A DNA stretch of 64,000 nt. It comes from [Phialemoniopsis] sp. UDSM-2020. Lineage: Eukaryota > Ascomycota > Sordariomycetes > Thyridiales > Thyridiaceae. Shown piece after piece: positions 1 through 64,000 of the stretch. Every line of letters begins with the position of its first letter. Position 1 is the first letter of the stretch. The DNA lies in NCBI GenBank assembly GCA_018873225.1, contig JAEILZ010000002.1, positions 1,178,001 through 1,242,000 of the forward strand, given 5' to 3'. The notes below the pieces were generated by a model, which ran no database searches, was not told where the DNA came from, and saw only the letters and a program-made list of their open reading frames with translations. Both the position numbers and the translations under genes were made by a program.

Positions 1-2
1 GG

Positions 3-140
3 GCAGCCGACCAGCCCGAGCCGACCGTGGAGGACCCCGGAGAGGACGGCGCGATATGGGACGAGGAGGAATATGCGTGGGACACGGAGGAAGAGGATGT
101 AGGAGTCTGCCGTGCCCAGGCCCCTATGTTTTACAACTAG
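3..140 (+). CDS. 3' end of a gene, acidic C-terminus (partial)
   Basis: An open frame enters from the left edge and ends at TAG 138-140, giving the last 45 residues. The tail is very acidic and also rich in aromatic residues (clusters of E and D around W and Y), ending PMFYN. No domain can be recognised. Such acidic-aromatic tails occur in transcription activation domains and in many other proteins, so no function is assigned. Its end is about 1.2 kb from the start of the sugar-acid cluster, so it could be a cluster gene. The frame has no internal stop; the rest of the gene lies outside the window. Confidence 0.5.
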   Translation, partial: AADQPEPTVEDPGEDGAIWDEEEYAWDTEEEDVGVCRAQAPMFYN

Positions 141-476
141 GCCTAGCCTGAGGCCAGTGCTAGTAGTGATCGACTAGGACAATTGATTTGCGCTCCCTAC
201 CGAGCACCGTCACCACGACCAGCACAGGAATTTACAATGTTCAAGTAAATGCAAGCCATGTACTGTACTACTAACATAGATGATCTCCAGTAGAGCCTCT
301 ATCATGAACCAGGAACCAAGTATCAAAAACCTGTGAATAAAGACTGGTATTATATTCAATATGACTTGTACTGTTATGAGCTCGTGTCGACATTTTAGTC
401 ACGCACGCCTTTTCTTCTTGGGCAGATAGTCAATTTTTCACAACATAGAGCGGCACCGATTTCGAATGCGATGAAT
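141..476. other. Convergent intergenic stretch
   Basis: This lies between the stop of the left-edge gene and the 3' end of the small gene at 477. It is AT-richer than the coding DNA. I see no gene, repeat or RNA in it. Confidence 0.5.
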
Positions 477-894
477 TCAGCGGAGTTGTGCTGCCCGTAG
501 ATTCATCTCAAAGTCTAATTTGTCCATCACATTATCGACCGTTGAAGCCTCCTCCGGTGCCCATCCTTTTAGTTCCCCAAATAGACCCAAAGCTGATTGG
601 TAGATGGCCCCAGTCATTGCATCTCGATTGTCCAAGGCGGTAGCCAGGTCCCCTAAGACAGATACCAAGTCGTCTCTCGTTTCCGTTGCCATAGATACCA
701 GGTCTCCGGCTCTGTCGAGTCTTTTGAGTCGTTTGGTAGCTTTCTGTATAAGCTTCTTGACATGTTTGTCTATCAGAAGACTGTAGCGGGTGTCTTCGTC
801 CTTCCTGGTGATCTTGTGAGGCATGCTGTAGAGGCGATAACGTGGAAAGATAGCCAAGTAGTAAGATCAAAGAGATTTTGGGCATACTTGCCAT
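477..894 (-). CDS. Small protein of unknown function, possibly secreted
   Basis: An open frame on the minus strand ends at 477. Unspliced it could start at 857 (126 aa). A better-looking model starts at 894 and splices out 841-781 (61 bases, GT..AG). It joins a hydrophobic leader (MASMPKISLILLLGYLST) in frame to a basic, helical body, giving 118 aa with no cysteine. The leader resembles a secretion signal. The donor GTTATC is not the usual fungal consensus, so the intron is uncertain. No family is recognised. It could be a small secreted protein, or the frame could be accidental. Confidence 0.35.
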
Positions 895-1371
895 GGTGAG
901 GTCTCAGCGGAAAGTCAATGGAAGTTGGGGGAAGTCATGTTTGCGGAGAGCTTTCGCCTCGCCACCCTAGATATGATGAGCTAGACTAAACCTGGGGTAT
1001 GCACATGGGATGTCGCCTTCTCGGCTTGTTAGTCGGCTTGCCCTGCATTGGCGTGGGGGGCAGTTAGATAATATAGGTGGTAGCGGCATTCACTCCGACG
1101 TCGAACCCGCTCCTCCAATGCACAGTGCTCTATCGGGACATTGACTTTCGAGGAGGGGTTCTGAAGATGCGGGATGGCTTCGTAGTTCTGCAATCATATC
1201 TCTTTTTGGAAGTCACTACACAGTTATCATGTTGGTAGCCGGACGGATATCGGTGAAGACTCCGGTGGGTGACTCTGATTCATGCCTCCTCTACTTATGT
1301 TTTACCCCTGTTCTGTGATGCGTCCACGATAGCACTCACACCGTACCGTCCTAGGAACCACTAGCATACAT
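895..1371. other. Intergenic, one motif-like site
   Basis: No gene is visible. The only notable sequence is GCGTGGGGGGCAG at 1051-1063, a variant of the cluster promoter element. It lies downstream of the aldolase gene and upstream of the small minus-strand gene. Confidence 0.5.
1050..1063 (+). promoter_or_regulatory. Variant of the cluster element
   Basis: Reads GGCGTGGGGGGCAG, three mismatches to AGCGTGGGGGTCAC. It lies about 160 bases upstream of the small gene starting at 894 (minus strand). It may be a weak site or chance; the G-run makes a chance match easier. Confidence 0.25.
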
Positions 1372-2322
1372 TTACTTTGTAGAAAGCGTCTTCTCAAACT
1401 CCATCAACTCTGCAAATCCACTTAGCTGCGCCTGCAAGGCCTTACCCTCCAGCGGCGCACAGGGCCTCCGAGGAAGTCCTCCGTAGCCTCGGTACTTTTG
1501 CAGAGCAGACTTGACAGCTACAAAACCACCTTTGATAGCGGCCCAATCGCCTCCGGCGACGATGCCCTGCAGCCGGGCTGCCTCGGCCAACTTGCCCTGC
1601 TCCCAAGCCTTGAAGAGCTGGATGCATGCTCGCGGTGCCAGGTTACCCGTCCCGGCAATGACGCCGTGCCCACCGACTGCCAGAGTCTGAATTGTAAAGT
1701 CGCAGCTTCCGCCAAACGTCCGGAACGCGGTGTCGACTGTACCAGCAGCAACTCTTGCCAGCTTTCCCGTGTTGCCACAGGTCAGCTTGACGCCGACGAT
1801 CTTGGGGTGTTGTGCGAGCTCGAGAATCAGATCGGATGTGAGATCTAGTCCGGACGTGGCACCAGGAAAGTTGTAGATCAGGATCGGGATGGGACTCGCG
1901 TCGGCGACGGTGATGAAGTGCTCCTTGATCAACTCCGTGGTGACAAGGCCCCCGTAGTATGCGGGAGGCAGGATCAGGGCGTGGGTGCCGCCTGATTCGG
2001 CAGCTTCTTTGCAGAGCTGGATGGTTTCCCTTGTCGACTGGGCACCGCACCCAACAATGAGGGGCAGATCGGACTTGCCGGCGTTGGCCATTGCTGTACG
2101 AGTAGCCTTGTTGACAATCTGACGCTCAGCATGATCAAGGTGAACAGCCTCGCCGTTGGAGCCGTGAGTTACAATGCCGGCGACTCCAGCCTCAAGGAGG
2201 AAGGTGGCATGGGCAATGGTTGTTTCCACGTTGATCTCGTCAGAAGAGTTGAAGAAGGCGACTGTTGGCACGTAGAGGCCAACGCCTAAGGGCTCCGACT
2301 GGCCTGGTGTCTTGGAGATCAT
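1372..2322 (-). CDS. 2-keto-3-deoxy-sugar-acid aldolase (DHDPS/NAL family, GaaC-like)
   Basis: A single-exon gene of 316 aa, full length for the dihydrodipicolinate synthase/N-acetylneuraminate lyase family of class I aldolases. Visible landmarks are GSNGEAVHL (54-62), the catalytic tyrosine in YNFPGATSG (Y150) and the Schiff-base lysine in IVGVKLTCGN (K179). The closest remembered relatives are the fungal L-threo-3-deoxy-hexulosonate aldolases (GaaC/LGA1), which split a 2-keto-3-deoxy-hexonate into pyruvate and glyceraldehyde. Beside a galactonate dehydratase, it is inferred to cleave 2-keto-3-deoxy-galactonate. Stereochemistry cannot be read from sequence. Two copies of the cluster element lie 256 and 491 bases upstream. 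Probably cytosolic, since no targeting signal is seen. Confidence 0.85.
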   Translation of the reverse strand: MISKTPGQSEPLGVGLYVPTVAFFNSSDEINVETTIAHATFLLEAGVAGIVTHGSNGEAVHLDHAERQIVNKATRTAMANAGKSDLPLIVGCGAQSTRETIQLCKEAAESGGTHALILPPAYYGGLVTTELIKEHFITVADASPIPILIYNFPGATSGLDLTSDLILELAQHPKIVGVKLTCGNTGKLARVAAGTVDTAFRTFGGSCDFTIQTLAVGGHGVIAGTGNLAPRACIQLFKAWEQGKLAEAARLQGIVAGGDWAAIKGGFVAVKSALQKYRGYGGLPRRPCAPLEGKALQAQLSGFAELMEFEKTLSTK

Positions 2323-2577
2323 TGTGGCTGGATAGGGTGATACAGAGAGCTTGTGTATGATGGGGATGAGGAGGCTATCGAGAATGAAAGAGACGGATGG
2401 ACTTGTTGAGAGTTTGCTGGGGTCCTCATGTGAGCGAAAATTTGTAGCAGAGTTCGACGGAATTCTCTATTCTCCTCAACTTCGACGGACAATTGCTACT
2501 CATTGACGACGCTCCTTGCTCGGTGGCAAGTCGCCCGCCAAGTGGACTGGCTAAGGAATGTCCGTCCCATCACGATG

Positions 2578-2591
2578 ACGACCCCCACGCT
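2578..2591 (-). promoter_or_regulatory. Cluster promoter element (AGCGTGGGGGTCGT)
   Basis: The minus strand matches the consensus at the first 12 positions, with two mismatches at the end. It lies about 256 bases upstream of the aldolase start, in the orientation of that gene. Confidence 0.7.
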
Positions 2592-2812
2592 TCAATAAAT
2601 GACTTCAGGTACCAAGGGTGTAAGTACACACATCCGTACTTTCTTCGCCAATTTCCAGACTATTTTAGTGTGCTTACTCGCATCTAGCCTCCTCACAGGT
2701 CGGACTTTGTGCTTTCCCCTTTCCCCACTTGATATGTGGTCTGGTTCTTACGCTCTTGATACCGTTGATCCGAGTTTCCCCGTCAAGAGTAGCCATGATT
2801 AATCATGAGTCT

Positions 2813-2826
2813 GTGACCCCCACGCT
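2813..2826 (-). promoter_or_regulatory. Cluster promoter element (AGCGTGGGGGTCAC)
   Basis: A perfect 14-base copy on the minus strand, about 491 bases upstream of the aldolase start. Confidence 0.8.
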
Positions 2827-3185
2827 AGTTGGTGAAAGTTTCTGGAGTCCCCAGCCGTGGTCTAGGGGCTTCATGTTACTCCTCATGACACTAAGTGGAC
2901 TCGTCTGATCCATCGGGCATTGTTGCAAATGTGGAGAAGTAGCGGTGCTTTAACCGATCCCCTGGACTCGTGGGCCCTTTCTCGAGGTGTGTCCCTAAGG
3001 AAACCAATATCCGTGATTGAATTGTGTGGCCTCTATCCATGCATCGTCTAGGCTTTTAGTTGGAGGGAAATTGTATGCCCAGCCTCAAGTTAGACGAGCT
3101 AGGTAGATCCATTGTCAAAGTGTGCCAGATAGTTTGTAATATGTGTCGATGTCGGAGTACAAGCTACTTCTCTCTCTAAGTCCTT

Positions 3186-4997
3186 TTAATCTTCCTCCGG
3201 CTCCAGGTCTGCAAGTCCAAGGAAGAGGCAGGAGAGGCCCCAAGCTCCTGGGTCAGGCACTTTTGTGAACCCACTTCCTCCTACGTACACAGACCGCCCA
3301 AGGCTCGCGTGCATACCTTTCGTCTCTATCGCGGCTCTCCTTGCAGCCAGGGAAGCCTCTTTCAAGCTGCCAGTCTGTCCCAAGACTTCAACAAACGGGT
3401 ACAAAGCGTCTACTAGAGTACGATCTCCTGGACGTGCAGGTGTGTACTTTGACAGGGCATCACAGCTTTGCTTCAAAGCAGCAGCCCACTTCTGCGGTGA
3501 CATGGCACCTGATTCTTGGGATTGCAAGGCGTGGACAAGCGCGTTGAGAAAGATGGCATATAGCGCCCCTGAGGTGCCGTCCATGTTGTTCTCCACAACG
3601 GGCACGATCTCTGCTAAGTCACTAAGGACATCACCAGTAAGATTTGTTATGTTGATATACCTCAGCACAGCTAGTGAAATAAGTTAGTTGAGCTGTGTAA
3701 TGAATTCATGAGGATGGGGAAGCAAGGACTCACCTTCAGCTCCTCTCTTCAGTCCAATTCCGCAATCACCATCACCGACTACCGTATCGTACTTTGTGAT
3801 TACTGCCTCGGCAGCAATCACACGCTCAAGTGCCGTCGTCAGGGCAGATGTTTCTGTAGAAGCATCCATAGTCTGACCAGCGAGTCGTTTTCTTTGGTCT
3901 GTTTGCGTCAATCCAGTCCTGACTTGTGTGCTTTTGGCTTCCCACGTCGACTTCTGGATCGGTGCAGTCCAGCCTGGGACTTCGCTCGGGGCGTCAAGGA
4001 GGTCAATCATGCTGACTCCATCAGTGTCGACCGCATTCAGTAAGCTAATGCTGAATCCGAGACCGTTCAGGCTTGTCATGAACATGCCACTCAAGATCCT
4101 TGCAGGCTTGATATTGTAGCGAGACTTTAGCTGCGCCACGACCTCGGTCGTGATAGCGCCCATCTCAAGGACGCTGACACCACCGAGGTTGTTGATTAGA
4201 AGCACAACCTGCTGGGAACCGAAGCGAACGAAGGCACGGTCTTCATCGGATTGATCAAGGAGTTGGGCGAGCATCCTCTTCACAAGTTCGGGAAGGACGA
4301 TTTTATCTCTTCCAGAGCCAATCTCGTTGTGGATGCCCATACCAATCTCGACCTCGCCAGCCTGCAAAGTGTCTTCGGTACTGATCACCCGGCCCGGTAC
4401 GTGGACATGGTCGAGGCTCGCGCCCACACTGACCAGATTCTCTGCAGCTAGTCTCGCGGCCGAGGCAACAGCGTTGAGCGGCCTGCCCATCGCGGCCAGG
4501 GCACCGGCGATCTTGAGCACAAGAACAGTGCCCGCGATACCCCGCCGTCCGACCTTGCCGCCCTTGGCTCGGCCGACACCGGCATCGTCGCCGACGACGA
4601 CCATCTGCGCGTCGATGCCAGCCGCCCTAGCCTTCTCGACGGCCATGCCGAAGCTGAGGACGTCGCCGGTGTAATTCATCACGATGACGAGGACGCCCTT
4701 GTCAGTGTCGACGCGCGACGTGATGCCGACTCGGACTTGCGTCGCGGACGGGCTGGCAAAGATGGTACCGGCCACTGCCGCGGAGAGCATGCCTGGCCCG
4801 ACCATGCCGGCGAAGGAGGGCTCGTGGCCCGAGCCTCCTCCGGACAGGATGGAAACCTGCGAGGGGCCATCGTTGGGCCGGCGGTAGATGATTTTGTGCT
4901 CTTCATCGAGGGCAACGAGAGGGTTGACGAGTGTCAAGCTGTGCAGAGCATCTCCGACCAACTTGGTCGGGTCATCGACAAAGTGCTTGGTGGACAT
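3186..4997 (-). CDS. dak1: Dihydroxyacetone/glyceraldehyde kinase
   Basis: Two exons, 4997-3734 and 3670-3186, with a 63-base intron (GTGAGT..CACTAG, CTAAC branch site), give 582 aa, the usual length for one-chain fungal/animal dihydroxyacetone kinases. The DakK domain shows GGGSGHEP (53-60) and the HVHVPG segment that carries the covalent substrate histidine (around 197-199). The DakL nucleotide-binding domain shows GDGDCGIG, followed after the intron by a C-terminal DPGAWGL. It phosphorylates dihydroxyacetone and usually glyceraldehyde with ATP. Here it would feed the triose released by the aldolase into glycolysis. An in-frame ATG at 5042 would add 15 residues, but family proteins begin near MSTKHFVD. 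It diverges from the dehydratase gene across an 854-base shared promoter. Confidence 0.9.
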
Positions 4998-5184
4998 GGT
5001 GAAAATGATGATACGGAGAAGGGGTTGGTCACCAGCTTGCAATTTGGAGAGACTTGTAAGGGAAAGAACTCGGGATAAAGGAGAAAATGCGTTGACGGGG
5101 ATGTTTCTGACCCCGAGGATCTGTCGCTGCTTTCACGATGCTCCCGGCGCAACTGGGGAACGCCTACCACAGGGCACATTGCAG

Positions 5185-5198
5185 AGCGTGGGGGTCAG
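5185..5198 (+). promoter_or_regulatory. Cluster promoter element (AGCGTGGGGGTCAG)
   Basis: Matches 13 of 14 consensus bases. It lies 188 bases upstream of the kinase start. Confidence 0.8.
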
Positions 5199-5517
5199 AT
5201 TCGTTTTCAAGTCATACGTAGTGCTTCCTCCTTACGAGGAATCGCATGCGTGTTTTCCCAGGCCCAGGTCCGACTTGGTTCGGTATCACATCCAACCTCA
5301 CATCGGGAGCGCATCGCCAAGAGACTTTTCGTCGTTACGCCCTGATAGCATGGGCCCGGAGAAAACTTGACAAGTAGCCCATCAATAGTTTCACACATGA
5401 GTCGTAATCTTGCTCAAGCCCACCTTCCTGTGGATAATGACATGCATCATTGCAAGCTTCAAGTGAGAATCTGACCGACGATGTGCTATAATCCTAGAGC
5501 TTGAAGGAGCCGACGGT

Positions 5518-5531
5518 AGCGTGGGGGTCAC
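5518..5531 (+). promoter_or_regulatory. Cluster promoter element (AGCGTGGGGGTCAC)
   Basis: A perfect copy, about 320 bases upstream of the dehydratase start and 521 from the kinase start. A second perfect copy follows 98 bases later. Confidence 0.8.
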
Positions 5532-5615
5532 ATTGTGGGGAAAGTAAGCCCTTGAACCGTGCCGGCGTCTCGGGACCATGCGGGCAAGTCTTGGGCTGTG
5601 TTGCCCTGTAAGAAT

Positions 5616-5629
5616 AGCGTGGGGGTCAC
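5616..5629 (+). promoter_or_regulatory. Cluster promoter element (AGCGTGGGGGTCAC)
   Basis: A perfect copy, about 223 bases upstream of the dehydratase start and in the orientation of that gene. Confidence 0.8.
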
Positions 5630-5851
5630 AATTCAGGGCTTGGAGGACTTCGTCCAACTAGTGTCGAGTCCGGCTGTGGAGTACAAGAAATCCGAACACG
5701 GAGACATTGTGGAACGAGTCATGGGTAGCAATCCAGAAACGGTCCTCCTTACTCTGCCATATGCCTTTCACATCCTAATTCCTTGACTTGAGGGCTTCGT
5801 GATTACGCGGAGATAGTTACACCAGACACCACACTTGTCAAAGTCTTCATC

Positions 5852-7124
5852 ATGGCCAAGATTAAGACTGTCGAGTATTTCCGTGTGAAGCCAAGATGGC
5901 TCATGGTCAAGATCACCGATGAAAATGGCGAGTACGGCTGGGGTGAAGCCACTCTCGAAGGTCATGACCTTGCGGTTGAAGGTTGTCTGGAAGAGATGAT
6001 CACTCGCATTGTTGGCTTGGAAGCAAAGTAAGTGTCCCTTTTCAGGATGAAAACGACAGTTGTTCCCCGTACTAAATCGAAATCTCAGTGAAATTGAAAA
6101 CATATGGCAAACGTTCTGGAGGCATGGCTTCTACCGCGGAGGACCAGTCTTCATGTCCGCTTTGTCCGGCATTGACATTGCCCTGTGGGATCTGAAGGGC
6201 AAGGTGTTCAAGATGCCGGTCTACGAATTGCTCGGAGGCAAGGTTAGGAGCAAGGTGCAAGTCTACTGCTGGATTGGTGGTGACCGGCCGGCAGATGTGG
6301 AGCGGGCGGCGTAAGTTATTCCTCCCTCACTTTCAGTCAAATCGTCTGCTCACACCTAGATCAGGAAAGCTCGTGTTGCTCAGGGTCTCAAGCATGTCAA
6401 GATGAACGCCACCGAGGACATGAACTGGATTGATTCGCCCTCTATCCTCGACTCGACAGTTGAGCGTCTCAAGACCGTCAAAGCACTAGGTCTGGACGTC
6501 GGTCTCGACTTTCACGGCCGTCTGCACAAGGGTATGGCCAAGCAATTGGTCGCGGCTCTGGAGCCGCATCGCCCCCTGTTCATCGAAGAGCCACTGCTCT
6601 GCGAGCACCCAGAGGCGATCAAGCAGCTTGCAGACCGCACATCCATCCCGGTCGCTTTTGGAGAGCGCCTCTATACCCGCTGGGACATCAAGCGGTTCCT
6701 TCAAGACGCCAGTGTCGATATCCTCCAGCCGGATATCGCTCATGCTGGTGGCATCAGTGAGACGAAGCGTATCGCTCAGATGGCCGAGGCCTACGATGTG
6801 GCTATCGCGCCGCATTGCCCTCTCGGCCCGGTGGCATTCGCGGCTTCGCTGCACATTGGCCTGACTTGCCCTAATTTCACCATCTTGGAAATGAGCTTGG
6901 GGATGCACTACAACACCGAGGCTGGAGATGATATTGACCTGTTGACATACCTGAAAGACCCCGAAGTCTTTTCCATTGGTGAAGGCGGGTACATCAAAGC
7001 ACCGACAAAGTACGGGCTTGGAATTGAGATTGACGAAGAGAAGGTCAGAGAAATCTCAAAAGATACCAAGCCGTGGCAATGCAAGGTTTTCCACGGTCCT
7101 GATGGTAGCATCCGGGAGTGGTAG
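5852..7124 (+). CDS. D-galactonate dehydratase (DgoD type, enolase superfamily)
   Basis: Three exons, 5852-6027, 6089-6310 and 6365-7124, give 385 aa against 382 for E. coli DgoD. Similarity runs through the whole length: GFYRGGP, ALSGIDIALWD, GGDRPADV. The metal ligands are D181 (in LDFHGR), E207 (in FIEEP) and E233 (in AFGERLY). The catalytic histidines are H183 (DFHGR) and H283 (APHCPLGP). The numbering is offset by exactly two from DgoD. The enzyme removes water from D-galactonate to give 2-keto-3-deoxy-galactonate. The DgoD likeness, rather than a GaaB- or rhamnonate-dehydratase likeness, is what points to D-galactonate as substrate; another aldonate remains possible. Introns of 61 and 54 bases have standard borders. 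It lies next to the kinase and is probably co-controlled through shared elements. Confidence 0.88.
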
Positions 7125-7512
7125 ATAGTGGAGGCAGAAGACAATAAATTAAACAAGTTTGATAGATTTCATCTTGGTCTCTCAAACCGCCAAACTTGCA
7201 GGTCCTTGTGGAAATGCTCCTCCAGTATTGGATACCATCATAGTGTATTCTGAACACGGGTCTGGTGTTTATTGTGTTTTCTCGACAGGGTCATGAAAAG
7301 GAATTGTACGAACTCGCCTCGATCGTGGAAGCTGAGGTTCAAAGATATTTCTTAAAGAAAAAGAAAAAGAAAAGAAAAGAAAAAAAGAGCATATGGAAAT
7401 GTTCGAGAATCGGGAGCAAGCTATTAGAACGATCAAAGGTAGCAACCAGCAAATCAATTAAGAATATTCCTTCACGAATAGTACACAGGCCTGATCCAAA
7501 TTGCCTCCTTCA
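7125..7512. other. Convergent intergenic stretch
   Basis: This lies between the 3' ends of the dehydratase and the polyol dehydrogenase. Apart from an A/G-only tract near 7350-7390 I see nothing in it. It has no copy of the cluster element, as expected for a region without promoters. Confidence 0.6.
7355..7389 (+). repeat. Purine (A/G) simple tract
   Basis: A run of AAAG/AAAAG units with no pyrimidine interrupts the 3' intergenic region of two convergent genes. It is a low-complexity tract. Confidence 0.7.
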
Positions 7513-8715
7513 CTACGTATCTATCAATACCTTGATCACCAAGTTCCCTTCGTCGTCTGCCGGCTTTCCCGCCAAAGCAAAAGCGTTCGGAACTTGGTCC
7601 AACCCAACCGCACGATGCGTTGCCAACTTGGCGATATCTGGCAGTCCGTGCTTTGGCTTGTTTGCCAGGATCTCGATACCATACTTGTATGTATTTGAGT
7701 ACCTGAACACCCCAACCAGATCGACCTCGCGCAGCGCCGCAGCGGACACGGGCAACGTCTGAATCGGTGTGCCCATGCCGATAAGCAGCACTTTCCCTCC
7801 CGACGCTGTCGCATAGATCGCAGCTTGAACGCAGGCCTCGACACCCGTGCACTCGAACACAGCGTCGAACTGCTTGCTTTCGTCCCCACTGGCAGCTTTC
7901 AGCAGCACGGCTGCGGTCTCTCTTGCATGAGCCAGCTTGTCCTCGACCGTGGCCGTAGCCCCCGGTCCAGTCCGTGGCACCTCCACGCCCACGTCTGCGA
8001 ACCCGTGTGCTTTGGCAAAGTCGACACGGCTGCCAGCCACGTCCGCGATGGTGATTCTCTCCACATCGGCAGTGCGCAGCATCGCAGCGGTGAGCAACCC
8101 GACCGCCCCAGCGCCGAGAATCAAGACATTCGCGCCTTTCTCCAGCTTCGCCCGGCGAACGGCATGGATGGCCACGCTGAGGGGCTCCAGCAGCGCACCC
8201 TCGTCTAAGGACACCGACTCTGGGAGCTTGTGGCACCATTTGGCCGGGTGGTTGATGCGCTCTTGCAGCGTGCCCTGGAAGTGAGGGAATGACTTGGCTG
8301 AGCTCCGGAAGCGCATCTCGGAGCAGATGTTGTACCGCCCGGCCTCGCAGAGGCGGCAGGTCTCGCAAGGGATGCCCACCTCGAGGGCGACGCGGTCGCC
8401 GGGGCTGAAGCCGGTCACGCCAGACCCAACTGCTTCTACGACACCCGACGACTCGTGGCCCAGAGTCATCGGCTCTCGGATCAGGATGTCGCCATTGCGG
8501 AAATGGTTGTAATAGTGCTGATCCGAACCACAGATGCCGGTGCGGCGAACCGAGACTTGGAGTTCGCCTTCAGCTGGGGCCGAGATAGACAGCGTCTCCT
8601 GTCATTGATGTTAGCCAGTAAGTTTCAACCGAAGGGCTGACTATGTCTCACGTACAGTCCTAACGTCTCTCACACCATGAAGTTTAGAAGCAATGATTTG
8701 AGTTGCTGTCGCCAT
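7513..8715 (-). CDS. Zinc-dependent polyol dehydrogenase (MDR, sorbitol/xylitol dehydrogenase-like)
   Basis: Two exons, 8715-8656 and 8598-7513 (57-base intron, GTACGT..GACAG), give 381 aa. It has the full layout of medium-chain zinc alcohol/polyol dehydrogenases: a catalytic-zinc cysteine in GICGSD (C43), GHE (H68, E69), four structural-zinc cysteines (C98, C101, C104, C112) and a Rossmann motif GAGAVGLL. Such enzymes oxidise polyols such as sorbitol, xylitol, galactitol or arabinitol with NAD. In this cluster it could make dihydroxyacetone from glycerol for the kinase, or feed a polyol or sugar into the pathway. The substrate cannot be read from sequence. One perfect and one variant cluster element lie upstream. 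Confidence 0.85.
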
Positions 8716-8967
8716 CTTCGGAAGGAGACTCGATTTGGAAAGACGAGATAGGTAAAGTGGATGGAAGAGACAACAGGGTTCAAATGGCAGTACTACATGA
8801 AACAGGAGCGTCCGTTCATCAGCCAGCTCACCATCCCTGTGTTCAAGGCAGTCTTACGAGACGCATCCCTAGTATTCACTAACAAGCCCATCTCCTCCGA
8901 TTCCGGCAAAAGTACGCCGCCGTTCAAGAGTTCGGGGAGAATCGATGGGTCGTGATCCTGGGTGGAA

Positions 8968-8981
8968 GTGACCCCCACGCT
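8968..8981 (-). promoter_or_regulatory. Cluster promoter element (AGCGTGGGGGTCAC)
   Basis: A perfect copy on the minus strand, about 253 bases upstream of the polyol dehydrogenase start and in its orientation. Confidence 0.8.
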
Positions 8982-9098
8982 CGCCTGACTGCCTCTCTCG
9001 GGAATTCTCGTCGGATCTTAGCCGCAGTCCTTCGCTAGTAAACAAAATCGTGGAGTACTTGGAGGAGTGGATCGAGGAGGACAACGGCATCCCCATAG

Positions 9099-9112
9099 TG
9101 TACCCCCACGCC
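9099..9112 (-). promoter_or_regulatory. Variant cluster element (GGCGTGGGGGTACA)
   Basis: The core GCGTGGGGGT is intact but the edges differ. It lies 131 bases beyond the perfect copy, in the same orientation. Confidence 0.5.
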
Positions 9113-9280
9113 GGCATACACGAGGAAAAGGATCAAGTGGTCTTCATGTTGTGGACCCCGAGTGATGGCTGGTACACTGGAAGGAATTACCTTTGGACGT
9201 CCATCCATCAATGCACAAGAAGTTGCAACAGGTTTAGTTCGAAGCTAGATTCCTTGCCTAGGCTATGAGACTACCGTCTA

Positions 9281-10138
9281 TCATCGGCCCATCCAGCCAC
9301 CATCGACCGTAAGAATCTCACCACTAACGTAGCGACAAGCTGATCCGGCCAAGAACACCGTAGCCCCCTCAAAGTCCTCCAAGGCGCCCCATCTGCCCGT
9401 CGGGATCCGCTCTAGGATGCTAGCAGCTCGCTTCTCATCCTCGATCAGGGCCTCGTTCATGTCCGTGGCGATGTAGCCCGGCGCAATGGCGTTGACGTTG
9501 ATCCCATCGGCCGCCCACTGGTTGCTCAGGGACTTGGTTAGTTGGGCAACGCCGCCCTTTGCTGACGCGTACGCCGGTACGTTGAGACCACCCTGGAAAG
9601 AAACCAAGCTAGCCACGTTGATGATGGCACCCCGACGGCCGGTGGCATCTGCCGCTCGCTTGCGCATGTACGCGCCAAAATCGCGGCACAGAGTCCAGAC
9701 TGTCCGCAGATTGACTTGCAGAACCTAGGCCACAGTGTCAGTCACCAGGAAATGAAGTGAGTCATGAAAAGTGTCAGCTTATCAAAAACTTACCTCGTCC
9801 CAATCTTCCATCGGGAATTCGTGAGCCGGATGCCGCCTCTGGATCCCAGCACAGGTCACGAGTATGTCCACATCGTGACCATCAGCGAGTACTTTTTGGC
9901 TCAAAGCGGAAACGCTGTCTTGGTTGGCCAGATCGGCCGTGTACACAAAGACTTTGCGGCCCAATGCCTCGATCTTGTGCTTGGTGTCGAGGTTGCTCTC
10001 GTTTCGCTGGACGAGGATGATGTCGGAGCCTGCGCTAGCCAGGGCGAGGGCCATGGCCTGGCCAATGCCGCGAGTGCCACCCGTGACAATGGCCAGGTGG
10101 CCGTCAAGCGAGAACAGCTTCTCCAGGTAAGTTGCCAT
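9281..10138 (-). CDS. KduD-like short-chain dehydrogenase
   Basis: Two exons, 10138-9794 and 9724-9281 (69-base intron, GTAAGT..CCTAG), give 262 aa. This is a classical SDR with TGGTRGIG (19-26) and catalytic S154, Y167 and K171 (YASAK). The C-terminal half ([32 protein letters not shown]) closely follows bacterial KduD, 2-keto-3-deoxy-gluconate 5-dehydrogenase (often annotated 2-deoxy-gluconate 3-dehydrogenase). A role on a 2-keto-3-deoxy acid or a closely related sugar acid is inferred. It is not required for a plain dehydration-plus-cleavage route, so it may handle a second substrate or an epimerisation. One perfect cluster element lies 230 bases upstream. Confidence 0.82.
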
Positions 10139-10367
10139 GTTTGACCTAGGTATGTGGCATGAAAGAGAGGGTGTACACCGAATGGAACTGCAATGAACGT
10201 GTTCCCAGCGTCAAATAATCGAAAGTTCGCCAATTTTAATGACCTAAAGAGGGGTTACGGCTTTTGCTGTTCTCGCCTTGTTGTCCCAAAGTGGTCCAGT
10301 CGGCCGCTACTTGAATCATGGAAACTTAGCCTGGGCCAACTCTGAGGGAGCACAGAAAGTTGGAGTC

Positions 10368-10381
10368 GTGACCCCCACGCT
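10368..10381 (-). promoter_or_regulatory. Cluster promoter element (AGCGTGGGGGTCAC)
   Basis: A perfect copy on the minus strand, 230 bases upstream of the SDR start and in its orientation. Confidence 0.8.
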
Positions 10382-11499
10382 AAGCCGTCTCCACGAAGCC
10401 CTGAAGCCGCCGGCATCCACCCTGCATATGCAAGCCCCGGTAGTGCCATGCATGAACCGGTGGCTTCCGGGGTCACGCTGAGATGACATAATTTCTTCCA
10501 GGCAGGCATCACGAGAAGAACACATGCTCCTTGCCGTCATAGCTTTTACAGCTTGCTCTAATGCATAGCTTTTCAATCATCTCGTGCCGCAAAGTCCGAT
10601 GTTCATGACTCTCTGGATTAGTCACTTGTCTGGTTTAGGAAGTATCAGACGAAGGAAACATGGTTCGACCAAGCTGCCAAGGCACGTGTTCCGGCCTCAA
10701 GGAAGAAGGCAAAGGATACATCCTACCTTCTAGCTTTTGCTCGCTCGGCATCACATCCCAGCTCTCAGGCTTTCTCCTCAATGGTGGAAAAAGAAATTCC
10801 GTCCCACCTGTCCTGCTCTACAAAACGAGGTGAGATTTGTCACAGTGAATAGCTCTGCAATGAAAACCGGACATCCTCGGCCAGGCTGCGGACTGGCGCC
10901 GAGCCCTTGGATACGCACCGGGATCAGGGGCCAGAGCGTACGAGAGTGCCGGGTGTGGCTTTATGATACAAGGTCTGCGTCAAAATGGACAAGAAAACTG
11001 TAGTGAGACCCCGAGCTTGACACAAGATGATCTGGCCCAGGTATGTTTGACTGACATGGTTCTTTTGGTTGGTGTTGATGCATAGACCATCAATTCGGAC
11101 GTTTCATTTGCGGCGTCTCTGGTCTGGCCCATCATGGAGGTCTAGACATTTCTCTCCGCCGTATAGACTGGTTTTTCGAATTCTCATTGAGTTCCTGACT
11201 TATTATACCCAATGCCGAGTTTGCCGTAGTGCACATCTTGGTTGTGTCGATGTGATGAAGACGACGTATGTTCTGCCATTCTTAGCGATAGCAACATGAT
11301 CAGTAGTGTGCCTAGTAGTACGAGACGAGTTCTGGTGAAGAGGAAAAATTAACGTCTGTTTCCTTCTCCGCGGCGATCTGGTTCTTGTGCCGGCCACCGA
11401 GAGCCACGCAACGCTACTCCCCGGGTCCCCAAGCTTTGTCACCTGTGAAATTTTAAAGCTACATCCACCATGGTACCGGCATGAAGAGAACATCACCTG

Positions 11500-11513
11500 G
11501 TGACCCCCACGCT
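11500..11513 (-). promoter_or_regulatory. Cluster promoter element (AGCGTGGGGGTCAC)
   Basis: A perfect copy, about 481 bases upstream of the permease start and in the opposite orientation to that gene. It faces the next element 91 bases away. Confidence 0.8.
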
Positions 11514-11603
11514 CCATATCCCTCTACGAGTCTATGAGAGGAAGAAGGTCGGGGAATTCAGACTACCCCCTTAGTCGTAAATGCGAAGAATATGGGGACG
11601 AGG

Positions 11604-11617
11604 AGCGTGGGGGTCAT
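11604..11617 (+). promoter_or_regulatory. Cluster promoter element (AGCGTGGGGGTCAT)
   Basis: Matches 13 of 14 consensus bases. It lies 377 bases upstream of the permease start. Confidence 0.8.
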
Positions 11618-11993
11618 TCTCTGATGAGCAGAGCGGATTAGAGACTCCAAGTTTCCCCACATAGCTTTGAACTACTTGCTAGTCTCACACTCGCGCCCTT
11701 GGAATCCTAGTAACAAGACAATCCGAGTACCCCGTAAGACGGCTGGAGAAGTACCTTTTATGGCACTACTGGTCCTAGTCTGCAACTCATGTGCCACACA
11801 CTCTGGGGGAGGCCTTTCTGGGGCTAAAGGTTCCTGCATAAAAAAGACGTTCCCACGACTCAAAAACCTCTTGCTGCAAATGGGCTTCATCTCAACTCAG
11901 GTGCAATAGCCTTTTGAGTCCATCCCAACAAAACCTTTCTCAGTCAATTCCATCCTACATTTCCTAACTGTTCTTGCAGAACGGTTCTTTGCA

Positions 11994-13667
11994 ATGTCTC
12001 CCTCCAACACGGACATCAAGGCCGACACTGCCTCGGAGAGGGCTGAGAATGTCCAGCCCATCAACAAGGGCGAGATAGCTGGCACCATGATGCCAGAAGG
12101 ATTGGCTGTTCTGTCCGAAGATGAACGGGCAAAGCTCGGCAAGCGCGCGACCTTCAAGATGGACCTGGTGATCATGCCAGTCTTGGTCATCATGTACATC
12201 CTCAACTACCTCGATCGTCAGAACATCGCCAGCGCCAAGCTTGCCGGCATCGAGGCTGATCTCAAGATGACTCCCGTTCAGTATCAGACTGCTGTTAGCA
12301 TTTTATTCTGCAGCTACAGTATGTATCTTTAGGTCCAATATCTTCCACGAGCCGTTGACTGACAGTATTGTGCAGTTCTGTTCCAAGTCCCGTCGAACAT
12401 GATTGCGAGTCGGATCCAGTGGCCTGGAATCTATATTTGTCTCAGCATGGCTCTTTGGGGAGGCATCTCGGCCATCATGGCGTCTGTGCACAACTTTGCC
12501 GGACTGATAGTCGCCCGCATCTTTCTGGGAGCCGTAGAGGCCGTGTTCTTCCCTGGAGCCATCTACTTCCTCTCCCTGTTTTACAACCGCAAGCAGTTTG
12601 CTCTTCGGATGGCCATCCTGTACAGTGGATCCCAGCTGGGCAATGCCTTTGGTGGCTTGTTCGCGATTGGCATCTTGAAGCTTGATAATGCTCATGGCAT
12701 TGCCGGATGGCGATGGGTATGTGTGCCCGATTTCCAGAGCTTGATCATCCATATCTAACTCTCTGCCAGTTGTTCCTCGTCGAAGGCGTTGCCACCGTTG
12801 GTCTGGCTATAGTGTTCGCCCTTATCCTCCCCAACTCCAACAAGAAGATCCTCGGCCTCTCCAAGATCGAGTGCGACTGGGTCCAATGGAACTACGCCGT
12901 TGACCTGGGCCAGTCGGATGATTCGCGAGAGATCACCCCGATGCAAGGTCTCAAGATGGCTGTCAGAGACACCAAGACCTGGCTATTCACCGGCGTTCTC
13001 TACTGCGTGAGTCTTTCCCCTCTCCAAACTTTTCAACATCAAGGACCTCGGCTGACCACTCCCGTCCCAACAGACCTACATCGTCGGCGCCGTCTCCAAC
13101 TTCTTCCCCAGCGTCGTCGGCGGCCTGGGCTACAGCCGCAACATGACCTACCTCCTGACGGCGCCGCCCTTCCTCCTCTGCGTCATCTGCATGCTCGCCA
13201 ACGGCTTCCACTCGGACCGCACCCGCGAGCGCTCCCTGCACATCATCGGGCCCTTGTGCGTCACCCTCGCCGCCAACATCATCGCCGTCTCGACGCTCAA
13301 CATCGCCGCGCGCTACGTCGCCATCATGCTGCTTCCCGCATCGTTCTACGCCTCCACCATCGCGACCCTGTCCTGGATCACGGGCTCCCTGTCGCAGCCG
13401 GCGGCCAAGCGCGCCAGCGCTATCGCTCTGATCAACGCCATCTGCAACACGCCCAACATCTGGTGCAGCTACCTGTACTACAGCGCCCCGCGCTACCTGA
13501 CGGCGTTCATCGTCAACGTCGCCGCTACGGGACTGGCTATCGCTTTCGCCGTCGCCGCGAGGATCTACCTGCGCCGCCAGAACGCGCGGCTCGATCGCGG
13601 TGAGGACGGTGGAAAGCATGGCCCCACGCCGGCGCAGGTTGCATCTGGGTTCCGGTACATGCTATGA
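11994..13667 (+). CDS. MFS permease, anion:cation symporter (Dal5/TNA1) family
   Basis: Four exons, 11994-12318, 12376-12716, 12770-13006 and 13074-13667, give 498 aa with about 12 membrane segments and cytoplasmic ends. Family marks are NYLDRQNIASAKLAGI after the first helix, GAVEAVFFPGAIYFLSLFY and GWRWLFLVEG. The family moves organic anions such as allantoate, nicotinate and, in bacteria (DgoT), galactonate. Beside a galactonate dehydratase, uptake of an aldonate through the plasma membrane is the natural inference. Introns are 57, 53 and 67 bases with clear borders. Two cluster elements lie upstream, which ties it to the catabolic genes. The exact substrate is not shown by sequence. Confidence 0.88.
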
Positions 13668-14009
13668 TGCACCACGACATTGAGCATCTGGAGCTCTACT
13701 GGGAGCGGTGGTCTGTATGTGGGTGACTACTTCATGCCCAACTCCTACGTCTGCACAGCAGCAAGATCGAGAGTCGCTCTCGGAACCTGTGGTGGATGAA
13801 AATGTCTCCTAGCATGGGGTTTAGTGTATCTTAGACAAGTTTACTTGAATAGATCTGACGGTTCAAATGATGGCCAAGCAAGACACCGCAAAAGTTCTGT
13901 TATGCAGTCTTGGCTGACTCTGACTGATCCGACAACCGCTGCCTGCAGGTGGGGTTCTACCCTTTTGCCTTTCCCTCGTAACATTCTACCATTTCAGACT
14001 GCACGGACA
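13668..14009. other. Intergenic, permease 3' flank and HET gene leader
   Basis: No cluster element is present here, so the regulon appears to end with the permease. The HET gene frame is open upstream to 13824, but its conserved part starts later. Confidence 0.5.
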
Positions 14010-15932
14010 ATGGAATCAAAGTCTTTCACTTACACCGGCCTGCCACAGGGCCGAGTTTTTCGTCTGCTCAGAGTCCACCCAGGTCGCAACGATGATGAAC
14101 TCGTGTGCGATCTATTCACTTCTGAGATTGATACAGCCCCTCCGTACACCGCTTTGTCATATGTGTGGGGTGATCCGACCAAGAGCGCAGTCGTGACCTG
14201 CTCAGGCCACACCTGCAACATCACGCAGAGCCTCTCTGAAGGGCTTCGCCGTATCCGCAAGACCGATGAGGCCCAAATTGCCTGGGCCGACGCTATCTGC
14301 ATCAACCAAGATGACATTATAGAGAAGGGTCACCAGGTCAACCTAATGGGTGTGATTTACGACAGCGCCGGGAATGTACTCGTCTGGCTTGGTCCGGATC
14401 CAACTGATAGCGCAAGCGAGGCATTTCGATGCTTGCCGATCATCAACGATAAGATATGGACAAGGACTGACCAGGAATGGTATGTGCCAGCAGAGGAAGA
14501 TCTACCTACTCACCCCGTGGTCATGGTAGATAGCTCAGGAGAGAAGCACCAAATGTCCAAGCCGACTGCGCGGAGATCTGTCCTAGGCTTTGTCCTGGGT
14601 CCCCACGGCAAAGATGCCGTCGAGAAGCTCTTTGGCCTCACTTGGTTCTCTCGCGTGTGGGTGCTCCAGGAAGTCGGCCTGGCGACAACGGCCACAGCCT
14701 TCTGGGGGGACGCCAGTATCGATTTTGCAGAGATCGCTGCCTTCATCGCTAACGTATATGGCGAGGAAGACTTGAAGTATTTCTTGGGACCGGAGATCTC
14801 GGAAAGGCTATCTGGATCGCCTCTCTATGCGCTATGGAACGTCTGGTGTACGTATGGAAAACAGAACTCATGGGTGTATCGATCGCCCCTGCTCAGAGCA
14901 TTCGCTCAGCAGCTCGCGAATACTTGCGACATTGACTTTAATCTTGTACTTGAAGCCTCCAGATACTTCGATGCCACCAACGAATTGGACCATGTGTATG
15001 CGTTCCTCGGTCATCCCAAAGCAAAGAAGTCGGGAACAGATGAGACATGGCTACAAGTAGACTACGCTCTGAGCCTTCGGGAGCAACACCGACTACTGGC
15101 ATCCAGCATGGCAAAAGAATCTCTGAACTTTCTAGTTCAAGCACAACATACAGAAGAATCTCTGAGACTCGATTTCGAGTATCCATCTTGGGTGCCGAAA
15201 TGGAACGAGAAAACCGCAATGCACGCCGACGCCTTCTGGGAAGCATACGACGCAAGCGGCCGCAAAGAAGGACACGAATCGTTCGAAGCACACGTCGACG
15301 GAGATAGACTCTCTGTGTCTGCTATCATACTCGACACGATCGACAACTTCACGCCGACAATGGAAAAGTCCGGGTTCGAACCGATCGATATCGCCGGGGG
15401 CCGCCTCGTCGAGCAGTGTTGGGAAGTGGCGATACAGGAGCCCTGTCCCTACGGGGCCGAGGACGCCGTCAACGCCTTTGCCTCTACACTCACATGCCAC
15501 TACAAGAAGCGAGCCGGCACGCACAGTGCGGGCCACTCGGTCGTGGAGCAGCTCGCCGGGTTCTGCTACCGCGCCGACGTCAAGTTCTGGGCGGATGTCA
15601 AGGCTACGGGCGGTTTCTGGAATTTGGACACCACGCTGGTGGCGGGCAAGCTGTTTGGCCAACAATTCAAGGCGTACGGGATGAACCGGCGCTTCTTCAA
15701 TACCAAGCAGGGTGGGCTCTGGGGGCTGGGGCCGGCGGCTATGCAGCGAGGGGATGTCTGCGCGGTTCTCTTTGGGGCTGATGTTCCTTTTGTTCTGAGG
15801 CCTATGGAGGCGAAAGGCGAGTACAAGATTGTTGGAGAGTGTTATATGTACAAGTTCATGGATGGCGAGGCTGTTTTGGCGTGGAAGGGCGGGCAAGAAG
15901 GTTTCGTCAAGCAAGACATTGTACTGGTCTGA
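14010..15932 (+). CDS. HET-domain protein
   Basis: A single-exon gene of 640 aa from the ATG at 14010; the frame is open back to an ATG at 13824 (702 aa), but the extra residues look like leader. The HET domain occupies roughly residues 35-230, with the family's motifs YTALSYVWGD, WADAICINQDD, QVNLMGVIYDSA and, later, WFSRVWVLQEV. HET-domain proteins cause cell death when partner alleles differ (heterokaryon incompatibility) and are very numerous in filamentous ascomycetes; most have no known partner. The C-terminal two thirds shows no repeats of the WD or ankyrin kind. It carries no cluster element, so its place beside the sugar-acid genes is probably incidental. Confidence 0.88.
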   Translation: MESKSFTYTGLPQGRVFRLLRVHPGRNDDELVCDLFTSEIDTAPPYTALSYVWGDPTKSAVVTCSGHTCNITQSLSEGLRRIRKTDEAQIAWADAICINQDDIIEKGHQVNLMGVIYDSAGNVLVWLGPDPTDSASEAFRCLPIINDKIWTRTDQEWYVPAEEDLPTHPVVMVDSSGEKHQMSKPTARRSVLGFVLGPHGKDAVEKLFGLTWFSRVWVLQEVGLATTATAFWGDASIDFAEIAAFIANVYGEEDLKYFLGPEISERLSGSPLYALWNVWCTYGKQNSWVYRSPLLRAFAQQLANTCDIDFNLVLEASRYFDATNELDHVYAFLGHPKAKKSGTDETWLQVDYALSLREQHRLLASSMAKESLNFLVQAQHTEESLRLDFEYPSWVPKWNEKTAMHADAFWEAYDASGRKEGHESFEAHVDGDRLSVSAIILDTIDNFTPTMEKSGFEPIDIAGGRLVEQCWEVAIQEPCPYGAEDAVNAFASTLTCHYKKRAGTHSAGHSVVEQLAGFCYRADVKFWADVKATGGFWNLDTTLVAGKLFGQQFKAYGMNRRFFNTKQGGLWGLGPAAMQRGDVCAVLFGADVPFVLRPMEAKGEYKIVGECYMYKFMDGEAVLAWKGGQEGFVKQDIVLV

Positions 15933-16408
15933 TGCAGATAACGAAGACTGGACACCCCTCGATGTTTAATGTTTTCTACAAACAATATTTTTGAATATGT
16001 TTCAATGACAAGGTCTATTCTCCTTTTCCATTCCTCTTGGCTAATGTGTTTGATTCAAGGCGTGATTGGAATTCTAACCCCTGACTAGAACACCCTGAGT
16101 CAGTGTGGGGAACATGGAGCATCTCAAAGACGCTCTCCCCCACGTTTCCCCATGCTTCCAGCTATCAAGCTTCAGAGCCGCAACCGCAACCGAGGCTTGC
16201 GCAGTCTTGATTGAAAAGGGCAACTCTGATTGTATATCTATGATATTGTTCACTCCAACATCATCCAGCCTCTAAGCCCCTCATCGTACACAACCATCTG
16301 GACAACACCACAGACTCGATCACCACCATCACCACTCCGCACACCCCACACCTCACAAGAACAGCACCACCTCCCTTCCATTTCACTCCTCCAAAGCAGT
16401 CTGCCACC
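15933..16408. other. Intergenic upstream of the hydratase gene
   Basis: The last 150 bases are rich in CA/CT and CACCAC-type repeats, typical of a fungal 5' leader. Nothing else is seen. Confidence 0.5.
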
Positions 16409-17260
16409 ATGCCGTCCCCATCACAACCACAATTCACCCTCTCCACCAGTCCTCCCTCAGCACTAACATTCCTCGTCCTATCCTACCCCTCCCCGCACGT
16501 CCTCCTCATCCGCATGGACCGGCCCAAGTCCCTAAACGCCCTCTCCTCGATCGCCATAGCCGAGCTCGACTCCGTCCTGTCCTGGTACGACGCCGACCCC
16601 TCCCTCCGCGCAGCGGTGGTCACGGGCACGGGCCGCGCCTTCACCGCAGGCGCAGACCTCAAGGAGTGGCGCGCCAGCCTCGACGGCTCCCAAAACAAGC
16701 AGCGCTTCGGCGAGAAGGCAGGCGTGGTCCCCTTCACCCGCCGCAGGGGGCACAAGCCCGTCGTCGCGGCCGTCAACGGCCTCGCCATGGGCGGCGGCTG
16801 CGAGTTCGCGTGCAACTGCGACATGGTCGTCGCCGCCGAGGACGCCGTCTTCGCGCTGCCCGAGGTCAGGCGCGGGCTCGCGCCGACGGGAGGCGTGCTC
16901 GCGCGCCTCGCGCACACCGCGGGCATGCAGGCGGCCTCGGAGATCGTCCTTACGGGCCGGCCCGTCACGGCGCGCGAGATGAAAAGTTTCGGCGTGGTCA
17001 ACGCCGTCGTGTCCAAGGGTGGGAATGTGGTGGACGAGGCGCTGAGGCTCGCGCGCCTGGTCGCGGAAAACAGCCCCGACGCCGTGGTCGCGGCGCGGGC
17101 CGGGCTTCGGCAGGCGTGGGAGACGGCCGACGTCGAGGCCGCGACGGAGGAGTGGCACGCGCGGTGGTTCAGGGAGCTCGAGAAGGGTGAGAACATCCGG
17201 GAGGGGCTGCAGTCGTTTATCGAGAAGAGGGCGCCTGTATGGAGGGAGAGCAAGCTATGA
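16409..17260 (+). CDS. Peroxisomal enoyl-CoA hydratase/isomerase (crotonase family)
   Basis: A single exon encoding 283 aa. Crotonase-fold signatures are GRAFTAGADLKEW (75-87), the oxyanion-hole segment AVNGLAMGGGCEF (121-133) and the active-site region ALPEVRRGLAPTGG (149-162), with E152 the likely acid/base. The chain ends in SKL, a canonical PTS1 peroxisomal import signal, which places it in the peroxisomal matrix. It would hydrate or isomerise an enoyl-CoA, most simply in fatty-acid beta-oxidation, though crotonases vary widely in substrate. The ATG has a good context (CCACCATGC) after a CA/CT-rich leader. Codon use is strongly GC-ending and normal for this genome. Confidence 0.85.
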   Translation: MPSPSQPQFTLSTSPPSALTFLVLSYPSPHVLLIRMDRPKSLNALSSIAIAELDSVLSWYDADPSLRAAVVTGTGRAFTAGADLKEWRASLDGSQNKQRFGEKAGVVPFTRRRGHKPVVAAVNGLAMGGGCEFACNCDMVVAAEDAVFALPEVRRGLAPTGGVLARLAHTAGMQAASEIVLTGRPVTAREMKSFGVVNAVVSKGGNVVDEALRLARLVAENSPDAVVAARAGLRQAWETADVEAATEEWHARWFRELEKGENIREGLQSFIEKRAPVWRESKL

Positions 17261-17922
17261 GCGGTGGGCGGGACAAGAGTAAGGGACTCTAATCAGAATT
17301 GTGTGACTTGGCGATATGGCTCTGTCATGGCCCGAGGATTATCTCTCAAAGAAGGCTGGCCTTCCCAGGCTTAAGTGACGAAGCTGCGAATACCAATGTG
17401 TTCCCCAGGAAGGCAGGACCGTTATGTTAGGGAGGCATTGTCATACAACCAGCTTTGTCCTCCTCAGATCATGGCTTAGGGGCACAGGAGCCCGTCAAAC
17501 GATGGACAACGAAGTACAACAAGAATACGCATGTAGAGTTTCATACACTCGGACAGTTCAAGTACCGTCTTTCATAAAGGCGAATGACTCCATTGAGGAC
17601 ATGATTATGTACGGATATCATTGTATGTAGCCGAATGTCTCGAGGGGTCCTTTCTCGACTCATGCCTGTCATCATCTGCAGCCATCCCATCGAGGAAAAA
17701 CACCACCAACTCTAATAATCCCTCGAGACCCATCGTCTCAAGAGGATGCAACATATATGCCTACTCCTTCTCTTCCTCGGAAGAACCAAGTCTTTGAAAG
17801 AGATCCAGGAGTACCAAAGATCAATTATCATCCAGAATAATGGCCCCAAATCAACCTCATCCCTACTGCGTCCCCAGGAGAAAAGGTCTAAAGCGTGACT
17901 ACGCAAGGTGGTTTCATGGCGC
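17261..17922. other. Convergent intergenic stretch
   Basis: Lies between the 3' ends of the hydratase and the Skt5-like gene. The 68-aa open frame at 17424 has no recognisable content. I see nothing else. Confidence 0.5.
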
Positions 17923-20900
17923 TTACATAACAACCTGCACAATAACATGTCAGTCATACATATACAACAATAAGATCGGTCTGTCAAAGGGGAAGACTCA
18001 CGCAATCATCATCACCCTTGCCCTGAGGAATGCCCATCTCCTCAAAGGTAGACGGTCCCTGGCCGCCAGCCTGCTGCTGCTGCTGCTTGCCGGGCTTTCC
18101 GCCCGTGGGCCGACCCGCCGCGGCACCCTGCGTGTTGGCCGGAGGCGGACTGGCCATGGCGGGCCGTCCGCCCTGCGCAGGCGGCGCGCTAGACCGGCCC
18201 GGCGACGTGTCGAGGTGCGCCGGCCTTCCAGCGCTGCTGACGGGTCGTCCTTGGCCGCCGGGTATCTGTGCGGGCAGCGAGTCGACACGGTCAGGTCGGT
18301 GCGCCGACATACCGCTGACAGGGCGAATGCTCTGTTGCGACGGCAGGCCACCGTACCGGTCGTAGCCGTCAGCAGGGCGAGACGACGTCCTCGGACCGTA
18401 GTCGCGGCCAGGCTGCGCTGGCGCCGGCTGCCCTGCAGATGGCGCGCCGTATCCTGACATCGGAAACTGGCCCGGCGCACCGGGCTGCGGCTTGCCCAGG
18501 TTCGGCTGGTTCTTGGTGAGCTTGTTGCGCGTAGGGTCGGACACGGGGGCGTTGCCCGCGTTGGGGCCCAGGGGCTTGCGGAGAGGCGGCTGGTCGTAGG
18601 CCTGCTGGGGAGGGATCTCGCTCACGGGGCGGCCGGGGCTCGGTTGGCGGTATCCGCCGGGGACCTGAGGCTCCCAGCCGGCTGACATGTGCCTACCACG
18701 TAGCGGCTGCGTGCCTGCAGGAGGGATCGGCTGCAAATTGCCAGCCGATTGAGACGATGTCAAACCGCCAGGGCCACCGGGACCGCCCGAGCTTAGTGGC
18801 CGGATGCCAAATGCGCTGATGGGCCGGTCAGCCTGCGGTCCTGCACTCGGGCGGATCTGCGGCTTGAAGTGCGGAGACAGCTGCGGTTTGTTTCCAACCA
18901 AGTCATCCTCAGGGTAGGGTGCGGTGGACTTGGGCCGCATGTAGTTGTTGGCTTGTGGCCTGTCATCTTCAGGATAGGGGGCTGCCGACTTTGGTCGCAT
19001 GGCCAGGTTTGGATGGTTCTGGTCGAGGTTTATCGTAAAGGCAGGAGTACGGGACCGGCTGTCATTCATCGCCTTGGCCGGATCCGGGAAATCGACGTTG
19101 TCGTGGACAAGTGTAGGCCCATGTCTCGGCGACGGGCCGGGTGAGACTCGTGGGCTCGGACCCGTAGGTAGGCCTGGGCTCGTGCCCTCAACGGGGGTGC
19201 TGGGACCAGACTCTGTCAGGGTGGGAAGATCAGGGTTCTTGGCCTTGAACCGCTCTGGCCGCTTGCCTCTTTGTGAGCCGTGCTGCGACTTGATTCGCGT
19301 CAAAGCAGTGGTTTCGTGATCGGTTTTCGACAGCGTCTTGGACTCATTAAGAGACTCTAGTCTCTGGATGGCGTCCTTGTTTCCAGCTTCGGCGGCCTTT
19401 TCATACCACCGTCTCGCCTCCCGAATATCCTTCTGCACGTGAATGCCGATTTCGTGGTAATAGCCCATGGCAAAGTGGCCGGTGGCCAGGTTGTGCTCAG
19501 CCGCTTCCTCGGCATACTTGTACGCCAGCTGCTCATTCTTCATAAAAACACCCTCATAACCAAACAGGAACCATCGGCTGACACCGAGGGCAGCTTCTGG
19601 CTGGCCCTGGCGCGCCGCAAGGCCGTAGTAGTGCAGGGAGTAGGCGGGATTAAAGTCGCATCCCAGCTGGCAGAGCTCATATGCCTGGCCCATCTTCAGC
19701 TGGGCCTTGGAGAAGCCCAGGTATGCCGCCTTCTCAATGTATTGCCTTGCGACACCGAGATTCGCTGGGAGCATGCCTTCGGGGATCAGAATGTCGGGCA
19801 GGTCCCGAGCAATGAGCATACCATAGACGTAAGCACCTTGCGGCGCATCGTCGTCAGCCGTGTCGGCTGCGGCCTGGATGAGCTCCAGACCTCGCTGGTA
19901 GTCCTTCCGGTATCCGTGCTGTCCTAGCAGGCTCATCATACCGAGACGATACGAGGCAGCCGAATCCTTCATCGCCAGACCTTGTTGATAATGCTTGATC
20001 GCCTTGTCCATATCGTTCGAGTTCTCGTACAACATGCCAATTCGATATTCCGCCCGTCCCCAGCCCTGCTCCGCGGCCTTCTTGTATCCGAGGTACGCCT
20101 CCTTCTTGTCCGGCCGGTAGCCAAACTTGCCAAATTCCAGCCACTTAGACCGCATGAACAGGCCTTCCGGATGCTCCTGGGAGGCGAGGTAGCCGACGAT
20201 ACTCAATGCATCCATGCGCAGCTCATGCTCGACCTTGGGCGTCTGCGGCCGCGTCGACTGTTGTCCCTTGTTTTCTCGCTCGTGAGCTTCTTGTGACATC
20301 TCCACCCAAGCGAGGGCATCGCGCGCCCAAGAGAGCTGCATGCCGACATTGTTGGAGTGCAGGACGTGCTGCCGAGCGTTGTAGAGGATCTCCTCCTTCT
20401 CCTCGTCGCTCGGTGGTATGTTCTCCCCCTTGACCTTGGGGAAGGGGGAGAAGGAAGGTGCCTCGTCGGCAGGCATATCCGAGTAGGTGGTATTGTTGTC
20501 TTTGAAGGGCTTGAAGTCGGACGAATCCTGTGAGTACTGCTGGTCGGCGCCCGCAGCGTAGGGTTTGTTGGTCAGGACCGTTGAGAGGGAGGGTTCTCGG
20601 GCGCGATGGCCCGAAGATTGGCTCGAGGTTGGGGAAGTAGTGGCAGATTGTCCGGGATCGATGTGACGTGCTTCTGTTTCCATCCGCTGGAGGCCCTGCT
20701 GCATGTTCTGAGGGACCTCGGGCATTACCCTGCAGACACAAACCCAACCAGTCAGCATAAGCTCAGCTGTTGCGGAAAAGGTTGCTGCTGATTGGAGCGC
20801 AGCCGCCTGTAGTTCCGGACAACAAAAAGAAGCATATCAATAATCAGACACCAAGACGCCTCATACGCACCTTTGAGGAGACGGTGCGACCACCTCGGGC

Positions 20901-21786
20901 ATGTAATAGTCATCGTATCCGCTGGGAACGAATGTGGCACCGAACTTGGGCATCTCGTAGGATTGGCTCCTTTGGGGCTGGACCGTGTCTAAAATAAAAG
21001 CGAAGAAGCAATGTCAGCGACTTGGGGTTTCTCTCTTCTCGTCTTCAACCGCCAAGTGCGAGCACCAGAATTCTCGAGCTCGTCCAGTCCACAGTAAGTG
21101 TCGCAAGAGTTGTGTCCAGAGAGGCGTTGCGATGGGAAGCTGGGCGGGAGCGGCGGTCACAGCCCAAAACCGGATTGACGTAGTGGCGCTTGGAGCAGAC
21201 CCCTGTCAGGAGGGAATAAACGCCGTGGAGGAGCCGGGAGGGGGTCTGCCGTCCTTTTCCTGAAGAATCCAGTCTTTCTTCTCAAAAGTGTGGTTCAAAG
21301 GCCGCCGCAGTCAGCCTTCCTTTCTGCTGCTGACAAGTTGCGGAGTCTTCTTTGCTGGTTATCCCTCGACTTGGACAAAGGCCACCACCATATGTTCGGC
21401 ATAAACATATATCTCAGTTGGCTAAGTTTGCGGTGGGGACCAGGCGGGCTGACGTGAAAAGGCGGGCTGTAAGCAGATCCGTTTTGTGTTGAGCCTGAGC
21501 TGGCTGACCGGTTGACCGACAATCCGGGAGAAAGGTTGCTGAGGCTTTCTTCCTTGGCTCCCGAGCCGTCCGTTTCCAGGACACCGGTGATGGTGTAGAG
21601 AGTGTGTGTGTGTGGAAGCGAGCTCGAGATTCTGGTGTCGCACACCTGCTGCCGGGATTGCGCCCGTTTAAGAAGCTTATAAAACGTACCTTGCGACTGG
21701 TAATAAGGGCCTTTGCTAGGTACAGGCGGCGGGACATCGCCAGCAGGTCCCTGTGCCTGCCACGCGTAATGTGGATTCGCCATCAT
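17923..21786 (-). CDS. SKT5: Skt5/Chs4-type chitin synthase activator with Sel1 repeats and CaaX tail
   Basis: Four exons are assigned: 21786-21690, 20988-20871, 20729-18002 and 17934-17923, giving 984 aa. Phases agree at all joints. Introns are 701, 141 and 67 bases. The central part, about residues 250-540, is a run of Sel1-type tetratricopeptide-like repeats (KWLEFGKFGYRPDKKEA.., AEYRIGMLYENSNDMDKAI.., AAEAGNKDAIQRLESL). The C-terminal 400 residues are Pro/Gly/Gln-rich and disordered. The protein is a membrane-tethered activator of chitin synthase at growth sites and septa. Reading through the last donor gives VSLPL; splicing gives the tail CVVM, a farnesylation motif as in the family. Exon 1 is less sure; the internal Met at 20725 could also serve as a start. 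Confidence 0.85.
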
Positions 21787-23810
21787 TGGATACGCTGGCT
21801 GGGTTGGGAGGACCGCATGCGGCCGCGAGACCGGCGCTGTTGAATCTTACGGCCTAATGCGCACAGCGGTTGTGGGGTAGAACATCAGGCAACGGTAATC
21901 TCGCGCTTCAAACACTCGTTGCAGTAGTAGTCGCAGTAGTCAGTCGCAGCACTGAGAGGACGTGTGTGGAGGAGGGGTCCAATGGGGGGCCGATCAAAGG
22001 TGTCGTCGGGATAGAGGGTCGTTTGCACTCGAATTCCTATGTTGCTGTTCTGTTTGCTTGTCCCGTCCCGGTCTTAAAGTAACGTCTTTGCTGAAAAATT
22101 AATAGTGCACAACAAGGACTCCATGCGCCGCGGCTGTTTCTGCGTGGAATAGGCAGCCGTTTTATTTGACTGTGAGCTTCTCCGGGGGGCACCGTCGCGA
22201 CTTTTGAAGTTGCCGGGGTGGTTCCGATCCGAGTGTCACGATAGATAGCGTTGCGACAATACGACGTAGACCCCTATTTCGTTTTATTGAACCTTCATAA
22301 AATGAGGAGCAAAAGGGAGGGATGCCGGAGGGGTCAAATATCATCTGCTCCCAACGGCGACAAGCGCACATGCCTTACCCGAGAACGAAAGAGCTAGGCT
22401 CTAGCCAGAGTAGCTGATCAGTCGCCTGATGGAAATTATCAAGTGCAGGGCTGTGGCGGCGGGCGGAGACCAACGATGCCATCACAAATATCTACTTAAG
22501 GGAAGCTAAAGGACCCAGCCGCGAACAAGTCCAAGACATGGGGGACCACTTGGTGTGGTTTGTTTGGTTTTTTGCTGGGTCACTTGGGTGCCGTGGCTGC
22601 CGCCATCTCGACATGGCCAGCATCTTGGGCAGGACAGCACGCCAGCTGCAGTGAGCCCAAGAGAAGGCCTCGCTAGCAGATGACACTTGCAGCGCACTAA
22701 ACTGCCCCTAACCAACATGATGCTCTCCATGGTGGGGGTTTGTTGTCTCTGCTTTCCCGCACCCGGAAGCACTGCTGGTGGAGGATCTCCCGCAGATGTG
22801 CCCGGGATGCACTGCCACTCTCGTGTTTCTATTTACAGCGCGGCTGCACAGGGGATTTGTTCAAGCTTCGCTTGTCAACAAGCGCCACGAGTGATGGAGC
22901 AGATCTGTACATGAAGCTAATGAGTTTAATTAAGAGATCATCACATAGCTTAACGCATTAGCTTGCTGCGCCTTTCCGCTCGTGAGATGGAACAACAAGA
23001 CAAAACATCCTTCTCTGCGACGTTGCCTGTACTGACCGACTGACGCCTGTCGTCGTGAAAAAGCAGAGCCAGGTCAGGGGATATGTGGGCGGGGATGTCA
23101 CCAGGGCAATCTCCGCAGCTTGTTCATTACAAGCTTAAACTCGAAGGATTCAGGGTGTCGCTGGCATGGATCCACGAAATCTTATTCATTTTACAAATCA
23201 ATGTCAGCTTGCATGAAAACACTGGTGTACCTGCCGACTTTGGAATGTCGATGGAGTCGGTACAATGTTTGACTAGTGAATGCTCGCTCTCGCCATGTCT
23301 GTACGGGACGATCGGAGTGCAAGCAGATAAGAGGTCGATGCATGTAATCCCGTCAATAAGAAGTTCACAGCCCAGAATTGATATTCGTTGGCATTGCGAC
23401 TCGAAAGACAGGAAGCATCTTGTCAGATACCTAAAGTAGTCAAGACGTTACTAGGAATAATAAATTGTAGTGCCTACCTATTAAGAGCAGACCAAAGTTT
23501 TGGCACTCTAACACCCAACGCGAGATGCTTAGATAATCATCACGTGGAGCCGTGCCCGGGCCAGGTCCGCCCAGCAGCACCACCACATCACGTCGTCAGC
23601 CTCATTCAGCCTGGCGTGTGCTCCAAGCTGGCCTCGCCTATCAAATCGCCATCCCAAAAACCACCACACACAACCCACAGCACCAACCATCGACCATCGA
23701 ATTTACCACAACAGCGGACTCACTAGAGAGCTGTCTCCTTTCTCGACCTTCCCATCCTAATCTTGCGGGCCTGTCGACAGCCCGTCCGACGACCACACAA
23801 CACACACATC
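21787..23810. other. 2-kb intergenic region between divergent genes
   Basis: Lies between the Skt5-like gene (minus) and RPN12 (plus). Open frames are short and without family resemblance. The last 200 bases before RPN12 are rich in CA and CCA, as in a 5' leader. I see no RNA gene or element. Confidence 0.5.
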
Positions 23811-24774
23811 ATGGCCGACCGCCAGCTCACCCAGATCCTGACGCAGCTGCGCTCAAACTCGTCGTCGACGAGCTACGCCGACGCCGCCAAGCTCCTCTCC
23901 AAGGCCAAGCTGCTCCTCCTGCAGCTCGGCGCCCTGACGCCCGCCCCGGGCGCCCCCCAGCAGCTCCTCGCCCTCGCCCGCGAGACCTACGAGCAGGGCG
24001 CCCTCTACTCCATCCGCGCCCGCAACCCGGACGCCTTCACCCGCTACGTCGGCCAGCTGGCCCCCTTCTACGAGCTTCCGGCCTCCGTCCTGGCGCCGAA
24101 CCTGCCCGAGCGCAACCGCGTCACGGGCCTGTACCTCCTGCTCCTGCTGACCCAGGGCCGCTACGACGAGTTCCACACCGAGCTCGAGTGCCTGGGCGTC
24201 CGTGAGGGCGGCGGCGGCTCCGTCGACGTCGAGGGCGATAGGTACCTGGGCTACCCGATCCGGCTGGAGCGGTGGCTCATGGAGGGCAGCTACGACCGCG
24301 TGTGGAAGGCCATGAAGCAGGGCGAGGTGCCCTGCGAGGAGTACGGCGTCTTCTCAGAGGTTTGTCCTCCCCATTTCCTGCTGCAGACATAGAAGCACTC
24401 CCCTTAGTTTCCCTCTCCCTCTCCTACCACACGATTCTAGCAGAGTGTAACGCATACTGACCGACTGTGCGTGCCCCCAGATCCTCACCTCGCAAATCCG
24501 CTCCGAGATCGCCTCCAGCAGCGAGCGCGCGTACCCCTCCCTGCCCCTGAGCTCGACCAAGTCCCTCCTCTTCCTCGAGTCCGAGGGCGCCGTCATCGAG
24601 TTCGCCCAGCAGCGTGGCTGGCAGGTCCGAGACGGCCAGATATTCTTCCCCTCGGCGGCGGCCGTGGCGGCGGCGGACGCAGAGGACGGCGGTGTCGTGG
24701 CAGAGAAGGAGACGAGCAAGATGTTCATCGAGAACACGCTCGGCTACGCGAGGGAGCTCGAGACCATCGTCTAA
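23811..24774 (+). CDS. RPN12: 26S proteasome regulatory subunit RPN12
   Basis: Two exons, 23811-24359 and 24481-24774, give 280 aa. The intron is 121 bases (GTTTGT..CCCCAG), longer than most here. The protein fits the RPN12/PSMD8 family in length and order: an N-terminal helical half starting MADRQLTQILTQLRS, a middle GLYLLLLLTQGRYDEFHTELE, and a C-terminal PCI-like part with ILTSQIRSEIASSSERAYPSL and SLLFLES. RPN12 is a lid subunit that completes lid assembly and joining to the base. Upstream in-frame ATG 23763 would add 16 residues with no similarity, so the ATG at 23811 was chosen. Single-copy housekeeping gene. Confidence 0.92.
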
Positions 24775-25269
24775 AGGAGTTGGTGTAGAGAGACGAAGGA
24801 GAGAGTGAGGGAGAGGCGCGGATCAAATCAACCTAGAACTTCGCGGCAGATCAGAGTCGAGACATTCTGAACTGTCTGTACTACCAAGTCATGTAGCTAC
24901 CTAACCATGGGATGCGTTCCATCATAGAGCGAATCAGACACAAAACAAGTAATACCCCAGACTCACACATATCCCGTTTGCTTCATCTTGACTTGAGTAA
25001 ATGTAATTCATTGGATTTTTCTTGCTTTCGTGGGTAGCCCCAATGCTAACAGGGCGCACCTCGACTACATCAAAAGACAACATTTCATGCATCTCCTGCC
25101 TCCATCAGTTGACCCGTCTAAGTTGTAAAAAAGCATCGCACTTTTTAACCCAGAGCCCAGAGTAAAGGACCTCATTTCTTCCTCCCCGCTTCCTTTACCT
25201 TTTTTTACACCGGGAAAGGGGTGTGTTCATTATCTATGCCTACGTAATCCGTGTTCAATCGTCATCTCT
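24775..25269. other. Convergent intergenic stretch
   Basis: Lies between the 3' ends of RPN12 and the coatomer gene. I see no gene or element. Confidence 0.5.
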
Positions 25270-28200
25270 TCAGGCGAACAGCTTCAGGCCGCTGCCGTGC
25301 TTGCCAATCTCGCACACCTCGCAGACTCGGCACGTCTGGCCCTTGTACTTGGTGTGGTACTTGGAGCCGTCAAACGCGCACTCCTCGTACGAAGTGCCGC
25401 TGTAGATGGGAGAGTGGCTGGCCGCGCAGACCTCGAATTCGGCGAACTGGTCGAATTCGATCTCAACGGCATCGTTGGGGTTGCGCTCGCACTGAGCCTT
25501 GTTCTTCTTGGCCTGTTCTATTTGTTAGCATTGGGAACTTCCTCATCGAATTGGGTAAGTGACACTTACAGTCTCCAAGATCTTGCTCGATCCTCCGTTG
25601 GCAATAATCCGGTTGGCAAAGCTCAACGCAGAGTTGTAGTTCTTGCTTCTCATAGCCAGGTTCATGGCGTTGAGAAGGGCAAGCTGACGATGCGGCACCT
25701 CGATCTTGGGAATGGTGAAGTAGGCCGAGAGCTCCAAGCTGCGCTTCATGAGCTCAGGGTTCTTGGTCACCACGTCGTTGGCGCCCAGTCTTCTCCTCGC
25801 AAGCTCGATCTCCATAGCAACAGCATACTCGCTGGCCGATGTGATGAGCTTCTTGGCCTCGGCAACCTCGCTCTCATTCGAGACCGCATTGATGAGGACG
25901 GCGTGGAGGATAGACTTGAAAATCCTCAGGCCATCCTCAAGCTTGTTGCCCTTCATGCAGTCGTAACCCCGCTGCAGATCCGTAGCTGCCAGAGACTCCA
26001 GGTCACGAGGGATGACAGGCAGAACCTTGCGCGGATCCGTCTCATCCACTGTCCTGCGGACGTAGTTGACCAATGGCGGCAGACCAGCAGAGGCAGGCAG
26101 GTAGGTCTTCGTTGCTTGGTAGACCTCGAGGAAGCGAGGCTTGAGAGGCGCGAAGTTGACAGCACCGACTTGGCGGTTGAGCAGCTGCATCGCCGTCTCG
26201 AAGGAGCCACCCGCGACGTGGTCCACAGCAAGAGGTGAGTTCCGTGCCCACAGGTCAGCCTCGCTGCTTCCCGCACCGCCAGCATCGGTGGTCTCCACAT
26301 TGACAAAGTCGCTGTCGGCCTCCGGAACGATATCCTCGCCCATGTCCCATCCTGCAGCATCCTCCTCGTCGTCAGCATCAGGGAGAGCGCCGTTCTTAGC
26401 GGCGGCGTCCTCATCATCCTCGTCCAAGCCAAAGCCGTTGGCGGCGGCTGCGGGTTGGTCCTCAAGAGACAAACCCTCGACCTGGCCGAGAAGTGCCTTC
26501 TCAAAGACGGAGACCGAAGTTGCCCTGGTCGGCCAGTTGGTCTTGAAAGTAGGGACAACGGCCTTGGGTGGCGTGAGCGGCTCGCCCATGGTTGGGGTGG
26601 TCAGTTGGTCCTCAGTGAGGCCAGTAGCCTCCAGGATAGACTGACACTCCTCCTCGAGACCGTGAGACTTCGCCGTCATGTAGGCAAGGGGGTCTGAAGC
26701 AAGTCAGCAGCGCTCAGTCAAGTATTTGTATGGCGAAACTTACAAAGGTCGATCTCCTTGAACATCTGTATCCTATCCTCAACCTGGCCCAGGTACAGGG
26801 CGTTTTGGAACCGGGCGGTGAAGTCACCGCGGTGCTCGGCAATCTTGGCCATCCTTGCGAGCTTGGCCTGGTCACCCGTGGCCAGGTACAAGAAGGACAG
26901 TTTGTCAAACTGCTTCAGCTTCTGGTAGCACATCTCAACAACTTGGTGGTTGCCGTGAGCCAGTGCCTCGGTGCTCAGTCGAGTCCAGAGCTTAGGGCGG
27001 TCCAGTTGCTTAGCCATCTCCACAGCGACCTCAAGGTTGCCGCACTCTATGGCAAGCTCGAAGCGAGTGGTAGGATCCTGGACGAACTGGAGAGCAATCT
27101 CCGGGTAGCCCTTCTTCTGGAGGTAGGAGATGATGGACTGTCCGACCAGCGAAGAGTTCTGGATGATGTTCAGCATCTCCTCATAGTTGCGCTTGACAAG
27201 CGCGAGCTTGAAACGGTACTCGGTAGGGTCGATGTGAAGGATCTTGGGCTTGGCATTGCGGTCGAGGCAGTAGACATTGCGGCCCTTAACTCGGACGAGG
27301 TAGACAGTCTGGTCGAGAGTGCGCACAATTCCGTTATCGCCGTTGAGGAGGGTATATTTGATATGGTTGAGGGTCGAGTAGAGCAGAACACCAGCGTCGT
27401 CCCAGGTGGCGCTCTTGATGCGGATCGTCTCGTGAAGGGTGCTAACCTGTTCCAAAGTCTTTGTAACGATGGTCACGTTGTGCTTGCTCAGAAGAGCAGC
27501 ATAGAGACCGTCGTTTGACCAGACGACATACTTGACACCATTGACAGACAGCTCGGCCATGGTCTTCCTCTGCTGGATATCATACAGATGGACTGCCGTG
27601 GGGGTGATGATGAGCAGGTTGCCGGGGCCACCAAAGTAGATGTCACTGGTGCCAACCGGGGGCTTGAAAGATCGGGTGGTGTTGTTGGCAAGATCCTTGA
27701 TGTCGACAGTCTGAGACGAGGTGTTGAGGACGGCGAAACGGTTGCGAGCGACAAAGATAGCCGAGTTGCCCTGACCTCGCTTGGACTCTGTAGGCTCAAT
27801 AGCACCTGAGCCGTCGCGTGGGAGACCGATCAGTTCATAAGAGCCTCCATCAGCCGTCGATGTGACAAGAACGGATCGCTCGGCGGGATTGTAGGAGAGC
27901 GTGCGAGGAGGAACCCACGCAGGTCCGACCTTCTTAAGGGACAGCAACGTCGGGGACTCGACATTCTTCTGGAAGTCGTAGGACTTGACATGCTTTTCCT
28001 TGGTGATGTAAAAGAGCGCGTTCTGGTGGACGGCCGAGGCAGGACGTTCCCGCTCGAGCTTGAAAACCATGACTCCGTTGTCGTGACCAGCAGCAAACAG
28101 GTTGATCTCAGGATGGGCAGCAATGACCCAGAACCGGTCGTTCTCCCTCTTAAAGGATTGGACAGCAGTTCTCTTGTTCAGGTCCCATACGCGGATCGTC

Positions 28201-29263
28201 TTGTCCTCGCCCACGGAGAGGATCAAGTCTTGGTGGGGGTGGAAAAGACAGCCGGAAGCATTCTGGAAGTGCCCTCGGCACGTGTCGACCTCCCACGCCT
28301 TGGTCTCGCTCATACGCCAAAGCTTCACCAGCCGATCGTCGCCCGCCGAGACGATGAGGGGCATCGTAGGATGGAAAGCGACCCAGTTAACGCCCCGATC
28401 GTGGCCCTCAAGCACAAACTTCACCACAGCATCGGTGTTGCCAAACATGTCGGTCTGGTTCGCATTCGCCCTGGCCATCTGGTCCTCGAAGGACATCGAC
28501 GTCGGCGCCGAGTGCTTCTTTCGCAGGCCCGAAATATCCCAAACTCGGACCGACTGATCAAGCGAGGCAGAAACAACGAGGTCGTCCTTGGGGTGGAACT
28601 GGGCGCACATGGCGTAGTGGTTGTGGCCAGTCATCGTGCAGACTAAAAGGTGGTTAGCAACCAACATGATCATCTATATCCTCGTAAAAAGCGGGCTGGT
28701 CGTACTCAGGGAGCGGTTCTGCCAGTTCCAGATGCGAATGGTCTGGTCATCGGATGCTGAGACGATCCAGGGCAGCTCGTGGTGGAAGAAAACGGTTCGA
28801 ACATAATCCAAATGCCCGTTGAGTGTGAAAAGGCACCTCCTCGTCTGGTAGGACCAGACCTTGATCTTGTAGTCGTCGCCGCCCGACACGAAGAGGGGTT
28901 GGGTTTTGTGGAAGTCGACACCTCGAACGGGGCCATCGTGCTCTTCGAAGCGGTCAATAAGGGTGCCCATGCGATAATCCCAGAGCTGGATGGTCGAGGA
29001 GTGCAGGGAAACAAGAATCCATGGTCTGCGAGATGCTTCGTCAGTACAGTCCAGCAAAGGTGGGGTTCTCAGGGAGCTGACCGCTTGGGGTGGAAGGCAA
29101 TCCCCTTCGCGCGGGATGACTTGGACTCGAACTTTTGAAGATGTCAGTATGAAGGCGCATGATTGAGGACACATCCTAACTGCATTGCGATCTCGAATCG
29201 GGGCTGGAGGGGGGTTCGTGGTAGTCGTCGTACCTTAGTCAACATGCCCGAGGAGGACGCCAT
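25270..29263 (-). CDS. COPA: Coatomer subunit alpha (COPI)
   Basis: Six exons (29263-29234, 29131-29082, 29025-28706, 28642-26744, 26693-25570, 25512-25270) give 1221 aa, the normal length. The N-terminus [15 protein letters not shown] runs into six or so WD40 repeats (for example [35 protein letters not shown]) up to about residue 320. A second beta-propeller/solenoid region and the coatomer alpha C-terminal domain follow, ending with a Cys-rich segment ([22 protein letters not shown]). Alpha-COP binds KKXX cargo tails and forms the outer COPI coat with beta'- and epsilon-COP for Golgi-to-ER transport. Borders are set by frame and strong family conservation. The acceptor of exon 2 is AAG, less common. 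Confidence 0.93.
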
Positions 29264-30089
29264 CTTGAAGGGGTGATATACGAAGCCTAAGCTTCACGCA
29301 TCAACAGGAAAGATACCAAAGGAAACACCAATTGATCGGATCCCTCGAGAATCGTGTATCGGGGTTGAGGGAGATGCGCTCGAGTACCAAAGGAGGTATG
29401 GTGGAAAGGGTGGTGGTGTTGTAGTGGGAGCTAGCAAAGCGGCCACCTGTGCTCAGTCTCTCCTGGCGTGCGTGCACCGTCACTGGAATTGGTGGTGGTG
29501 AAAGCGTGGCCTCCATCTCCAAAATGTGGGTTCGCCTGAGGCACCGCCGCTCTCAATGTTTCTCCATTTCCGAGATCCCTGGCTTCACCGCCCCTCAGCT
29601 GAGAGCGATAAGCACATGCAGCACTGATAAGAGGTTTTTAGCGGGCACTGCACTTGTGGTTTAGCGCGCTCGAGTGCTGGGTTGGTGGGTCTGGTCAAAC
29701 ATTCAGGGGAGCTCTCCCGGGCGCAGCTCCTGATTCGCTCCGCTATTTTGGTGATGTGTTCATTTATCTGTCTTTGGCACAGACTTACACAGTGCAGCGC
29801 AAGGTGGCCGGACAGATTAACAGGACACTTTTCGTTTCTCTGTTTGCACCATTCACTCCGGCACTAGATCTACTCTTCGTGTGCAGCTTGTTTTCCATTG
29901 TCTCGTTTGCGTCATGTTAGGTCAATAATCTGGAGACACGCCGCTTTCCTAGCTTCGAAGTTATCGCCAGTGCCCCTCCAAACCTTGGGTGTTCCGCAGG
30001 CGGAACGTGGCCTGAAGGTATCTCAAGGCTTCAACCCTCATAGATCTCAAGCGGTATCTGTTTGGACCAATCTGGTGCTCATAGGCAAC
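29264..30089. other. Shared divergent promoter of COPA and UGGT
   Basis: An 826-base region between two divergent secretory-pathway genes. I see no gene. I could not find a convincing unfolded-protein-response element by eye. Confidence 0.5.
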
Positions 30090-33000
30090 ATGATACTACA
30101 CAATCGGCTGCCTTGGGCCCTGGCGGCTTCTCTTCTAGCCGCAGTGGCTCCCGTCGCCGCAGCACCATCGGTATCGGTGGGCATGAAGGCTGCCTTCCCA
30201 TCGCCACCTTACTTGGTAGAACTTTTGTAAGCAACCATGTCCCTCCGTTTGTGCAAGGCCATCATATCTGACTCTTCCCCCAGGGAGACTGCTGCCCAAG
30301 AGAATGAAACTGCCTACTTCCCCCTGCTCGACCGCATTGCCGACGGCCATTTCGCCAAAGCCCAGACCGATCAAGCTTTGTACGACTCTTTTATCAGTTT
30401 GCTTCAGGATGGGGGCTTTGTCCAAGGGGAAGCCCTCTCGACCTTCAAGCTAGCCTTGTCGATGCGATCCGCTGCCCCCAAAGTCGAGGCTCATTACCAG
30501 TTCTACAAAACCGCAGTTGATACGGCCACAGACGAAACGTCAAGCGACTGCAAGACCTGGGTGGCATTCAACGGGCAGCAATACTGCTCTTCATCCATCG
30601 ATCCTCCGACTTCTGTCGCCGTACCCAGTGCCAACGACCGCCAACTACCATTCGATAACAAGTTGGGCCATGGCCCGGAGCATGTCCTGTATGCCGATAT
30701 TACGTCGGCCGATTTTGGCAAATTTCACAAGACACTCGCGGGGAAGGCCAGACGCGGACAGATCGCATATAAGCTGAGACATCGACCCAGCTCCGATCTT
30801 GTACAGGAGCCTCTACCCGTCAGCGGGTATGGAGTCGAGTTGGCCCTGAAGAGGACTGACTACATTGTTATCGATGATCGAGATGCCGACGTTACCCCGC
30901 CGCACAAGGATGCTGCCGCCCAGGTTGTCTTGGACGAAGAGGAGGAAGTTGCAGATCTTAAGGCACTCTCAAAGTCTGAACTGGCCGAGCTTGGTATTAA
31001 GGCTGCCGATTTTATTGTCAAGAGTGAAAAGCCGTTTGACACACTGTTCAAGTTGACTCAGGACTTCCCCAAATTCTCGACATCTATCGCGGCCCACAAC
31101 GCCTCTGAGGAGTTCATTGAGGAGCAGCGCACAAACATCGCGCAAATGGTCCGTCCCGGCATGAACTTGCTCTGGATGAACGGTGTACAGCTCATCGAGC
31201 GTCAAATACAGTCCTTCACTCTCGTCGATATCATCCGACGTGAGCGCAAACTCATAAATGGCGTGCTAGAGCTAGGCCTGACCGGCAAGGAAGCGGTGGA
31301 TCTGCTCGGTCACCAGTCCGTGGCATCATCAAAGACCGAAGACGAACCGCAAAGATTCGACTGGCGCGATCAAGTAGAGGAGGGCCGAGTGATTATCTGG
31401 CTAAATGACTTGACCAAGGACAAGAGATACAACGACTACCCTACGAATCTCATGGCCCTGCTGCAGCCTACTATGCCCGGTCAGGTCCCGCCTATCCGAA
31501 AAGACATCTTCAACGCCATCTTCCCTGTGGACTTTAGCAATGAGGAAGACGTCAAGCTCGTCACGGAGCAGCTCTTGATGTTTGTGAAGCGCAGGCTACC
31601 AGCCAGATTCGGTCTTGTCCCCTTGACAAATGCCCCAGAGGCCGCCAAGCAAGCGAAGATCGTTTATCATCTTTTGGAGACATACGGTCTCTCAGCCATG
31701 ACGAGTTACTTGCAGGCCTCCCTGGAAGAGCGAAAGCTCAGCAAGGTGGACCAGAAGGTATTTGATCGGGCAGTCAAAGACCGTAGTCTCAGAGCCGAGG
31801 CAACGCCTTTGCCTCTGAACGAGGTATTCCAATCAGATGATCACGAAACCCAAATCCAGCTCGCGAGGCACTGGACGGACAGGCTTGGTTGCAACACACC
31901 CATTCCGCCCGTATATATCAACGGCATCCCGAGCCCACGCGACGAGAGCTGGCTTCAGGCCCTGAGCATGAGGATTAGCATGGACTTGCGTGTAGTACAG
32001 GAGGGTATCTACTACGGCATGATCGACGAGGATACCTGGATTCCGGGACGTTTTCTCGAAAAGGCGGCCCTACGGCGAAACGCCTATATTTTTCCCGAGG
32101 ATCCCAAGGCTCTAGCAATGCTAGATGTCAAGCAAATGCACTCTGATCACGCCGATCTCTTCAATCAGCTCCCTGTTATTGAGGCGAGCGAAGACTCAAG
32201 CATGGAGAGCTGGGCCACGCTGACTGTTGTTGCCAATCTGGACGACGAGGCCGGTCTTGCCTTGCTCACTTCGGCCGTCAAGTTCCGTCGGCAGAATCCA
32301 GGCGTCCGCCTAGATGTCCTTTATAACCCTGAAGCCAGCAAGCGCGGGGCCAGAATCAACAAGGAATTGTTTGAGGAGGCCGCCCGGCTCATGGAGACTG
32401 AGAACGATGCAGACCTAGAGAAGATCGCAGTCAAGATTACAAGTGAGGTGTCTTTGGACTACGATGGACCCCTCGACCGCTTCCTAGGAGCTATCGCAAC
32501 GACTCGGGGCTCCAACAAGCTCATTCTCAACGGCCGGATGATCGGACCGTTTACCAAGGATGATCCCTTCACTGATGTCGATTTCCAAACATTCCTAGAG
32601 TTTGAACGCGCTTCCCGGATTATGCCTGTTTACCTAGCGCTCGATGACCTTGGTCTGAACTCCAAGGTCTCGTCTCCGTTGGCAGCCGCGAAGCTTACTT
32701 CTATCACGGCCATGTCTACCATGTCTGACTTGCCCGAAGGCATCTTTGAGTCCGCCCCTACCCTGCGTATATCAGCCTTCAATGACTGGAACGCCACTCA
32801 TACCTCGTTCGAGGTCGGCGACATCGCCACCGCCAACATCCATTTCACGGCCGTCCTCGATCCTGCCACGGAGCAGGGTCAAAGATGGGTCCCCGTCCTC
32901 AAAGTTCTGTCGGAGCTCGATGGAGTCTACCTCAAGATCTTCCTGAACCCTAGGGAACGCCTAGAGGAGCTCCCAGTCAAGAGATTCTACCGATACGTGC

Positions 33001-34583
33001 TTGATTCTGCACCACAATTCGACAAAGACGGCAAGGTCAAGGCGCCAAATGCGGAGTTCAAGGGCCTACCGTCAGAAGCTCTTCTCAATTTGGGCATGGA
33101 TGTGCCGCCGGCGTGGCTTGTTGCCCCCAAGGTGTCAGTTCACGATCTCGACAACATCAAATTGAGCTCTATCAAGGCCGATGTCGAAGCAACCTATGAG
33201 CTGGAACACATTTTGATCGAGGGACACTCGAGAGAACCGGCAGGAAAGCCTCCACGTGGCGTGCAGCTGCTGCTGGGTACTGCAACTGACCCACACTTTG
33301 CCGACACCATCGTGATGGCCAACCTGGGCTACTTCCAATTCAAGGCCAATCCCGGCATGTACGACATCCAGCTCAAGGAAGGACGCAGCTCCGATATTTT
33401 CACTATTGAGAGCGTCGGATCCAAGGGCTATCAAGCTGTGCCCGGTGACGAGGGAACAGAGGTCGCGCTGATTGACTTCCAAGGTACCACTCTCTACCCT
33501 CGTATCATCAGGAAGCCCGGCATGGATGAAGAGGATGTTCTGCAAGAAGCTGGTGAGAAAGATGGTGGAGGCGCCATGGGCATTGTCTCGAAGGGGATGA
33601 AGTTTGCCGAGGGTATCCTCGGTGGCTCCAAGACGCCTTCCAAGGCCAAGTCGACCTCAGACGAGGAGCATGCCGAGATCAACATCTTCTCCGTGGCGAG
33701 TGGTCATCTCTACGAGCGTATGCTCAACATCATGATGGTCAGCGTAATGCGCCACACCAAGCACACCGTCAAGTTCTGGTTCATCGAGCAGTTCTTGTCG
33801 CCGTCGTTCAAGGACTTCATCCCTGTCATGGCGGAGCAGTACGGCTTCAAGTACGAAATGGTGACGTACAAGTGGCCGCACTGGCTGCGGCAGCAAAAGG
33901 AGAAGCAGCGCGAGATCTGGGGCTACAAGATCCTGTTCCTGGACGTGCTCTTCCCGCTGTCGCTGGACAAGGTCATCTTTGTCGACGCGGACCAGATCGT
34001 GCGCACCGACATGTACGAGCTGGTGCAGCACGACCTCGAGGGCGCGCCGTACGGCTTCACGCCGATGTGCGACTCGCGCACCGAGATGGAAGGGTTCCGG
34101 TTCTGGAAGCAGGGGTACTGGAAGAACTACCTGCGGGGCCAGCCGTACCACATCTCGGCGCTGTACGTGGTGGACCTGCGGCGGTTCCGGGAGATGGCGG
34201 CGGGCGACCGGCTGCGGCAGACGTACCACCAGCTGTCGGCGGACCCGGGCAGCCTGTCGAACCTGGACCAGGACCTGCCGAACCACATGCAGTTCCAGAT
34301 CCCCATCCACAGCCTGCCGCAGCACTGGCTCTGGTGCGAGACGTGGTGCAGCGACGAGGCCCTGGGCGAGGCCAAGACGATCGACCTGTGCAACAACCCG
34401 CAGACCAAGGAGCCCAAGCTGGACCGGGCGCGCAGGCAGGTGCCCGAGTGGACGGCGTACGACGACGAGATTGGCGCGCTGGATCGTAGGAGGAAGGGTC
34501 TGCCGCCTGTTGTTGCGGAGGAGAAGCAAAAAGTCGTGGATGGTAAGGAGGAGACGAAGGATAGAGAGAAGGATGAGTTGTAA
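30090..34583 (+). CDS. UGGT: UDP-glucose:glycoprotein glucosyltransferase
   Basis: Two exons, 30090-30226 and 30284-34583 (57-base intron inside the N-terminus), give 1478 aa, the usual length. A signal peptide (ALAASLLAAVAPVAAAPS) is followed by the long thioredoxin-like folding-sensor region. The C-terminal glycosyltransferase family 24 domain, about residues 1170-1430, shows the DxD motif VDADQIVRTDMYELV (D1280, D1282), YHISALYVVDLRRFR and SLPQHWLWCETWC. The chain ends KDREKDEL, a KDEL-type ER retrieval signal. The enzyme reglucosylates misfolded N-glycoproteins so that calnexin can rebind them. The downstream ATG at 30237 lies within the intron of this model and is not used. It sits back to back with COPA. 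Confidence 0.94.
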
Positions 34584-35531
34584 GAGATGGTGATGTGTAT
34601 GAAATTATAGCAAAAGCAATACCGTGCGGCATAGCGTACTTACTTGTATGGAAGAATCACACTCCTCAAAGTGATATGCCTTATAGGTGGTAATAAGGTC
34701 AGGTTAATTAAACGGAGGGGGGATATGGTGCAGCGGTCCTGGGTGGCGCAAGTCATTTCAGTAGACAGGTGACGACCTGAACCTACACCGGCGACCCCCA
34801 ATGAAGTGGTGAAAAACTTCCCGACGGGGAGGGTTTTTCTCCTCAGGGGTTCGAGTGTCCCTCTGAGTGAATTTTTTGCTTTTTGCTCCTTTCTCATTGA
34901 GCTAGTGGCTAAAGATGTGCAGCAAAGCAAGCAAAATGTTTTTATAAATCTGTTCAATAATATAATGATGTTGAAGAGCTGCCTTATTAGATTGAGAGTT
35001 GAAGCTCCCCTAGATTTTTTGTGTTTTTCTTGGTCTGTTCTGGATTCTTCCTAGTGGGCAATGATCTTTTCAACTCCAACCTTTCATCGATCTAGATGTC
35101 TGGATCTCAACCTCAATCGACACGAATCACCAAGATGAATATGCTGAGAGCTTTCAAGCAGACAACACGATCTGCACGCACGGCTTGATGCATGAACAGT
35201 AAGCGGCAATTGGTGGGGCAGGGGTCCTCTTATCGATTGCAGTAGCGCAATTGAACCACCTGGTGCGCGCGCCAATGTTCGCGTAAAGTACCTGGACTCT
35301 CATTTGAACACACGCGACTACAAAGAGACTCTGACGACAGCTTTGAAGCCCTGCAGCATCGATTGATCTATCTGCTTGCTTGCGCCTCGTAGGCTGAATT
35401 GAGCTCACCTCCACCTGATCTTTCACTCACCCGAACTTGGCGCAGGACTTTTTCCCGATGGATGCTACCTCATAACATCCTCACTTCACTCAGCTCCTCA
35501 CACTGCCCTTCTTTCTCACATACGGGATGCA
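34584..35531. other. Intergenic, with a small hairpin near 34842-34867
   Basis: About 950 bases between UGGT and the zinc-finger gene. The 34740-34880 part has short stem-loops (arms CTCAGGGG and CCCTCTGAG) followed by a T-run at 34873. It resembles part of a Pol III gene but I could not fold a tRNA from it. Nothing else is seen. Confidence 0.4.
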
Positions 35532-38500
35532 ATGACCGAATACCCTTCCGTTCTATATTCTATGCCAAGGGAGATTGCAGAAGAATGCTACACTCCAGAA
35601 GAGGTGTGGTCCATAGAGCGTGACGTCCGCGACCTGATACGGTCGGACATGGAAGACGAAGCCCGTCGCCAGGCCCGCCGCAAGTCCCGAAGAGAAACCA
35701 TGAGTGCCTCGTCGGCAACAAGCGCCACATCCAGCAACAAGACATCGGGTGTCCAAACTCCCATACCATTGCCTCCGCAGGCTGCCCCGGGATTTCGCCC
35801 TTCCACCGGAGCTCCGTCCCAGGATGCATCCAGCAATGGTACCTCAGCCGATACACCCAGCCGGCCGGTTCTTACGATGAAGCGAACCGGTGGGACGCTC
35901 AGAAGATCTGCTCATGGACTTCCTCTGAAGTCCAGATATCCTCCCCAAAGTGCTGCCTCAGAAGCACTCCAACAAGCCAGAGCAGAATCTAATAGTCGTG
36001 AGGCCTTACACAAAGCCTCGTCGCTTGCGCCTGAACCTGCCAAAGATGCTGAGCCCGAAGCTTTGCGTATAGTGTCAGATATTGCAGACACTGACAACCG
36101 AAACTACACGTCAATGGCTCCGGCAACAGCACAGCAGTTCCTCAAGCGAAAAGCAAACGAATCGCCTCAAGACTCAATTCGGAGTCAGAGATTGAGGACA
36201 TCCTGCACTCCACAATCTTTCACTGCAGTCAATGGAGCGAAGGCGAGAAACTCTGCATCTGACAGACCACCTGTTTCTCAGAAGTCTACTATTGAGGACT
36301 CTATGTTTGTTGATATGACTAGTGATGACGATGCAGGGCCAAGTCATACGCAAGCTGCTCTGCTGAGCGACAATGACGCCATGGTTGAGGATAATGTAGA
36401 ACCTAGTCAGGATTTGACAGTCGACGACTCGATGCTGGATGTCAATGATATGGATGATAGCATGGCCGATGGTCTCTCCTTTATGTCTGCATCCCCCTCC
36501 AACAAGGCCTCTGCCAGGAACCTGCGGATGAGGACACATACGCCCAGCCAGCCGGCTTCTGATGGTTATGACAACAGACAGCGGAGACCGCGGCTTGACT
36601 CGTCAGTCCCAGAATGCCTCAAAGAAACCCAAATGGGGAGGCCATACACTTCGTGGAATGGTATGTGTTTGCGATTTATCTCCCAAGAATTGGCTTCAGG
36701 CTGACCCAGCTCGTTTTCAAGATGGAACGCGGCTTGTTCCCACTGGAGGCGTCCTTCTGCCTGATAAGTACAAGTTGAAAGTCGTCTCAAACATGCCATG
36801 GACTTGTCCCATCCGCTCGTGCCGCCAGATCTTTTACACGATAGGCAGCCTTAGCAAACATTGGCAGGTATGATCTCTGACTCCTCAGCATGGTTTCCTC
36901 TGCCATTTGTTTGCAAGGTATTAACATCAAGACAGAAAACACACCATTGCTGTAAACTGAATGACAATAGCGACGGGACGTTTTCCATCACGGGACACTA
37001 TGAGCCAAGCTCCAGCACCACCAGGGTCTCAAGGACGCCAGCCGTAGTTGTGTCGAGGCGTTCCCTGGACCCCAGTGAGCCTCCCATGGCGGAACCCCAT
37101 TATGTGAAACCAGTAGAGACTTCCGCAAAGCCACAGGAAGAAGCAGCAACACCCAAAGACGATTTAGCCGGTGAAGCGTCAGGAGAGATGTCAGGTGAAG
37201 CGCCTCGAGAAGGGGACCACGTACTCGCCAATGTTTCGCGCACTGGGAAGGAAATGTGGCAACTTATGAGGACCATTGAGATGGCCACAAAAGATCGACC
37301 CTACCGGCAATGGAAAAGTTCGTCACACACTGCCGCCTTCTCTTGACTTGTAAACACCGTACTAACACGTTTATTAGAGGACGACGGGACCCTTGTTAGT
37401 GCTTCGGGAGCCTTGATCCCTGCGAGCTACAAATTCTCGACATACCCAAACCACTCCTGGGTGTGTCCAGTCCGAGACTGCCGACGTGTGTTCGAGCGAC
37501 TACTCAACTTGGGGGTTCACTTCATCAGGGTATGCAGTAAGACTTACTTCAACCGGCAGGACTAGGTTTTGCTAACAGCCCTTCAGGGACATACTGGTCA
37601 TCTCTTCAATGATAATCAAGACGGTACTCTCTCTGATTTAGGTCGTTACAAGGCGCCAGGTGGTTCGAATGGCAAATTGCTGCCTCCCCGGGTTCTAACC
37701 TCCAAACCTCTGGATCCCAATGCGCCTCCGATGGTTGAGGAGGGTTTGCCAAGCGAGAAGCCCGTGAGTGTGGCCCACAGTCGGGAGGGAACTGAGAGCT
37801 CTGCTACAAATCAGACACCGATACCACCGCCCTCGGCTCCTGCACCCCGGTCATGGACTACGGCCGGCGGCTTGGTCTTGGAGCCCGATTCAGATTGGCA
37901 GCCCCCAGCTCTGACGGCAGCCTCGTGGGAGATGTGGAGGTACATTTCACCTCACCTTGAGCGCCACAAGGGCGACTTTATTCCCGACACCGGCCACCTC
38001 CGGGAGCTGCTCTGCCTGCCCCGGGTCCGCGACATCGAGATGAACCAGGACTACATCAAGTATTATGACAGCACGCCCAAGGATGTCTCGGCGCTGCTGG
38101 TCAACTTGACGGGCGATCTGGCCCCGCAGCCGTGCTCGAGGTGCCAGAGCGGCAAGGGCCCCTTCAAGGGCTGTGTCATCCTCAAGACGAGCTCCCCCGT
38201 CGACCAGCAGCGGGCAATCCGCAGCTGTGGCAACTGCTTGTACCACAACAACCAGACCAACTGCAGCCTCAGACAGACCCTCGTGAAGAGGGTGATGGAG
38301 CTGTTCCCCGAACCGCGCGCCAAAACCGAGGACGAGTACTGGAGGCACCACGAGTCGCGCATGTCGCACAATAGGTCCAAGTACAACGAGAACAAGCGCC
38401 TGGGGCTTATCAAGCCCGAGGGTTTGTCCCCGCCTGTGCCCGCCCCGCCAAGTAGAATTGTGTCTGTGCCTGTGCCGAAAAGGCTCCAGAGTGCCACGCA

Positions 38501-39263
38501 GGATGAGCCCGATTCATCTTCATCGGGCACAAGGCGCTCTGGGCGCCTCAGCGCGATGGAAGCCACGGCAGAGTCCGACAAGCGGCTAGCCACTGTCAGA
38601 GCGCCCTCTGGCCTACGCAAATCTTCTTCGTCGCTCGGAGGAAGTGCGGCTGCGTCTTCGCCGCTGACAGTCGCTGCTCAGAACCATATCGGTATCGACG
38701 CCGCTGAGCTGTCAGCCAGTCTCTTGGCCAGTGCCGCCGCCCGACCCGCGTCCTCGGCCCTCATCTCGGCCGGACACGTCCAGCCCACCATGGCCGCCGA
38801 GACCCTCGAGATGGAGGACTGGGAGATGGCCCCCGGACGGATCCGGAGCCAGGCATCTGCGTCCATGGAGAGTAAGTTACCACCCCACCATACCTCCACA
38901 CACACTTCTATCCACATCGTCTCGCTACAGGATACTAACCTCTTCTCAACAGACATAGCCTTTTCGAACCCGTACCTGACGACCAACCAGGCCGTCGCCG
39001 TCGACGACGCCATCGCCTTCAGGGTCGAGGTCGTCCGCGCGGGCCAGACCCGCCGCCTCGCGCCCGAACAGGGCGTCACCAAGATCTGCTCCCTCGCCGC
39101 GGGCAAGCTGCGCGTGCGCATCGACGGGGAGCCTACGGAGGCCCAGTTCGCCATCGGCCCGCACGGCATGTTCAAGCTCAAGCCGGGCGTCGGCGCGACG
39201 GTCGAGAACAGGCTGTACATTGACAGCGTGCTGCACATGTCGAGCGTGTCGACGGGCCTGTGA
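35532..39263 (+). CDS. Unrecognised fungal protein with two C2H2 zinc-finger modules and a Cys-cluster
   Basis: Six exons (35532-36660, 36710-36867, 36936-37317, 37378-37529, 37587-38871, 38953-39263) give 1138 aa. The first 376 residues are basic then Ser/Asp-rich and disordered. Two similar modules follow. Each has DGT..L(I)P..YK..........W.CP.R.CR, then C-x4-C-x12-H-x4-H zinc-finger spacing, then N(D)DGT. Further on a cysteine cluster (PCSRCQSGKGPFKGC...CGNCLYHNNQTNC) resembles the fungal DUF3716 type, from memory. The last 100 residues form a compact, conserved-looking domain (FSNPYLTTNQAVAV, FRVEVVRAGQTRRL). Two fingers plus the Cys cluster suggest a nuclear or nucleic-acid role, but that is inference. 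Intron 1 has its branch-like sequence unusually close to the acceptor and is the least sure. The 81-base last intron is in frame and could be retained. Confidence 0.7.
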
Positions 39264-39875
39264 AGGGTGGGGAGGTTGATGAGGAGGAGTGAAGGAGGAG
39301 GAGGAGGTGTATGATAAGGCAAATTTTTATTGAAAAAAGGGATTCAATCCGGACTTTTGGTCGACCGGACTGGGTACTTTGTCAGTAGCGACAACTTGGA
39401 ACCAAGGGGGGAGGACTCTGGATGGAAACATGGCCAGCACACATATCGCTTTCCCAGGGGAAGGGAAACACAACGCACATATCGCATTTTCTGAAACTAT
39501 AGCTGCATACCTCTATGCGTCCGGATCGGTCACTCTGACCGGTCCTCATTATACCCACCGACTTTGTCGTGCGCGGGTTGGATGATCTTGCAACACACTG
39601 CAAATTAAACACTTTTGAGATACGAAAAGCTGGTCGGGTCCTTTGCAAACATGGTGACAAGTATTGTGGCTTCTTTTCATTCATTTAGTCTCGTAAAGCA
39701 ATGTCTTAGCTCGCTGCAAAGGTCATCAAAAGAGCAAGAAAGCATGTACAGCAAGACCTTCGATCCCGATCTCCAGCTCCTAAAACGCCAGATGCTGTAA
39801 TCCCCAAGCCAAGCCATGCAAATTACGCACATTATTCATCTCCGGGCCAAATTTATCAACAGCCTCATACACTGC
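39264..39875. other. Convergent intergenic stretch
   Basis: Lies between the 3' ends of the zinc-finger gene and RAD54. No gene or element is visible. Confidence 0.5.
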
Positions 39876-42302
39876 TTAATGCGAGATGTACTGAAACACG
39901 GCCGACACCTCGCTCTCGCCGCATTCCTGCCGCAGCAGCAGGTCCTGGATGGGCTTGAGCCCGTCGTTGACGAAATGGTTCCACGTGCTCGTGTCGCCGT
40001 ACAGCATGGCGGGCGCCTTGATGTACTGCTTGCCGTCGGGCTTGCACCGCTTGCACTTGAACGTGTCGTGCGTGTCGCTCGTCGTGTCGGGCCGGTACTG
40101 GAACAGCTCGCGCAGGCTGTCGAGCGAAAAGTGCCGCTCGACGTCCTCGGCTGAGTCGACGACGCACGACGAGAGACTCTGCTTGTGCGACTGCCTCTGG
40201 AAGATCTTCTCCTCGATGGTGCCCGTCGCGATGAAGCGGTACACGAAGCAGTCCTTCTTCTGGCCGTCACGCCAGACACGTGCGAGCGCTTGCTGGTCGG
40301 CGGCCGGGTTCCAGTCCGGGTCAAAGAGGACGAGGCGGTTGGCGCCGATGAGGTTGAGACCACAGCCACCGGCCTTGCTGGACAACAAGAAGATGAACTC
40401 CTCACCTTCCGGGTCATTGAACTTGTCGACGAGCTTCTGACGCTTGTTGACGTTCATGGTACCATCGAGCCGCAGGCAGCCATAAGCGCGATTGCGGCAC
40501 AGGCGCTCGAAGAGGTCGAGTGTGGACGTATAGTTGGAGATCAGTACGATCTTGTCGTTCGTGTCGGCGCGGATGCGAGCGAGCATACGATCCAGGACCT
40601 GCATCTTGCCGCTGTACCAGGGCTTGACTTCCCTGTCGCGCCCGCGGGCTTCCTTTGGCACGTAGTCCTCAGGGTAGTGCTTCTCAGAGCCTGGCAGATC
40701 ATCAGCCAGATTGAGCAGATCTGGGTGGTTGCAGAGCTTCTTGAGGATGTTGATGGCCTTGAGCGGTTGACTTGACTTGCCGCGTAACAGAGCTTGGATG
40801 TCGGGAGATGTGATGAAGTAGTTGTAAAGATCTAGCTGGAAAGGAGCAAGGTTGCAGAAAACGACGTGCTCGTATTTGACGGGTAGGTACTTGGACAAGA
40901 TGTCGTTGGTGCGACGGATGATGAATTTGTTGACAATGCCGAGAAGCTCGGCAAGACACTCGTCACCCTTTTGTCTGTCCTTCTCGGTAGCATCGGCATC
41001 TCGACCACGCAGGATAGGGATCTCGAAGCGCTTTCGGAATTCTAGCCTGGTACCAAGAAGATCCGGGTTCGCAAAGCTGATGAGCGCAAAGTACTCGGAC
41101 AAGTCGTTCTGGATCGGTGTGCCAGAGAGGATGACTCGTCTTGATACATTCAAGTTGTTGAGAGCACCAAATGTCTGGCTGTCACCGTTCTTGAGCCGAT
41201 GGCCTTCGTCACAAAGCATCAAGCCGATCTTAGTGTGCTTGAGTGCCTCGACGTTCAATCGAAGCGTCTCATAAGAGACAATGATGACCGGTCTGGTCAC
41301 AGCTCGGCCACTCGCCGTCGACCATTGGTGTAGCTGCCGCGTCAACTCTTCCTTGGACGCCTTGCCATCGATCGCGAAGGGGTGGATAGCGTCTGCGCCA
41401 AGCCACTTGGTAAGCTCGTTTGCCCAGTTGCGTACCAAACTTGACGGGCAAGCCACAATCGCTTTCTGAATTGTCGACTTGCCCGCATCCGGCGATTGTT
41501 TCAGCAGAGTCCACAACAACGTGATGCACTGCAGGGTCTTTCCGAGACCCATCTCATCTGCCATAATGCATCCATTGGCCTTTTCATCGATCATGCCAGT
41601 AACACATCGATACATGAACTTGACACCCTCAATCTGATGGGGGCGGAGAACCTTGGCCAGTCTCGGGTCGATAACGACAGGCACTCGAGGATGCTCGCCT
41701 TCGACTTTCTTCTTGATGCCGAGGATTTCAGCCAAACTCTTGTGTACGAGAGGAGCATCAAGCTTCGTCTCTTCCTCTTTGGCCTCTTTCTCTTTCGGTT
41801 TGTCGGTAATTTTGGGCTTGTCATCGATAGTAGGGTCATGAAGCACAATCGCAAACTCGCCCGTCGGGTCGTGTAACGGCTTTGCCACGAAGACGGCTCC
41901 CTGTCGCAAGCCTAGCGTTGGAGGGGGCCGGTTTGGGTTATACGAAGCGATGCTCTTGTTCAGAAGGGGAACAGCAAACGCTTTGCGGAATATTGTGTCC
42001 TTGTCCTTGACCTGGAAGACCGGGAATCTGTTGGCATCACGATTGGCAAGTGCCAGCCTGTCATCGTTTGTCCAGGGTTTGTCTGCTTCGGCATCGCCGT
42101 CGGCTCCCTTGTAATCGACTTTCCTCCGTTTCCGGGCCGGCCGATCGACTGCGGGTGATCTTGTTGCAGAACCAGGACACTTGAAGGGACGGTGCAGCTT
42201 GTCGACTGCTTGTGGCGTTGGGAACCTCCGGCCAGGCTGCTTCAGGTGGTCCTTGTCGCCCTTGGGCGTCGCGAGAACGTTCCTGCGGGTAGGGTCAGTC
42301 AT
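39876..42302 (-). CDS. RAD54: DNA repair and recombination ATPase RAD54
   Basis: A single exon of 808 aa, the family's length. The basic N-terminus (KRRKV near 57-61) is followed by LTLG-like and PLHDPTGEFAIVL segments known from RAD54. The SNF2 ATPase core then shows Walker A DEMGLGKT near residue 250, the DEGH box (CDEGHRLKNG) near 366, SGTPIQNDLSEYFAL, and in the second lobe RLDGTMNVNKRQ, LSSKAGGCGLNLIGANRL and ARVWRDGQKKDC. A C-terminal zinc-binding cysteine pair is present (CKRC). RAD54 translocates on double-stranded DNA and drives RAD51 strand exchange in homologous recombination. It is divergent from the spindle pole body gene over 645 bases. A small upstream frame at 42356-42694 could suggest an extra 5' exon but shows no similarity. 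Confidence 0.94.
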   Translation of the reverse strand: MTDPTRRNVLATPKGDKDHLKQPGRRFPTPQAVDKLHRPFKCPGSATRSPAVDRPARKRRKVDYKGADGDAEADKPWTNDDRLALANRDANRFPVFQVKDKDTIFRKAFAVPLLNKSIASYNPNRPPPTLGLRQGAVFVAKPLHDPTGEFAIVLHDPTIDDKPKITDKPKEKEAKEEETKLDAPLVHKSLAEILGIKKKVEGEHPRVPVVIDPRLAKVLRPHQIEGVKFMYRCVTGMIDEKANGCIMADEMGLGKTLQCITLLWTLLKQSPDAGKSTIQKAIVACPSSLVRNWANELTKWLGADAIHPFAIDGKASKEELTRQLHQWSTASGRAVTRPVIIVSYETLRLNVEALKHTKIGLMLCDEGHRLKNGDSQTFGALNNLNVSRRVILSGTPIQNDLSEYFALISFANPDLLGTRLEFRKRFEIPILRGRDADATEKDRQKGDECLAELLGIVNKFIIRRTNDILSKYLPVKYEHVVFCNLAPFQLDLYNYFITSPDIQALLRGKSSQPLKAINILKKLCNHPDLLNLADDLPGSEKHYPEDYVPKEARGRDREVKPWYSGKMQVLDRMLARIRADTNDKIVLISNYTSTLDLFERLCRNRAYGCLRLDGTMNVNKRQKLVDKFNDPEGEEFIFLLSSKAGGCGLNLIGANRLVLFDPDWNPAADQQALARVWRDGQKKDCFVYRFIATGTIEEKIFQRQSHKQSLSSCVVDSAEDVERHFSLDSLRELFQYRPDTTSDTHDTFKCKRCKPDGKQYIKAPAMLYGDTSTWNHFVNDGLKPIQDLLLRQECGESEVSAVFQYISH

Positions 42303-42947
42303 TGAAACGGGGCAGATGTGTGCTAGAATTATAGAATCTGCAGGTTATGACAAACTTACATCTTGAGATTGATGATTGTTCTCCAAACTCCCTCTGCTTC
42401 AAATTCCCGCCTTTCTTTAGGAGCGAATGTGCTAGAAAATTGGCCACCCAGGTTTGTTGACTTTGGACGACAAGCGCGACGGACGCGTTTGGGGGCAGGC
42501 ACGCTGTCACCTGACCGTGTCGCCCACTCCAGGCACCCGGACTTTGGTGGTTTTGGGGGAAGGCATGCCTGAGCTAAGGTGCTGGTCAAAGCTTCCTTGA
42601 TGAACAGCCCGCTTTGGGAAAGATGTAAACAGACGCGCCCAATGTACCTTCCCGGTCCCACCACTGGCACGGTGCTCTTACACGCTTCGAGCAAGAACCT
42701 CCTCGACTTTATCGCGGCATTCCAGATTCACCTCATTGCTTAGCTTTACTCTACCACTTTTTAACAAACGACAAATTTGCTTGCTGCAGACTTAGAAACA
42801 GGAATTGGACAGTTCGAGCATTACACGCATTTTCGACTACTTTTTTGGCTGGCGAAGTGCACCGAACATCATCCATGAAGTCGATCAACGAGACCGAGTG
42901 ACGCGCCATTCTGATAACCCATCCCCACCAACCTTGAAACCATCACG
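42303..42947. other. Shared divergent promoter of RAD54 and the spindle pole body gene
   Basis: 645 bases with one ACGCGT (42483-42488) and two ACGCGC-type sequences (near 42633 and 42901). No gene is convincing. Confidence 0.5.
42483..42488. promoter_or_regulatory. Possible MluI cell-cycle box (ACGCGT)
   Basis: A perfect MBF-type hexamer, 181 bases upstream of RAD54 and 460 upstream of the spindle pole body gene, both expected to act around S phase/mitosis. A hexamer is expected many times by chance in 64 kb, so this is weak. Confidence 0.3.
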
Positions 42948-45900
42948 ATGGTTCTTCCAGGCTTGGGCGGCCTGGACACGCCCAGGACCAATGTCGGGGA
43001 CGCGACATATCTCAACCAGCCCGATTTTGACATGACGCAGGAACCGTCATTTCAGTCACCCTCAAAAGACAACAACATATTTCAAACGATACAAAATGGC
43101 GGCCGGCCAGACCTAAGAACGCCTCGTGGAGGACGCGGTGCCCTTGGCGAGAGAAGGAATCTACCAGCTGGCTTGGGAGGTGCAGAGTTCACCCCAATGC
43201 TCAAGTCAGCGACACGTAATAACACGCGACGATATCGCGGCAAGGAGAATGGCCTGGCCACTCCAGCTTTTCTCGACAAGATCAACGAGGACATGACACC
43301 TGTTCCCGGCGTTGACCTGAGCTCCTTCGGCGCTTCGCGAAACGGGTCCACCTTCATGGACGCGACTCCCCTCCCGCAGATGGAGAGCAGCAGCGCGGCT
43401 TCGACACCTTTGGTTATGCGCACACGTGGTGGAGATGGCCAGGGACCTCTCCAAGATGGTAACCAGCTTTCGCTACGAGAACAGGAAAATGTCATCGATA
43501 GGATCGAGAAGGAGAACTTTGGGCTCAAGCTAAAGATCCACTTCTTGGAAGAGGCACTTCGAAAGGCCGGTCCCGGTTTCAGCGAAGCCGCTCTCAAAGA
43601 AAACACCGACCTTAAGGTGGACAAAGTCACGATGCAGCGCGAATTGCAACGCTACAAAAAGCACTTGACTACGGCAGAGAAAGAACTTCAAGGCTACAGG
43701 CAGCAGATCCTCGAGATGCAAGACAAGGCCAAGAGGAAATTCGTCGACGAACACCAGCGCGCTGAACTGGAGCGCTTACGCCAGGAGCTAGAGGACAAGG
43801 AAGCCGATATCGAAGACTTGCAACGGCAACTGGACCGCGATCAACAGGACAACGACCGACTGGAGAAGTTGCAGGATGAAATCGGTGACCTCGAAGCCGA
43901 TGTCCGTGAGAAAGAGCGGATCATCAGCGAGCACGAGGATGAAATGGACGACCTCAGGGCGAAAGCTGACTCTGCCGAGGACCGGCTGAAGGATGCTCAG
44001 CGCCGAATTATCGAGCTTGAGGAACAGGCACGATCAGGCGAGCAGCTAGACGAGGCCAAGGACACCATTGAGGATCTGGAAGCCAACATCCGCGGTCTGG
44101 AACAGCAACTCGACAACATGAAAGACAAGCTGGAAGAAGCAGTGGCCGAGAAAGACCGCGCAGAAACGGATCTTGAGGAGCTGCAAGAAGAAATGGCCAA
44201 CAAGTCTGTCGTGACAAAAGGACTTTCTCGGCAGGTGGAAGAAAAAGTGTCGCGTCTTCAAAATGAACTTGACAACGTCCGTCAAGAGAACTCCGAGCTC
44301 GAGCGTCAGACCGAATCCAAACGGAAGGAGAATGATGACCTGCGAAACAAGGTCAAGGACGCGCGCCAAGAGCGTGACACGGCCGACCGAGAGCGTCGAG
44401 TCCAGGCTGCCAAACTAGAAGAGGCACAGAACGAGCTGCACGCGGTTCTTGACCAGAAGGCTCTGCTGCAGACACGCCATGACGCTTTGACAAACGAGTC
44501 GGCGTCCCTACAGCATGATGTCTCGAAACTGCAAAAGACCGTCGCCCAGTTGGAGGACGACCTTGAGCGCGAAAAGCAGCATGCGCTCGATATTGAGCGC
44601 GATATCCGGTCTCAATACAAGGATGAGATTGATCGGCTCAATGACGACATTTCCGACCTCCAAGCAGAAGTTCGCGAGAAGGAGAATCTCTACGATAACG
44701 ACAGTGAGAAGTGGGAGACAGAGCGACATAACCTCGAATCTGAGCGTGATCGTGCCGAGGAGCGAGCCGCCGGTCTCCAGCGAACAATTGAGAAACTCCG
44801 AGAAAGCGAAGGGAGCCTCAGCAGCAAGGAGATGAAGCTGCAGGATGCAATTCAGAGCGAGACGGAACGTCACAGGAGCGAAGAGGCCGTGCTTAGCCGG
44901 CAGATTGCCGATCTGCAGCAAGACCTGGAAGCACGACAGGGGCTGCTTGAGAGTCTTCGCAATGAGCTCTCGGCAGTTCGAGACGAGCTTCGTCAGACCA
45001 GCCTCGACTATCAGACCCAGTCCGAGAAAGTCGAGAGTCTAGAAGATGAGATTGAGGTGCTTCAAGCTGCGCTAGATGAGGAGTCTGAGAAGGCCGGGAG
45101 AGACTCGAAATCTACGCAACAAGAGTGCGAAGACCTCAGGCGAAAGCTGGCTGTAGCAGAAGCGGCAGCTAAGAACGTCCGCATCTCATCCTCTGCAACG
45201 CAGGAATCAGCCAGGCACAGCAACGAACTCGCAGATCAGCTCAGGTCACAGCTGAGCGAATCATCATCAAACCTCAGCAAAGTCACCAAGGATAAGCAGG
45301 CTCTCCAGGATCAGCTTGCGAATCTCAATATCGAACTCCACTCCCTGCGAACTTCGCTCGCCGAGACACAGGCTGAGCGCGACGAGATCGAGGGCGAACT
45401 CAGACGATTCAAGGCACAAGGAGAAGACACCTACAGGCTGGATCAAGAACGCATCGACCTCAGGACAACAAAAATGAAGCTCGACAACGAAGTCAGACGT
45501 CTCAGAGACGAGAACAGATCCCTAGTCGATCAGCGTCAGGGTCTCGAGAAGTCGCTAGAGGATGAGATCGAGAAGGCTGCGGCGGAGGAAGAGCGCCTCG
45601 GTCTTGAGATTCAGCAACTTCAAGCCAGGCTACGACAACACTCGGAGTCGCAAGATTTGGCGTCTGCGCGGCGCACGATCCGTGATTTGGAACGTCGCAT
45701 CCAGGATTACGAAGCACAATTGGCGGTCACTCAGACATTGCCTAACCTCAACGTCGGTGACAGCTCAGAACTATCCCTCATGCGCCGGGACTTATCTGAG
45801 GCTCGGCAAAAGGAACGCGACTACCTCCAGCGCGAGGCCTCTCACAAGGATACCGTCAAGAACCTCAAGCGCCAGATAACCGATCTCGAGCGCGCAGCAC

Positions 45901-47287
45901 ACCAAGCCGAGATCGACCGCTTCATTGCCTCACCCAGGTCGGATAGCAGCTCCGCCCGCAAGAACGAGGTCTCTGAGCTCCGTCACCAGCTGTCTACAGC
46001 GCACCAGTCCCTCCACGATCTCAAGAAGGCACTGCGTGATGCAGAACGCAAGGCTGCGTCTACGGAACGCGAGCTGCAGATGCGTCTAGAGGAAGTCGAC
46101 GACGAGCGTATCACCCTCGAGCAAGCCCTCGATGACGCAGAAGCCGACGCAGTCGAGAAGGCCGAGGCCCACAGCCAGGCCCTCGCCCGTCTGCAAAGCA
46201 AAGCGGAAGGATACAAACGCGAGCGCGATCAGTATGCCGCCGAGCTTGCCGCCGCCCAGCAGCATAACCACACCGGGGGCAGCAGCAATGGCAGCAGCGA
46301 TCTGGGCAAGGAGGAACGCCGCATGCTCCGCAAGTCGCAAATCGAGGCCGAGGCGCTAGAACGTAAGGTCCGAGAGCAGCGTGAGGCCCTGGACGACGTG
46401 AAGCGGGCCGAGGAGGTGCTGCGCATGAAGCTCGACCGGGCGCGCAGCGAGCGGGCCATGTACCGCGCCGATGCCGAGAGGCTGGACCGCCAGGTCAAGT
46501 CGCTGCAGGCCGAGCAGGCCGAGGAAGCCGCCGCCCTGGCCGCGGCTGACGTGTCGGAGGAGACGGACGTGGAGACGGGCGGCGTCGACGCGGACGCGCT
46601 GGTGCGCGCGTCGGAGCAGCAGCAGCTCCGGCACAAGAGGGAGCTGCGGGCCATGTGCATGCAGGTCGAGTGGATGCAGGCGCGGTGGGAGCGCGAGCAC
46701 AAGCTGCGTAGCGACGCGGCCTTTGCCAAGCGCTACCTGCTGCTCGAGCTCAGCGTCAAGGATGCATGGTATGTCCTTCTTGTCTATTCCCCTCTTGATT
46801 TCCTTCTTCCAGTAATTCTAACCATCTTCTTCTCAATAGCAACAAAGCCGATCTCGCAGCCCTTAAGAACATCCTGGTGGAGCTCGGCGTCGAGAACTTC
46901 CCGCCCCCGTCGGCGCCGGCATCGCCGTTCCCCAAGCGATCTGCCGCCACCATCATCGGCGCCGGCGCCCGCCGGCCTACCGCGACCGTGTCGTCGCCAG
47001 CGCTCAGGAGGCTCGTCATCGTGCTGCGCTTCGTGGCGCGCGCGCGCGTCGCCGCCGGCAAGTGGGCGGGCCACCAGGCCACGCGGCAGAGGCTGGTCGC
47101 GGCCGCCACGGAGGAGAGGAAGGAGGCGCGCCTACGGCGTCTAGGCGAGGAGTGGCAGGCGAGGAGGAGCGGTAGTGGAGGCGGAGGTGCGACGCCGCCG
47201 CCTCTTGTGCCGCTGGGGCGTGTTTCTTCTGGCGCCGGTGGCGTTGCTGGCACGTCTAAGCGGCGGAGCAACGGCCTGAGGGCGTGA
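42948..47287 (+). CDS. pcpA: Spindle pole body coiled-coil protein (Pcp1/PcpA, pericentrin-like)
   Basis: Two exons, 42948-46768 and 46840-47287 (71-base intron with CTAAC branch site), give 1422 aa. Residues about 180-260 carry the centrosomin motif 1 (CM1) that recruits gamma-tubulin complexes: REQENVIDRIEKENFGLK, LEEALRKAGPGFSEAAL. About 950 residues of continuous coiled coil follow. Near 1225-1300 is the PACT-like anchor: HKRELRAMCMQVEWMQARWERE, FAKRYLLLEL and, across the intron, DACNKADLAAL. CM1 plus PACT identifies Pcp1/PcpA rather than Mto1/ApsB, which lacks PACT. The short tail is Arg-rich. It tethers gamma-tubulin complexes to the spindle pole body. It diverges from RAD54. Confidence 0.9.
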
Positions 47288-48261
47288 TTGGGATATTGTG
47301 TGTCCGTCTTATCTGGAGAAAGCGCTTGGTTATAGCATTGGGCATTTGCATCGGCCTTTCTTCAAAGGGGAGAGTGGTGGTGTGGTGGTCGGGGTGTTTT
47401 CTATCTTTCATTGTCCATAGGGATTCTTCATGTCGCGAGGGTTTATTGCATTGGAAAGTGGTCGAGACACACTACTAATCCGGGCTTGGTGGGCGTTTTT
47501 CATGTCAAAGGGCGTCGGCGGGATATCGAGTACATCATCTGCTTAGCTCTTCTTCTCCCCCCTTTTCTCCCGTCCTGTCTAGGTAGATAAGGGGCATGGG
47601 GCTGTTAACGCCGTTACGACAATATCAGATATTTCAGTTCTTTTGACTCTTTAACTTTGACTGTGGACTGCTCCTTCTTTGCAAGCCCTTCATGCTTACC
47701 GTCTTTCCCTGAAGTGTTCCCGTTAAAGCGTCGTTGGGAGATCCGTGGTCGACATATGACTCTTCCAATGTGAGAGACAAAGTATGGGCTTGGATGGAAT
47801 TCTTGGTATTAGAGGCAACCGAGATGGAGTGACTATCTGCCTACACTTTTTACCCACTCCCAAAACAACAAAAAAGAAGAAGAGTATCCTTTCCGACTCA
47901 GACGCTATGTTCCAGTATACCCAAAAAGAAAAAAAGATCACAAAGTCCAATAGATAGATGCGACGGAGATATGTCATCCGACAACATCCCCTTCCAGTGC
48001 CAGCCAGACCCTACTGCCCAATGTATCAAGAAAAGTGTAGATCCAACGAGAGTCTGTCACCTCTGCACCCGGCAAGATCTCGGTCGAGGTGTATCACCAT
48101 CCCACGCCAAACAAATTTGCCTCCGAATTGCAACGTTTGGACTGTCGCCAAACACGAGAAAATGTTGCATATACAATGTTGATCAAGTCTCCCATAGACT
48201 TACATCCTCTGCCCTCTGCACACAACGACAGAGTAATCGTGGCCACTGGTGAGCCAAGTAT
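47288..48261. other. Convergent intergenic stretch
   Basis: Nearly 1 kb between the 3' ends of the spindle pole body gene and the metacaspase gene. Open frames are short and unconvincing. I see nothing else. Confidence 0.5.
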
Positions 48262-50243
48262 TTACATGACGAAGAGAACATTAGTATCTAGATCCTGGAG
48301 TTAGTAAGTGACCTCAGGTAAAGTTGGTTTGCCGAAAATTCCACAATGTCTTACTCAGTGGATGGGAGCACGACAGCTGGGGCTTTTGGGTGTAGCGCGT
48401 CGCCAGCTCGTCCCGAATACTGTTGAGCAGCTGTACGTAGCTTTGCTGAGGGTTCTTCCGGAGGGCGGTGATGAAAGCCCAAGACATGGCGCCAGTGGCC
48501 TGAGAGGCAATCGTAGCATCGGCCCTGTGAACAAGTACTGTTAGCGGGGATTGCCGTGAAGCTGTGCTTTGCGTCGATCGAGCAGGGGGCAGGGAAGACA
48601 GATGGGCGGGCTATTGATCCAACGTAGCCCACCGCCTTAGATTCAGAGCAGGAGCCGTATTACAGGCTGCGCTCTGATCTAAGGCGAAAAGGTCGAAGGA
48701 TGCAACTAGATACAGAAACTTGGAGATGCAGCAGACTCTGCGCTTGTATGCCATTTTGTACTCCCCCAACACCGAAAGGCCCGCAATCGCAAGCCATCCA
48801 TCAATAACACAGTTTTCCCCAATCTATACATTTTCTTCTTGAGGCCAAAGAAAAGCGAAAGCAGCAAAATGGGAAGATCATGGACAAGTCAGAACAATGA
48901 AAGGGTATACGAACGAGGTTTGGTCGTCTTTACTGCCAGAGAACATGACGACGTCGGCAGGGGAAGTCTTGGTAGCGAGTGCCCGGTTGTGCGCATCTTC
49001 GCCCGTAGTAGCCTTCTTGAAGAAGCCCATGATGTTGTTGGCAACTCCGTTGAGATCGCCCTGGCTGTAGGACGAAATGACGCCAAGAAGTCCTTGTCCA
49101 GCTTCCTTGGCCAGGTTCGGCTCCTTGAGGATACCTTGTGTGGAATAGATGTAGGGAAGATCGAGGGCGGTTCCGGAATGGCACGAGTCAAAGATGGCAG
49201 TCAAACGGACACCAGCATGCAGCGGCTGGACCATGATCCGGTGCATTTCGTCATCTGTGATGTGACCAACTTGGCGGAAGTCGACGGGGTAGATGACCTC
49301 ATCATAACCGTCGGGCTCGTCCCCATCAAGATCTTTGGTTTGCCCACCGTGGCCTAAAGTCCAATTAGAAATCCGATGGGCTTTCAATCATGACTAAACA
49401 GGTAACTCACCGGAGTAGTGGAAAAATAATGAATCGTTTGGCCGGGCGTCCTTGACAAGCCAATGCATGGCTCGGAGTATGTTCTGCTTGGTAGGCTGGC
49501 TCATGGGGTTTTGCTGGTCGTCGGTGAGGATGACCATGTCTTCGCGCTTGTAACCAAAGTGCTCGCACAGGTAGGTCGACATGTTCCGAACATCGTTTAT
49601 GCAACCACGGAGCTGACCTCGTTGGCCAAAGTAGTTGATGCCCACTAGTAGGGCCTTTCTCCTGCCAGTGCATTGTGAGTACTGAAAGGCATAGCCATTG
49701 GGGGCACCGTGGCCGAACTGCTGAGGGTTTGCAGGAGGTGGAGGCGGGCCGGCCCTTCCTTGACCTTGACCATAAGAGCTTGAGTTTGGGCTTGGCGCTG
49801 ATGAGAATACGGCTTAGTATGCAAGTCTTATGCTTGATTCGTAGCGTGGACAAGCTTACCAGGGCGGCCATATTGACCGGGAGACGGTTGGCTGTAGCCG
49901 CCATACTGTTGTTGAGGCGTCGGCTGAAGGTGTTGTTAGTGACTAGATACGAATATGCATGGGTGACAGGCCAAGAGGACGGACCTGGCCGTAGTATGGC
50001 TGCTGGGGCGGCTGCTGATAGCCGTAGCCAGGAGCTCCAGCAGCAGGAGAAGGTCCTTGGGAATAACCGTTGTAGCTTTGCTGCTGGGGACTAGAAAGCG
50101 ATGATTAGCTCTACGCCCGGGACTAACATATGAGTACAGGAAGGGAAAGCGTACGGATAATAACCGCCGCCCTGAGGCGGGTACTGTCCCGGCGGCGGAC
50201 CGCCGTAACCACCGTGATATCCCTGGCCTGGGTAACCAGACAT
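48262..50243 (-). CDS. MCA1: Metacaspase (type I, Mca1/CasA)
   Basis: Seven exons (50243-50155, 50090-49985, 49923-49860, 49797-49411, 49353-48915, 48524-48355, 48287-48262) give 426 aa. The first 110 residues are a Pro/Gln/Tyr/Gly-rich prodomain ([12 protein letters not shown]). The C14 peptidase domain follows: [23 protein letters not shown], catalytic H217 in SGHGGQ and C273 in DSCHSG. The SGHGGQ motif is split by intron 4. The chain ends in the conserved HPLNTNVLFVM, the last nine residues of which need a 26-base final exon. Metacaspases cleave after Arg/Lys and act in stress, protein-aggregate clearance and cell death. Intron 5, at 390 bases, is several times longer than the others and holds a strong hairpin. 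Confidence 0.92.
48633..48686. repeat. 20-bp imperfect inverted repeat (hairpin) inside a metacaspase intron
   Basis: The arms CGCCTTAGAT and ATCTAAGGCG pair over 10 bases. After a one-base bulge, CAGAGC pairs with GCTCTG, and then AGCC with GGCT around an eight-base loop GTATTACA. It lies in the middle of the 390-base intron 5. It may be a structured intron element, a small mobile-element relic or an RNA precursor; the sequence does not decide. Confidence 0.75.
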
Positions 50244-51116
50244 AGCAGTTGGGACGGTGACTATGCTAGGTCGCGTGAAGGGCTTTGGATGTCGTGACCG
50301 GTAGGTGCCGAGATGGCGCTTCCGCAGAAGAGGAGGAGGAGGTTCCGAGCGTTAGAGACTATCGACGTAGGACAGCGACAATGTGGAAATCGAGGAACTC
50401 GGTTTTATAGACCTGAACGGCCGAGTGGCTTCGGGGCTGAGTCGAGATGATGCCTCTTGGAATGCGCGAGGTCGATGTCGGTATATCGAGGACCGGACAC
50501 GGATGTGGCCGATGGTGTAAGCTCGACCCTGCAGCAAGAGAGACGGATGATCAGAAACGGCAGCGAGCCTCCAACGGGGCAGGGCGGTGTGAAGAAGCGA
50601 GCAGAGCAAAAAAGGTGTGTACAAGGGAAAATATCCAGGTACACGGGTCTCCAGACTCTCTGGGCCTGACGCAGGGCAGCAGACCAGCAAGCAGGGGGGG
50701 GAGAGAGAAGAGCGAGTGTCGGTCGAGGTGAGAGAGAGCAGTTGGCGGGGGAAGGATGCCAAGGAATGCCGACTTACGCTTCTGGTGCGAGTGATGATGG
50801 GATGGAGCAGCAAGGCTGGCTAAGGTATGGTATGTTGCAACGTCTCAAAGGTCTCGCCGAGTGGACGGTGTCGTTATTAAGCCGTGATTGAGGGCGGGAA
50901 TGTGGGAGGGGAGAAATGCCGTTTTGTAAAAAAGAAGCTTCTTTTTGGGCTGCTGATGGAGGTCGGGCGGGCAGGTCAGAGAGGGTCGGTCGGTCAATGG
51001 ATGATGGCACGCATGGGGATTCAAGGTCATGGATGGATTGCTAAGACGGATGTGGGCGATCATGGTGGGATTTGCGGGCAGGCGTGTGACGGGCGACGCC
51101 TCTTGTTTTAGTGGTC

Positions 51117-51220
51117 ATATGCTACCTAGTTTACATAGTACTTACTCTAAAGTAGTACCTACTGGCAGCACATTACGGGTACCTTAGTACCTACAGGGAG
51201 GCTAGGTAGGTGACTTTACA
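51117..51220. repeat. Degenerate TACCTA/TAGGTA repeats
   Basis: Short direct and inverted copies of AGTACCTAC, GGTACCTTAG and CTAGGTAGG are packed into about 100 bases. It is a low-copy simple repeat of uncertain origin. Confidence 0.5.
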
Positions 51221-54200
51221 GCACCAGTTGATGCATTTGCCCAAAAAGAAGGCCGCTAAGTAAAGTTAGCTATTTCCCTCTGTGAGCCTGTAGAACCCTG
51301 TCCGCCCTCCTCATTGGCCCGCCACCCGCAGGAGCAAAGACAGGCAAGATTGGAGATCATGTCGATCAGGCAGGAACAACCCGAGCCAAACAATTGAATA
51401 CTTAAGTGGTTTTTTTTGTGTTTCTTTTACTTCTCTCGTCTTCCCCAGCCGGCATTGCAATAAGATCTTCATCGCCAACCTCATCTCTTTCAGCCATACC
51501 TGTCCCTCCCTCCCTTGATGATCTAATGTGGCGCTGGAGTCCTCTCGAGCAAACAAAGTAACATTGCGATGTCATGACACTCGTTAAATGGACCCATCAT
51601 CTAAGCCACACCCACCCAGCTGCACGAGGCGCTCGCAACGCTAGCACCACCTCTCGCGTACTTGACCTACGCAATCTCGGGCAAGACGGGCATTGACTTA
51701 CACTTGAAGAGCCAAAAGAAGCAAAAGGGCCAGAGAAAGACCAAAAGAACACCATACTTAGATCTGCCACACGAGCCCCCAGCCCCGTTAAACCCGTCAA
51801 AGCATGGCCAGACCAGGACGCTAATGTACAACACATGCTTTCGCGCCGCCCGCCGTCGCCTCCACCAAGTCGCACCTACGCTGGGTCCATTCAGCTTCCT
51901 CGACAGACATTGGTTTCCCTGGTTCATCTTAGTCACCTGCTGCGTGGACAATATCCTGCCGTCACCTCGGCTCGCGTCAAATTTCCACACATTTCGAAGA
52001 GGGTTCAGCTGCCATGACCTGAGCTACCAAACACCCTAGTAAAACCCAGCGCCGCTCCCATCATGGCCGCCCTGGCTACTGCATCTCTCCAGCATGGCCA
52101 GCCGCATACACTAGCTTTGACCATATATGCAAGCGAGCCACCATCCCGGCACCTTGTCGCAGGAAAACTTTGATGCTTGGCAATCACCTATTCAGTACTG
52201 CCCTCTCAATGACCAGGTATCTCGAGGATGATCGCAATCCCATTACAAGCCGACGAGAACAACGTTACCTGCTCATTTGTGATGCGGGCTGGCATGTAGG
52301 AAGGCACGCAGCATCGCGACAAAGGTGACCGAGTACGAGATGACGTGCAGCGCCCGCCCGCAGCACCAGCAGACCGAGACAGAGAAAGAACAACAACGGC
52401 AATACAGCCGAAAATGAACTGCGCAGAGCGGAACACGACGGAGATGGTCTCGGCGGTTAGCCCACCGACTCCACTCAGCCAGATCACTCTGTCCTTCCGC
52501 CTCTCACCTCCTAACGTCTGTCGCCAACTGCCCCTTCGGCAATCCAACGGCGGCTTTCCGAGTCTCAGTGTGAGGCTTGGCTATTCGGCGAGACCGTGCA
52601 TGACGAAACCGCTCTCCACATGGGAATGTTCACCGCAAACCACGCATGTTCTAGCAAGCGCAATATCCGCCTTTTTTTGCAAAAGTGACAGCTCAATTCG
52701 TCGGCACTCTTTCCATCTTAGCAGCACTCGACACACCATCACCATCCATCTATGTAAGAGATCAAAGCAGCCACCAAAAAAGCTGTCAATGCGGGACCTC
52801 TTTGAAGAACGGTCCAGACCTTGGACTGCCAGACTGCCAAGCTCAGCTGCTTCAGGTCGTCTTTGATTGCGAAACATGGCTTTCCGCCAGACGTGATCAA
52901 TTCGATCAATGATATGCATCCACGAGAGGGATCTTTATTCTACCGATGCAGCCCTCCATTCCGGGACTAACGCCGGCGAGAGCGACAGCTGAGGCGCATG
53001 CCGGCCCCAGTCAGCCTGGAGCCAATAGGCCAATAGCCAGCGATCTTATTGCCCAGGGTCTGTCATATTCCGGCTCCACCCACCATCCCTAGCTTACCGC
53101 GGGTCCGGCACCGCTAACGTGGTAGAACGTCGGCGAGCCATGCCGGGGCCTCGCGCCGGAGTCTCCCGCCCGCGTAGCCCAACACCTACCTCGTAGGGCG
53201 CACCTCCCGAGAGCTGCATATGTCGTGTCGAAACTGCTAAAGCTGCAGCTCGTCGTCGTCGTCCGCAGTCATCCTCACAGATGGCACCGTCGCACTCGCT
53301 GACAAAGGTGTCACGATCCGCCCTGAGGCCTCGGCAGTCTCCCCGCTTGCGCCACTCACTGTTCGTGACACAACTGCCGTCAACGTCATGCGTGCGACTC
53401 GAAACGTTCACCGACTCTGCGGGTTGCATGAGATTAAGCCTATTCACTCGACACGCCTCCTCCGTGTTGCACTAATCCGGAGCCGTGGTAAGTAAGTTGG
53501 CGATGCCGGACGCACAAGCACCTCGGGTATGAAGTATACCGAGGCCTTGAAGCTGCTCGAGTGAGCTCGCCGTTGGACAATGGTATGTTCTATCGGCTCT
53601 GCCTAGTGACACAAGAGCATCTAACACAACAAAAGTTCATACGGCTTGCAGATCGATCGAACTCAAATTATTCAAGCTAGCTTTCCCTTGTTTGCCCCCG
53701 TCAGCACCATGACGCCTTCTCTCCTCATTTTGTCTCCTTCATACTATGTATCTTAATGGCCATTGGATGTACATTTGAAGTCCTGCACATCCGTCACTGT
53801 AAGTCATTGCCGCAAAGGGCAATCGCAGCCCAATTCCTTCGGTGGCTCGTCGGCCGTGCAAGCCACATCTGCACGGCGCTCGTCTAGCAATCAAGCTACC
53901 GTCCCATCGCCTCGTCAGCCCTCCCCGGATCCTTACCCTGCGTGGCATGGTTGCAGTCAACACCCCCGCGCACCCGGGTTCCTGACACTCGGGACCACCG
54001 TCTTGATGCAGACACACAGGCTGCGGTTCCTTCTGCACGATCTCACAGCTTTAGCCCTTTTGAGCAAATGGGGACGGGCGGCTATGGCCGAAGCCCAACC
54101 TGGAGAAGCGGGCACGCACGCTGGCACGCACCTCGTTGGCAAAGCCTAATGGTGGCCCCGTAGGGCTGACGGGGCGGTGCACGCAGGGTCCCGAGAAGCC

Positions 54201-54519
54201 GGGTGAGCTGGTCCCGAGTGTCTGGTCTGTCCGGGGCAAAGGCTCCACACGTGTTATCGGAGTTGGTGGGTGCTTGTCTGCTGAACTGGTGTTGCGTCTT
54301 GTTGACGATGGGACGAGAGATGGGACGAGAGGGCTTGGAAGCGCTGCTATTTTTGGGCGGTGTGCAGATACAGGTCCTGAAGGCTTGGCTCATCTTTGCC
54401 TCATCTCGAGTCGCGAGGCCTGAGGACTTTAGGGTCCTCTTTCGTGGTGAGTGGTTGGCAAGTCTGGCTGTTGGGATCCGATTACTGTTCGAAAGTTTCG
54501 GGAAGACTCTCGCACGTGT

Positions 54520-55060
54520 GTGAAATGTGATAGATCTGTAGGACTGAATATTGAGAACGTTCCCCGGACAGAGAGGGAATATTGTTACTTCTCCTGCTTT
54601 CAGTCAAGTATTTCACAAGACGCAGTGACTCTGGTAGACTTGAAGGATTCTACAACATTGAGAGCTATCACGATAATCAACCTTTCTTCCGACCAATTTC
54701 TATTTCAGTGTTAGAAAATGTAAAGACTGAGTTTGTTCATCTACGTAAGGACTAGACATATTGAAGCTTGAGGACTTATTTGATAATTTGGCAATCAGTT
54801 AGTTGGGATCTAAAAATTGTTCTTGATAATGTTCACGAGGGCGCAGTCTGTTGTTGCATTGGATATTTTTAAGTATAACCCTTTTTCTCTTTCCAATAAA
54901 TATTTTGACCGAGTTGTTGATTTCAATGATAAATGGAACTCTGTTAAAACATTGTAAAATCAAACATACAATATCATGTTTACTTGTTCCAGTTCAGACA
55001 CATCCATACCTGTGGAATGAAGAAAAGAATTTTATTCCCATGAAATAGATGTCTTTAGCA
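54520..55060. other. AT-rich patch
   Basis: Base composition drops well below its neighbours, with many TA and AA/TT steps and no GC-rich codon bias. The short open frames inside (such as 54851-55048) show no recognisable protein. It may be a decayed mobile element changed by repeat-induced point mutation, or simply an AT-rich spacer. Confidence 0.45.
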
Positions 55061-55212
55061 ACACTACAATCATGCTATGCAAAGGGATTTCTTCTATTCC
55101 CATCCAACAGCCGTCGCCTGGTCCGTACAACGACACGTCCGCTCTCCATAGGCAGCAGCTAACTTCATCCCCCAACTCCTTGCCCCTGGTCAGATCCTCT
55201 CTACCTAAACCT

Positions 55213-57435
55213 TCAAGAACCGCCCATCTCAACATCCCCACCAGACTTGCTACCCACCCCGTCCACGCCGTCAGGTCCGGCACCACCATCATCCCTCCTC
55301 ATCAGCCACGCCATCATACCCCAGACAAGCTGCATCGCCCGCACCCTCTCGGCAGGCTTGAACAGGTCGAACCACTGACTACGCACGACATCCATCCGGC
55401 CCCAACTCCTACTCCCCTCCTTGCCACTGGCCTCGTCGGGCGCACCGTCCAGCACCTCGAGCAGGCGGTCCGGCACGCGCACCCGCAGGACCGAGACGTG
55501 GTGGAACAGCGCGCTGATGACGAATATGTCATCGTAGTCGGCGCCCCGCGCTCGCCCGATGGGCTGGTACCGCGACTTCTTGTCCCAGCTCGCCGACGGC
55601 GGGCGCACCATGCGGTAGTTGTCGTAGATGGCCATGTTGCGCCGCGGTTTCTTGGCCGCCGGGGGCTGCGACGACGATGACGACGACGCCGATAATCTAC
55701 CTCCTGGGAGTGGGCGCACGGCCATCATCGAGCTGGCGCCTCCGCCCGGTGGTGGCGGTCCGCCGCGCGATGATGACGTTGTTGGTGAAGGGCCTGCGCC
55801 CTCGGCCTTGGCAATGCTGTTGCTGCCGACGGCCTCGTCGGTGTTGGGCGGCGCGCCGGCCGACATGGCGTCGATCTCACGGCCGATGGGTCCGCCGCTG
55901 CCGCCGCCCCAGCGCGGCTTGGTAGCCCACCAGGCGCCCTCGCCATAGCGGCGTTCCGTTTTGCCTTCGCGAGCGCGGTGCTGCGCTGTGAGCAGCGCGG
56001 CGATAAGCTCCCTCGCCAGATCGATCGTGGACTCGCGGTCCGGGTTAGTACTCGGGTCAGGGCCCTCGCCGCCGTCCTGCTGCTGAGGGAAGGTGGTAGT
56101 GTGGCGGGCGCTGACTGCAGCGAGGGGTCCTTCAACGATGCCTGAGCGTGCGGCCTCGCGGGTCGTCGGGGTACGGAATACAAAGGTGCAGCCGGATGAG
56201 AAGTACGAGCTGCGTCCCTTGGGAGGTTGAGACGCAGCGACGGGAGTCTCTGGTGAGTGATGAGCGCTGTTGACGTATAGGCGAGGCTCAGTGCGCGGTG
56301 CAGAGACGTTGCAGCCAAAGTCGTAGGCCACGAGTTTGAGGAAGGCAGTGAGGATGTTCAGTCGGTATTCCGGAGGCATCTGGTTGCCAGCACCGGTACG
56401 GAAGAAGCAATTTGCAGGCGTAGACTTGTCATCCTTGGCATCGTCCGATGTGGCAGCCTCACTGTCACCGTCCTGCTGCTCTTTTTCATCACCTGAAGGC
56501 TCCTCTGACGGATTCGGCAAGCGCTCAGGAGCCGAAGTGTCGTCCCAATACGTTGAAAAGACCTCTAGGTTACGAAAAAACTCATAAGAATTGCCTAACC
56601 GGACCTGAGACTGGCCCGGTGGAGGCTGCATTCTGCGGACCGAGCGGAAAGCGGCATCGTTGGCGGTCGATAACTCGTTCTTCCGATCTAGATAGATTTG
56701 CACGCCCGGGGAATTGTTGCCATTGCTGAGAGGCCGGCGGGTCTGTTCATTGACATCCCGAGCTTGTTCATAGGTGAGAGTATCCCATGCCTCGAAATTG
56801 GGCACCGAGGTCATGTCCGGGATGATGTCTGCAAGTGGGGCATCCGAACGGAGGTTGATCCCGAGGGCATTGAGGTGCCTCATGCTCACCTCGGTGGGCC
56901 GGATGATGCTTTGGAGGACGGCGGGCAGCGGCCCGGAGGCCGGAGTGGCACCGCCATCACTGTCAGCTGCGCGGGGTAGGCAGCGGGGGAAATTGATAGG
57001 AGTGGCCGGTGGAACGTCTTTTGGAGGCTCGTTGGGTGCACTCGCATTGGGTATTGGAACTAGGAGGTCAACAATCAGACGATGGTGCGCTTTGACGATG
57101 GTAACCGGGAAAGCAGAATCCCGGCGCAGAGGGGGTGGTGGAGATCTAGAATCTTCGCGGCGATCATACAAGAGCAAGAACAGAATAGAGGAAAAAGCAT
57201 GTTTGGGTTTCAGGTGAGCATGAAGCAAAGCTGGAGCTGGGGCAACATCTACGCCAGATTTGAGTAACACCACTGGTCCAGCCAGCCACACGCCGCCAGC
57301 ACCACAGACAGAACCGGTCCCAGCGACGGCATCAATCCGTCCTAGACGGCTGCGGAGAATTGTGGTGGCCCGAGATGTGAGGAGGTGGCTATGCCAGTGC
57401 TCTGGAAAGAACAAGCGCGCTGTTACCAACGGCAA
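55213..57435 (-). CDS. Conserved-looking fungal protein of unknown function
   Basis: A long uninterrupted frame of 740 aa with normal coding composition. I do not recognise it. Several parts look folded and conserved: VTIVKAHHRLIVDLLVPI, MRHLNALGINLRSDAPLADI, LGNSYEFFRNLEVFSTYWDD and, after a disordered Pro/Ser-rich stretch, KKPRRNMAIYDNYRMVRPPSASW and DDIFVISALFHHVSVLRVRVP. No signal peptide, membrane segment or catalytic motif is evident. A basic patch (KKPRR, near residue 600) could be a nuclear signal. The first 90 residues from the ATG at 57435 are atypical, so the true start may be downstream or after a missed intron. Confidence 0.65.
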   Translation of the reverse strand: MPLVTARLFFPEHWHSHLLTSRATTILRSRLGRIDAVAGTGSVCGAGGVWLAGPVVLLKSGVDVAPAPALLHAHLKPKHAFSSILFLLLYDRREDSRSPPPPLRRDSAFPVTIVKAHHRLIVDLLVPIPNASAPNEPPKDVPPATPINFPRCLPRAADSDGGATPASGPLPAVLQSIIRPTEVSMRHLNALGINLRSDAPLADIIPDMTSVPNFEAWDTLTYEQARDVNEQTRRPLSNGNNSPGVQIYLDRKNELSTANDAAFRSVRRMQPPPGQSQVRLGNSYEFFRNLEVFSTYWDDTSAPERLPNPSEEPSGDEKEQQDGDSEAATSDDAKDDKSTPANCFFRTGAGNQMPPEYRLNILTAFLKLVAYDFGCNVSAPRTEPRLYVNSAHHSPETPVAASQPPKGRSSYFSSGCTFVFRTPTTREAARSGIVEGPLAAVSARHTTTFPQQQDGGEGPDPSTNPDRESTIDLARELIAALLTAQHRAREGKTERRYGEGAWWATKPRWGGGSGGPIGREIDAMSAGAPPNTDEAVGSNSIAKAEGAGPSPTTSSSRGGPPPPGGGASSMMAVRPLPGGRLSASSSSSSQPPAAKKPRRNMAIYDNYRMVRPPSASWDKKSRYQPIGRARGADYDDIFVISALFHHVSVLRVRVPDRLLEVLDGAPDEASGKEGSRSWGRMDVVRSQWFDLFKPAERVRAMQLVWGMMAWLMRRDDGGAGPDGVDGVGSKSGGDVEMGGS

Positions 57436-59735
57436 CCGCGATATCTTTGAAGACGGGCCTGCATCCCGAACGAAACGGCAAGAAGAGCTTTTTATCTACT
57501 CACAGAGATGTGATAACGATCCAAACATCGTGGGTCTCGGGCTGATGCGTGCGGGGTGAGCTAAACCAAAGAAATGAGAAAGCTGGCCCGGCAGCACAAG
57601 ACAGCAGAGAAATGAGGGTGAAACACGCGGGCTATTTCTGCCTTGTCACGAGGGCCCGTAGTCTAATGTAGGAAATTGAACGAAGCACCAATCGTAGTTT
57701 GTATGATTTGGTAGTAGATAATGAATGTGTGCCAGATCATCCGGTCACAAGAGGAGGAACTGTGGTGAGTTGTGGTTGCATCTCACAGTGTGTACCTCGT
57801 CAAAGGGCTGGGGTGGTGTGGTGCGGAAAACCGGGGACCCTGACCGACCAAGTGTGGTCGTAAGGGAAGGGTGACTGAGCTTCTTTGTTTTTCGACGAGC
57901 GCGGCGGACGATGCGGGTTGATGGGTCCCTCCGTTGCCTGTCTGCCAATTGACATAGGATGACAGAGGTGGTGGTGATTGATCAAATTGATCAAATGGCT
58001 GTCTGTCTGCAGGGTGTGTTTGTCGTGTGGATTTGGGTTGGGATGTGTCTGTCGATGTCGTGGTGAGTGGGGAAACTACGTGCATACTAAGCGTGCCGCT
58101 GCCGTTGGCGGTCCAGGGCGGAACCCAGGGCATGGCGTCCCCATCAGTCTCCACTGATGGAGGGGTAGCTAGTGAGCCATGCCGCCGAGGCTCTTCTGCA
58201 GTGATGCTGTGGTACGCAACGGCTCGGGCTCAACCAGACGACGTCTCGTCTTCTTGGTTGTCCAGAAGGGTTGATGGGAAGGATCAGTTGAGTGTCGTGA
58301 TGATATAGATAATCGCGTTTCGAGTGAATACCGACAATTCAGTCGTCTTACCCAACCATCAGCAACCAGGATGCTTGGCATGTCAACGCCTTTTCTTCTT
58401 TTGCGCACACATCGTCGAGCAAGCAAAGTACTTTACTTTGGGGAGACAGGCCAACAAGCCAGATTGGGTATGAAAAGCGAGATGTAAGCGGCCAAATGCA
58501 TCAGCTTCCTATCCCACCGCTAGTTCTATGCATATCGCGACTGCTAGGAGCAGCGCAGATCATGGGTCACTTATTTCAGGAACAGACGACACGCTGCCTC
58601 GCTGAACAATTGAGCTGAATGAGGCTGTCGACAAGCGTCAATTGTGATTCTTGTGCTTCACAGAGAGAGCGGTGAACATTCAGCAAGAGCAGGCAAGGAA
58701 GGTGCTATTCAGTGAAGATGCAGCATCCCTGCCCAATGCCCTCATTCTCTCTTCAAGCTCGAGGTAGGCGCATGGACCCCACGCTAAACCCTCAGATACG
58801 TCAGACCAGGGGACGAGGGTCTTAATTGTGCTATTTCTGGCGGCTGCTGGTCAGTAACTAAGGTTTTTGGGACCTATTCCGCCCCCATTCGACTTTTTAA
58901 GAGCGGTGTCAACTTCATCTGTGATTGCTCAATTGGAAAAGCCATAAAATAATTGTTTTTCTTCCCTCGCGAGATCAATCAATCAATCGCCTGTCAACAG
59001 ATTTGGAATGCCCAGGTAATTGTTATCGTTTGGCGCAGTGAGCGCGCGCGCGCTTGGCAGACTGCCCCCCTCATCCTGAAGCGAGTGTGCTTCAAAAGTG
59101 TCGCAGGACAGGGGTCTGAATGGGAGGGAACCCCTGCTCTCCATGAGTCCCCATGAGGCTCCTGGTAGAAACGACCTCTCTTCTCTGACAGCCCTCGTCC
59201 CTCTCAGCCAATCCCAGCTCGCCATGGCCACCCATCAAACACCACCCGGGCATCATGTTGCCGCAGATTCTATGCGTGCACGGCCGATGGGATTGTCCCA
59301 GTCTTCGTCTAAAGCGTAAGAGTGAGTGTAAAGAGTGAGTCTCGATCGTCAAGACGTCAGAACCGTGGTAGGCTGCTTGGTCTGTCTGCTCGGACCTGCT
59401 CCCTTCCTTTGAGTGCTTCTCCAGATCTTCTGCCTCTTTCTGTTTCTTCCTCCATCACGAACCCATTCATCCGCATCAATGCTCGTGGCATCGTGTCTTT
59501 AGCCGTGGCCCGTTGTTTTCTATTCATCTCCTAGAGAGAAACTTTTCCCCTTCTCTTCTTCTCGTGTCCTGATCAGTCTTTGCTGTGATCTCGACCCAGA
59601 TGGCCCCAGAGGCCAGCTTCTTCTTCATTCGTCCCTAAACTTTTCTTCCTGTACTTTGTCTATGTTTGCCTCTTTTTGTGAATAGATTCGTTTCTTGCGC
59701 GACTGGACTCGCCATTATAGAACGCCTTCTCGACC
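57436..59735. other. 2.3-kb divergent intergenic region
   Basis: No convincing gene. It contains a tandem TTGATCAAA pair near 57977-57995, an (GC)-alternating tract at 59042-59052 and, in the last 350 bases, a strongly CT/TTC-rich leader to the membrane-protein gene. A sequence GGACCCCACGCTAA near 58775 resembles the cluster element but lacks one C. Confidence 0.5.
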
Positions 59736-61805
59736 ATGTCGACGAACGCAAACCTCCCTCCGGGAGCATTTATTACGACCATCGATGGGAAGAGATGCAC
59801 GGCAGTGCCGAGGAATAGCAATGGGGGAGGAAACGACAATGCCGCAACACAGTCGTCCGAGGCCACGTCGGCCAGGCAGAGTGCCACGAGGGCCTCAACA
59901 ACGGCCGAGATTTCTGCGAGCTCATTCAGCTCATCAAGCAGTACGACGAGCTCCTCCCCAGTGCAGCTAAGCACCACAGCATCAGAAGCCCCTTCCTCCT
60001 CATCATTATCGCCACCTTCATCCATTTCCTCCACAGCAAACGCTGCATCATTATCCATAGCATCTTCGCCACCACCATCATCATCCACCGCACCACAGTC
60101 CTCACCATCAATAGCACCTCCAGACGCAGCCGTTCCGCCGTTACTCGCCCCTGAGACGGGTGAATCAACGGCAGCGGCTGCTCCCATACCCAGTGTTGCA
60201 CCCCCAGACTCCTCGGTGACTGCTGTACCACAGACCAGTCAAGCTGATGACAGCATCACAGCCACTTTGGCTACAGTGCAAACTACTTCTCAAGAAATAG
60301 CAATTAGCGAATTCACAGAATCACCTGTAGCAGAATCAGACATACAACCAGAGTCGACCGCAATCGAGTCTCCCACCATCTCCGACGCACCAGCCCCGTT
60401 ATTCACTACGATAGGACCTGCAGCTCCTTCGAAGGGCGCCAACGGCGCGGCTATCGGTGCCAGTACCGACTCGACATCCAACGACGGAACGGGAAACACC
60501 GTTTCCTCGTCCAGCGGAAACTCAGCAAGCACGACCATCGCCGTAGCAGGCGGTGTTATTGGAGGTGTCGCTTTCGTCAGCCTCGTCGCCTTTTTATGGT
60601 GGTTTTGGAGGCGTCGGGTCATCAAGAAGCGACGCAGCACGCTCCTCACACCCCTCTCAATCGACCCCACGAACGAAAGAGGCGATGGCGAGAAGGGCCC
60701 CTATGTCATCAATCGAGGTAGCATTGGGCCAACCCCGAGGACTGAGCGGGTCAAGGCCTCTTTTGATGCCAATATGAAACGACTCAAGGGAAGAATCAGC
60801 CAGCTCATGACCCGCAACAGTACGGACCCGTCGTCTGGGGACATGGGCCGTGGCGAGTCGCAATTCATGAACGCTTCGCGAAGCCACAGTCGTTCGAGCT
60901 CTGTTGCCCAAGGCAAAGTGGCGACAGTCAAGAATCAGTTCATGGACTGGCTGAGTCGACTGACAGCTGGTTCCGGCGTCATGCGGAACAGCCAGGGGCA
61001 GACGACCAAGGATGTGTCCGGCACCCAGGAGAAGCGGCCCGTCGACTTCACGTCTCAGCCTGACTTCCTGACCTTGCTGGGCATGGACGACCGCCAGCTA
61101 GAGCGCGAGGCCCAGAAGCGTAGGATGAGCGCCAGCCGCGTTAACGGCAGCGCTTCATCAACCGACCACTTCCTGGGCGGCCTCAACCTGGACTTCAATA
61201 ACGACCCCTTCAGCGACGCCAACGCCATCGCCCACACCTCGGCCCAGCCGGCCCCGCTCACCGTCGGCCAGGCCACCAGCACCAACCCCTTCTCCGATGC
61301 AAACGCCATCCCGCAGGCGCCCAAGCCGAGCACGTACGTGGCCGAGATCCGGAGGTCCAGGGGCCAGTCCGTCAGCCAGGCGAACCGGCCGCCCAGCAGC
61401 TTCCGCGGCGGCGCCGCCCCGGAGTCGGTCTACCGCGAGTCGGTCAACAGCGTCGACACGGCCTACGGCCCGCGGCGCAACAAGTTCCGCTCCGACCCCT
61501 TTGACCTAGAGAGGCCCGAACTTCTGGGTGGACCAGGCCGCACGACGAGCAGCAACGTCAGCACGGCGGGCTCGTCGGCGCCGAGGCTCAGCGACATCTC
61601 GTCGCTGCACGAAGGTGGCGGCGGCGGCGTGGGCGCGGGTCCCGTGCGCAAGCCGAGCCGGGCGCACGAGCGCAGCGAGAGCTTTACGAGCAAGTACTCG
61701 AGCGGCGTGAGCCTCGGGGAGTGGAGCGACCCGGGCCCAGACGTTGGCCCCGCAGCATCGGCTAAGGGCTCGGGCCGGCAGGACGGTGTCGGCAGGGCGA
61801 TGTGA
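59736..61805 (+). CDS. Ser/Thr-rich single-pass membrane protein (sensor-like)
   Basis: A single exon of 689 aa. Residues 30-260 are extremely rich in Ser, Thr, Ala and Pro, as in O-mannosylated cell-surface stalks. A single membrane segment (TIAVAGGVIGGVAFVSLVAFLWWFW, about 266-290) is followed by RRRVIKKRR, so the C-terminal 400 residues should be cytoplasmic. The layout matches Mid2/Wsc-like wall-stress sensors. There is no obvious N-terminal signal peptide, and no WSC cysteine domain. The cytoplasmic part has two copies of NPFSDANAI/DPFSDANAI and many Ser-rich basic patches (RSHSRSSS) likely to be phosphorylated. The function is inferred only from architecture. Confidence 0.75.
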   Translation: MSTNANLPPGAFITTIDGKRCTAVPRNSNGGGNDNAATQSSEATSARQSATRASTTAEISASSFSSSSSTTSSSPVQLSTTASEAPSSSSLSPPSSISSTANAASLSIASSPPPSSSTAPQSSPSIAPPDAAVPPLLAPETGESTAAAAPIPSVAPPDSSVTAVPQTSQADDSITATLATVQTTSQEIAISEFTESPVAESDIQPESTAIESPTISDAPAPLFTTIGPAAPSKGANGAAIGASTDSTSNDGTGNTVSSSSGNSASTTIAVAGGVIGGVAFVSLVAFLWWFWRRRVIKKRRSTLLTPLSIDPTNERGDGEKGPYVINRGSIGPTPRTERVKASFDANMKRLKGRISQLMTRNSTDPSSGDMGRGESQFMNASRSHSRSSSVAQGKVATVKNQFMDWLSRLTAGSGVMRNSQGQTTKDVSGTQEKRPVDFTSQPDFLTLLGMDDRQLEREAQKRRMSASRVNGSASSTDHFLGGLNLDFNNDPFSDANAIAHTSAQPAPLTVGQATSTNPFSDANAIPQAPKPSTYVAEIRRSRGQSVSQANRPPSSFRGGAAPESVYRESVNSVDTAYGPRRNKFRSDPFDLERPELLGGPGRTTSSNVSTAGSSAPRLSDISSLHEGGGGGVGAGPVRKPSRAHERSESFTSKYSSGVSLGEWSDPGPDVGPAASAKGSGRQDGVGRAM

Positions 61806-63439
61806 GAGACGAGGTCATGCAATGTGTTTCGGGTCGTCGCCTCATTGTCTTGTGTTTAGTTGAAACCAAAAACTCTTGGGAAGGCGTAGCGGGCGTCTTG
61901 GGAGTCTTCGATGTCTTTATGTCATGGCCGTTGAGTGCTAATGTGGGAAATCTTTTTTGAAATACGAAAGGACAACGATGATATGGTGGGAGGAAAGGCT
62001 TTTGGATGATGAATTCACGTTGTACAGATGGAACGGATTATACCCCGGGCAACCTGCGTCGTTTTTGCAGAGACGCAGTTTGCAAGGGACCACTTACGCT
62101 CGCTTATCGCTTGTAGTGACAGAGAGAGAGAGATACAAATTCATGATTTTGTAGAGAGTCCAATTTTGACCTACGATTTTCTCCTGGTGTGAACATTGGG
62201 GATGATTCTGACTTGCATTGGGTTGTTTGTGTACAGCGAAACCCAGGTAGGTCTTGCTGGTAAGACGGAGTGGTTGCTTATCATCTGTAAAGCTTTCCAA
62301 TCCGAGAACTAACAGATCCAATCAATGCATAAGGAGATCAGAAACAGAGCCATCGTTTCGAAAGCTCTTACCCATAGCCATGCTTGCATGGTTTGAACTA
62401 CTGGAGTAGTCCGTACCAGAAACTCCGGGCAGATGTTGTAGATGCCGACCAAAATCTTAGCTCGTCAAGACATCGAAGCCAATGAGCCTAGCATAAACCT
62501 CAATTGCAGTTGCAATTGCTCACAATGCCGTCATAGCGCTCGATTTCCCAATACAGAAAGACGAAAAAGTTCAATGCATCATCAGCAAGAGCACAGAAGT
62601 TGGGTTGGCGGGCGCTGATTGGTACACGAGCCCATTAAACCCCCTGCCACACTTGTCCCTAGCGTGCGCCAATCTCACGCGTCAGCGACACGAAACAGCG
62701 CGTCTCGACGCGTTTTCAGCCCGCGTTTTTTTTGCGCAAGGGCGTAAAGTGGTGGTGGCGTCACGCGTCCAATTTTCCGAGGTGTTCGACCGCAAGGAAT
62801 CATGGAATTGACCAACAACACTCAGGAAAAGGTACGGGCCAAGACACACGGATTGGGGGAATTGAGGTGAGATCCTCCCTCCTGAGGATTTTGGGGCCGA
62901 GCAAACGGCAACGGGCCTAGCAGGTCTCATGGGGGAAGGCACAAAAGAGAGTCAATTGGAAGGCAACCAACGAGAGTGAGTATCGTGAGCAAGTATCCAT
63001 AAACCACCGCACATTTCCTATGATAAGAATCTTGCTTCAATTCATTTCGTTTGACTATCCTATCCGTACAATGGGGAGTGCTTGCATGTACATGATATTT
63101 CCCTCCTTTGCGTGTGTAAAATCCCTGTAGACACACGCACACGCCCTTGGCTCATCCCGACAGGGAGAAGCTCCAGTCCCTCTCTGTGCTAGCTGCTATA
63201 GAACACCAATTCGCCGCCCAAAATAAATATACCGGAGACGATTAAGCTGTATGACGAGTAGTGAAGAAAATAAAGCAATGGCATAAGACAAGAATAGAGG
63301 TCCCTTTCCTTCCTTCCTTCGTCGTAGGTATCATGCACGCATACACAAAAATATAGAGAAAACAAAAAAGGGAGTGTCAAAAGCCAAATGCAAAAACAAT
63401 GCTCGCACACATGAAAACATAGACAAGTAAATGATAACC
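61806..63439. other. 1.6-kb convergent intergenic region with clustered cell-cycle boxes
   Basis: Lies between two convergent gene ends. No protein gene is evident, yet 62677-62768 contains three ACGCGT hexamers and one CACGAAA. The remainder is AT-rich 3' flanking sequence. Confidence 0.5.
62677..62768. promoter_or_regulatory. Cluster of three ACGCGT and one CACGAAA element
   Basis: ACGCGT at 62677-62682, 62708-62713 and 62763-62768, and CACGAAA at 62689-62695. These are the MBF and SBF (MCB/SCB) consensus sequences that drive G1/S genes in ascomycetes. Their density is notable, but no adjacent start codon is an obvious target. Confidence 0.45.
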
Positions 63440-64000
63440 TCAAGCGAGTGGCTCGTCAAAGGTGAGCCTCCGCCGCGCTACGCTCAGAGGTGTCCGGCCG
63501 CCGAGCGCCAGGTTGGGCGTCTTCCACGGCTTCTGCGCCGGGCTCGGGGTGATGTTGACGAAGTCGGCAAAGTCGAAAGTCTGGCCGGGCGTGTTGGGGA
63601 ACAGGTTGCCCCCGCCGGGCGTCGTCATCATCGACGACGGCAGGGCCAGGTTGTTCTTGGGTGGCGGTGTAGATGGCGGCTCCATGAGCGTGCGCATGCG
63701 TGGCGGATTGGCTGGTGAGGGTGACGCTGCTAGGTAGAGGAGCAAGTCGGCGCCTTCCTCGCCCTTGCCGTTGGCTTTGCCGTCTGCGCCGCTGCCAGGT
63801 TGACCATCCTTGTTTCGCCGGTTGAGGGTGCGGTTGCCCATCGGCGGGGTGCTGGGCGGTGATGAGCGGCTGGCGTTGGCATTGAAGGAGTGTACGGGCA
63901 AGAGATCGTCGTCGTCCGAGGAGTGGCTAGCCCCTCTAGGCGGTGAGGTCAGGGCATCGGCTATTCTTTGTGAGCCCTGGAAGAAGGAGACGTCGGGACC
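63440..64000 (-). CDS. 3' part of an SP/TP-rich gene (partial)
   Basis: An open frame runs in from the right edge (minus strand) to a stop at 63440, giving the last 186 residues. It begins SFFQGSQRIADALTSPP and then carries many TP and SP pairs, a DLLLYLAASPSPA segment, and the motif FDFADFVNITPSPAQ before a basic end (SVARRRLTFDEP). The many TP/SP sites suggest a CDK or MAPK substrate. The segments faintly recall Whi5/Nrm1-type cell-cycle corepressors, but this is from memory and tentative. The DNA-binding or GTB part, if any, lies outside the window. Confidence 0.6.
   Translation of the reverse strand, partial: GPDVSFFQGSQRIADALTSPPRGASHSSDDDDLLPVHSFNANASRSSPPSTPPMGNRTLNRRNKDGQPGSGADGKANGKGEEGADLLLYLAASPSPANPPRMRTLMEPPSTPPPKNNLALPSSMMTTPGGGNLFPNTPGQTFDFADFVNITPSPAQKPWKTPNLALGGRTPLSVARRRLTFDEPLA

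Follow-up and report, generated by a model that had tools for sequence, protein, structure and literature searches.

We have identified a 14-base element, AGCGTGGGGGTCAC, that recurs in a six-gene cluster of a filamentous ascomycete (genome of 44.18 Mb, 11 contigs). The element is, with high probability, the predicted site of one dedicated transcription factor, most likely an activator, that is encoded elsewhere and serves both this aldonic-acid cluster and a set of unlinked genes. Its sequence and placement, its near-confinement to the cluster and its presence upstream of paralogs of cluster genes are read directly from the assembly, and it probably marks the site of a switch protein controlling the pathway as one unit. 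The result is a regulon ready for testing, made up of a single DNA word, the six genes of the cluster and some five candidate targets unlinked to it, in which the element predicts which aldolase paralogs are co-regulated. The element can also serve as bait for finding the regulator of the aldonate pathway, for whose control we found no description in the open-access literature, and, should the inducer be found, such a near-exact site would lend itself well to use as an inducible promoter part. More generally, the reading of raw sequence proved able to pick out a genome-wide regulatory element.

Gene content and element copies of the cluster

The window, by which we mean the whole 64,000-nucleotide stretch of DNA that was analysed, contains the following cluster genes:

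1372..2322, minus strand: DHDPS-family aldolase, probably of the 2-keto-3-deoxy-aldonate aldolase type (316 aa, single exon; PF00701)
3186..4997, minus strand: dihydroxyacetone/glyceraldehyde kinase (582 aa, one intron at 3671-3733 in one of four models; PF02733 and PF02734; TIGR02361 above cut-off)
5852..7124, plus strand: D-galactonate dehydratase-type protein of the enolase superfamily (385 aa, introns 6028-6088 and 6311-6364; NF010624 at 509.8 bits, cut-off 311; 95% to a Thyridium curvatum protein)
7513..8715, minus strand: Zn-dependent sorbitol/L-idonate dehydrogenase-type protein (381 aa, one intron in one of six models; PF08240 and PF00107; best NCBIfam match L-idonate 5-dehydrogenase at 185.2 bits, below the cut-off of 469)
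9281..10138, minus strand: KduD-type SDR (262 aa, intron 9725-9793; TIGR01832 at 297.4 bits, below the cut-off of 338.85)
11994..13667, plus strand: MFS transporter, presumably of the anion:cation symporter type (498 aa, three introns; PF07690)

Protein records indicate that pairs of these genes also appear linked in other fungi, with apparent orthologous clusters in Thyridium curvatum (E0L32_011987 and 011989), Pseudogymnoascus (V501_00697/00698), Oculimacula (VTL71DRAFT_151/152), Aspergillus affinis and Pyricularia oryzae. The 13-mer AGCGTGGGGGTCA occurs eight times inside 8.8 kb of the window, and the full element is the 14-mer given above, with a 10-base core, GCGTGGGGGT. It is asymmetric and G-rich, and on neither strand does it contain CGG, the triplet that characterizes Zn2Cys6 sites of the AmyR, InuR, CLR and ClbR type. 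The copies in the cluster are as follows:

2578..2591, minus strand: AGCGTGGGGGTCGT, 263 bp upstream of the aldolase ATG (20.6 bits)
2813..2826, minus strand: AGCGTGGGGGTCAC, 498 bp upstream of the aldolase ATG (24.8 bits)
5185..5198, plus strand: AGCGTGGGGGTCAG, in the divergent promoter 4998-5851, at 195 bp from the kinase ATG, relative to which its orientation is opposite, and 660 bp from the dehydratase ATG (22.5 bits)
5518..5531, plus strand: AGCGTGGGGGTCAC, 327 bp upstream of the dehydratase ATG (24.8 bits)
5616..5629, plus strand: AGCGTGGGGGTCAC, 229 bp upstream of the dehydratase ATG (24.8 bits)
8968..8981, minus strand: AGCGTGGGGGTCAC, 260 bp upstream of the Zn-dehydrogenase ATG (24.8 bits)
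9099..9112, minus strand: GGCGTGGGGGTACA, a weak copy that retains the 10-base core, 391 bp upstream of the Zn-dehydrogenase ATG (14.0 bits)
10368..10381, minus strand: AGCGTGGGGGTCAC, 237 bp upstream of the SDR ATG (24.8 bits)
11500..11513, minus strand: AGCGTGGGGGTCAC, 487 bp upstream of the MFS ATG, in opposite orientation (24.8 bits)
11604..11617, plus strand: AGCGTGGGGGTCAT, 383 bp upstream of the MFS ATG (23.5 bits)

Each of the six genes thus has one or two copies upstream. All ten copies are intergenic (chance probability 5e-5, given 36.8% intergenic sequence) and have their nearest start codon at a distance of 195-498 bp, in agreement with the preliminary description, which had placed every copy between genes at about 190-520 bases from a start codon. 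The eight 13-mers that it reported (2813, 5185, 5518, 5616, 8968, 10368, 11500 and 11604) were all recovered at their positions. The convergent gap (7125-7512) lacks the element, as had been noted, and no copy with at most one mismatch occurs in the window outside the cluster, where none had been claimed. Two details were revised. The last base is C in six of the eight 13-mers (2813, 5518, 5616, 8968, 10368 and 11500) rather than in five, and of the two variants that at 2578 differs at 2 of 14 bases and that at 9099 keeps the 10-base core and differs at 4 of 14. A further weak copy, GGCGTGGGGGGCAG, lies at 1050 and scores 14.0 bits, equal to the 9099 variant. One CCGACGG, the sequence of the FUR1 site, stands directly before the 5518 copy.

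Distribution of the element in the genome

In 100 shuffles of the window, matches with at most one mismatch averaged 0.05 copies and never exceeded 1, versus the 9 observed. A search of the window for the 14-mer with three mismatches allowed was discarded as evidence; its 12 matches are near chance (shuffle mean 6.85, with 5 of 100 shuffles reaching 12), so the signal depends on near-exact copies. Genome-wide, 53 matches with at most one mismatch compare with 45 for the reversed control word, and the single-mismatch copies as a whole are therefore background. Exact 13-mers number 11 in the genome, eight in the cluster and three elsewhere, with none for the reversed word; the chance expectation for exact copies, derived from the one-mismatch control, is about 1.1. 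Among words of 7-10 bases present in at least three of the four promoter blocks, none unrelated to the element was similarly enriched.

Two of the three exact copies outside the cluster stand at paralogs of cluster genes. The third (C4:2892843) has no assignable gene, no Pfam domain having been found in the four neighbouring ORFs searched, and is taken as chance. A genome scan had been proposed as the means of distinguishing a regulatory site from a scattered repeat, and the scatter it reveals is uneven, with near-confinement to functionally related genes. The earlier suggestion that the element defines a regulon under a dedicated regulator is thereby supported.

The unlinked genes with the element are located at C1:6702835, C1:8111861, C8:1510171, C11:2804581 and C11:16-18 kb. 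The closest aldolase paralog (64%) has a full 14/14 match 280-358 bp upstream, and two further aldolase paralogs have one-mismatch copies 1.2 and 3.5 kb upstream, the latter on C8, where a 4-kb stretch was scanned. A transporter paralog, which ranks third by score among the other matches to the cluster transporter, is preceded by an exact 13-mer and a weak second copy. Matches with at most one mismatch within 5 kb upstream of the 16 other DHDPS loci number 3 against 0.08 expected, and pairs of the 10-base core no more than 1 kb apart outside the cluster number 2 against 0.11 expected, although the distance cut-offs were chosen after the data had been seen. Both core pairs lie upstream of transporter genes, one of which was returned by the search as a sugar-porter gene. 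When the upstream regions of unlinked and cluster genes were compared, they aligned at the element alone, over at most 23 bases, apart from short scattered words.

Many paralogs lack the element. At the aldolase paralog ranked third (C6) none is present in 2.5 kb, and at a threshold of at least 13 bits no copy was found in 7 of the 10 promoters scanned from the 16 other DHDPS loci, in three of the four other transporter promoters scanned or in any of the three other kinase promoters scanned. The 5-kb upstream regions of 13 further enolase-family loci and 8 further kinase loci are likewise free of the element.

Alternative explanations of the shared word

Every cluster copy contains GTGGGG, which matches SYGGRG and SYGGGG, and the copies could be carbon-catabolite-repression sites of CreA alone, their likeness being due to its consensus. 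The genome has a CreA ortholog (C7:1881421, fingers 98% identical), and the four promoter blocks, element copies included, hold 31 SYGGRG in 4.14 kb, a higher density than the 4.4 per kb found elsewhere. Two pairs of copies are spaced about 100 bp apart (5518/5616, 98 bp; 11500/11604, 104 bp), the others being single or further apart, and CreA favours adjacent sites (PMC7985698), taken here as pairs within 100 bp. We nevertheless consider this explanation improbable. CreA requires six bases, whereas the element keeps 13-14, and the N. crassa form, TSYGGGG, does not fit the element. The same source gives 2312 genes as up in an A. niger CreA mutant, a global reach that contrasts with a word nearly confined to one cluster. 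Outside the element, CreA-type sites are not enriched, at 21 in 4.14 kb (5.1 per kb) versus 4.4 per kb after position 14000. The preliminary description had argued that CreA fits the core yet does not explain 13-14 conserved bases, and we concur; because only GTGGGG fits and enrichment outside the element is lacking, CreA alone looks insufficient.

Binding by a pathway-specific repressor, with the inducer derepressing the genes, is somewhat less improbable but still unlikely. The sign of regulation cannot be read from sequence alone. Described fungal sugar-catabolic DNA-binding regulators are mostly activators, which counts against a repressor, and distances of 195-498 bp fit an upstream activating site better than a roadblock, without deciding the matter. 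A repressor, GaaX, does act in the related D-galacturonate system; in PMC6353982, however, it is described as repressing GaaR and not as a repressor bound to a DNA site. We give very little weight to the idea that the copies are what is left of a small repeat or mobile element or that they spread by recombination within the cluster. Exact copies are dense in one place, some pairs share 15-17 bases and one pair shares 23 (with one mismatch), but across nine upstream regions compared the similarity around the element ends within 23 bases. In addition, the element stands in both orientations and, within the cluster, only between genes, and copies elsewhere lie upstream of paralogs of cluster genes. 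Least credible of all is action in RNA, as part of a 5' leader. Of 14 strong copies (at least 17 bits, with the gene assigned by nearest start codon) 12 read toward their gene, an orientation that we also count in favour of a dedicated factor. Against a leader element, the distances of 1.2, 1.6 and 3.5 kb found at unlinked loci are longer than leaders usually are, the copy closest to the kinase gene lies antisense to that gene, and the two MFS copies are oppositely oriented.

Proposed regulation and comparison with known systems

Under control by a dedicated activator, the factor would turn on six clustered genes whose products would take up an aldonic acid and degrade it by a non-phosphorylative route. 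The MFS transporter would perform uptake, the Zn-dehydrogenase and KduD-like SDR would interconvert keto and hydroxy acids, and the D-galactonate dehydratase would carry out dehydration to a 2-keto-3-deoxy acid. The DHDPS-family aldolase would then cleave this acid to pyruvate and glyceraldehyde, with phosphorylation by the kinase following. Possible substrates are D-galactonate, D-gluconate or an unsaturated-uronate product, since the score of the dehydratase clears the cut-off of the galactonate dehydratase model but those of the Zn-dehydrogenase and SDR fall short of the cut-offs of their best models. The same factor is predicted to act on unlinked genes, namely three more aldolase paralogs, the transporter paralog and the sugar porter. 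By further inference the inducer may be a 2-keto-3-deoxy acid, because 2-keto-3-deoxy-L-galactonate is the inducer of A. niger D-galacturonate genes (PMC5488244). Under glucose, CreA would compete for the same DNA through the embedded GTGGGG.

The factor could be a C2H2 zinc-finger protein, as the site is asymmetric, G-rich and without a CGG triplet. No C2H2 or Zn2Cys6 match lies within 100 kb of the cluster among the candidates scored (150 of 811 Zn2Cys6 and 150 of 195 zf-C2H2). Inspection by eye of the ORFs of the window and 20 kb upstream revealed no recognizable regulator, Pfam having been run on the cluster genes and one upstream ORF. Selection by the finger helices of 25 C2H2 loci was set aside because no single candidate stands out. 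Several are two-finger proteins that we take to have GGG-type helices (e.g., C11:2667386, C7:1909898, C7:3183788 and C4:514399), and no copy scoring 13 bits or more lies within about 1.5 kb of any of the 25 loci. A more elaborate proposal, which we hold to be doubtful, is that a single unlinked multi-finger C2H2 regulator with a long, near-invariant asymmetric site senses 2-keto-3-deoxy sugar acids and commands several aldolases across chromosomes, unlike the Zn2Cys6 factors of other fungal sugar-acid pathways. Its 14 bases would double as a competition switch, bound by the regulator on sugar acid and by CreA on glucose.

Searches of the literature with words of the element gave no fungal promoter element among the titles listed, and GTGGGGGT combined with Aspergillus binding site led to aptamers only. 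The GaaR regulon for D-galacturonate in Aspergillus niger and Botrytis cinerea (site TCCNCCAAT) resembles the present system in having a motif upstream of catabolic genes and in that its inducer, 2-keto-3-deoxy-L-galactonate, is an aldolase substrate. It differs in that CCNCCAA has no match in the element on either strand, its reported site is shorter and less exact, and its Zn2Cys6 regulator is known, whereas none was found for the present cluster among the candidates scored. The Aspergillus form of the CreA/CRE1 consensus, SYGGRG, fits the GTGGGG core, but CreA/CRE1 combines a six-base site with a global regulon, and the present element spans 13-14 bases at a handful of genes. The A. niger RhaR motif, TG[CAG][GTA]GGG, is likewise G-rich and belongs to a sugar-catabolic regulator, but as TGVDGGG it has no match in the element on either strand; it occurs in 31% (3688 of 11717) of A. 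niger promoters (PMC5617896). The Trichoderma reesei FUR1 site for L-fucose, CCGACGG, is also the element of a dedicated sugar-catabolic regulator, but its sequence differs and has no match in the element, and FUR1 has been compared with XYR1, a Zn2Cys6 factor. Similar dehydrogenase/SDR chemistry on L-idonate, 5-keto-D-gluconate and D-gluconate is found in the A. niger D-glucuronate genes gluD-gluE and gluF. There gluD and gluE have one promoter in common, and the word "motif" does not appear in the main text of the gluD-gluE paper. That route phosphorylates D-gluconate, whereas the present cluster brings dehydratase, aldolase and triose kinase together.

Distribution of the element within the cluster

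All eight AGCGTGGGGGTCA words reported by the preliminary description were recovered at their reported positions in the window, and six of them, rather than the five described, share the last base C. Copies with at most one mismatch numbered nine in the window, compared with a mean of 0.05 in dinucleotide shuffles of it. The variant at 2578 differs from the 14-base element at two of 14 positions, and that at 9099, GGCGTGGGGGTACA, retains only the 10-base core. A previously unlisted copy equals the 9099 variant in its score against the element matrix:

Window 1050-1063, plus strand: weak copy GGCGTGGGGGGCAG (14.0 bits), upstream of a small minus-strand ORF at 477-866

This ORF is a candidate for a seventh regulated gene, although the copy could also be due to chance. 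All ten cluster copies are intergenic, although only 36.8% of the 12.3-kb span is (chance, 5e-5), and their distance to the nearest start codon is 195-498 bp. When assigned by nearest start codon, each of the six genes has one or two copies, and three occupy the divergent kinase/dehydratase promoter. Of 14 strong copies in the cluster and elsewhere, twelve point toward the nearest gene. By word counting, the element was the sole strongly enriched word in the cluster promoters, with its fragments topping each list. Two other features were observed there:

Window 2794-2807: perfect 14-base palindrome CATGATTAATCATG in the aldolase promoter, five bases from the 2813 copy
CGGGGTC: four occurrences, in three of the four cluster promoter blocks (4998-5851, 8716-9280, 10139-11993), and none in the 50 kb after 14000

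CGGGGTC could be a weaker half-form (GGGGTC) of the element.

Cluster genes and their linkage in other fungi

Gene models were built by script, with one of several possible introns picked for the kinase and the Zn-dehydrogenase. Annotation was performed using Pfam, NCBIfam (five proteins, transporter excluded) and PDB (four of six proteins).

Annotation of the six cluster genes
DHDPS-family aldolase: PF00701
Dihydroxyacetone kinase: TIGR02361, above cut-off
D-galactonate dehydratase-type protein, enolase superfamily: NF010624, 509.8 bits (cut-off 311)
Zn-dependent dehydrogenase: nearest model L-idonate 5-dehydrogenase, score below its cut-off
KduD-like SDR: 297.4 bits, under the cut-off of 338.85
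MFS transporter

Taken together, these identities suggest that an aldonic acid is imported and degraded by a non-phosphorylative route, ending in pyruvate and glyceraldehyde phosphate. Immediately after the transporter gene lies a further frame:

Window 13800-15932, plus strand: long ORF, presumably resembling a HET-domain protein

In the window search, the stretch separating this ORF from the transporter gene was free of element copies.

Judging by protein records, these genes appear to be linked in other fungi as well. In Thyridium curvatum the dehydratase (95% identical) and the aldolase (87%) have locus tags that differ by two, and their contigs are of equal size; the high identities make the host a probable relative of this species. 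In both Pseudogymnoascus sp. and Oculimacula yallundae, the dehydratase and the Zn-dehydrogenase carry consecutive locus tags. Reading equal contig size as the same contig, among the matches listed eight contigs were common to 120 dehydratases and 120 aldolases, two to dehydratases and 117 dehydrogenases, and two to aldolases and dehydrogenases. In one Aspergillus affinis record the dehydratase is fused to an SDR that shares 68% identity with that of the cluster, and in one Pyricularia oryzae record an SDR is joined to a Zn-dehydrogenase; both resemble annotation errors, which would disclose the order of the genes.

Genome-wide distribution and trans copies

The genome scan proposed in the preliminary description found the element concentrated in the cluster, which holds eight of the 11 exact 13-mers in the 44.18-Mb assembly; about 1.1 exact copies are expected genome-wide by chance, and the reversed word, used as a control, had none. 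With at most one mismatch there were 53 matches versus 45 for the reversed word, and single-mismatch copies are therefore background on the whole. For the 10-base core, the comparison was 80 versus 54.

Two of the three exact copies elsewhere lie at paralogs of cluster genes. The copy at C1:6702458 (14 of 14 bases) is 280 or 358 bp, depending on which of two possible starts is used, upstream of the best aldolase paralog (64% identical). That at C11:2807494 precedes an MFS gene by ~1.6 kb, with a weaker copy in between; this gene shares 42% identity with the cluster transporter and is its third-best-scoring match outside the cluster, a rough rank, as introns split many loci. Single-mismatch copies at C1:8110549 (1.2 kb) and C8:1506488 (3.5 kb) are upstream of two further aldolase paralogs (51% and 55% identical, respectively), and the third-ranked aldolase paralog (C6) has no copy in 2.5 kb. 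Within 5 kb upstream, a limit set after the pattern was already visible, the 44 non-cluster matches include three at the 16 other DHDPS loci (0.08 expected), one at 20 transporter loci (0.10 expected) and none at 13 enolase-family and eight kinase loci.

A matrix scan of 18 stretches placed copies of at least 19 bits in three of 10 DHDPS promoters (of the 16 loci; the C8 aldolase gene required a 4-kb stretch), in one of four transporter promoters and at an orphan site. None occurred in three kinase promoters (best, 12.9 bits), and 129 kb of background (the window after 14000 plus 25 C2H2 loci) contained no copy of at least 13 bits.

As a partly independent check, core pairs no more than 1 kb apart were sought outside the cluster; just two were found (0.11 expected). 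One lies at the C11 transporter paralog. The other, chosen on pairing alone, is C11:18336/18738 (11.4 and 17.2 bits); it lies upstream of a series of reading-frame pieces, three of them matching Sugar_tr, and we infer that the first piece, with a presumed start, belongs to the same putative sugar-porter gene.

C11:15001-19000: sugar-porter pieces close to one end of the contig, preceded by element-like copies and adjoined by an ORF that encodes a cyclic-nucleotide-binding domain

DHDPS-family and enolase-superfamily genes are also paired at C9:793003-802597, C10:1257336-1259499 and C10:3313799-3316942. The first has a C2H2 match ~5 kb away, and a 10-base core at C10:1264262 is ~5 kb from the second. 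No match with at most one mismatch lies within 50 kb of any of the three, and the element is therefore no general mark of sugar-acid genes.

Nature of the element

The copies might be a repeat, but alignments around the element among nine upstream regions stop within 23 bases, and the other matches are short scattered words. Paralog promoters have diverged with the element retained; judged by their flanks, the copies are not a repeat. CreA would explain the GTGGGG within the element but nothing beyond it, and the cluster promoters show no enrichment of CreA-type sites apart from the element copies, so that CreA alone is unlikely to account for the copies. The simplest reading is a site for a dedicated DNA-binding regulator, as the preliminary description had proposed, and both the genomic confinement and the shortfall of CreA agree with it. 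As far as sequence can show, it is a genuine cis-regulatory site serving a small aldonate regulon, and probably binds an activator.

The element is asymmetric and lacks CGG. Such a site would be more typical of a C2H2 protein than of a Zn2Cys6 dimer. No regulator candidate stands out among the 150 of 195 zf-C2H2 and 150 of 811 Zn2Cys6 first-look candidates scored. Among other motifs tested, drawn from parts of four papers (PMC5468973, PMC7985698, PMC5617896, PMC12370193), none matches the element. The sharing of the element by several aldolases suggests that the genes are induced by a 2-keto-3-deoxy acid, in analogy to the D-galacturonate system in A. niger (PMC5488244). The copies of the element are unusually exact, and its trans targets are useful.
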